Assembly (NCBI GenBank): GCA_020725805.1
Contig: DYEF01000107.1
Coordinates: 1 to 37,078, forward strand
Length of the DNA stretch: 37,078 bases
Direction of reading: 5' to 3'
Source: Bdellovibrio sp.
Lineage (GTDB): Bacteria; Myxococcota; SpSt-1050
Positions 1 to 37,078 of this stretch are shown in pieces (position 1 is the stretch's first letter; the number at the start of each line of letters is the position of its first letter). A program made the translations under genes and the position numbers. The notes beneath the pieces were generated by a model, which was given only the letters and a program-made list of their open reading frames with translations, was not told the origin of the DNA and ran no database searches.

Positions 1-1
1 A

Positions 2-1159
2 AAAGATAAGGTGTTAGTTGGCATATACATCAGTATATCAAACGACCATATTTTTCCTGCGATAGTTATGCCTTATGTGAAGGATAGAGAAGGTAAGAGT
101 ATGCTTGAACTGTTACAGGATAGATGTCCTGAATGTAAATTTACAAACGGGATAGTATATAGTGAGTTTAAGTGGATAGAGAAGTGTGAGAAGTGGGATG
201 ATAGTGATGCAGGGAGGAAGTGTGTGAAATGGTCTGATGATAGTTATAATCAGATATTTGCAAGTAGGGAGGTCTTTGAAAATCTATTGGAAGGGTATTT
301 ATCACATTCTATTTTTTCAAGAAGTGGTATGGCACTTGGAATAAATGCGTATGCTCCGGGTGCGTGTGTATATAGAGATTCAGATAAAGAATACTTAAAA
401 TCTCACTACTGCAAAAGCTTTATCAATTACAACAAATGGGTTATAAGAAGATATGGTGAGGGGAAGAATTTTATTAATTTTTTAAGAATTTATGGAAAAA
501 TATCTGGTGTATTTAAAGAAAATAATAAGGATTGTACAAATGAATACGATAAAAAGGATTTGTCTTTTGAGTTGAATTTCATGAATGATTGTAATGGTTT
601 TGATTCTGTGTTTGTAAACATTGATGGTGAATTGAAGACTCTTAATATTTGTGCTTTGGATTTTGGCGAGCAAACATGTACTAATAATCTGTATGGAGAT
701 TGTGCAGAGTTTAACGCTGTTGATCCACCTCTATATCAGGATTCGGAGTATTGCTGGGGGATATATCAATGTAAAGAGAAATTTTATTCTTATTATCTTG
801 ATAAATTTAATAATTATCCACTTTTTATATCTGAGATAGGTTCTCAGTCGTCAGAGTTTAGTGCACATAGTTCATCTATATCGAGTTCATCTAATGAGGG
901 CTGGATAAATAGACCTATGACAGAAAATATTTATGGAATTACAAATATTAAGGATTATCAGGAGCAGGTGGATATGATAGAATCTGATGTTTATGTATTT
1001 TTAAGTAATGAGTATTTGAGAAGTAATAAAAAGTTAAAGGGGATTATGATATTTTCAGATAACCTTCTGCCCGAAAAAAATCAGCTATTCTATTACGACT
1101 TCCCGCCCACTGGAAAAGCATCGAATAAATATATAGAGTTAATCGGAGAAGGGAGATAG
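2..1159 (+). CDS. Hypothetical protein, 5'-truncated; possible TIM-barrel glycosidase relative
   Basis: I do not recognise this family with certainty. The frame is open to the window edge, and the GTG at 11 has no visible ribosome binding site, so the true start probably lies outside. About 385 residues are visible. They are Cys-rich and AT-rich in codon use, with no transmembrane segment. The stretch G-I-N-A-Y-A-P-G near residue 110 and P-L-F-I-S-E-I-G near residue 270 (Glu275 counted from the GTG) resemble the substrate-strand and nucleophile-strand motifs of TIM-barrel glycoside hydrolases. The last strand, K-G-I-M-I-F-S-D, would then be beta-8. That reading is an inference from motif shape. 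A Ser-rich patch lies at about residues 283-297. The gene ends 2 bases before the first lipoprotein gene, so the two probably share an mRNA. Its last 60-70 codons recur, decayed, three more times downstream. Confidence 0.7.
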   Translation, partial: KDKVLVGIYISISNDHIFPAIVMPYVKDREGKSMLELLQDRCPECKFTNGIVYSEFKWIEKCEKWDDSDAGRKCVKWSDDSYNQIFASREVFENLLEGYLSHSIFSRSGMALGINAYAPGACVYRDSDKEYLKSHYCKSFINYNKWVIRRYGEGKNFINFLRIYGKISGVFKENNKDCTNEYDKKDLSFELNFMNDCNGFDSVFVNIDGELKTLNICALDFGEQTCTNNLYGDCAEFNAVDPPLYQDSEYCWGIYQCKEKFYSYYLDKFNNYPLFISEIGSQSSEFSAHSSSISSSSNEGWINRPMTENIYGITNIKDYQEQVDMIESDVYVFLSNEYLRSNKKLKGIMIFSDNLLPEKNQLFYYDFPPTGKASNKYIELIGEGR

Positions 1160-1161
1160 AT

Positions 1162-2763
1162 ATGAGCAAGGTATTAAGAATAATATCTGTGTTTATAATA
1201 ATAGTTACCTCTTTCAGTTGCGAGGTAAGGGAAAAATTTACTACTACTGATAGTAAAGAGTATTATAACACTGAAGATCTAGATAAATTGAAGGATATAA
1301 TGGTTTGGGATACAAATGAATTAGATAATGAGGAGAAATATTTTGAATGTAATTTTAAGCATTCAAATCTTAAGTTATTATTTGTTGGAGAGGATGGTGT
1401 TCTACTTAGTAACAGCGGTAGACTTATGAAAATAAAAGAGAGTGGTGAGATAGTTTTGGATAGGGTTTATTTAGATTCAGAAGAGGGAAAAAGATTAGAT
1501 ATATTATTTTTATCAAGTGTATCTGATGGTGGGTATATAGCGATTTTTTCCTCCAAAGATAGTATAGATGATGTAGATTCCCGGAATTACAATTATTATA
1601 TAGTTAAGTTAAGTAATAGTTTTGATATAGAATGGGCTAAACAATTAGAAAGATATATAGAGACTAATTCAACAGTTTTGTTCACTGTTTATAGTATTGC
1701 TTCTCTTATGAATCTTGGAGAAGATAGATATGGTGTTATTTTGATTGGTTATGCTAGGGTATTTATTGGGGAACCTGGGACAGTAGATATTTACAGAAAA
1801 CTATATATTATAATTGACAAAAATGGTAAGGTAGAACTGGGGAGGTTTTTTGGTTCTGATGCGGATGCAAGGAGAAACTATATCTTTGATTTAATACCTG
1901 TTAATAGTCCAGAGAATGGATATTTGATGATATCTGATGAATATGATGACTATAATTATGGAGATGATTATCGACAGAGTTGCGTGGGAGATATTTACAT
2001 AACAAAACTAGATAAAAATGGAGACATTATTTGGAAAAAAGCATATAATTATTGGTATGCAGATAGATATGTCTTTGATTATAACATATTACGAATATCT
2101 GGAAGTGGTTATATTATAGGTGGAGGTATGGGATACATTGGAGAAGATAGAAAAGGTTATTTCATCTTAAAAATAGATGAAGATGGAAATATAATAAAGT
2201 CGATTGGATACAATTTGTACAACAAAGAAGGAAGGGAGATCCAGAAGAAATTAGATTTTGGTATTAGCTTTATCGAAAATAATAATAAAAGGGGGGAATA
2301 TGTATTAAGTGGATTATACTCAAGAGGTTTAGATGAGGGGGAATATTTTGTGATAATGAATATAAACGAAGAGGGTAAAGTTAAATGGGTATACAATAAT
2401 GAAAGGGAGAGGATAAAAGAAGAAATAGACTGTACTATGTGTAATTGCAATTTTGACCCTCCATATTTAGCAAGTTTTTTTAGCGGAAATTATTTATACA
2501 TGAGGGGATATAGAGTTTATTGTGGTGATAAAAAGGTGGGAGAGTCTTCATTTGTTAAGAATATATCAAATAACGGATATATGTGTGATAGTAAATTTGA
2601 GAAGAATATTAAAATAAATGAAGGATATATAGATGTTGGTGTAAGTGAGTGTGAGAAGATACAAAAAGGGGTAGATGTTAATGTAGGTTTAAAAAATATT
2701 ATTAACAAATTTTTTGTTAGAGATTACAATGACAACATATGTAGTATATGTAAAAACAGGTGA
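1162..2763 (+). CDS. Predicted beta-propeller lipoprotein, copy 1
   Basis: The protein has 533 residues. A hydrophobic signal segment (residues 4-19) ends in S-F-S-C, a relaxed lipobox with Cys20 as the likely lipidated residue. The body contains about six repeats of the form G-G/N-G-Y-x-x-x-G followed by K-L-D-x-N-G-x-I-x-W-x-K (for example near residues 275-295). This pattern is typical of PQQ-like or WD40-like beta-propeller blades in exported bacterial proteins. The C-terminus carries C-S-I-C six residues from the end of the chain region, and a second Cys cluster (C-T-M-C-N-C) lies near residue 430. The start is supported by GGGAG six bases upstream. It follows the preceding gene by 2 bases. 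It is the most divergent of the three paralogues in this array. The ligand and function are unknown; the family fold is inferred from the repeats only. Confidence 0.8.
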   Translation: MSKVLRIISVFIIIVTSFSCEVREKFTTTDSKEYYNTEDLDKLKDIMVWDTNELDNEEKYFECNFKHSNLKLLFVGEDGVLLSNSGRLMKIKESGEIVLDRVYLDSEEGKRLDILFLSSVSDGGYIAIFSSKDSIDDVDSRNYNYYIVKLSNSFDIEWAKQLERYIETNSTVLFTVYSIASLMNLGEDRYGVILIGYARVFIGEPGTVDIYRKLYIIIDKNGKVELGRFFGSDADARRNYIFDLIPVNSPENGYLMISDEYDDYNYGDDYRQSCVGDIYITKLDKNGDIIWKKAYNYWYADRYVFDYNILRISGSGYIIGGGMGYIGEDRKGYFILKIDEDGNIIKSIGYNLYNKEGREIQKKLDFGISFIENNNKRGEYVLSGLYSRGLDEGEYFVIMNINEEGKVKWVYNNERERIKEEIDCTMCNCNFDPPYLASFFSGNYLYMRGYRVYCGDKKVGESSFVKNISNNGYMCDSKFEKNIKINEGYIDVGVSECEKIQKGVDVNVGLKNIINKFFVRDYNDNICSICKNR

Positions 2764-2838
2764 TTGGGGAAATTGATTGATTTGGTTTATTGGAGAATGA
2801 AGGTGGTTATATTGTAGGTGTAAATAGTATTTTAGTCT

Positions 2839-3040
2839 ATCACAGGAGCAGGTTGATATGATAGAGGGAGATGTTGCAGTGTTTTTATTAAATGAAAACT
2901 TAAGAGCACGTAAGAGACTAAAAGGGATAATATCATACTCAGATGATTTACTACCGGAGATTGATCGATTATTCTGGTATAACTTTCCAACAACAAGAAA
3001 ACCATCTGATGAGTTTTTAAGATTGTTAACTGGAAAATGA
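2839..3040 (+). pseudogene. 3' fragment of the upstream hypothetical gene, decayed copy 2
   Basis: The region from the E-Q-V-D-M-I-E motif to the stop matches the last part of the gene ending at 1159, including L-K-G-I, S-D-x-L-L-P-E and F-P-T-T-x-K-P-S. A two-base insertion just before that motif (TATCACAGG against TATCAGG) breaks the frame relative to the full-length gene. A 60-residue frame from ATG 2858 stays open, with AGGAG nine bases upstream, so a small peptide could be made. The stop codon region supplies the GAGG that serves as ribosome binding site for the next lipoprotein gene. I read it as a truncated duplicate rather than an independent gene. Confidence 0.7.
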
Positions 3041-3050
3041 GGTTGGAAAT

Positions 3051-4505
3051 ATGAGTTGTAATAATAGTTCAGCAGCTTTTAAAGTTTTTTTTATGATTAT
3101 ATTTATTGGCTGTGATTTAGGGAATCGTTATTTGCCGGTTAGTTATGTTACTGATAGTGACTATTTGGATATCACGGGAGATATAGATTTGGACAGTGGA
3201 AATGGTATAGATAACGGCGTTGGAAGAGGATTGTTCAGGTGTTACTCGAATGAGAACATAGAACCATTATATGGTAGTGAGGATGGAGTGATACTAAAAA
3301 AAGGTAATGGCATAATAAAAATGGATAATAATGGAAGAACTGTTTGGGGAAAAATATATAGATATAAAAACACCAAAGGAGAGTTTTCTTTTATAGACAT
3401 AAAAGATGTAGTAGATGCCGATAACGGCGGATATATGGTCCTTTGCTCCTTTGATTCGGGTTATAGCGAAGAAAAGACGAGAGGCATTTGTTTTATCAAG
3501 TTGAAATCTAATGGAGAAATAGATTGGGCTAAGGCTTATGTGGCAGCTTCGTATTTAGTATACCCTGTCCCTTATGCCTCTTATATAAACCCCATTTTAA
3601 TTCAAAGAATAATAGGAGGTAAATATGTAATTGTTGGTGGAATTAGTAGAGACTATAATATAGGAAATGGGATAATGGCACATGCAAATAATGGGTTATT
3701 AATAGTAATTGGCAACGATGGTTGTATTGATCTTCAAATAGAATACTCTAAAGAAGATGGTCTTAAAACATGTAACTACTTAGTTACGAGCAGTGATAAT
3801 GGATTTATAATTGTCTGTTCTGAGAACATAATAATGAAGATAGATAAAAATGGTAAAATTATTTGGAAGAAAGACATTAGTTCTCTAATATATAGGTTAG
3901 GTTATATATATATTAGAGGATTTGAAAAGGTTTATGATGATGAATATATAATAGGAGGATTTAGTGAGTATCCAAAGAGTATCTATCTAATTAGGATAGA
4001 TGAAAAGGGAGAAATAAAAGAATTAAATAAGTATATGTTTTATGATGCTACAGGAATGGTTAAGGGAGTTAATATGTTCTCATTTGATTATGATATAAAA
4101 GGAAGTAGATATGTAATAAGCGGGATTATAGAAAATTTAGGTAGTATATTTAGCATAGATAAAAAACAAGAAAATATTTTATGGTTATATGGAGAAGAAG
4201 GTAATAATGAGGTCTCTAATTCATATATTTTGAGATTTTCAAATGGTTTTTATTTATATGTGATAAATAAAAAAGATAATTTTCCTTATGTTGTTAGGAA
4301 TGTTATGTTAGATGGAAATTTTTGTGGAGGGAAGAATCTACTTAGTTATACCGTAGATAAAATTGTAGAAAATAGTTTGAGTCTTAACATATATGATGGG
4401 GAGATAAATATAGGCCGGATAGGCCTAGTTGATTATGATACTGAGTTTGATGTTGAAATATATGAGGGTATTAAATGCGAAGACTGTATGTCAATTGATA
4501 GATAA
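3051..4505 (+). CDS. Predicted beta-propeller lipoprotein, copy 2
   Basis: The protein has 484 residues. The signal segment ends in I-F-I-G-C, so Cys21 is the likely lipidation site, with Asp at +2. About six blades of the type Y-x-x-x-G plus I-K-x-D-x-N-G-x-x-x-W-x-K can be traced. Clear ones are M-K-I-D-K-N-G-K-I-I-W-K-K near residue 265 and I-K-L-K-S-N-G-E-I-D-W-A-K near residue 155. It is a close paralogue of the gene at 4702: both begin the mature part with a Y-x-x-D-S-x-Y-L-D-I motif and share P-L-Y-x-x-x-D-G-V in the first blade. The chain ends in C-E-D-C about six residues from the terminus. The start is chosen because GAGG lies eight bases upstream and the ATATGAG context matches the other two copies. 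Function unknown. Confidence 0.8.
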   Translation: MSCNNSSAAFKVFFMIIFIGCDLGNRYLPVSYVTDSDYLDITGDIDLDSGNGIDNGVGRGLFRCYSNENIEPLYGSEDGVILKKGNGIIKMDNNGRTVWGKIYRYKNTKGEFSFIDIKDVVDADNGGYMVLCSFDSGYSEEKTRGICFIKLKSNGEIDWAKAYVAASYLVYPVPYASYINPILIQRIIGGKYVIVGGISRDYNIGNGIMAHANNGLLIVIGNDGCIDLQIEYSKEDGLKTCNYLVTSSDNGFIIVCSENIIMKIDKNGKIIWKKDISSLIYRLGYIYIRGFEKVYDDEYIIGGFSEYPKSIYLIRIDEKGEIKELNKYMFYDATGMVKGVNMFSFDYDIKGSRYVISGIIENLGSIFSIDKKQENILWLYGEEGNNEVSNSYILRFSNGFYLYVINKKDNFPYVVRNVMLDGNFCGGKNLLSYTVDKIVENSLSLNIYDGEINIGRIGLVDYDTEFDVEIYEGIKCEDCMSIDR

Positions 4506-4514
4506 TGGATGTTA

Positions 4515-4691
4515 GGAGGAGATGTTGCTGTGTTTTTAGATAGTTGATATTTGAGAAACAATCAGAAACTAAAGGGAGTAGTTATATTTTCCGATAATCT
4601 TTTACCAGAAAGTAGCCAACTTTTCTGGTATGATTTTCCAACAACTAAAAAACCGTCGAATTGGTTTTTGAGGTTATTATCAGGGAAGTGA
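4515..4691 (+). pseudogene. 3' fragment of the upstream hypothetical gene, decayed copy 3
   Basis: Reading from GGA 4515, the frame gives G-D-V-A-V-F-L-D-S, then an in-frame TGA at 4545-4547, then Y-L-R-N-N-Q-K-L-K-G and S-D-N-L-L-P-E through F-P-T-T-K-K-P-S to a TGA at 4689. This matches the C-terminal part of the gene ending at 1159, so it is a nonsense-broken remnant of it. The downstream half is still highly readable, which suggests recent decay or constraint on the DNA. Its final bases form the GAGG used by the lipoprotein gene at 4702. Confidence 0.75.
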
Positions 4692-4701
4692 GGATATGAA
4701 T

Positions 4702-6204
4702 ATGAGGTGGGAGAAAATTTTAGTTGTTTTTGAAGTTTATTTAATAATTATGATTATTAGTTGTAATGTTGGGGAACGTTATGTCACGCATAACTATATT
4801 AAAGACAGTGGTTATTTAGACATTAGTGAAGATGTAGTTCTGGATGTTAGGGATGACGCAGATACAGATGTAGGTATAAGAGAAAATTTTTTTAGTTGTT
4901 TATGGAAGGGAGATGTGAAGCCATTATATAGTGATAATGATGGAGTAGTACTAAGAAAGGATAATAGTTTAGTTAAGTTAGATAAAAACGGGAGGGTTCT
5001 TTGGGAGAAGGTATATGCATACAAAGACGAAAGTGGAGAATATCATTACTTAGGTAGGATAACAAGTGTCACTGGAACGGGAGATGGTGGTTATATGTTG
5101 GTTGGTAGTTTTACTATTTCACTTAATCCATATTATAGGGGTATTTATTTTCTTAAGTTAAGGTCTAATGGAGATATAGAATGGGGTAAGGCTTATGAAG
5201 AGTTTTTATATAATGGTTATTCTGTAAATTCGGTTTTGATAAAGGCAGGTAGGATCCGTGATGAAAGAGGGGGAGAAGTTTATTTGGTTACTGGTACAAT
5301 AGAATTTAATCTTGGTTATACGTCATTGGATAAGGGATTTTTGATTGTAATTAATAAAGATGGGGATTTAATATTTCAGATGATGTGGGATTATGGTGAG
5401 AGTAATTTTTTTAGTGAGGAGGAGATAAATGTTGTAGGTAGTTCTAATGGTGGATATTTGATGACAGATGGAAAAATAATTATTAATTTAGATGAAAAAG
5501 GGGACATTGTGTGGAAGAAAACAGATAATGCCTTATGGTACCACGAATGGTATAATATGGTGAAAGATTACCAAGAGGGTTATATTATTCTAGGGGGTCA
5601 AGAGAAGGTGCATAAAGATAAGAATGAGTATAGTTATGTTTTACTGAGAGTAAATGAAGAAGGTAAAGAAAAAGATTATTACGGATACAAGTTTTATAAT
5701 AACAATAATGGTAGAGTTTTTGAACCAAATATAAACTCACTAGAATATAGTGTTGAGGGTGATGGGTATGTAATAAGCGGTGTTGGTAGGGATTATTCTA
5801 AGGTACCTCCCTGGGAGGTAATAATTCTGATGAAAGTAGATAGTGAGGGTGGCGTTAGATGGGAATATGTAGCAAATGGGATAGATGAATATCAAAGTTC
5901 TAAATTACGGTTTTATATCATAAGAAACCCAGGCATGTCATATCTTATTACAGGTGTATTTGGGGGAGGTAATAAGTGGTTTTGTGTTTCTAAGAATGTT
6001 TCATCTGATGGATATTTTTGTGGCAGAGATGAATCATATAGGCATAGGATAGAGAGGCGTGTGATTAATGAATCTATTCTTGAAGAATATAATGGAGAGG
6101 TAAGGATTGAATCGTTAGATTTAAAAGTATTTGATACAGAGTTTAAGGTTGAGGATGTTGTTGATAATGAGAGGTGTGAGTTGTGTGGAATGGAGAGGAG
6201 GTAA
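4702..6204 (+). CDS. Predicted beta-propeller lipoprotein, copy 3
   Basis: The protein has 500 residues from ATG 4702. An ATG at 4696 is also in frame, but GAGG at 4690-4693 is only two bases from it and eight from 4702. The ATATGAG context and the position of the lipid Cys (Cys21, after M-I-I-S) also match copy 2 when 4702 is used. Roughly six propeller-type repeats are visible, for example K-L-D-K-N-G-R-V-L-W-E-K, L-R-S-N-G-D-I-E-W-G-K and L-D-E-K-G-D-I-V-W-K-K, each preceded by a G-G-Y-x-x-x-G strand. The chain ends in C-E-L-C a few residues from the terminus, as in the other copies. It is likely anchored to a membrane facing the periplasm or surface. Partner and role are unknown. Confidence 0.8.
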   Translation: MRWEKILVVFEVYLIIMIISCNVGERYVTHNYIKDSGYLDISEDVVLDVRDDADTDVGIRENFFSCLWKGDVKPLYSDNDGVVLRKDNSLVKLDKNGRVLWEKVYAYKDESGEYHYLGRITSVTGTGDGGYMLVGSFTISLNPYYRGIYFLKLRSNGDIEWGKAYEEFLYNGYSVNSVLIKAGRIRDERGGEVYLVTGTIEFNLGYTSLDKGFLIVINKDGDLIFQMMWDYGESNFFSEEEINVVGSSNGGYLMTDGKIIINLDEKGDIVWKKTDNALWYHEWYNMVKDYQEGYIILGGQEKVHKDKNEYSYVLLRVNEEGKEKDYYGYKFYNNNNGRVFEPNINSLEYSVEGDGYVISGVGRDYSKVPPWEVIILMKVDSEGGVRWEYVANGIDEYQSSKLRFYIIRNPGMSYLITGVFGGGNKWFCVSKNVSSDGYFCGRDESYRHRIERRVINESILEEYNGEVRIESLDLKVFDTEFKVEDVVDNERCELCGMERR

Positions 6205-6232
6205 ATGTAAGGACATTCTTGTAAAATGATGT

Positions 6233-6358
6233 AAGGATTATCAGGAGCAGGTTGATATGATAGAGGCAGGAATAGCGACGATACTTAATGAGAGAGATGT
6301 AAATGGTGGTAAGAGAGTAAAGGGAATAATGGAGGCTTGTCAAGAATTTTGTGTCTGA
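6233..6358 (+). pseudogene. 3' fragment of the hypothetical gene, decayed copy 4, end of the array
   Basis: The frame reads K-D-Y-Q-E-Q-V-D-M-I-E, matching the full-length gene near 949-989, also almost exactly at the DNA level. It continues with a diverged helix to R-V-K-G-I-M, where similarity stops at about base 6334. The rest of the frame (to TGA 6356) is unrelated. The S-D-N-L-L-P-E and F-P-T-T parts kept in the other copies are missing, and no lipoprotein gene follows. This breakpoint marks the right edge of the duplicated array. Confidence 0.65.
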
Positions 6359-6373
6359 ACAATATAAAACCTC

Positions 6374-6412
6374 AGATTAAATCTTTGTTTTAGTTTGAAT
6401 TCAATTTAATCT
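6374..6412. promoter_or_regulatory. Nested inverted repeats upstream of the helicase gene
   Basis: AGATTAAAT (6374-6382) and ATTTAATCT (6404-6412) are exact inverted copies 21 bases apart. Inside them lies the perfect palindrome TTGAATTCAA. The second arm ends right at a TTGACA hexamer (6413-6418). The placement suggests an operator for a dimeric regulator, but the region is AT-rich and chance symmetry is possible. Confidence 0.4.
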
Positions 6413-6441
6413 TTGACATTTTGGTTTTTACAAAATAGTGA
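6413..6441 (+). promoter_or_regulatory. Weak candidate promoter for the helicase gene
   Basis: TTGACA is a perfect -35 hexamer, but 17 bases downstream the best match is TAGTGA, a poor -10. It lies 27 bases upstream of the start codon and partly abuts the inverted repeat. Support is limited to the -35 element and position. Confidence 0.3.
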
Positions 6442-6468
6442 TAAATTCTTTTCGAGGGACGAAGTGTT

Positions 6469-8607
6469 ATGATAGATTATGAAAAGGAATTGAATGAGAG
6501 GCAACTCGAGGCCGTGAGGCACTTTGAGGGACCGATTCTGGTGCTTGCCGGTGCAGGGAGCGGGAAGACACGTGTAATCACATACAGGATAGCACATCTG
6601 ATAGACAGATACAGGGTCAACCCTTATAATATACTTGCAATGACATTTACGAACAAGGCGGCGGATGAGATGAAGAAGAGGGTCAGTATGCTGCTCGAGA
6701 GGGATTACGGTGTCTTTGTAAGCACTTTTCATTCGGCCTGTGCCTTTTTTCTGAGAAAGTATGCCCATATACTCGGCTATTCAAAAAATTATGTTATTTA
6801 TGATGATGATGATTCGAGAAAGATTATAAAAGAGATACTTCAAACTTATTCTAAGGATGACTCTGCTGATAATGTTCACCGCTATTATAACGAAATTTCT
6901 TCCAGAAAGGATAACGGACAGGATATCCTTGAACTGAGAGAAGATTCTGCTGATGTGAGTATAATGAAGGCCTATCAGAAGAAACTTTTAAAATCCAATG
7001 CAATGGATTTTTCCGACCTGCTCCTGAATATGGTAAAGATACTGAAAAATTCCGATGAGGTTGCAGAGAAACTCTCCTCGAGATTCCGGTTTATTCTTGT
7101 AGATGAATTTCAGGATACAAACCGTATTCAGATGGAGCTTCTGCTTCTGCTTCTCAGAAGTCACAGGAATATCTGTGTTGTGGGAGATGATGACCAGTCT
7201 ATTTACCGGTGGCGCGGGGCTTCTATTGAAAATATACTGCGGTTCGACAGTAATTTTGAGGATGCAAAGGTCGTCAAACTCGAGCAGAATTACCGTTCTA
7301 CTGCCGCTATCATCTCTGTTGCATCAGAACTCATACAGAATAACGAGAAGAGACACAAAAAGAGACTCTTTACTAAGAATCCTACCGGTGAGAATATTAC
7401 TTTTTTTACTGCCGAGAACGATGCCGAAGAGGCATCGTTCATTACATCCGAGATAGTAAGACTCAGAAACGAAGGGAAGAGGAACTACGGGGATTTTTCG
7501 GTTCTGGTGAGGACGAATGCCCAGATGAGAATCATCGAAGAGAAACTGAGATTCTCTGACATTCCCTATGAGGTTGTAGGCGGGATAAAGTTTTATGAAC
7601 GCAAGGAGGTCAAGGATATCATAAGTTATCTGAGAGTGATTGCCAATCCGGCAAGTGATGCGGATTTCGAACGGATTCTCAATGTCCCTCCGCGGGGGTT
7701 CGGGGATATAACTCTTGTCAGGATAAAGGAGATTGCCCAGAGGGATAAGACCTCGCTCTTTGAGGCTTCATTAAAGTTTCAGAAGACACAGGGTTTTTCG
7801 GCATATCTGAATGAATTTGTAAAGGGAGCAGAGACTGCCCTCGCAAAGGATGTGGCGGAAAAAATAATCAATGACCTCAATTACAGGACCTATCTCGAAC
7901 AATATTATAAAAACGATTATCTGGACAGAATCGCCAATGTCGACGAATTTATTGCCTCGATGACCCCGAGAGACGGGAGTGAGCCTCTGACGCTCAGTCA
8001 GTTCCTCGAGAGTATTACACTTATGTCGGATATCGATAAGGCATCTCTTTCGCAGAAGACCGTTTCGCTTATGACAATTCATTCTGCAAAGGGACTGGAA
8101 TTCCCGGTAGTTTTTATTGCAGGGCTCGAGGAGAATCTTATACCGCATTTTAGATCTGTTCTCGACGAGGATGAAATCGCCGAGGAGCGGAGATTGCTAT
8201 ATGTCGCAATTACACGGGCAAAGGAGAAGCTTTATATTTCCTGGGCGAAGGAGAGGTTCCAGGCAGGTCTTCCGCTCTCGAGGAGAAGGAGCAGATTCTT
8301 CGATGAACTCCCCACCGGCCTGTTTACATTTCTGCCTGTGAAGGGGCTTAAGAAAGAGGTAGTATTTGAGCAGAAACAGAAGACGCAGGAATCGGATTAC
8401 AGGGTAGAGTATTATCCCGAATTTCTGAAAGGTTCTTCTTTGGAAAACGATTCACCCTTTAAGGTGGGAATGAATGTGAGTCACAGTAAGTTCGGTATAG
8501 GTGTCATAAGACAGATAGAAGGCAGCGGAGATGAAATGAAACTGCTCATCTTCTTCGAGAGGTTCGGCTACAAGAAATTATTGCCATCCTATGTGAAGAT
8601 TCTCTGA
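6469..8607 (+). CDS. pcrA: ATP-dependent DNA helicase, PcrA/UvrD/Rep family
   Basis: A superfamily 1A 3'-5' DNA helicase used in repair and in clearing proteins or RecA from replicating DNA. All motifs are readable in 712 residues: the Q motif and Walker A G-A-G-S-G-K-T (28-34), Walker B D-E-F-Q-D-T (212-217), motif III G-D-D-D-Q-S-I-Y-R-W-R-G-A, motif IV Q-N-Y-R-S, motif V T-I-H-S-A-K-G-L-E-F, and motif VI Y-V-A-I-T-R-A-K (from 578). The last 50 residues (F-K-V-G-M-N-V-S-H-S-K-F-G-I-G-V) form the Tudor-like tail typical of PcrA and UvrD, absent from Rep. Length fits the family (about 720). The start has GAGG 11 bases upstream. The gene stands alone, just right of the AT-rich array. Whether to call it pcrA or uvrD is convention. 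Confidence 0.95.
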   Translation: MIDYEKELNERQLEAVRHFEGPILVLAGAGSGKTRVITYRIAHLIDRYRVNPYNILAMTFTNKAADEMKKRVSMLLERDYGVFVSTFHSACAFFLRKYAHILGYSKNYVIYDDDDSRKIIKEILQTYSKDDSADNVHRYYNEISSRKDNGQDILELREDSADVSIMKAYQKKLLKSNAMDFSDLLLNMVKILKNSDEVAEKLSSRFRFILVDEFQDTNRIQMELLLLLLRSHRNICVVGDDDQSIYRWRGASIENILRFDSNFEDAKVVKLEQNYRSTAAIISVASELIQNNEKRHKKRLFTKNPTGENITFFTAENDAEEASFITSEIVRLRNEGKRNYGDFSVLVRTNAQMRIIEEKLRFSDIPYEVVGGIKFYERKEVKDIISYLRVIANPASDADFERILNVPPRGFGDITLVRIKEIAQRDKTSLFEASLKFQKTQGFSAYLNEFVKGAETALAKDVAEKIINDLNYRTYLEQYYKNDYLDRIANVDEFIASMTPRDGSEPLTLSQFLESITLMSDIDKASLSQKTVSLMTIHSAKGLEFPVVFIAGLEENLIPHFRSVLDEDEIAEERRLLYVAITRAKEKLYISWAKERFQAGLPLSRRRSRFFDELPTGLFTFLPVKGLKKEVVFEQKQKTQESDYRVEYYPEFLKGSSLENDSPFKVGMNVSHSKFGIGVIRQIEGSGDEMKLLIFFERFGYKKLLPSYVKIL
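7416..7440. repeat. Perfect 10-bp inverted repeat inside the helicase gene
   Basis: GAACGATGCC and GGCATCGTTC are exact complements separated by GAAGA, able to form a stable hairpin in DNA or mRNA. It encodes part of an acidic linker between motif IV and the 2B region (E-N-D-A-E-E-A-S-F). There is no T-run after it, so it is not an intrinsic terminator. Confidence 0.6.
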
Positions 8608-8668
8608 ACTTTTCAGAACGAAACAGTAACCGGAAAACCACTTTTTTGAAATATCCGAAATTTTATAC

Positions 8669-8697
8669 TTGATTATTTCATTCAGGGTGAATAGGAT
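8669..8697 (+). promoter_or_regulatory. Candidate promoter of lon
   Basis: TTGATT, 17 bases, then TAGGAT: each hexamer matches the sigma-70 consensus in four of six positions. It lies in the 123-base gap between the helicase and lon genes, with a leader of about 25-30 bases. No heat-shock type element was recognised. Confidence 0.35.
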
Positions 8698-8730
8698 TTT
8701 GTTATTGACTTTCTTAGACAGGAAGGAATT

Positions 8731-11130
8731 ATGAGCAAGAATTCAGGATTTCCAAAGGGCCTCAGATATGAAATACCGGAGAAGATACCTGTACTGCCGG
8801 TAAGGAATATCGTTTTGTTTCCTATGGTATCGATGCCGATGATGATCGGCAGGGAGAAGTCCGTCAAACTGATTGACGATGTACTCGTGAGCAACCGTTT
8901 CGTTGCGATAGTGGCACAGAAGGACCCCGATATCGAGGACCCGAAGGAGAACGACCTCTACAGGGTCGGGTGTGTGGGTATAGTTCTCAAGATGATGAAA
9001 TTCCCTGACGGCCAGATGAGGACGCTGATTCAGGGGATATCCAGGATAAATATCGACGAATTTCTCTCGAGCGAGCCCTATTTTACGGCAAAGGTTTCAC
9101 AGATAAAGGAGAGTTTTGATTACTCCGAGGATTCTCAGGGGAAGATAAGTGCCTTAAAGAAGAGTTTCCAGATTCTCTCCGAACATTCCCCGATTATTCC
9201 CAAGGAGCTCGTGAATACTATAATGACGAGCGATGACCCGAGCTTTCTGTCGGATATTATTGCCATCAATCTGAATCTTAAGCTGCCTGAGCTGCAGGAA
9301 CTGCTCGCAGAAGGGAATATCAACAAAAGGCTCGAAAGAGTGCTCAGCAACCTGAACAGGGAGATCGAGGTACTGGAGATAGGAAATAAGATTCAGGATA
9401 ATGTCAGGCAGCAGATAGACCGCAGTCAGCGTGAGTATTATCTCAGGGAGCAGCTCAAGGCAATACGAAAGGAACTCGGCGATGATGACGATGAACAGGA
9501 GATACAGGAGCTCAAGGAGAAGATAGCAAAACTCGGACTTCCGGAGGAGGTCAGGAAGGAGGCCGAAAGGGAACTCTCGAGGATGGAGAAGATGCACCCC
9601 GAGAGCGCAGAATACACGGTCTCCAGAACTTATCTCGACTGGATATGCGAACTGCCCTGGAATATTTCGACGGACGACAATCTGGATGTGGATAATGTGA
9701 AGAAAATTCTGGATGAGGACCATTTTGGTCTTGAGAAAGTAAAGGACCGTATCATAGAGTACCTTGCAGTAAGAAAACTCAAGTCGGATATGCACGGCCC
9801 TATACTCTGTTTTGTCGGCCCCCCCGGAGTAGGCAAGACATCACTCGGGAGGTCTATTGCAAGGGCTATCGGACGGAAATTCGAGAGACTATCTCTGGGC
9901 GGTATCCGTGACGAGGCCGAAATAAGGGGACACAGAAGGACTTACGTAGGTGCATTGCCCGGCCGTATAATAAGGGCGCTCAGAAAGGTCGGTTCAAACA
10001 ATCCGATCATTATGCTCGATGAGGTGGATAAACTCGGGATGGATTTCAGAGGGGACCCGGCAAGTGCCCTTCTGGAGGTGTTAGACCCTGAGCAGAATTA
10101 TTCGTTTACCGACCATTATCTGGATGTCCCGTTCGACCTGTCGAAGGTTCTGTTTATTACTACGGCAAATCTTATGGACCCGATTCCAGCACCGCTTCTG
10201 GACAGAATGGAGATAATCGAGATACCCGGGTATATTGTCGAAGAGAAACTTATGATTGCAAAGAATCATCTGATTCCGAAGCAGATAAGGGAGAATGGTC
10301 TTGGTGATGAACTCATTAAGTTTACGGATGAGGCAATTGTTAAAATCATAAGTTCTTATACAAGGGAGGCGGGGGTAAGGAATCTGGAGAGAGTAATCGC
10401 CACTGTATGCAGGAAGGTGGCAAGAAATGTAGCGATGGGCAGCAGAGAGCAGGTTGTGGTAGATGAGAAGAGACTGACGGAGCTGCTCGGACCGGAGAAA
10501 CATTACAGCGAGATTCTGGAGCGGACTAATATCCCGGGAGTTGCAATAGGTCTTGCCTGGACACCTGTCGGCGGTGAGATTCTCTTCATCGAAGCGACGA
10601 GGATGAAGGGCGGAAGGGGTTTTTCTCTGACCGGTAAACTGGGAGAGGTTATGAGTGAATCTGCACAGGCCGCACTCGCTTATATCCGTTCGAATGCCTC
10701 CAAATTCGGTATTGATGAGGACTTCTTCGAGAAGGGTGATATTCACGTTCATATACCGGCAGGTGCCATACCCAAGGACGGACCTTCCGCCGGCATAACG
10801 ATCGCAACCGCAATTGTCAGTCTTCTGACAGGTAAACTTGTACGCTCTGATACCGCTATGACAGGTGAGATCACTCTCAGGGGGAAGGTCCTACCCGTTG
10901 GAGGAATTAAGGAGAAGGTACTTGCAGCGGCACGTATGGGAATCAAAAGAATAATTCTGCCCAAGAATAATGAGGCTGACCTTGCAGATATCCCCGAGAA
11001 TATCAGGGCAAAACTGATTTTCATACCGGTCACCACAATGGAAGATGTCCTGAAGAATGCAGTTGCTGATTTTGAGTCAAAAACCCCTTTACGAGTCAAA
11101 GAGAAGAAGATTAAGAAGAGGAAGGGTTGA
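8731..11130 (+). CDS. lon: ATP-dependent protease Lon
   Basis: A cytoplasmic hexameric AAA+ serine protease that degrades damaged and regulatory proteins. The order is as expected in 799 residues: LON substrate-binding domain (about 15-215, starting [12 protein letters not shown]), a coiled helical region, AAA+ module with Walker A G-P-P-G-V-G-K-T (363-370) and Walker B L-D-E-V-D-K (Asp430, Glu431), then the protease domain with the G-P-S-A-G motif (catalytic Ser686) and G-G-I-K-E-K (catalytic Lys729). The 43-residue spacing of the dyad equals that of E. coli Lon. The C-terminus is a Lys-rich tail. The start is set by AGGAAGG at 8720-8726. It is flanked by its own gaps and probably monocistronic. 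A TAGGGT/ACCCTA hairpin at 11143-11158 follows but has no T-run. Confidence 0.97.
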
Positions 11131-11188
11131 GAAGATGGGTTTTAGGGTGTTTACCCTATGAATTGCAGCGGCTGTGAGAAAAATGCTG

Positions 11189-11216
11189 TTGTAAATGACT
11201 TTTTTTAGAGTATAAT
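11189..11216 (+). promoter_or_regulatory. Candidate promoter of the HD-GYP regulator gene
   Basis: TTGTAA, 16 bases, then a perfect TATAAT at 11211-11216. The -10 element runs into the first possible ATG (11215), so if this promoter is used, translation must start further in, most simply at ATG 11224 on a leaderless or nearly leaderless message. Confidence 0.5.
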
Positions 11217-12387
11217 GATGGCGATGGGGTTTTCCTTACCAAAATTAACCAAGATACTGGTTGCCGGTGATGAGGCTACCCGAAGATTCTTTGCCGAAAA
11301 TTTCAAAGAGAGCGGATTCGAGATTCACTTCTCTGATTCGTATATCGGTGCGATTCAGCATCTCGAGGACGGGCTCTTTCAGATAATAGTGGCAGACGAC
11401 GGAATCGAAGGTATGAGCGGGATTCAGTTTCTGGAGAGATGCAAGACATTTGCACCGGATATCCTGAGAGTCCTTATTGTCAGAAACGGTGACACGAAGG
11501 TTCTGCTGGACGCTATAAACAGGGGAGGAATCTTCAAGATACTTATGCATCCTCTCGATGTAAAGGAGGTATCTGCCGCATTGAGCGATGCCTCGGTGCA
11601 CTACTGGACAGAGAAGGAACACGAGCGGCTTTCCAATCTCATCAAGGAGCAGAATACCGAACTTGTGGTCAGAACGCTCAATCTCGACAAGGAGATCTAT
11701 GAGAGGACCTCCTCTCTCCTAAACGGTCTTGTAGCCGCCCTCGACCTCAGGGACTCCGACACGAGATGGCATTCGAAAAGGGTATCGCTCTATTCCAGAA
11801 GAATTGCCAAGGCCCTTGGGATTAAGGGTGAAGAGCTCAATCAGATTGAGAGAGGAGCGCTTCTGCACGATATCGGCAAGATCGGGATAAAGGATGCCGT
11901 CCTCCTGAAGCCCGGAAGACTCACCAAGGAAGAGTGGGAAGAGATGAAGAAACATCCCGAGATGGGTTACAGGCTGCTGGAGGGTTCTGACTTTCTGGAG
12001 CACGAGCGGATAATTGTTCTGCACCATCAGGAGAGATATGACGGCAAGGGGTATCCTCAGGGACTTAAGGGTAAGGAGATTGATATCGGAGCGAGAATAT
12101 TTACGATTGCGGATACATTTGACGCAATGACCTCCGACAGGCCTTACAGAAAATCTCTCCCTTTCAAGATTGCAAGGGAGGAGATAATAAGGTGTAGCGG
12201 GACCCAGTTCGACCCGAGAATCGTCGAGGCTTTCCTTGCAGTCCCTCCGAACGAGTGGCGTGAAATAAGGGAGAAGCTCGAAGGCAGGGATATCAATCAG
12301 GAGCTCGCAAACTCGCCCAAACCTCCTCCGCTTACCCAGAATCCGATACCGGTATCCGTTCAGGATACAGAAAAGCCGAAGGTCTGA
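11215..12387 (+). CDS. Response regulator with HD-GYP phosphodiesterase output domain
   Basis: The N-terminal receiver domain (about 10-130) is followed by a helical linker and an HD-GYP domain (about 165-350). HD-GYP proteins hydrolyse cyclic di-GMP. The metal-binding set is intact: H-S-K-R-V, L-L-H-D-I-G-K-I-G (His218, Asp219), L-H-H-Q-E-R-Y-D-G-K-G-Y-P (GYP 279-281) and I-A-D-T-F-D-A-M-T. The receiver keeps a phosphoacceptor candidate, Asp61, but one residue of the usual acidic pair is Gly, and the invariant Lys before Pro is His112 (L-M-H-P). Normal phosphotransfer is therefore doubtful. No ribosome binding site precedes any start. ATG 11215 gives the longest frame; ATG 11224 fits the TATAAT better. 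The downstream hydrolase gene starts one base after the stop, so the two are cotranscribed. No partner histidine kinase is visible. Confidence 0.9.
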   Translation: MMAMGFSLPKLTKILVAGDEATRRFFAENFKESGFEIHFSDSYIGAIQHLEDGLFQIIVADDGIEGMSGIQFLERCKTFAPDILRVLIVRNGDTKVLLDAINRGGIFKILMHPLDVKEVSAALSDASVHYWTEKEHERLSNLIKEQNTELVVRTLNLDKEIYERTSSLLNGLVAALDLRDSDTRWHSKRVSLYSRRIAKALGIKGEELNQIERGALLHDIGKIGIKDAVLLKPGRLTKEEWEEMKKHPEMGYRLLEGSDFLEHERIIVLHHQERYDGKGYPQGLKGKEIDIGARIFTIADTFDAMTSDRPYRKSLPFKIAREEIIRCSGTQFDPRIVEAFLAVPPNEWREIREKLEGRDINQELANSPKPPPLTQNPIPVSVQDTEKPKV

Positions 12388-12388
12388 T

Positions 12389-13342
12389 ATGTCTGATGAG
12401 AACGTTCACAGGAAAGACTTCAGGGATTTTTCGGTAGCACCGAGATTTATTGATGTCCTCAGATGGAGACTGAAGTCCGGACTGGAGAGAAATACCTACA
12501 AAACGGATGATGATGTCCCTTATGTGGATGTGGATACAGTCTCCCTGAAGGGCAGAAATGATTATATCCTCTGGGTGGGGCATTCGACCCTCCTTCTCGA
12601 TATCGGGGGCGTAAAGATTCTGATAGACCCCGTTTTCTCCGACAGACTCCTTACGGTCAGGAGAATCAGAAATCTCAGCTATTCGCTGAGGGATATTATG
12701 CCTGTCGATTTTGTTCTGATAAGTCACAATCATATCGACCATATCGAGACAGATGTTCTGAAAATACTCAGGAATTCCTGCAGGTATCTTATCCCTGACG
12801 GACTTGGCTATTATATGCGCAGGAATAACATAAGAAATTACGTCCTCTTCGACTGGTTCGAATCCTACCAAGAGAAGGAGACGGAGTTTGTCTTTGTCCC
12901 TGCACAGCACTGGTCGCAGAGAGGTATATTTGACCGCAACAGGTCATTATGGGGAGGATGGATAATCAGAAGAGGTTCTTTCTCGATATACTATGCAGGT
13001 GATACCGGATATTTCAATATCTTTTCGAGACTAAAGAAGATGTACGGAATCTTTGACCTGTCGATACTGCCGATAGGTGCTTATTCCCCGAGATGGTTTT
13101 CGTATAAGAATCATATGTCTCCTTATGATGCCTTCAGGGCTTTTGCAGACCTGAATTCGAAGAGAATGCTCCCTGTTCACTGGGGGGCGTTCAGACTTGG
13201 CAAGGAGAGATGCTCCGAACCAATAAGGAGACTATTTTCACTCTGGGAAAAGGAGAGAATCGAGGAGGAGAGACTTGTATTCCTGCCCGTGGGAGGTGTT
13301 CTATCTCTTCCCGGTATGGCCGAAACCGCCGTCACCACGTAA
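12389..13342 (+). CDS. Metallo-beta-lactamase-fold hydrolase, RomA/NAPE-PLD/UlaG-like
   Basis: The protein has 317 residues and no signal peptide, so it is cytoplasmic. The fold signature begins with [22 protein letters not shown]. The two-zinc site is complete: H-N-H-I-D-H (His113, His115, Asp117, His118), His174 in A-Q-H-W, Asp205 in A-G-D-T-G-Y, and His264 in P-V-H-W-G. The A-Q-H-W-S-x-R-G and L-P-V-H-W-G-A-F wording is that of the RomA/NAPE-PLD branch, whose characterised members cleave phosphodiesters or lactones. The substrate here is unknown. Its ATG lies one base after the HD-GYP stop, so translation is probably coupled. The last 42 bases overlap the dUTPase gene on the other strand. 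Confidence 0.9.
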
Positions 13343-13750
13343 TGTATCACTGAGATTTTCTGATTCTGTCCATTCGATTCTTTCGAATCGTGAAATTATC
13401 ATCTGCGCTATCCTGTCGAGATAGTTTACTGTAAACGGCTCCTGAGAGATATTCGTGAGAATTATTTTAATCTCACCTCTGTAGTCGGGGTCGATGGTCC
13501 CCGGTGAATTGAGAAGTGTTATCCCGTGTTTTAGTGCAAGTCCGGACCTAGGCCTTATCTGTGCCTCGTATCCTTCCGGTAGTTCGATGGCGATTCCCGT
13601 GGGGATTGCAACTGTCATCAGGGGTTTTATGATAACAGGGGCCAGATTTGCCGCATAGATATCCATACCGGCACTCTGCGGTGTTATATATTCCGGAAAC
13701 TTCGGCTCACCGTAACCCTCATTCTTAATCTTCTTGATCTTTATCTTCAT
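13301..13750 (-). CDS. dut: dUTP diphosphatase (trimeric dUTPase)
   Basis: Hydrolyses dUTP to dUMP and pyrophosphate, keeping uracil out of DNA and feeding thymidylate synthesis. In 149 residues all five motifs are present in order: [28 protein letters not shown] (Asp and Tyr of the uracil pocket), R-I-A-Q-M-I, and the C-terminal [10 protein letters not shown] phosphate-covering arm. The gene starts inside the end of cutA (ATGA overlap). Its last 42 bases, which encode motif 5, overlap antisense to the end of the hydrolase gene. It is the last gene of the minus-strand run that begins at the OPT transporter. Confidence 0.96.
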
Positions 13751-14073
13751 TTCCTGACCACCGTGTCATATATCCACTGCAGATATTCCGGATTCCCGTC
13801 CCTGATTCCGACTGAGATTATCTCCGGAACGGAATACGGATGTGTCATTATTATCCTCTTTCTTAGCGGTTCGAAGAGGTCTTCCGTTGTCTTTATTATC
13901 ATTAGTGTCTCCTGTTCGTCCTGAACCTTGTCGTCCCAGAAGAAGATGGACCTTATGTGAGGGATAAGATTTACACAGGCAGCAAGTCTCTCCGATACGA
14001 TTGTCCTTGCAATATCTGCGGCGTCTGAGTGTGAAGGGGCCGTAACAAAGACTATAATGGCATTCGCGGACAT
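13747..14073 (-). CDS. cutA: CutA divalent-cation tolerance protein
   Basis: A small trimeric ferredoxin-like protein of the CutA1 family, historically linked to copper tolerance; its biochemical role is not settled. The 108 residues show the family markers: V-F-V-T-A-P near the start, A-A-C-V-N-L-I-P, the I-x-S-x-F-x-W-D-D-K-V-Q-D-x-x-E strand, and T-H-P-Y-S-V-P-E-I near residue 80. AAGGAG six bases before the start is formed by the last codons of the cupin gene. The stop overlaps the dut start by four bases, so the three genes are translationally linked. Confidence 0.95.
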
Positions 14074-14074
14074 C

Positions 14075-14491
14075 CTATACTCCTTTCTTTTTCCCTTTCA
14101 GTTCATTGATACTCTTGTAAACAGTCGTAAATTCATCTCTCTCCACTACGATTGAAATACCCGAGAATTTTCCGCCGGGACAGAAGCCGTTATGCCAGCC
14201 TTCAACAAAGACCGGTTTCAATGGTTTCAGATTTACCACCTTCTCTTTTCCTTTTTCGTCGATAATCAGCAGAGACAATCTTCCCTTGATAAGCATAAAG
14301 AACTCCGGGCAGTCGTGTCTTTCCAGAATCTTTATATCGCTCTTTTTTGTATATTCGGGAGAGTAAAAACCTATTCTGTAATGTCTTCTGTCACCGCAGA
14401 GAACCTGCCATCTCTTTTTTGCCTTAATACCAAGTAGTTTGTCAGACTTTACTTTCGGGAATGAGGGAAATTTTGTCCTGATTACTTTCAT
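14075..14491 (-). CDS. Cupin-fold protein of unknown substrate
   Basis: A 138-residue protein with a single cupin-like beta barrel: a first motif around E-R-H-D-C-P-E-F-F-M-L-I-K-G-R-L and a second around W-H-N-G-F-C-P-G-G. These offer His and Glu residues that could bind a metal. I chose the ATG at 14491 over the upstream ATG at 14524 because AAGGAG lies seven bases before it. The gene ends one base before cutA and starts 66 bases after ccsA, with no clear promoter between, so it probably belongs to the long minus-strand operon. I cannot name a reaction. An enzyme or a sensor role are both possible. Confidence 0.75.
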   Translation of the reverse strand: MKVIRTKFPSFPKVKSDKLLGIKAKKRWQVLCGDRRHYRIGFYSPEYTKKSDIKILERHDCPEFFMLIKGRLSLLIIDEKGKEKVVNLKPLKPVFVEGWHNGFCPGGKFSGISIVVERDEFTTVYKSINELKGKKKGV

Positions 14492-14557
14492 ATCAGTCTC
14501 CTTTGACAGGATTTCTGGTATCATTTTGGCAAAGAAACATCAACAGGAAAATATATT

Positions 14558-16012
14558 TTACTTTGACCCGTAGACGTGCAGGCCCGAGCCGGTCAGTCCC
14601 AGATTTACACCTATATAAGTGAAGATTACGACTGCAAAACCTATAACCGCTATTATGGCCGCACGTTTACCACTCCATCTGAGGGTGTGTCTTGAATGCA
14701 GATAGAAGGCATATACCAGCCATGTAATCAGGGACCAGGTCTCCTTCGGGTCCCATCCCCAGTATCTCCCCCACGCAAAGTGCGCCCATACTGCTCCGGT
14801 GAGAATGACGAATGTCATCATCGGAAAAGCAAAGAGGATTGTGCGGTATGAGATTGTATCAAGAACCGGAGATAAGGGGAGTCTGTTGATAAATGAATCA
14901 TATCTGATTGTCAGATAAAGAAAGAACAACGATACCAGAAAGAGCATCAGTATTATCGAAAACTGATAGGGAAACGAAGAGAGATTTATTCTGTATGGCG
15001 GCAGAATATTGAAATTCATATTTGTTATATCTGAAGGATTGATACCAGCTGATGAGAGAGAATAATTTATAAGGTCTGCAAGTTCTCTTTTGTCCGTGCC
15101 GATATCCTGTGAAGAGACAGAGAGAAGAAGGGAGATGAGATATATAAGCAGTATTGCAGATGAAACCAGTCCTGCTGTTCTTGCCGGAAGCTTCTTTATG
15201 ACAAGTATTGTTCCGCCCGCAAGCGAAAAGATGATAGTGATAAGGGAAACCATTCCTATTAACGGTGAAGGTCTCTTCAGGACGATACTCAGGGGATTTG
15301 TCTGGTTATCGAGAATAACGGAGATAACGGCCGGTCTGAGTTTGCCGTTTTCCGCAACACCCAGAAGTGTTGCCCCGTATTGAAGAGGATTGAATGAGAC
15401 CATCATCAGAACGAGAACCGAAGTCGTAAAAAGAAAGACAGTAAAGATTCTGTCCGGGGAAATATTCTCCCTGATAAGGTATAACAGTGCAACAACGGCA
15501 GCTATCAGAAATGCCCCGTAGGCAAGGGATGCGGTAATTACGTGAAGATGCAGCCACCAGCTCTTTAAGGCCGGTATGAGAGGAGTAATCGATTTGTCCG
15601 GCAGAAGATTCGAGAGACCCATTCCGATGACAATAAGTGCCGAGCCCAGAAGTCCGGTAATATTCAGGTGAAAACGGCGGTTGATGACAATATAGACAAT
15701 CGCAATCCCCCAGAGGACAAATATCATTGATTCATACAGATTCGTAAATGGGGGATGGGACAGCATTATCCTGATTCTTTCTGACCCTGTGGCAATATGA
15801 CCCGTGCTTTCCTCAAAGGCCTTCAGCTCGACTATTCCGGCCTCATAATATCTTACAAAAAGCCCGGCTGTATGAACGATAAATGCTATGACAGAGAATC
15901 TGAACCCCTGCATATATTCTTTGTTCTCTTTTGACAGACCGATGATATAAAGGAAAAATGCAATAAAATACAGTATGAATGAGGCAAAAAAGATGTTTGA
16001 TGAAATCATCAC
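14558..16012 (-). CDS. ccsA: Cytochrome c maturation protein CcsA (ResC/CcsB), heme handling
   Basis: An integral membrane protein of System II cytochrome c maturation; with ResB it moves heme across the membrane and attaches it to CxxCH motifs. The 484 residues contain many transmembrane segments. Near the C-terminus is the tryptophan-rich WWD motif ([19 protein letters not shown]), the heme-binding signature of the CcmC/CcmF/CcsA family. Candidate heme-ligand histidines occur in [10 protein letters not shown], in W-W-L-H-L-H-V, and after the WWD motif. It is longer than many CcsA proteins because of extra hydrophobic segments and a soluble loop in the middle (about 265-365). It overlaps resB by four bases (ATGA), with AAGGAG inside the resB end. 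Confidence 0.93.
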
Positions 16013-17301
16013 TTCTCCTTTGAACCGGCTTCTGTTAAAGATGCAATAAGACTGATATCGGATTCGGCCCTTTTCCCCGAATAGAGGATTTCGAGATTAT
16101 TACTGGTCCTTATTGCGATCATTCTGAATTTATAGAAAATCACGAGTATAAGCGAGATGAGTAGCAGAAATGAACCCAGAAAGACCGTTTTGGTTCCCGG
16201 GTCATAGGTAATTCTGAGTATCGAATCATACGGCACTTTTATATCTTCGATATAAACCCTGATTCCGCTCTCTTCATTCTGTATCTCTGGTCTGTTTTTG
16301 AGGGCAACAACGGTTGTATCACCGTACTGAATCTTTATTGCCTCGCCCATATTATGGACATTTTCGAAGAAATCTGTGATTTTCAGCCTCTTCCCCATAA
16401 ATTCTGCCTGGTCTTTAAGTCCGATTTTTATATTTTCGGATTTTTCTCCCGAATCGTCAGTGATTCTGAGCGAAAAGACCGCCTCATCGGTATTTGCCTC
16501 GTACGAACTCTGAACAAAGAGAATACCTTTATATTCGAGCGGGTCATTTACTCTTATTCTGGTTCTGAGTTCGTTGTTTGTGTCATAGATTGTTATATCG
16601 GAAATATACTCTACTGACTGACCGGTACTGAGTGTGATATTCGAAAAGCTGTTGAGCCTGAATCTGAATGGCAGAGGTACCTTTATATAGTTGCCCCTTA
16701 TGATTTCCCTGTAGTAGAGATTCTCCGTCTTCCCTTCTGTCAGTCTGATAAATCCCTCATAACCGAAGAGCGCAGAGACAGTAATACCCGCAATGATTAT
16801 CAGGACTGATATATGTACGAGAAGGAAACTGACGGGAGCATATATCCCTTTTTTGCAGATGATATACTGATTGCCGTCCTTTTCGGTCTCAGAGATATTA
16901 TATCCTCTGTTTTTGAGAATTTCTGTTATATCCCCTTTGCTTGCGGCAGGTGGTGAAAAACTGTGTTTCGTCATTGATTCGGTACTTATATATACCGGGC
17001 TCCTGTTTCTTTTGATACGTTCGACTATTGCCGGAAGTCTGTTGAGCGAGCAGGCAATGAGGTTGAAGGTAAAGAGAAAGAGCCAGAGGATTACGGTAAA
17101 ACTGTGATAAGGATTTGTCAGCCCGGTGATTCTGAGCAGAAGGAACAGAAGAGGTCTGTTTTCTGCCAGATATTTCAGGTATGAACTCTCCTGAGGGAGG
17201 AAGGTTGAGACGGAGAGGTAGATCAGGATTATTATAAGAAGAATTACGGTAAGCCTGAGTGATGAAAATATATCGAATACTCTGTCAATCAGTTTATTCA
17301 T
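16009..17301 (-). CDS. resB: Cytochrome c maturation protein ResB (Ccs1)
   Basis: Partner of CcsA in System II maturation. The 430 residues show three N-terminal hydrophobic segments (about 15-35, 65-85 and 155-175, the first after F-S-S-L-R-L-T-V), a large periplasmic domain (about 180-370) rich in beta strands with the family phrase [17 protein letters not shown], and a final membrane segment (about 375-395). Length and layout fit the shorter ResB type. It is followed by ccsA with a four-base overlap. The upstream cytochrome gene ends 41 bases before it, so substrate and maturation machinery sit in one transcription unit. The ribosome binding site is weak (GGAAAA). Confidence 0.92.
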
Positions 17302-17342
17302 AATATCAGTTTTCCGGGTTCTGTATGAACAATCCCTCGGTT

Positions 17343-17801
17343 TTATTTATCAGGTTTTTTCGTCTCTTTTTCCTTTTTATGCTCTATCTTCTTCATTCCT
17401 TCCTTGATGTTCATCTTGTTGATTTTGGGGGTCTCCTGAGTGTGGCACTTCTCACAGTATTTCTCGTCGGGTATTCTGAGTCCGATAAGTCTGGCAAGTT
17501 CCTTATCCTTCATCACATATTCCTGTGAATAGTACTTTCCGCCTCCGTGACAGGCCTCGCATCCGATTTCCATATATTTTCCTTCTTTGTCCATCGAGTG
17601 ACACATCAGGCATTCCTTGTTCTTTTTCTGCTCAGGGCTAAGGGAACCTGATGTATCCTTGTGGGCGGTCTTCGAAAACTTTTCGTACTCTTCCTTGTGG
17701 CAGATTCTGCATCTCCCGGAGCCTACGATATCATCTCCGTATACAATCACGGGGGAGAGAAAGAGAATACTGATAGCAATAAATCTGATAAGATTATTCA
17801 T
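17343..17801 (-). CDS. Exported tetraheme c-type cytochrome
   Basis: The 152-residue protein has a signal peptide (hydrophobic 5-20, probable cleavage after V-Y-G) and four CxxCH heme sites: C31-H35, C64-H68, C81-H85 and C116-H120. Spacing and the phrase C-R-I-C-H-K-E-E-Y-E-K-F resemble the cytochrome c554-like multiheme group. Other His residues (for example T-A-H) could serve as distal ligands. The tail after the last heme is very rich in Lys. It is likely periplasmic electron transfer; redox partners are not identifiable. Its ATG overlaps the TGA of the OPT gene by one base, without a ribosome binding site of its own, so it probably depends on translational coupling. The maturation genes resB and ccsA follow directly. 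Confidence 0.9.
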   Translation of the reverse strand: MNNLIRFIAISILFLSPVIVYGDDIVGSGRCRICHKEEYEKFSKTAHKDTSGSLSPEQKKNKECLMCHSMDKEGKYMEIGCEACHGGGKYYSQEYVMKDKELARLIGLRIPDEKYCEKCHTQETPKINKMNIKEGMKKIEHKKEKETKKPDK

Positions 17802-19861
17802 CAGGGTTCGGCTCTCTTTGCGTCGTAGTAGAGATAGAGTGAAAGCGCAATAAATGCCAGAAGTCCTATAATATGTCCGTAATCGGTGTAATAGGCAAGG
17901 GGTTCACCTTCTGCAAATACCTTTCTGGCTATTCCTTCAATGGTAATCTCCTTTTCGGCAACAGGTATTCCGACAGATAAAAATCTGTGCCAGTCGAAGG
18001 TTCTGAAGATTGCCCCGAATACTCCGAAGAGAGATGCACCTGCTATCAGGCCCGATGAGATGAGCATACCTCTCTGAAAGCGTGCCTCCGATAATTTTGC
18101 ATCGTTTTTCCCGGATTTACTTAGCAGATAGGCCAGCAGTCCGCCTACGAGCAGTGGTGTATTGAGTTCCATCGGCAGATACATACCGAGGGCAAATGCG
18201 AGTGCAGGAACCTTGAGCATCTCGTTGATGATTGTAATGAATATACCGACTCCGTAGAGCATCCACGGGATATTCTGGGACGGGTCCATAAGGGTGACGA
18301 TTATGGATTTCATAACATTCGCCTGTGGTGCAGGGACAGCAGGATTGGGTGAACCGTCGGGCAGTGTAAAACCGAATGCCTTATCGATAATGAGGATTGC
18401 AAGACCGACGAAGAAGGATGAGACGAGAATGCCCAGAAATTTCCATTTCTGCTGGTTTTTCGGGGTGGCACCGATCCAGTAACCTATCTTGAGGTCTGTA
18501 ATGAAGCCACCGGCGACCGAAAGGGCAGTGCAGACAAATCCGCCTATTACGAGGGCAATCATAATACCCGATGTGCCCGAGACACCTATCTGGACAAGTA
18601 TTATGGAGGTCAGTATGAGTGTTACGAGAGTCATACCCGAAACCGGGTTTGTGCCGACTGTTGCAATGGCAAGTGCGGCAACTGTTGTAAAGAGGAAAGA
18701 TATTACAAAGGCAATTATTGTCCCGATTACACCAACTTTTACACCGGCTACGGCCGAGAAGAAGACGAGTGCAAGTACAAATACCATAAGGATTCCGAGG
18801 ACAATGAGTTTCATCTTGAGGTCTGACTGGGTCCTCTCTTCCTCCTCCGTACGGGCGCCTTCCTTCTTCTGGAATATCTCCTTGAATCCGAGCGAGAATG
18901 AACGGCCGATGGTCTTAAGATTCTTTATGATACTGATGATTCCGGCGGCCGCAATTGCCCCGATTCCTATCGGTCTGACGAAGTTACTGAAAATCTCCTG
19001 AGCCGAGAGTTCGGAGAGGGCCTTTGTTGCAGGCAGAACCGGGAAATTTACGAACTGTGTAATATAGCCGAGAAGCGGAACCATAACCCACCACGCCATA
19101 AGCGAACCGGCTACAATAATGGCCGCATATTTCAATCCTATTATATATCCGAGGCCCAGAAATAGCGCCTGAGCCTGAAGCTTGAAGACGAGTTTTGTCT
19201 TGTCGTGTATTACTTTACCGAATTCCCAGAGGGTTGTCTTGAGAGAGGCATTCCAGAGGTTTACCGGCTCAACGAGAAAGTCGAATATACCGCCTACCAG
19301 CATACTTGTAATCAGGACCTTTGCCTGTTTTCCGCCTGCCTCTCCCGATACGAGAATCTCAGTTGTTGCAGTTGCCTCGGGGAACGGGAGATGTCCGTGC
19401 TGTTCGACGCAGAAGTATTTTCTGAGGGGAATCAGAAAGAGGACACCCAGCCAGCCGCCGAAGAGCGATGCAAGAAATGTATGATAGAGTTTTGGTTCAA
19501 CTCCCTTTATCATAAAGAGTGCCGGAATCGTAAAGATCGCTCCTGCAACCACGACACCGGAGGCGGCTCCGATACTCTGGATAATGACATTTTCGAGTAT
19601 TGTGGACTTTCTTGCAAATATTCCCGAAAAGCCGACTGCCAGAATTGCAATCGGGATTGCTGCCTCGAATACCTGACCGGCCTTGAGTCCTGAATATGCA
19701 CAGGCAAACGAGAAGATTATAGCCATAATGATGCCGAAAATCACCGAGCGGGTTGTTATCTCCGGAATTTTCTCCGAAGCCGGGACTATCGGGCTGTATT
19801 TTTCTCCGTCTTTCAGGACAGTATAGGCATTAGGTGGAAGTGATTTTTTGCTGCTTTCCAT
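17801..19861 (-). CDS. OPT-family oligopeptide (or metal-chelate) transporter
   Basis: A 686-residue polytopic membrane protein with about 14-16 hydrophobic segments. The N-terminal region (E-I-T-T-R-S-V-I-F-G, then A-Y-S-G-L-K-A-G-Q-V-F-E-A-A-I-P) is the hallmark of the prokaryotic OPT family. Characterised relatives are proton-coupled importers of small peptides, or of metal chelates in the YSL branch. A cytoplasmic loop with many charged residues lies near the middle (about 325-350). AAGGAG precedes the start, and a good promoter lies 40-65 bases upstream. It heads the run with the cytochrome and heme-maturation genes, which may hint at a metal- or heme-related substrate, but nothing in the protein proves this. 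Confidence 0.92.
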   Translation of the reverse strand: MESSKKSLPPNAYTVLKDGEKYSPIVPASEKIPEITTRSVIFGIIMAIIFSFACAYSGLKAGQVFEAAIPIAILAVGFSGIFARKSTILENVIIQSIGAASGVVVAGAIFTIPALFMIKGVEPKLYHTFLASLFGGWLGVLFLIPLRKYFCVEQHGHLPFPEATATTEILVSGEAGGKQAKVLITSMLVGGIFDFLVEPVNLWNASLKTTLWEFGKVIHDKTKLVFKLQAQALFLGLGYIIGLKYAAIIVAGSLMAWWVMVPLLGYITQFVNFPVLPATKALSELSAQEIFSNFVRPIGIGAIAAAGIISIIKNLKTIGRSFSLGFKEIFQKKEGARTEEEERTQSDLKMKLIVLGILMVFVLALVFFSAVAGVKVGVIGTIIAFVISFLFTTVAALAIATVGTNPVSGMTLVTLILTSIILVQIGVSGTSGIMIALVIGGFVCTALSVAGGFITDLKIGYWIGATPKNQQKWKFLGILVSSFFVGLAILIIDKAFGFTLPDGSPNPAVPAPQANVMKSIIVTLMDPSQNIPWMLYGVGIFITIINEMLKVPALAFALGMYLPMELNTPLLVGGLLAYLLSKSGKNDAKLSEARFQRGMLISSGLIAGASLFGVFGAIFRTFDWHRFLSVGIPVAEKEITIEGIARKVFAEGEPLAYYTDYGHIIGLLAFIALSLYLYYDAKRAEP

Positions 19862-19902
19862 AAAAGACTCCTTCCGGACAAAAGGTTTAGATAAAAAAAC
19901 TG

Positions 19903-19929
19903 ATTATATTTTTTTATTCTCTAAGTCAA
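19903..19929 (-). promoter_or_regulatory. Promoter of the OPT-cytochrome-ccs operon
   Basis: On the minus strand TTGACT (19924-19929) and a perfect TATAAT (19903-19908) are 15 bases apart, giving a short leader of about 35 bases. The spacer is shorter than the usual 17 but is A-rich. The hexamers match those before the IHF-like gene. Confidence 0.55.
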
Positions 19930-20023
19930 TATTTTTAGTTTGAATATTCCCTCATTCGTTTCAATATAAAAACCCTATTTTGGTTTTGGTTTTTTGCATC
20001 TGTTGTGGTATTCTTTGCCGGCG

Positions 20024-20902
20024 ATGAAGATACAGGATGCGATAGAGAGCAGAAAGATTTTTTTCATTACCGGCAAGGGCGGGACTGGGAAGAGTACCTA
20101 TACCGTCTCTCTGGGAAGACTCTCTGCCCTTAGGCATAAGACCCTTATTGTGGATTTTGACAACAAACGGTCGACAATCAGGGAGATACTCAAATGCCAG
20201 AACCTCTCGACAGAGCCGCAGGGAGTAGGTAATAATCTCTTCTTTTCCCACATAGAACCGGAGGATGCACTGAGATTCTATCTCAATGATTACCTCAAAA
20301 GCGATTTTCTGATAAATCTGGCAGTAAACCTCAAGCCCTTAAAATCATTTTATAATGCACTTCCTTCTGCAAAGGAGATGCTTATTACATATTTCCTGCT
20401 GCACCTTATAAAGAATTACGACTTCGAGAAGATATTTATCGATATGCCGGCATCGGGACACGCGGAATTGTTTCTGAAGATACCTCATTCGGCAAAAGGT
20501 ATCTTCAAGAGAGGTCCAGTAATAAGTATTGCTGATGAGATGAACAGGTGGATATATAGTCCGGAAAAATCAGGTGTTATCCAGATAACGCTTGCGGAGG
20601 AAGTTGTAATATCGGAGACGGTCGAGTTCTATAGGAAGTTCAATGCAATCGGGAATGTCAGTGTCCTTCTGGTTATAGTAAACAAGGTGTATCAGATGTA
20701 TGATACCGGATTTGTCTCTGATGAGTGCTTTAAGGACAGGGATATCCTGAATCTGTACAATTATTACATTGCAAAGTTCAAAGAGCAGAGGGCGCTTACA
20801 GACGAACTCTCTAAAAGTACCGAAGGCAGGATTATTGAAATACCTTTTTTTCCGGTCAAAAATCCCGCATCGGAGATTTTTGAATATATCAACAGGCAAT
20901 GA
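20024..20902 (+). CDS. ArsA/Get3-like ATPase, first of a pair
   Basis: A 292-residue cytosolic P-loop ATPase of the ArsA/Get3 branch of the SIMIBI class. It has a deviant Walker A, G-K-G-G-T-G-K-S (17-24), with the signature Lys18 that reaches across the dimer in this class. A switch-II-like strand I-D-M-P-A-S-G-H-A matches the T-A-P-T-G-H wording of ArsA/Get3. The switch I region reads V-D-F-D-N-K-R-S instead of the usual D-P-A-H-S. No arsenite-binding Cys triad and no zinc CxxC are seen, so an arsenite pump role is unlikely. I prefer ATG 20024 to a TTG ten codons upstream; neither has a ribosome binding site. The stop overlaps the next gene by four bases. The pair resembles the adjacent ArsA-like genes of Actinobacteria such as Rv3679/Rv3680. 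Confidence 0.85.
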   Translation: MKIQDAIESRKIFFITGKGGTGKSTYTVSLGRLSALRHKTLIVDFDNKRSTIREILKCQNLSTEPQGVGNNLFFSHIEPEDALRFYLNDYLKSDFLINLAVNLKPLKSFYNALPSAKEMLITYFLLHLIKNYDFEKIFIDMPASGHAELFLKIPHSAKGIFKRGPVISIADEMNRWIYSPEKSGVIQITLAEEVVISETVEFYRKFNAIGNVSVLLVIVNKVYQMYDTGFVSDECFKDRDILNLYNYYIAKFKEQRALTDELSKSTEGRIIEIPFFPVKNPASEIFEYINRQ

Positions 20903-22011
20903 ACAGGAAGAAATCAAGGATTTTGTTTATGTTCGGCCCCGGCGGAGTGGGAAAGACGACCCTCTCTTCCGCACTCGGTATATCTCTTGCGGCAAAAGGG
21001 CTTGATACCCTTGTTGTGACGGTTGACCCTGCAAGGAGATTGAAGGATATTCTCAGGATAAAGGATATGGGATTCGAACCGGTTTCACTGAACGGTCATT
21101 TCAGGGATGAGACCGGAAGGGAGCTTTCCGGCAGACTGGATGCGATGATGGTCGATTCGAAGAATGCCTTTCTGAACCTTTTGAAGAGATATATTCACGA
21201 TGAAGCCCTTGTCGGCAAAGTGGTATCGAACAGGATTTTCAGGTTTCTCTCTGATTCGGTAATCGGTGCTCAGGAGTATTTTGCCGCCGAAAAGATATAT
21301 GATATCTACCTTGGCGGTGAATACGATATAATTGTAGTGGATACTGCACCCTCGAAGAATGCATTCGAATTTATCGACGGGGCCGGAAAGATGGCGGGGT
21401 TTCTGGACAAGAAGGTGATAAGATTCTTTGCCGATATACCTGATTCTGAATCGATTACGAACCTCTTCTTCAGAAAGACAGGCGATTTTCTGTATAAAGT
21501 GCTCGGTATGATTTTCGGACCGGAGTTCATTACCGATATGAGGGATTTTCTGGGGAATATATCCGTTATGTACGACGGCCTCCTGAAGAGGGCCTATGAG
21601 CTCAGTGCGTTGTATCTGTCAGGTGAAGTAAAGTATTTCATTGTCGGCTCCCCTCAGAAACTCTGTCTGGGAGAACTGAATCATCTCCAGAAGGGGTTGA
21701 AACAGAGAGGCATATCGGATATAACGGTTATTCTGAACCGGGCACCTTATCTTTTCGGAAGAGAAGAACTTGCCGAAAAAATAAATATATTGATGACAAA
21801 ATGTGAAAAGGGTGATATAAAGTTAAACCTTGAATTTATCCTGAGCATAGAAAGAGAGATGCTTGAGTCTGTAAAGAGAGATATGGAAAATCAGAGCGAA
21901 ATCGGCAACGATAAAAGGAAGATTGTTCTGCCGGACCTTTATACTGATATTTCGGGTTTTGACCAGCTCCTGGATATCGGGAATATAATAAGAGGAGGTA
22001 TCGGACTATGA
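20899..22011 (+). CDS. ArsA/Get3-like ATPase, second of a pair
   Basis: A 370-residue ATPase. Walker A reads G-P-G-G-V-G-K-T-T (13-21): the signature Lys of ArsA/Get3/MinD is replaced by Pro14. Switch I V-D-P-A-R-R-L-K-D-I-L and switch II V-V-D-T-A-P-S-K-N-A-F-E-F (Asp148) are intact. The regions L-D-A-M-M-V-D-S-K and I-G-A-Q-E-Y-F-A-A-E-K are characteristic of the second member of paired ArsA-like ATPases (Rv3680 type in Mycobacterium). By family knowledge such pairs form heterodimers. Because only the upstream partner has the signature Lys, I infer an asymmetric heterodimer. The gene starts in a four-base overlap and ends in a four-base overlap with the exported TPR protein, so the three are one translation-coupled unit. 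Cargo is unknown. Confidence 0.87.
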   Translation: MNRKKSRILFMFGPGGVGKTTLSSALGISLAAKGLDTLVVTVDPARRLKDILRIKDMGFEPVSLNGHFRDETGRELSGRLDAMMVDSKNAFLNLLKRYIHDEALVGKVVSNRIFRFLSDSVIGAQEYFAAEKIYDIYLGGEYDIIVVDTAPSKNAFEFIDGAGKMAGFLDKKVIRFFADIPDSESITNLFFRKTGDFLYKVLGMIFGPEFITDMRDFLGNISVMYDGLLKRAYELSALYLSGEVKYFIVGSPQKLCLGELNHLQKGLKQRGISDITVILNRAPYLFGREELAEKINILMTKCEKGDIKLNLEFILSIEREMLESVKRDMENQSEIGNDKRKIVLPDLYTDISGFDQLLDIGNIIRGGIGL

Positions 22012-23549
22012 AATACTGCTTTTTTGCATCAATGTTGTTCATTGTCATTTTAGCAGGGACAGGTATTGCTGCAGCACAGGATGCAGATTCACTGAGGATG
22101 CAGGGTGACGAGGCCTATAAGGCGAAGGATTTTGACAAGGCTATCGAATTATACAGGGCGAGTCTCAAGATAAACGGCAAGAACTGGCAGGTCCACGAAG
22201 CACTCGGGAATGCATATTTCAAGGCCAAGAGATATACGGACGCCGCCGCAAGTTATGCAGAGGCACTCGGATATAACCCGCAGCTTCTCTCTGCCTATTA
22301 CAACATCGGGTATTCCTATATGAAGGCCGGTCTTTTCAATGAAGCCATAAAATATCTCGAAAAATATGTATCGGTTAAGGGAGATGACCCGGATGGTTTT
22401 TACAGACTTGCCGAATCATATTATTCGGTCGCCGAAAAGGAGAATGCAATCAAAAATTATGAAAAGTTCCTCTCAATGGCAAATAAGGATGTCTCCCAGA
22501 AGAAGATAGATGATGCAAAGGCAAAGCTAACGGAACTCAAGGGTAAATCCGGAGATTCAGCGCCGGCCGTTGCCCCGGTTGTAGCTCCTGCCCCGCAGAT
22601 AGCGACTCAGCCGTCCGCACCATCTTCCGGTACGGCTCCTGTCATAGCTCCTGTAGTTGCCCCTGTTGTTCCGTCTGTACCATCAGCATCGGCAGTCTCT
22701 GTGTCGCCGTCAGCTTCACAACCCGCAGCTTCACAGGTTCAGACTCCGGTCTCTCCTTCTCCTGCACAGCCGGTCAAGCCACAGCAGCCGGCAGCAGCGG
22801 CTCCGGATACAATGATGAAGAGCTCTCTTGCCAATGACCCTGCCATCGAGATCATAAAAGAGGCCGACGGTCATCTTGCAAACGGAAATTACAGACTTGC
22901 AATCTCCACATACAGGGATGCTCTCATTAAAAACCCGAACAGTATTCAGGCACATTATAATCTTGGTATTGCGCTTGCGAAAGTCGAGAGATATGAACAG
23001 GCAATATCGGAGTGGGAAAAGGTTTTGCAGCTTGACCCTTCTAATGCAGGCGCTCAGGAGAATATAAACCGCGCAAAGGCCAAAATGGCCGGTGCATCAG
23101 TTCCGGCAACCCAGCCTGCCCCGGTTGCAGCGTCACAGCCGTCACAGCCTGCGCAACCGCAGACGCAGCAGCTCTCTCCCGTGGATGACCTTCTTGCAAA
23201 GGCAAACAAGGCAAACAGTTCGGGCGATTATGCCTCTGCAATCAAATATATAGACGAGCTTATGGTTATAAAGAAAGATGTGGCAGAGGCCTATGTGGTA
23301 AAAGGTGATGCACTTCTCGGAATGGCAAAGTATCTGGATGCAATAAATGAATACAAGAAGGCACTTGCACTCAATCCGCAGCTGGCAAATCCGCTCTTCG
23401 GTATGGCTGAATCATACAGACTGCTTGCAAAGACCGATATGGCAATTCAGTACTATAAGCTTTTTCTGAATTCTCCCAATCCGGACAAGGCAAAGTGGAG
23501 AATAGAGCGGGCCAGCAAGATGCTCAAATCCCTTGAGGCTATCAGATAG
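22008..23549 (+). CDS. Exported TPR-repeat protein with Pro/Ala-rich linkers
   Basis: The 513-residue protein begins with a signal peptide (hydrophobic 5-24, probable cleavage at A-A-A/Q), so it should be periplasmic. It then shows three TPR blocks: about 30-175 (A-Y-K-A-K-D-F-D-K-A-I-E-L-Y style helices), about 280-355, and about 393-510. These are separated by two low-complexity linkers rich in Pro, Ala, Val and Gln (about 183-270 and 360-388). TPRs bind peptides or assemble complexes. AGGAGG lies nine bases before the ATG, within the end of the ATPase gene. Tight coupling to the ATPase pair suggests shared function, for example handling or stabilising a membrane cargo, but this is inference from position alone. 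Confidence 0.88.
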   Translation: MKYCFFASMLFIVILAGTGIAAAQDADSLRMQGDEAYKAKDFDKAIELYRASLKINGKNWQVHEALGNAYFKAKRYTDAAASYAEALGYNPQLLSAYYNIGYSYMKAGLFNEAIKYLEKYVSVKGDDPDGFYRLAESYYSVAEKENAIKNYEKFLSMANKDVSQKKIDDAKAKLTELKGKSGDSAPAVAPVVAPAPQIATQPSAPSSGTAPVIAPVVAPVVPSVPSASAVSVSPSASQPAASQVQTPVSPSPAQPVKPQQPAAAAPDTMMKSSLANDPAIEIIKEADGHLANGNYRLAISTYRDALIKNPNSIQAHYNLGIALAKVERYEQAISEWEKVLQLDPSNAGAQENINRAKAKMAGASVPATQPAPVAASQPSQPAQPQTQQLSPVDDLLAKANKANSSGDYASAIKYIDELMVIKKDVAEAYVVKGDALLGMAKYLDAINEYKKALALNPQLANPLFGMAESYRLLAKTDMAIQYYKLFLNSPNPDKAKWRIERASKMLKSLEAIR

Positions 23550-23656
23550 AGTATTTGCTTGCTTTTTGGTCAATTCTTCTGTAAAAAATACCGAACGTTT
23601 AGTAATATCCCGAATGAAGAGGGATTCTGTTACTCTGATTTACAAGAGGAGGTTAT

Positions 23657-24163
23657 ATGTCAAGAATTGAAAGTATTCTTTCCAAGGCAGACGAGATGTT
23701 CTTTGACGCAGATGATAAGATAAGAAACGGGCAGATAGTTGAGGCAAAGGATATTCTGATAAATCTGATTAACCAGTTTCCGGAATACGGCAGGGCTTAC
23801 AATCATCTGGGCTGGATATATGAGACTAAATACAAGGACTATGCAACGGCAGAAAATTATTACAGGAAGGCTTTGGAGTTTGCACCTGACTATCCGGCCG
23901 TATATCTGAATTATGCAATTGTTCTTTCTTCTATGGAAAAATTCGATGAGCTCGAGAAACTGCTCAATCAGGCCCTTACTGTTCCGGGAATTTCGAAGGA
24001 CAAGATTTTTAACGAGTTCGGGATTATGTATGAACTGAAGGGTGAATTTCTGAAGGCAATAGATTTTTACAAAAAGGCAATAAACGCCTCTCTTGCGGAT
24101 AAGGATATCGAAATTTACAGGGAGTCAATAAACAGGTGCAAGACAAAGAGGGAGATACTCTGA
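23657..24163 (+). CDS. Small cytoplasmic TPR protein
   Basis: A 168-residue protein without signal peptide or membrane segment, composed of about four TPR-like helix pairs. Clear ones are around A-K-D-I-L-I-N-L-I-N-Q-F-P-E-Y-G-R-A-Y-N-H-L-G-W, A-E-N-Y-Y-R-K-A-L-E-F-A-P and A-I-D-F-Y-K-K-A-I. AGGAGG sits close upstream of the ATG. A 107-base gap separates it from the exported TPR gene, and I could not find a convincing promoter in it. It may belong with the ATPase pair, where it would be the cytosolic TPR partner, or be independent. Function unknown. Confidence 0.8.
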   Translation: MSRIESILSKADEMFFDADDKIRNGQIVEAKDILINLINQFPEYGRAYNHLGWIYETKYKDYATAENYYRKALEFAPDYPAVYLNYAIVLSSMEKFDELEKLLNQALTVPGISKDKIFNEFGIMYELKGEFLKAIDFYKKAINASLADKDIEIYRESINRCKTKREIL

Positions 24164-24245
24164 GGAGTAAGGGGTAACGGTGCAGGTTTTACATTCGATG
24201 TTCTGAACTTAAATAAACTTTTATGCAGTTATAACGGAGTAAATT

Positions 24246-25595
24246 ATGAGAAGGCTTTTCGGTACAGACGGAGTCAGAGGTATTGCAAACGAGTATCCTA
24301 TGACTGCAGAGATGGCTATGCAGATAGGACGTGCAATTGCCGTATTGTGTCAGCACGGAAACCACAGACACAAGATTATCATCGGAAAGGATACAAGGAT
24401 TTCGGGTTATATGTTCGAAACTTCCCTCTCCTCCGGGATATGTTCTATGGGTGTTGATATTATGCTTGTCGGGCCTCTGCCGACGCCGGCTATTGCATTT
24501 ATTACTCAGAGTATGAGGGCTGATGCGGGTATAGTCATATCCGCTTCCCACAATCCGTATCAGGACAACGGAATAAAGATATTCTCGAGGGATGGCTTCA
24601 AACTGCCGGATGAGGTGGAGGAGAAGATCGAGGAACTTGTATTTGCAGCCTCAATGGATTCGCTCCGCCCGAGCCCCGAACGGATAGGGAAGGCATTCAG
24701 AATCGATGATGCCTCGGGGAGATATATTCAGCATCTGAAGAACACATTTCCGCCGGAGATGACGCTTGACGGTCTAAGGGTAGTGGTTGACTGTGCAAAC
24801 GGAGCGGCCTATAAAGTTGCCCCTGTTGTATTCGAGGAACTGGGAGCAGATGTAATAAGTGCAGGTATAGAACCTGACGGGGTAAATATTAACAGGGATG
24901 TAGGGGCACTTTATCCTGAGCATATGGCCGAACTGGTAAAGAAGCACAGGGCCGATATAGGGATTGCACTTGACGGTGATGCAGACAGGGTGATTATCTG
25001 TGATGAAAAAGGGAGCATTGTTGACGGAGACCAGATAATGGCTATCAATGCCTCAGAGATGGCAGAGACGGGTCGGCTGAAAAAGAATACGGTTGTGGCA
25101 ACTGTAATGAGCAATATGGGACTTGAGGTCTTTCTGAAGGAAAACGGAATGAAGCTTGTAAGGACTCAGGTTGGTGACAGGTATGTCGTGGAGTATATGA
25201 GAAAATACGGGCTGAATTTCGGAGGTGAGCAGTCGGGCCACATTATTTTTATGGATTATCTGACTACAGGCGACGGGATACTGGCGGCCCTTCAGACGCT
25301 CTCGGTGATGAAGAAGAGGTCAAGACCTCTTTCCGAACTTGCAAAAATAATCAGGAAGTTTCCGCAGGTACTGATAAATTTCAGGGTAAAGGAGAAGAAG
25401 GACCTGAATTCAATAGGCGAGATATCGAAGGCAATAAAACAGGCCGAAAAGAGTCTTAAGGGGAGAGGGCGCGTACTCGTCAGATATTCAGGGACGGAGA
25501 TGAAGGCGAGGGTAATGGTCGAGGGAGAAGACAGGGGAAAAATCGAAAAGATTGCAAATGAGATTTCCGAACTCATAAAAAAATATGTATGCTGA
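24246..25595 (+). CDS. glmM: Phosphoglucosamine mutase
   Basis: Converts glucosamine-6-phosphate to glucosamine-1-phosphate on the way to UDP-GlcNAc, for peptidoglycan and lipopolysaccharide. The 449-residue protein opens with F-G-T-D-G-V-R-G. It carries the phosphoserine loop S-A-S-H-N-P (Ser101), the metal loop D-G-D-A-D-R, the sugar loop G-G-E-Q-S-G-H, and the phosphate-binding R-Y-S-G-T-E near the end. Length is standard (about 445-450). GGAG precedes the start by seven bases. The following pdxJ gene starts 11 bases after the stop, so glmM, pdxJ and rluB likely form an operon. Confidence 0.97.
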
Positions 25596-25606
25596 CCGGA
25601 GGAACT

Positions 25607-26341
25607 ATGAGACCAAGACTTGGAGTAAATATCGACCACATAGCAACGCTGAGACAGGTCAGGATGGAGATATATCCCGACCCGGTCCATGCGGCTGTAT
25701 TGTGTGAACTGGGTGGCGCCGACGGAATTACCGTTCATCTCAGGGAGGACAGGAGGCATATTCAGGACAGGGATGTAAAGATTCTCAGACAGATTCTGAA
25801 GACCAGACTCAATCTCGAGATGGCTGCAGTAAAGGAGATGGTAGAGATAGCACTCGATATACGACCTGATTCGGTATGTCTGGTGCCGGAGAAGAGGGCA
25901 GAACTGACGACAGAGGGCGGGCTAAATGTGATAGAATCTCAGGATATCATAAAGAACGTTGTCCGTTCCCTCAGGAATGCCGGAATTGAGGTCAGTATCT
26001 TTATCGACCCTGATGTGGACCAGATATCGATGGCAAAGCGGTGTGATGCGGATGCAGTCGAGCTTCATACTGGCAAGTACTGCAGTGCGCCGGACAAAAA
26101 ACACAGTGACTTTGAGCTTTCGAGACTGATAGATGCCGCAAAGGCCGCATACAAGATGGGACTGAAGGTCAATGCCGGACACGGGCTGAATTACCGCAAT
26201 ATCTTCGATGTGGCGGCAATACCGGAGATAGAGGAGTTTAATATCGGTCATTCGATTGTTGCCCGCGCCGTTTATGTGGGGCTCGAAAAGGCGGTCAGGG
26301 AGATGGTCGAACTTCTGAGATACTCCCGGGGAAAGATATGA
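25607..26341 (+). CDS. pdxJ: Pyridoxine 5'-phosphate synthase
   Basis: Condenses 1-deoxy-xylulose 5-phosphate with 3-amino-2-oxopropyl phosphate to make pyridoxine 5'-phosphate, the last ring-forming step of the DXP-dependent vitamin B6 pathway. The 244-residue TIM barrel shows L-G-V-N-I-D-H-I-A-T-L-R-Q, H-L-R-E-D-R-R-H-I-Q-D-R-D, and V-N-A-G-H-G-L-N-Y with the catalytic His. I prefer ATG 25607: GGAGG at 25598-25602 lies just before it and the family starts at this point. An in-frame ATG at 25589 would overlap glmM and has no ribosome binding site. It overlaps rluB by four bases. No pdxA is visible in this window. Confidence 0.96.
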   Translation: MRPRLGVNIDHIATLRQVRMEIYPDPVHAAVLCELGGADGITVHLREDRRHIQDRDVKILRQILKTRLNLEMAAVKEMVEIALDIRPDSVCLVPEKRAELTTEGGLNVIESQDIIKNVVRSLRNAGIEVSIFIDPDVDQISMAKRCDADAVELHTGKYCSAPDKKHSDFELSRLIDAAKAAYKMGLKVNAGHGLNYRNIFDVAAIPEIEEFNIGHSIVARAVYVGLEKAVREMVELLRYSRGKI

Positions 26342-27108
26342 AAATCAGAATCAATAAATTCATTGCCGGTTCCGGATTTGCATCGAGAAGAAAGGTTGAT
26401 GAACTGATTGAGCAGGGGAGAGTCAGAATAAACGGCAAGGTCCCTCTTGAGCCCGGAGTAATGATTGACCCGGATGTAGATATAGTTACTATCGATGACG
26501 AGGTCATTTCTCTGGAAAAGGAGAAGGTCTATATTCTCCTGAACAAACCGCCGAAGACAATCTGCTCGAGCTATGATGATAAGGGAAGAAAGACCGTGAT
26601 AGACCTTGTCAACTCGAGAGTAAGGGTATTTAATGTCGGGAGGCTCGACTACGATGCCGAAGGAGTTCTGCTCCTCACGAACGACGGTGAACTCGCAAAT
26701 ATGCTCACCCATCCGAGGTATCAGGTCGAAAGGGTTTATCACGTAAAAATTAAAGGGGTAATTAGTCCGCTCAGGATTCAGGAGCTGAAGAAAGGCGTCT
26801 TTCTGAGAGACGGATTCGTAAAACCATCATCTGTCAGGGTAATTAAATCCACGGGTATCAACAGCTGGGTAGAGGTCGTTCTGAGAGAGGGGAAGCATCA
26901 CGAGGTCAAAAGGCTTTTCGATTATCTCGGTTATGAGGTTATAAGACTCAAGAGAGTGGAGTTTGCAGGACTGAGAGTGGATGATATCCCTGTCGGCGGC
27001 TACAGGGAACTCACACCCAAGGAAGTCAGAAGATTATATGCCTATGTAAAATCCAGAATGACAAAAGCCGGTCCGGAAAGAAAAAAGGAAAGAGATATAA
27101 TTTATTGA
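26338..27108 (+). CDS. rluB: Pseudouridine synthase, RluB/RsuA family
   Basis: A 256-residue RNA-modifying enzyme. The N-terminal S4 RNA-binding domain (about 1-60, with A-S-R-R-K-V-D-E-L-I-E-Q-G-R-V-R-I-N-G) is followed by the catalytic domain with G-R-L-D-Y-D-A-E-G-V-L-L-L-T-N-D-G; Asp104 is the nucleophilic aspartate. The H-H-E-V-K-R-L motif near residue 185 is also typical. By family it isomerises a uridine in 23S (RluB, RluE) or 16S rRNA (RsuA). RluB is the more likely given length and wording, but the target base cannot be read from sequence. The start overlaps pdxJ (ATGA). The stop codon lies inside the -35 element of the next promoter. Confidence 0.92.
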   Translation: MKIRINKFIAGSGFASRRKVDELIEQGRVRINGKVPLEPGVMIDPDVDIVTIDDEVISLEKEKVYILLNKPPKTICSSYDDKGRKTVIDLVNSRVRVFNVGRLDYDAEGVLLLTNDGELANMLTHPRYQVERVYHVKIKGVISPLRIQELKKGVFLRDGFVKPSSVRVIKSTGINSWVEVVLREGKHHEVKRLFDYLGYEVIRLKRVEFAGLRVDDIPVGGYRELTPKEVRRLYAYVKSRMTKAGPERKKERDIIY

Positions 27109-27132
27109 CTTAATTGAATAGATTATTATAAT
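27105..27132 (+). promoter_or_regulatory. Strong promoter of the ihfA-tatA-tatC unit
   Basis: TTGACT (27105-27110), 16 bases, then perfect TATAAT (27127-27132). The leader to the ATG is only about 17 bases and carries GGAGG at 27145-27149. The -35 hexamer contains the rluB stop codon (TGA 27106-27108). Confidence 0.7.
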
Positions 27133-27155
27133 TTTCCCATATTCGGAGGTTGATA

Positions 27156-27449
27156 ATGGCAAATATTACCAGGAAGGACATCGCCAATCACTTTTTGAAA
27201 ATCGGTGTGGAACTTGACCCCGTTCAGGCGCTCGAATACGTAAATCAGATTATTGATATAATTTCCGGAAAGCTCAGACAGGGGGAGGATGTGCTGATAT
27301 TCAACTTCGGTAAGTTTGCAGTAAGACAGAAGAGGGCGAGAAAAGGCAGAAATCCCAGAACAGGTGAAGAGGTAATTATCAGCCCCCGTAAAGTAGTTAC
27401 ATTCCGTCCTTCTCCGGTTTTCAGGTCAAAAATCAACGGTAACGGATAA
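27156..27449 (+). CDS. ihfA: HU/IHF-family DNA-bending protein, IHF-alpha-like
   Basis: A 97-residue nucleoid protein with the fold of HU and IHF. The DNA-contacting arm reads G-R-N-P-R-T-G-E-E-V-I-I-S-P-R-K-V-V-T-F-R-P, where the N-P proline intercalates into DNA. The A-R-K-G-R-N-P and V-V-T-F-R-P-S wording is closer to IHF-alpha than to HU. Whether a beta partner exists elsewhere is not visible, so it could also act as a homodimer. ATG 27156 is chosen since GGAGG lies six bases before it; a TTG two codons upstream overlaps the spacer. It has a strong promoter of its own and is followed by tatA after eight bases. Confidence 0.9.
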   Translation: MANITRKDIANHFLKIGVELDPVQALEYVNQIIDIISGKLRQGEDVLIFNFGKFAVRQKRARKGRNPRTGEEVIISPRKVVTFRPSPVFRSKINGNG

Positions 27450-27457
27450 CATCCCTG

Positions 27458-27724
27458 ATGTTCTCTCTCGGGATTCAGGAGATTCTGGTAATTGCAATCA
27501 TTATTCTCCTGCTTGTCGACCACAGGAAGATTCCTGAATTTACAAAAGGTATAGGGAAGATATACCGTCAGATAAAGTCGGCTCAGGACAACATAAAAAG
27601 TGAAATAATAAAGGCAGGTATTTCTGAAGAATCGGACGAATTGCCCCGTGCTATTCCGGAAAATAAGGACAGCAATATTTATGACCGGGAGAAAGAAAGC
27701 GATGAATCAGACAGAGCCGGATAG
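27458..27724 (+). CDS. tatA: Twin-arginine translocase subunit TatA/TatB-like
   Basis: An 88-residue protein with one N-terminal membrane helix (about 4-20), an amphipathic helix (about 22-45, K-I-P-E-F-T-K-G-I-G-K-I-Y-R-Q-I-K) and an acidic tail. Together with TatC it exports folded proteins. The opening M-F-S-L-G-I-Q-E-I-L is more like TatB (Glu8), so it may serve both roles. The hinge normally reading F-G-P or L-G-P is V-D-H here, without Gly or Pro, which is unusual. There is no good ribosome binding site; it starts eight bases after the ihfA stop and overlaps tatC by 23 bases. Confidence 0.88.
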   Translation: MFSLGIQEILVIAIIILLLVDHRKIPEFTKGIGKIYRQIKSAQDNIKSEIIKAGISEESDELPRAIPENKDSNIYDREKESDESDRAG

Positions 27725-28439
27725 GGAGATACCGTTTCTTCAGCATATCAGAGAACTCAGAAAGAGGCTGATAGTTTCGCTCTCTGCCGTGTTGTGTGGT
27801 TTTATTATTGCCTATATATATTCGGAAGATATCTTCTATCTTCTCTTTCTGCCCTTAAAGGAGGCTCTCCCCGAAAATTCGAAAAATCTATATTTTACCG
27901 GTGTAGCTGAGCCGTTTTTCTTGTTTATCAAGCTTGCATTTGTGGCAGGAATATTCATCGCCAGCCCGGTAATACTCTATCAGGTCTGGCTATTTGTCAG
28001 GCCGGCGTTATATGAGAATGAGAGGAGATTTACAGTCCTGTTTGTCTTTCTTGGGACTTTATTCTTTGTCGGTGGTGCCCTGTTCGGATATTTCCTGATA
28101 TTCCCAAATGCGTTCAGGTTCTTTCTGAGTTTCGGTGCCCGGTACCTCAGTCCGATTATAACAATAAATGATTATTTTTCCCTTGCCGTATCATTGCTTC
28201 TGATATTCGGACTCTTGTTCGAACTCCCGCTTGTGATGTTTTTCCTGATAATTTTCAACATTATCCCTGCCGAATTTTTCCGGAAGAACAGGAGATACGC
28301 AATTATTGCAATAGTAATTTTCGCTGCAGTCGTTACTCCGACGACAGATGCGGTGACCCTGATACTTCTGGGTATACCATTGATATTCCTTTACGAACTT
28401 GGTATTTTATTTTCGGCAATCTATAAAAGACTGGTTTGA
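27702..28439 (+). CDS. tatC: Twin-arginine translocase receptor subunit TatC
   Basis: A 245-residue, six-helix membrane protein, the receptor for twin-arginine signal peptides. The family start P-F-L-Q-H-I-R-E-L-R-K-R-L is present, as are the periplasmic-loop region around V-A-E-P-F-F-L-F-I-K-L and the late R-R-Y-A-I-I-A-I-V-I-F-A-A-V-V-T-P-T-T-D segment. ATG 27702 is preferred: GGGAG at 27687-27691 precedes it by ten bases and the protein then begins at the usual distance from the P-F-L-x-H motif. Longer in-frame starts (27648 GTG, 27681 ATG) lie deeper in tatA. Its stop lies three bases from the stop of the convergent kelch gene. Confidence 0.95.
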   Translation: MNQTEPDREIPFLQHIRELRKRLIVSLSAVLCGFIIAYIYSEDIFYLLFLPLKEALPENSKNLYFTGVAEPFFLFIKLAFVAGIFIASPVILYQVWLFVRPALYENERRFTVLFVFLGTLFFVGGALFGYFLIFPNAFRFFLSFGARYLSPIITINDYFSLAVSLLLIFGLLFELPLVMFFLIIFNIIPAEFFRKNRRYAIIAIVIFAAVVTPTTDAVTLILLGIPLIFLYELGILFSAIYKRLV

Positions 28440-28451
28440 TTTTTACCGGTC
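28429..28451 (-). terminator. Possible terminator of the kelch operon
   Basis: On the minus strand GACCGGT and ACCAGTC form a seven-pair stem with one G-T wobble and a nine-base loop, followed by TTTTAT. It straddles the two convergent stop codons (tatC and kelch). The stem is short, so efficiency is doubtful. There is no T-run for plus-strand transcripts. Confidence 0.35.
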
Positions 28452-30068
28452 TGTCAGCCCATAGCCGTTATAAATTTCTGCAGTGTCGAGTATAATTGCC
28501 TCCTGTGCCTGATTGAAATACAGGCCGCCGGTAATGAGAAATGTATTGTCCTCGATTTTGACACTTGAGTGAAAGACTCTCTCCCTTTTCAGTTTTTCCA
28601 CACCGGTTTTGCTGTTGTCCGATGTCTCATAACCTGAAGGATTGATTTTGCTGACAGAGAACATATCACTTACAGTAAATGGTATGCTTCTGATTCCTCC
28701 TGTCTGAAAGAGGTAATTATTGACCATAATATTGCTGCTTCCGAAGACTGTTTCCCCTGCAAGTTTATCAGGCTCTATCTTAAGCTTCTGGTCTGAAGTA
28801 ATCCTGATATAATATCTCCCTGTTATAAATTTATAGTAACCCGATATATTCAGGTAAAGACTGCCGCTCTTTAATTCGAATGCCTCGGGAAAATACTGCC
28901 TCTGCGGAATTATGCTCCCGAAATCAGGGGAGACTTCAAATGTAATTTTAGAAATTTTTCCGTCCTGTGAGAGGATAAAGCCATCTTCCCGGTTTCCCCC
29001 GTAGAAGAGGTATCTGTTTTCAGCAAGCCTTATTCTGGCGCCTGCGAAGAATGAGGTATCTGCATTTGTCTCTTCAGAGATCTTCGCTGAGGTGTTGCCG
29101 GAGATATCTATTGTTATCAGTTTATCGTTTATTCCTCCGGCATCGGGATTTTTGCAGTCGAATCCGGGGATAATGCCTCCGAATACGTAGATTTTACTGC
29201 CGATTCTGGCTGACTGGGCAAAGGCAAATGGGGTTTTGAGCCGTCCGGCAACACTGAAACTGTTTTTTGACGGGTCGAATATCTCGATATCATAGACGAA
29301 GGCGGTATTTTCGTTCAGGCATATAAAGAAATCGTCGGGATTCTTGGTCATATCTGCCCTGTCTATACCACCGGCAATCAGTATTCTGCCATCTTCCAAT
29401 TCTTCATAAATATATCCGATTCTTCCTGAAACCATCTTTGAATCAAGTGTATTCGATGAACCTGCGATTATGCCGGTATTGATATTATCTGCATACTCAG
29501 TTTTGTACGGATAGAAGATTTCTGCCTTATTAAGGGATTCCAGATGATATATGTCATAATCTCTTATCGCCGAATTTATACCTCCGAATATCAGTACTCT
29601 CCCGTCGCTGAGTCTGACAGAACTGTGCATAAATCTCTTATTGTTGATATAGTCTGCGCAGGTGAGTGCCTTCTCTCTTGTGAGATTTATCTGAACGAAG
29701 GTCTTGCTTCTGGGCTTTATTTCGACATTTTCGGCAAACCCCGACCAGTAAATATTTTCCTTTGTCTGTGCCCTGACATTCAGTCTGTATTTGTTATATG
29801 GCTCGATATCATTTATTAACACGGAAGTCTGTGCATCGTCATTCTGAATCTCTTTTTCTATAACGGTTTTACCGTCTTTTATAAGGCTTACCTTTATGTT
29901 GTTGATGTTCGTAGGTATTGTAGATGTGTGTTTTACCGGGTAGTTCAGGCAGTCTTCATACAGAAATCTGATTTCAGTTCTGAGTTCTAATCCTGAATCC
30001 GGATTACATCCCGCAATAAAGAGAGTGAAGAGCAGTGCAGGACTAATCTTTATTCCTGATAATCTCAT
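28443..30068 (-). CDS. Kelch-repeat lipoprotein
   Basis: The 541-residue protein has a lipoprotein signal ending in L-F-I-A-G-C, with Cys21 as lipid anchor and Asn at +2. After an N-terminal region of about 120 residues (possibly a small beta domain, with C-L-N-Y-P), it shows about six kelch-type blades. Examples are H-S-S-V-R-L-S-D-G-R-V-L-I-F-G-G, L-E-D-G-R-I-L-I-A-G-G, R-I-G-S-K-I-Y-V-F-G-G, and near the end F-H-S-S-V-K-I-E-D-N-T-F-L-I-T-G-G. A beta-propeller on the outer envelope is expected; its ligand is unknown. I chose ATG 30068 because GGGAG lies eight bases upstream and the lipobox then sits correctly. The longer frame to 30134 would run far into rsmI. With this start it overlaps rsmI by 26 bases. 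Confidence 0.88.
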   Translation of the reverse strand: MRLSGIKISPALLFTLFIAGCNPDSGLELRTEIRFLYEDCLNYPVKHTSTIPTNINNIKVSLIKDGKTVIEKEIQNDDAQTSVLINDIEPYNKYRLNVRAQTKENIYWSGFAENVEIKPRSKTFVQINLTREKALTCADYINNKRFMHSSVRLSDGRVLIFGGINSAIRDYDIYHLESLNKAEIFYPYKTEYADNINTGIIAGSSNTLDSKMVSGRIGYIYEELEDGRILIAGGIDRADMTKNPDDFFICLNENTAFVYDIEIFDPSKNSFSVAGRLKTPFAFAQSARIGSKIYVFGGIIPGFDCKNPDAGGINDKLITIDISGNTSAKISEETNADTSFFAGARIRLAENRYLFYGGNREDGFILSQDGKISKITFEVSPDFGSIIPQRQYFPEAFELKSGSLYLNISGYYKFITGRYYIRITSDQKLKIEPDKLAGETVFGSSNIMVNNYLFQTGGIRSIPFTVSDMFSVSKINPSGYETSDNSKTGVEKLKRERVFHSSVKIEDNTFLITGGLYFNQAQEAIILDTAEIYNGYGLTDR

Positions 30069-30861
30069 TGTAGATGCTCCCTGCGGAAAGTTGATAATAA
30101 TCTGCGAGAATCCTCGCAATTGTCTTTGTACCAAGTCTTTGCTCCAAAAGTATTTTCAGAAGTTCGGGGTCATATCCGGTTTCGTTTTTTTTCGGTGAGA
30201 ATCTGACAACCACTGTGATTTCCCCCTTTATTGTGCGACCTGAAAGATGACCGGTCAGTTCCTGCGGACTCCCGCGCAAAAGCTCCTCGTGCTGTTTTGT
30301 CATCTCTCTTGCAATAAAGACCGTACATAACGGGTCTGACTGTTCTAGTATCTGCAGTGTGTTCAGTATTCTTTCGGGAGATTCGTAGAATACAAGCAGG
30401 GTATCCCTTTGACGGCAAAAACCGAAGAGTTCATCTATCTCTTTTCTCTTGCGGGGCAGAAAGCCGGCGAAGAGAGATTCCTTGGCCGTAAATCCGCAGG
30501 CCGAGAGGGCAGATGCAAAGGCAGTCGGTCCCGGCACAAGGAATACAGGGAGATTATTTTCGAAAACCTCATTAATCAGAAATGAACCCGGATCCGATAC
30601 AGATGGCATTCCTGCATCTGACACAAGTGAAATGGATTGGTTTTCTTTAAGATACCGGATTATTTCGGGCGTAACCCGCTTTCTGTTTTCCTCCCTGAAA
30701 GTCATAAACCTCTTTATTGTAATAGCCAGATTGCCGGTAAGTCTCCTCAATCTCTCCTCTGATTCACACAAAACTATATCAGACTCTCTGAGAGTTTCCA
30801 GTGCCCTTTGAGATATGTCCTTAAGATTTCCGATAGGGGTACCTACAATAAAGAGAGGCAT
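30043..30861 (-). CDS. rsmI: 16S rRNA (cytidine1402-2'-O)-methyltransferase RsmI
   Basis: A SAM-dependent methyltransferase of the tetrapyrrole-methylase fold that methylates the ribose of C1402 in the ribosomal P site. The 272 residues show P-L-F-I-V-G-T-P-I-G-N-L-K-D-I-S at the start, S-D-A-G-M-P-S-V-S-D-P-G near residue 82, P-G-P-T-A-F-A-S-A-L near 110, and Y-E-S-P-E-R-I near 160, all family signatures. The C-terminal extension (G-T-K-T-I-A-R-I-L-A-D-Y-Y) is the usual helical domain. The ATG overlaps the stop of the large TPR gene by one base (TAATG), so it is probably coupled to it. It reads into the kelch gene by 26 bases. Confidence 0.96.
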   Translation of the reverse strand: MPLFIVGTPIGNLKDISQRALETLRESDIVLCESEERLRRLTGNLAITIKRFMTFREENRKRVTPEIIRYLKENQSISLVSDAGMPSVSDPGSFLINEVFENNLPVFLVPGPTAFASALSACGFTAKESLFAGFLPRKRKEIDELFGFCRQRDTLLVFYESPERILNTLQILEQSDPLCTVFIAREMTKQHEELLRGSPQELTGHLSGRTIKGEITVVVRFSPKKNETGYDPELLKILLEQRLGTKTIARILADYYQLSAGSIYNEIIRNKD

Positions 30862-33800
30862 TATTCTTCTTCTTCCTCGTCCTTGTTTTTGGCTTTGGAT
30901 TTGGATGCCTTATCTTCCTCTTCGGACATCTTTAATGTCTCTTTCAGGTCAAAGATCTCGTCCTTGACTTCCTGTGCGAGGTCGTCCTCCGGTGCAATCT
31001 TGAGGAACTGCTCGAAATATCTGATAGCCTTCGGGTAGTTGTTTTTACCTTTGTAGATATATCCGAGTCTGTAATACGCCATTGATGAAGAGGGGTTTTT
31101 TGCGATTGTCTTTTCGTAGTAATCGACAGCCTGGTCATATTTTTCCATCATTTCATAGGTTCTGGCAATCTCAAACATAGCCTTGTCGTTGTTTTCGTTC
31201 TTTTCGAGGCATTCCTTGAAGGATTTGATAGCCTTGTCATATTCCTTCTTCCCCTGATAACTCTTCCCTGTATAGAAGAGTGCAGACTCATTGTTGGGGT
31301 CCTGTGAATATACCTTGCTGAATTCGGTTATCGCCGCCTTATAGCTCTTTGACAGATAGTATCCCATTGCAAGGTAATACCTGTATTCAGGGTTATCCGG
31401 TTCCTTCTTTGTTACATTCTTCAGTTCCTCGATTCCTTCTGTAAACATATTGTTTTCTATCATCGTCTTGCCGAATATGAATCTGAATTCGGTATTGTCC
31501 TTTGCCTTGTTTGTAGCCTGCTTGAAGGATTCAACTGCGCTCGATTTGTCACCTTTCCTGAGATATGCCATCCCGAGCTCGAAATATGCCACTGCGTTTC
31601 CGCTCTCTGCCGTAATGGCATTGTTCAGAATTTCTATTGCCTTCTGATGGTCGTTGTTCATACTGTAGGCCTTACCCAGCATAATCATTACATCCACGGA
31701 CTTGTTTACTTTGAGTTCTTCCTCGAGATTGTTTATTGCCTCGGGATATTTCTTCAGGCCAAAGTATGCCTTGCCGAAATAGTATCTGAGTTCGGGCATC
31801 TTGCTTATCTGAATTTTGACCACCTCAAGGTGTTTTAATGCCTCATCGTATTCCTGCTTCTCTATATATGCTTTGGCGAGCAGAAATCTGGAATGGGTGT
31901 TGTAGTTGTCTATCTCGATTACGTGTCTGAGATTCTCAACGGCAGGGTCGATCTTGCGGAGTTTCAGGTATGTCTCTCCTATCATAATCAGGACATCCGT
32001 ATTCTGCGGATTCTCCTTCTTTATCCCTTCGAGAAGAGTCAGACCTTCCTCGGTCTTGTTCTGCCTTATGAGCAGGTTTGCAAGGGCGAGTTTTGCATCA
32101 ATAAAATCCTTGTTTACTGCGAGAATCTGGTTGTAAGACTGCTCTGCATCCTTGAATTTTTCGAGTTCCTCTTCGATCTTGCCTTTGTACAGCAGTACAT
32201 TAGGATTCGACTGGTCCTGTGAATAAATCTCCATAATCGTCTTATGGGCGTTGAGTATTTTCCTCTGCTTTATCATTACTTTAACAAGTCCGATTTTTGC
32301 ATTAATGTTGCCTGAGTCCACTTTAATTACGGCATTGAATTCATCAAATGCCTTGTCGAGTTCCTCGATATTGTACAGGTATTCGGCATAGGAAAGCCTG
32401 TATTCCGGTTTCCCTCCAGAATGGGTAATCGAGGCCTTGAAATACTTGTCTGCCTCTTCGTTTTTTCTGATGGAGAAATACATTTTTGCCAGTACGAATT
32501 CTGCCCTTGCAAGTTCTGAGGGGTGCAGGGAGGCAGAAGAAGATGAGATGATATTCTCGACGGCACTCAATGAAGAACCGGGGTCGTCAGATTCTGAAAA
32601 ACGCAGTTTGTGAAATTCTATGGCAGCCCTCAGATTCGCAGGATTTGTCTCCTTTGCCTTCTTGAACCAGTTGACGGCATTTGCGGAATCGTTCTGGTTC
32701 AGGTATATCTCTCCTATAAGTTCCATAGTAAGGGAATCTTTCTCTGCTCCCTTAAGATAATTTTCAAAATCGCTTATGGCCTGATTCAGATTTTTGCTAT
32801 AGAGATTCTGGAATCCGTTTATATAACTCTGATAGTGTGGTGAGGAATTCAGTGACTTATATACCTCCTTCAGGTTTTCGGTATCCTTGACCGAGGCGTA
32901 GTACAATCCGAGTGCAAAGAGACTGTCAGGTGTTTCGATCTTCTCTTTCTTCATATCTTTGATACATTTTGTGAGGAGTTCCTCGCTCTCCTTATCGGAT
33001 GTGAGAAAACTTCTCTGGTAAATCAGGATTCTTGATATTATTGCACAGACAGGTGTCTTGTATCTCACCTTTGCATAAAGAGTCTTGAGGGAGTTTAGTC
33101 CTGTGGTAATTTCGGCGTAATTTCCGGAATAGAAGCCGTTGAGTGCATTCGTAACCTGCTGCTGCTCGGCGACCGATAGTTTGCCTCCGAATATCTTCGT
33201 ATATATGCTGTACCCTGCAAAAAGGACGATAAGTATTACAACGGCCGATGTTGCGCCGATGATAGCTTGTCTTGTTTTTTTGGGAAGATTTGCAAACTTT
33301 GCCTTTAGCTCTTTGGTCTTTTCTCCGAGTGCCTCTTTGAATTCATCCAGTTTTGTCGGTTCTTTAATCCCCTCTTTTTTTACAGCGACTTTCTTTTTCT
33401 CTTCAGGTTTATGGATTTCGGGTGCCGGTCTTTCTATTTGTTTTGAGACGACCGGGGGTGCATTTGAAATATTCTCAAGCATATTCTGAATCGCCTGCTG
33501 GAATTCGGGAATCTTGGAGATTGATTGCCAGCTGATTCCGTCTTCGGATACCTCTTCGTTCCCGAGCAGTTTGTTCTCCACGAGCATTCTGACAACAGTC
33601 TCTTCGTCAAAAGGACCGAAGATCTTCCCGGACTTTCTCTTGACCTTGAATTTTTTTGATGACTGTTTTTCAGCCGAAGATGCTGGAGACGGTGCCTGTT
33701 CTGCCACCTTTTTGGATTCTGATATATTTATGGGCGAAGCTTTTGGCTTATCTGGTTCCGCAGGTGGAGTGCTGATAGAGCTTGCTATTGCCTCATCCAG

Positions 33801-34316
33801 ATTGACCATTCCGAAGTCAAGGCCTGCTGCACCGGCATCCTGAACCGGTGCCTGTTCTTTTTTAGGAGGTGGGGTCGTAACAGGTGATGTCTTGCCGATT
33901 TCCTTGTCGAGCGTATTTAAGAGGTCATTTGTATCGCTTCCGAGTTCCGGTAGGTCCGGCAGGTCAGGGAGGTCAGGAAGGTCGGGAAGATTATCTATGG
34001 AGATTGAACTCTTTTCTGCCGTTTTCTCAGGCGGTTTTTCCTGAACTTTTTGCGGTTCCGGTTTCGGAATCTGGGCTGGAGGGGGAGGTGCCTGAACACT
34101 CTTTTTCTCCGGCGGCTTAATCTCTACTTTGTTCTCCGCTCTGGTCTCCTTAGGGGGAGGAGGTGGCGCGGAGGATGTGCCGTCAGATATACTGCCGTCC
34201 TGTTTTACAAGAAAGGCATTGAGGCATTTCGGGCACTTGATCTTTATTCCCGATGGACCTATACGGGAGGCATCTATATTGTATTCTGTATTGCATTTTG
34301 TACATTTTATTTTCAT
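30861..34316 (-). CDS. Membrane TPR protein with N-terminal zinc ribbon and GYF-like domain
   Basis: A 1151-residue protein. Domains in order: MJ0042-type zinc ribbon with C-x-x-C pairs at Cys5/Cys8 and Cys28/Cys31; a Pro-rich and acidic disordered region (about 45-215) including five consecutive L-P-D/E units; a GYF-like domain (about 220-280, with G-K-I-F-G-P-F-D-E-E-T-V-V and G-I-S-W-Q-S-I); one transmembrane helix (about 353-375); then about twenty TPR repeats (about 390-1120) and a charged tail ending in five Glu. With the zinc ribbon inside, the TPR array would lie outside the cytoplasmic membrane. This architecture is common in Myxococcota and relatives, where such proteins serve as envelope or motility scaffolds. 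GGAG precedes the start by seven bases. It is the first gene of the unit with rsmI and the kelch lipoprotein. Confidence 0.9.
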   Translation of the reverse strand: MKIKCTKCNTEYNIDASRIGPSGIKIKCPKCLNAFLVKQDGSISDGTSSAPPPPPKETRAENKVEIKPPEKKSVQAPPPPAQIPKPEPQKVQEKPPEKTAEKSSISIDNLPDLPDLPDLPDLPELGSDTNDLLNTLDKEIGKTSPVTTPPPKKEQAPVQDAGAAGLDFGMVNLDEAIASSISTPPAEPDKPKASPINISESKKVAEQAPSPASSAEKQSSKKFKVKRKSGKIFGPFDEETVVRMLVENKLLGNEEVSEDGISWQSISKIPEFQQAIQNMLENISNAPPVVSKQIERPAPEIHKPEEKKKVAVKKEGIKEPTKLDEFKEALGEKTKELKAKFANLPKKTRQAIIGATSAVVILIVLFAGYSIYTKIFGGKLSVAEQQQVTNALNGFYSGNYAEITTGLNSLKTLYAKVRYKTPVCAIISRILIYQRSFLTSDKESEELLTKCIKDMKKEKIETPDSLFALGLYYASVKDTENLKEVYKSLNSSPHYQSYINGFQNLYSKNLNQAISDFENYLKGAEKDSLTMELIGEIYLNQNDSANAVNWFKKAKETNPANLRAAIEFHKLRFSESDDPGSSLSAVENIISSSSASLHPSELARAEFVLAKMYFSIRKNEEADKYFKASITHSGGKPEYRLSYAEYLYNIEELDKAFDEFNAVIKVDSGNINAKIGLVKVMIKQRKILNAHKTIMEIYSQDQSNPNVLLYKGKIEEELEKFKDAEQSYNQILAVNKDFIDAKLALANLLIRQNKTEEGLTLLEGIKKENPQNTDVLIMIGETYLKLRKIDPAVENLRHVIEIDNYNTHSRFLLAKAYIEKQEYDEALKHLEVVKIQISKMPELRYYFGKAYFGLKKYPEAINNLEEELKVNKSVDVMIMLGKAYSMNNDHQKAIEILNNAITAESGNAVAYFELGMAYLRKGDKSSAVESFKQATNKAKDNTEFRFIFGKTMIENNMFTEGIEELKNVTKKEPDNPEYRYYLAMGYYLSKSYKAAITEFSKVYSQDPNNESALFYTGKSYQGKKEYDKAIKSFKECLEKNENNDKAMFEIARTYEMMEKYDQAVDYYEKTIAKNPSSSMAYYRLGYIYKGKNNYPKAIRYFEQFLKIAPEDDLAQEVKDEIFDLKETLKMSEEEDKASKSKAKNKDEEEEE
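33949..33993 (-). repeat. Five 9-bp tandem repeats encoding Leu-Pro-Asp units
   Basis: Consecutive nine-base units (forward strand GGTAGGTCC, GGCAGGTCA, GGGAGGTCA, GGAAGGTCG and a diverged GGAAGATTA) encode an in-frame L-P-D/E array in the disordered part of the TPR protein. Copy number could vary by replication slippage without changing frame. Confidence 0.75.
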
Positions 34317-34347
34317 TTTGCTACTCCATAGTTCTGTCCAGCAGAGT

Positions 34348-34376
34348 TTAATACCATCATTTGTTTACTTAGTCAA
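34348..34376 (-). promoter_or_regulatory. Promoter of the TPR-rsmI-kelch unit
   Basis: On the minus strand TTGACT (34371-34376), 17 bases, then TATTAA (34348-34353, four of six). It lies about 30 bases upstream of the ATG, just past the hppA terminator. Confidence 0.5.
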
Positions 34377-34390
34377 AGTTAATTACAAAT

Positions 34391-34428
34391 AAAAAAAGCA
34401 GGGACATCCGTTTGGATATCCCTGCTTT
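34391..34428 (-). terminator. Intrinsic terminator of hppA
   Basis: On the minus strand, AAAGCAGGGATATCC, loop AAAC, GGATGTCCCTGCTTT form a 15-pair stem with one G-T wobble, followed by a run of T. It begins 20 bases after the hppA stop. This is the clearest terminator in the window and separates hppA from the TPR operon. Confidence 0.92.
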
Positions 34429-34447
34429 ATACCGGAAACCGCAGATA

Positions 34448-36895
34448 TTAATCTTCTTTGATTCTCATCTTGTAGAATGAACGGTAGATGAATACAAGTG
34501 CCGCAAGGAAGAAAACAGCGGAGAGAACGTATTTTACTATGATGATGTCCTCGGGAATGGTGATTGCGAGTTCGACTGCGAGTAGTCCGAAGAGGGTTGT
34601 GAATTTGATTACGGGGTTCATTGCAACCGAAGATGTATCCTTGAAGGGGTCACCTACTGTATCTCCGACGACCGTAGCAGCGTGGAGGTCTGTGCCTTTG
34701 GCATTCAGTTCAGTCTCTACTATTTTCTTTGCATTGTCCCATGCACCGCCGGCGTTTGCCATAAAGATTGCCTGAAAGAGACCGAATACGGCAATTGAAA
34801 TGAGGTAGCCTATAAAGTAATAGTGATTGAGGCAGGCAAAAGCAAGTGTGGCAAAGAAGACCGCCAGGAATATATTGAACATTCCCTTCTGTGCATATGT
34901 CGTGCAGATTTCGACGACCTTTTTGCTGTCTGAAATGCTCGCCCTTTCTCCTCCGCCTTCGAGTTTGATGTTCTGCTTGATGAATTCAACGGCTCTGTAT
35001 GCGCCCGTGGAAACCGCCTGTGTAGCTGCACCGGTAAACCAGTAGATTACGGCGCCGCCGGATATCAGTCCGAGCAGAAAGAGAGGATTCAGAATCGACA
35101 GACCTTCGAATACGGAGGTTTCGCCAAACATACCTCTCAGGACCTGTATGATTGAGAAAATCAGGGTTGTGGCACCGACTACCGCTGTACCGATAAGAAC
35201 AGGTTTTGCTGTTGCCTTGAATGTGTTCCCTGCACCGTCGTTTTCCTCGAGGTATTCCTTACCCTTTTCGAAGTTCGGCTCAAAACCAAATGTACTCTTG
35301 ATATCCTCCTTGATATTCGGGATATTCTCGATCATCGAGAGTTCGTATACTGACTGGGCATTGTCTGTAACCGGTCCGTAGGAATCGACTGCTATTGTAA
35401 CCGGTCCCATACCTAAGAATCCGAATGCAACAAGTCCGAATGCAAATACTGCAGGAGCGTACATAATTGATTCAAGTCCTGCTGTGGAGACTGCATATGC
35501 GATACTCATAAGAATAATGATTACAAAACCGAGCCAGAAGGCAGAGAAGTTACCGGCAATAAATCCGCTCAGGATATTGAGTGAAGGACCACCTTCCTTT
35601 GAAGAGTTCAGAACCTCTCTGACGTGACGGGAATTGGTGGAAGTAAAGACCTTTACAAATTCCGGAATCAGTGCACCCGCAAGGGTACCGCAGGTGATGA
35701 TTGTGGCGAGTTTCCACCACATGGTTTCATCGCCCTTAAGGTCCGGAATCAGGAGTACGGAGAGCAGATATGTCATTGCGATTGAAAGGAACGAGGTTAT
35801 CCATACGAGCGAGGTAAGAGGTGTTTCGAAGTTGAGTTTTTCTACATTTCCGTATTTTGCCTTTGAGATAAAGCCGTTAATCCAGTATGCCAGTGCACTT
35901 GTGATAATCATTCCGACACGCATAATAAATATCCAGGTTAAAAGCTGAACCTGAACAGTCGGGTCTGCGATTGCAAGGAGTATAAATGTAATGAGTGCAA
36001 CACCTGTTACACCGTAGGTCTCGAATCCGTCCGCTGTCGGACCTACTGAATCGCCGGCATTGTCGCCTGTACAGTCGGCTATCACACCGGGGTTTCTTGC
36101 GTCGTCTTCCTTGATCTTAAAGACAATCTTCATAAGGTCGGAACCGATATCCGCGATCTTGGTGAATATTCCTCCTGCGATTCTGAGCGCTGCGGCTCCG
36201 AGGGATTCACCGATTGCAAATCCGATGAAACACGGACCTGCAAAGTCGCCGGGTATTACCAGCATAATGAAGAGCATTATTACGAGTTCTACCGAAATGA
36301 GGAGCATTCCTATGCTGATTCCTGATTTGGCCGGTATTTCGTATACAGGATAAGGATTCCCTTTGAGGCTGGCAAATGCTGTTCTGGCATTGGCATAAGT
36401 ATTGATTCTCATTCCGAACCACGCAACTGAGTATGAACCGAGAATACCTATGATCGAGAAGAGAACGATAATTATGACCTGAAAGACCGGTGTATGGGTC
36501 AGGACTCCGAAATATACTACAATGATGACAGCAACGAACACCCAGAGTATGGCAAGGAATTTACCCTGTGTAATAAGATAAGTCTTGCAGGTTTCGTAAA
36601 TGAGTTCCGAAATTTCGAGCATCGCCTTGTGAACGGGTAGTTTTCTGATATGCATAAACTGAACGATACCGAAAACCATTCCGAGCAGACAGATAACGAA
36701 ACCGATCCACAGCAGTGTGGAGCCCGGCATCCCGTCGAAAAAGCTTGCAATGGATGTGTCATAGAGATTCGGAAGTTTCAGTTCTGCTTCGCTGCCGAAA
36801 ACCGGCGATGCCGACAGAATTGTAAGCATCAGAAGCAATAGCCAAAACGATGGCTTTGAAATTTTCTCCAATAAGGGACTGATTCTCTCTTTCAT
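34448..36895 (-). CDS. hppA: Membrane-bound ion-translocating pyrophosphatase
   Basis: Couples hydrolysis of pyrophosphate to pumping H+ (or Na+) across the cytoplasmic membrane. The 815 residues contain about 16 hydrophobic segments plus an N-terminal signal-like helix (about 16-35). The substrate loops are present: K-I-A-D-I-G-S-D-L, E-D-D-A-R-N-P-G-V-I-A-D-C-T-G-D-N-A-G-D (about 261-280), and the late D-T-V-G-D-P-F-K-D-T-S loop. The K+-dependence site reads G-N-T-F-K-A-T-A-K with Lys560, the residue that marks K+-independent enzymes, but with Ala563 three positions on, where those usually have Thr. The ion-gate Glu appears as Glu292 (G-F-E-T-Y-G), one helical turn from its place in the plant enzyme. 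AAAGGAG precedes the start. It has its own promoter and terminator. Ion specificity is not decided by sequence. Confidence 0.96.
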   Translation of the reverse strand: MKERISPLLEKISKPSFWLLLLMLTILSASPVFGSEAELKLPNLYDTSIASFFDGMPGSTLLWIGFVICLLGMVFGIVQFMHIRKLPVHKAMLEISELIYETCKTYLITQGKFLAILWVFVAVIIVVYFGVLTHTPVFQVIIIVLFSIIGILGSYSVAWFGMRINTYANARTAFASLKGNPYPVYEIPAKSGISIGMLLISVELVIMLFIMLVIPGDFAGPCFIGFAIGESLGAAALRIAGGIFTKIADIGSDLMKIVFKIKEDDARNPGVIADCTGDNAGDSVGPTADGFETYGVTGVALITFILLAIADPTVQVQLLTWIFIMRVGMIITSALAYWINGFISKAKYGNVEKLNFETPLTSLVWITSFLSIAMTYLLSVLLIPDLKGDETMWWKLATIITCGTLAGALIPEFVKVFTSTNSRHVREVLNSSKEGGPSLNILSGFIAGNFSAFWLGFVIIILMSIAYAVSTAGLESIMYAPAVFAFGLVAFGFLGMGPVTIAVDSYGPVTDNAQSVYELSMIENIPNIKEDIKSTFGFEPNFEKGKEYLEENDGAGNTFKATAKPVLIGTAVVGATTLIFSIIQVLRGMFGETSVFEGLSILNPLFLLGLISGGAVIYWFTGAATQAVSTGAYRAVEFIKQNIKLEGGGERASISDSKKVVEICTTYAQKGMFNIFLAVFFATLAFACLNHYYFIGYLISIAVFGLFQAIFMANAGGAWDNAKKIVETELNAKGTDLHAATVVGDTVGDPFKDTSSVAMNPVIKFTTLFGLLAVELAITIPEDIIIVKYVLSAVFFLAALVFIYRSFYKMRIKED

Positions 36896-36945
36896 ATAAA
36901 ATCTCCTTTCCTGTGATATGTGCCTTTTTAGAAGGCTGGTGTCTA

Positions 36946-36972
36946 ATTATGAAATTTGACGCAATTAGTCAA
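36946..36972 (-). promoter_or_regulatory. Promoter of hppA
   Basis: On the minus strand TTGACT (36967-36972), 15 bases, then CATAAT (36946-36951, five of six). The leader is about 45 bases, with AAAGGAG before the ATG. Spacing and -35 match the OPT promoter. Confidence 0.5.
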
Positions 36973-37078
36973 GAAATATTATGGCTTTTCTGGATTTTGA
37001 TAAACTACCCGAGCATTTTGCGATGTAATGTTTTTTTAGCGTTTCTCTGGTAAAAAAATCAGGATTAATCCAGCAGGA

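What the first reader, a model, noticed from the sequence alone, without database searches (positions are those of the whole stretch)
2..6358. Tandem two-gene module with one partner repeatedly lost
A long gene plus a lipoprotein gene seem to have been duplicated in tandem at least four times. The lipoprotein is intact three times while the long gene survives only as 3' stubs of about 40-65 codons, one with an in-frame TGA, one with a two-base insertion, one cut off before the last strand. The pattern suggests selection for lipoprotein diversity, with the partner needed in one copy only.
Basis: partly seen in the sequence, partly recalled or inferred. Interest (0 to 1): 0.6.

Follow-up and report, generated by a model that had tools for sequence, protein, structure and literature searches.

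The report
Tandem lipoprotein genes with partner-gene stubs
In an uncultured bacterium a lipoprotein gene has been copied in tandem together with only the tail end of its neighbour gene; this is a real, genus-restricted gene array, mostly of a familiar kind, but it belongs to a wider set of fast-changing exported-protein genes that share an unusual repeat-bearing leader.

Summary
At 1-6358 there is one long gene (5' end lost at the contig end), three homologous intact lipoprotein genes (25-37% identical) and three 3' fragments of the long gene (60%, 60% and 47% identical over 62, 58 and 36 codons). The same fragment recurs at a contig end elsewhere in the genome and, next to a related lipoprotein gene, in the only other species of the genus held (MAG SKW273), where no long copy is found.

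Lipoproteins have diverged far more than the fragments. Fragments as a set are not simply neutral: 52-64% amino-acid identity with near-saturated synonymous sites. S2 is an open 60-codon frame with a Shine-Dalgarno sequence. S3 (in-frame TGA) and S4 (cut by a transposase remnant) look dead. 'Partner needed in one copy' is not shown.

New here: outside the window, the stub-lipoprotein unit sits behind a genus-specific 71-nt leader with (CTAT)3-7 repeats. Ten copies exist in the two genomes, mostly before AT-rich exported-protein genes and often at assembly breaks.

Best reading: tandem duplication of [long-gene 3' end + lipoprotein gene] in a decaying surface-protein island. The stub's role, perhaps translational coupling or recombination homology, is inferred.

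The parts
2..1159 (+). Long gene, 5' end lost at contig end (385 codons left); C-terminal motifs (PLFISEIG ... LKGIMIFSDN) recall a TIM-barrel glycoside hydrolase by eye only
   Evidence: no Pfam, NCBIfam, PDB or plasmid hit; fold model uninformative, pLDDT 33
949..1156 (+). 3' part of the long gene that recurs as stubs (S1 reference; includes internal CAGGAGCAGGTGGATATG, which reads as Shine-Dalgarno plus ATG)
1162..2763 (+). Lipoprotein gene LP1 (533 aa), 2 nt after the long gene's stop
2798..2820 (+). Short scrap resembling a lipoprotein repeat motif (87% to 2100-2122), upstream of S2; possible junction debris
   Evidence: family D15
2837..3040 (+). Stub S2: open 60-codon frame from ATG 2858 with AGGAG 9 nt upstream; stop 10 nt before LP2
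3051..4505 (+). Lipoprotein gene LP2 (484 aa)
4506..4691 (+). Stub S3: starts directly after LP2's stop, in-frame TGA, then open for 46 codons; stop 4 nt before LP3
4696..6204 (+). Lipoprotein gene LP3 (502 aa from 4696; ATG at 4702 has the better Shine-Dalgarno spacing)
   Evidence: beta-propeller-like model, pLDDT 55
6227..6334 (+). Stub S4: truncated, no lipoprotein after it; 77 nt identical to a stub at the end of contig C97
6332..6405 (-). Remnant of the 5' end of an IS200-like (Y1) transposase gene that ends S4 (80% over 74 nt to the end of contig C60)

Best explanation
The array is a genus-restricted, AT-rich island of exported-protein genes. It grew by tandem duplication of a unit that runs from near the 3' end of a long gene to the end of the lipoprotein gene behind it, so each new copy brought an intact lipoprotein gene with a headless tail of the long gene. 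Later unequal crossing-over or short gene conversion between the tails extended and mixed the array. The lipoproteins (beta-propeller-like, probably at the cell surface) diverged strongly. The tails lost the original role; some (S2, and the copy in SKW273) stayed open reading frames, probably because they are the leader cistron through which the downstream lipoprotein gene is transcribed and translated (stop and start codons from a 4-nt overlap to 10 nt apart, Shine-Dalgarno inside the tail), while others decayed (S3 stop codon, S4 transposase remnant). At other sites of the genus the same tail sits behind a shared leader with an inverted repeat and CTAT repeats. Shown: homology, arrangement, recurrence, composition, decay, leader element. 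Inferred: order of events, operon transcription, coupling role, surface location.
For: Homology of three lipoproteins and four tails. Each junction joins a lipoprotein stop to nearly the same point of the long gene: S2 and S4 begin at the same CAGGAGCAGGTTGATATGATAGAGG (25 nt identical), S3 a few codons later. Short high-identity tracts between tails that otherwise share about 60-66% of bases: 77 nt identical S4-C97, 33 nt at 97% S1-S4. Stop-to-start distances of 2, 10 and 4 nt in the window and a 4-nt ATGA overlap in SKW273. Array G+C 31.7% against 44.9% for the rest of the contig. The array is absent from the same uvrD locus in SKW273, where homology starts at window 6412. Same tail + lipoprotein behind the shared leader at SKW273 C14. 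Beta-rich, propeller-type model with best PDB match to the beta-propeller enzyme CylK at E 2e-7, TM only 0.46.
Against: Near-saturated synonymous sites between tails whose protein sequence is still 57-64% alike mean that tails were coding for most of their history. If they had been tails all that time, pure debris is excluded; if they were full-length until recently, several separate deletions with similar end points are needed instead. No expression data. Translational coupling would need only the last codons, not 45-60. Two contigs (C104 left end, C97 right end) break inside the system, so the array's true start is unseen.
Confidence: 0.5

Rival explanations
1. One reading: full tandem duplication of a two-gene module, then independent loss of the long partner from all copies but one, with selection for diverse lipoproteins.
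For: Stubs retain signs of coding constraint as if they had long been part of full-length genes. S3 and S4 are broken. At C97 a lipoprotein-type signal peptide frame is followed by the tail, as after an internal deletion. A degenerate leader followed by the 3' fragment of another exported protein occurs at SKW273 C45.
Against: Needs several separate deletions ending within about 35 codons of each other and leaving no other trace of the long gene. SKW273 has no long copy at all, so 'needed in one copy' is not a rule.
Confidence: 0.25
2. The tail is the real conserved partner: a short cytoplasmic peptide (45-60 aa) that acts with, or regulates translation of, the lipoprotein; the long gene is the exception.
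For: S2 is open over 60 codons with AGGAG-9-ATG; in neutral simulations at 35-45% divergence 98-99% of such frames acquire a stop and protein identity falls to 25-37% (median) against 52-64% seen. SKW273 has a 70-codon open frame overlapping the lipoprotein start by ATGA.
Against: S3 has an in-frame TGA and evenly spread private changes. In SKW273 the frame's first half is not homologous to S2's. No relative outside the genus. Only two clean examples.
Confidence: 0.15
3. An effector-immunity array: the long gene is a secreted effector, the lipoproteins are immunity proteins collected in tandem, and the stubs are orphan effector tails, as in CDI/Rhs orphan modules.
For: Same layout as orphan cdiA-CT/cdiI arrays: a full gene followed by 3' fragments each with an intact downstream gene, fragments often lacking start signals and broken by mobile elements (PMC3150448).
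Against: Here the tails are the conserved part and homologous through to the stop codon, not polymorphic. The downstream protein is a roughly 500-aa propeller-like lipoprotein, far larger than typical immunity proteins (own knowledge). No toxin or secretion domain in the long gene by Pfam or NCBIfam.
Confidence: 0.05

Closest known systems
Paralogous lipoprotein families with decayed copies on Borrelia plasmids (PMC3303823)
   Same: Expanded surface lipoprotein paralogues, duplicative rearrangement followed by decay of damaged copies
   Different: Chromosome-type contig in an uncultured lineage; the decayed part is always the same tail of a neighbour gene in tandem with intact lipoprotein genes; no sequence relation found
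Orphan cdiA-CT/cdiI and rhs-CT modules (PMC3150448)
   Same: Full gene followed by tandem 3' fragments, each with an intact downstream gene; fragments mostly without start signals; mobile-element debris
   Different: Fragments here are conserved to the stop codon and the downstream gene varies; no VENN motif, no two-partner secretion genes seen; lipoprotein instead of small immunity protein
Contingency loci with tetranucleotide repeats (phase variation, e.g. Neisseria PMC5320596; review PMC11868660)
   Same: Tetranucleotide repeat of variable copy number (3, 5, 7) ahead of exported-protein genes
   Different: Repeat lies in a conserved leader with an inverted repeat; copy-number change within one strain not shown; not present in the window itself

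Membership tests
Orphan CDI/Rhs toxin-immunity modules | Fragment homologous to the main gene only up to a marker motif (VENN), then polymorphic toxin region | tested here: not met
   Stubs align to the long gene through to the stop codon, 52-64% identity; no VENN in translations
Orphan CDI/Rhs toxin-immunity modules | Each fragment followed by an intact small gene | tested here: inconclusive
   S2-LP2 and S3-LP3 are followed by intact genes, but these are about 500 aa; S4 has none
Glycoside hydrolase (TIM barrel) for the long gene | Match to a GH family profile or fold | tested here: inconclusive
   No Pfam hit at E<=1, no NCBIfam hit at E<=0.5, no PDB sequence hit at E<=10; model pLDDT 33; motif resemblance by eye only
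Beta-propeller lipoprotein | Propeller repeats and fold | tested here: inconclusive
   Weak PQQ_2/ASST hits below cut-off; model all-beta, pLDDT 55, pTM 0.56, best PDB match to the beta-propeller enzyme CylK at TM 0.46
Bacterial lipoprotein | N-terminal signal peptide ending in a lipobox cysteine | tested here: met
   Hydrophobic N-terminus then IISC (LP3), FIGC (LP2), SFSC (LP1; poor fit to the consensus), conserved Cys23 column; read by eye, no predictor run
Phase-variable (SSR) contingency locus | Repeat copy number differs between cells or strains | not testable with these tools
   Copy number differs between loci (3, 3, 7, 7 in own genome; 3, 3, 3, 3, 5 in SKW273) but no read data
Phase-variable (SSR) contingency locus | Repeat located in promoter/leader or frame of the gene | tested here: met
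   CTAT tract about 50-130 nt upstream of the first start codon at C97, C79, C32, C14, C110; none found in the window

The most novel reading that the evidence does not exclude
The leader with CTAT repeats, the stub and the lipoprotein genes form a surface-variation system of this genus: one expressed site (leader + stub) can be reloaded with lipoprotein genes from a tandem reserve such as the window's array by recombination within the stub, and CTAT-repeat slippage tunes or switches expression. Assembly breaks just after the leader copies would then reflect variation within the population.
Probability: 0.12. Interest if true: 0.75.

Novelty: new variant of a known kind. Interest (0 to 1): 0.4.

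Why it matters
It shows how a bacterium of an unstudied genus enlarges a set of exported lipoproteins: only the tail of the partner gene travels with each copy. The shared repeat-bearing leader at ten sites in two species, mostly in front of AT-rich exported-protein genes, points to a coordinated, fast-changing surface repertoire outside the pathogens in which such systems are usually studied. Long-read data would make this directly testable.

Tried and rejected
The long gene has no relative in 195 phylum genomes beyond the genus, none in PDB, none in plasmids; its single-sequence model is useless. LP3 has no relative in phages, and the LP profile none in viral contigs; the leader core is absent from viral contigs. 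The leader element matches no Rfam family; pair counts give little covariation beyond shuffles, so I do not claim a structured RNA, only a conserved inverted repeat. dN/dS of lipoproteins was computed but is uninformative because synonymous sites are near saturation. A weak stub match in G036 (E 0.005, one stop) was treated as chance. I considered that CTAT repeats drive the window's array: none found in the window, the contig starts too late. A search for papers on the isolate name found nothing.

Full report
Setting. The window is an entire contig (G000:C104) of a 3.29-Mb draft genome in 115 contigs, about 98% complete. The closest named relative found is 'Deltaproteobacteria bacterium isolate SKW273' (JAOAFA01; UvrD 72% identical). 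It is the same genome as G001, the only other member of the genus held: G195, the genome reached through its locus, gives the same matches at the same coordinates.

What is there. The long gene (2-1159) runs off the contig. It is followed by LP1 (1162-2763), stub S2 (2837-3040), LP2 (3051-4505), stub S3 (4506-4691), LP3 (4696-6204) and stub S4 (6227-6334). The lipoproteins are 25-37% identical to each other with E from 3e-15 to 2e-67. Stubs S2 and S3 are 60% identical to the long gene's last 58-62 codons (E 2e-17), S4 47% over 36 codons.

More copies. The whole-genome search adds a fifth tail at the extreme end of contig C97, 77 nt of which are identical to S4 (longest match in shuffled sequences 13). 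In SKW273 one tail stands directly before a lipoprotein of the same family at C14; its 70-codon frame overlaps the lipoprotein start codon (ATGA). Neither the long gene (apart from this tail), nor the tail, nor the leader occurs elsewhere in 195 genomes of the phylum, apart from one negligible tail match. In SKW273 the uvrD locus has no array; its homology with the window begins at window 6412, just after the array. The array's composition (31.7% G+C against 44.9%) also sets it apart.

End of the array. S4 stops at about 6334 where 74 nt match, at 80%, the start of an IS200-like (Pfam Y1_Tnp, E 7.8e-12) transposase gene at the end of contig C60, on the opposite strand. The last fragment is therefore debris with no lipoprotein behind it.

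Are the stubs neutral? Codon comparisons give dN 0.28-0.37 with dS about 2.2 or not computable for stubs, against dN 0.59-1.08 and dS 1.1-1.6 for lipoproteins (NG86, rough). Differences between stubs are concentrated at third positions in four of six pairs (p 0.0006, 0.005, 0.007, 0.035); S1-S3 and S2-S3 are not significant (p 0.14, 0.12). Private changes in the three-way comparison are third-biased in S1 (9,7,17) and S2 (10,5,15) and flat in S3 (6,7,8); with SKW273 added the S2 bias is gone (5,5,3). Neutral simulation at 35-45% divergence would leave 25-37% protein identity (median) and a stop in 98-99% of cases. So most of the divergence happened under coding constraint, S3 and S4 look dead now, and S2 may still be read. 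The data cannot say whether the constraint acted on stubs or on longer ancestors.

How it most likely arose and works. The junction points nearly coincide (S2 and S4 start with the same 25 nt; S3 a few codons later), which fits an original duplication joining a lipoprotein's end to one place in the long gene, followed by further rounds of unequal crossing-over; the patchy tracts of identity (77 nt, 33 nt) fit later exchange between tails. In S2 and S4 the in-frame codons CAG GAG CAG supply AGGAG nine bases before an in-frame ATG, so a headless tail is a ready-made small cistron; its stop lies 10 nt before LP2 (4 nt for S3-LP3; overlap in SKW273). I take the tail to be a leader cistron that keeps the lipoprotein gene in the operon and perhaps couples its translation. 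That step is inferred.

A wider system outside the window. Upstream of the tail at C97 and at SKW273 C14 lies a conserved leader: an inverted repeat (ACCTCARCAA...TTGYYTGAGGT), TTATAAAATTTAGTTCTCACAC and (CTAT)n. A profile finds ten copies in the two genomes and none in 193 other phylum genomes. The repeat number is 7, 7, 3, 3 in this genome and 5, 3, 3, 3, 3 in SKW273; the tenth copy (C45) has lost the tract. What follows is mostly AT-rich exported-type genes: a 1034-aa protein with a weak reprolysin-like match and a lipoprotein (C110), a second lipoprotein/peptidase-like family (C79, C70), an RHS-type pair (SKW273 C32), and degenerate or truncated copies (C45; C97). Four of nine leaders lie within 320 nt of a contig end on the downstream side (p about 1e-5), which suggests repeated or variable sequence there. 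Whether the window's array has such a leader is unknown.

Known relatives. Layout resembles orphan CDI/Rhs modules (PMC3150448) but fails their defining feature. The biology resembles duplicated and decaying surface lipoprotein families in Borrelia (PMC3303823). CTAT tracts resemble contingency repeats, but variation is untested. Verdict: real, genus-specific, a new variant of a known kind; moderately interesting mainly because of the shared leader.

Noticed in passing
L024:5451-5521 (-); L014:18158-18229; L164:2072-2142; L165:2119-2189; L016:9343-9413; L166:1896-1966; L167:323-393; L168:162-232 (-); L169:1755-1825; L179:7841-7906 (-): Genus-specific 71-nt leader with inverted repeat and (CTAT)n (n = 3, 5 or 7; lost in the last copy), mostly ahead of AT-rich exported-protein genes; no Rfam match; 10 copies in two species
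   Followed up: partly
L014:18216-18556 (contig C97 right end): Leader + (CTAT)7 + 29-codon lipoprotein-type signal peptide ending in a stop + stub identical over 77 nt to window stub S4; looks like an internal deletion of the long gene
   Followed up: partly
L167:448-3652 (SKW273 contig C32): Two adjoining frames (445 and 626 aa) with RHS-type repeats behind the same leader; the whole contig is only 3.7 kb
   Followed up: no
L024:1921-5025 (-) and L165:2229-3191: AT-rich exported proteins with putative zinc-peptidase motifs (HESGH; HENKH) behind the leader; the second family (CNSPPEIVV) has near copies at C70, C79 and the left end of C110, all near contig ends
   Followed up: no
L141:7615-8070 (contig C60 right end): IS200-like (Y1) transposase gene at a contig end; its 5' end is the remnant that truncates window stub S4
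   Followed up: yes
L014:17934-18075 and L165:1951-2010: REP-like motif (GGTCGCTGAGT...GAAGCGATG) just upstream of two leader copies
   Followed up: no
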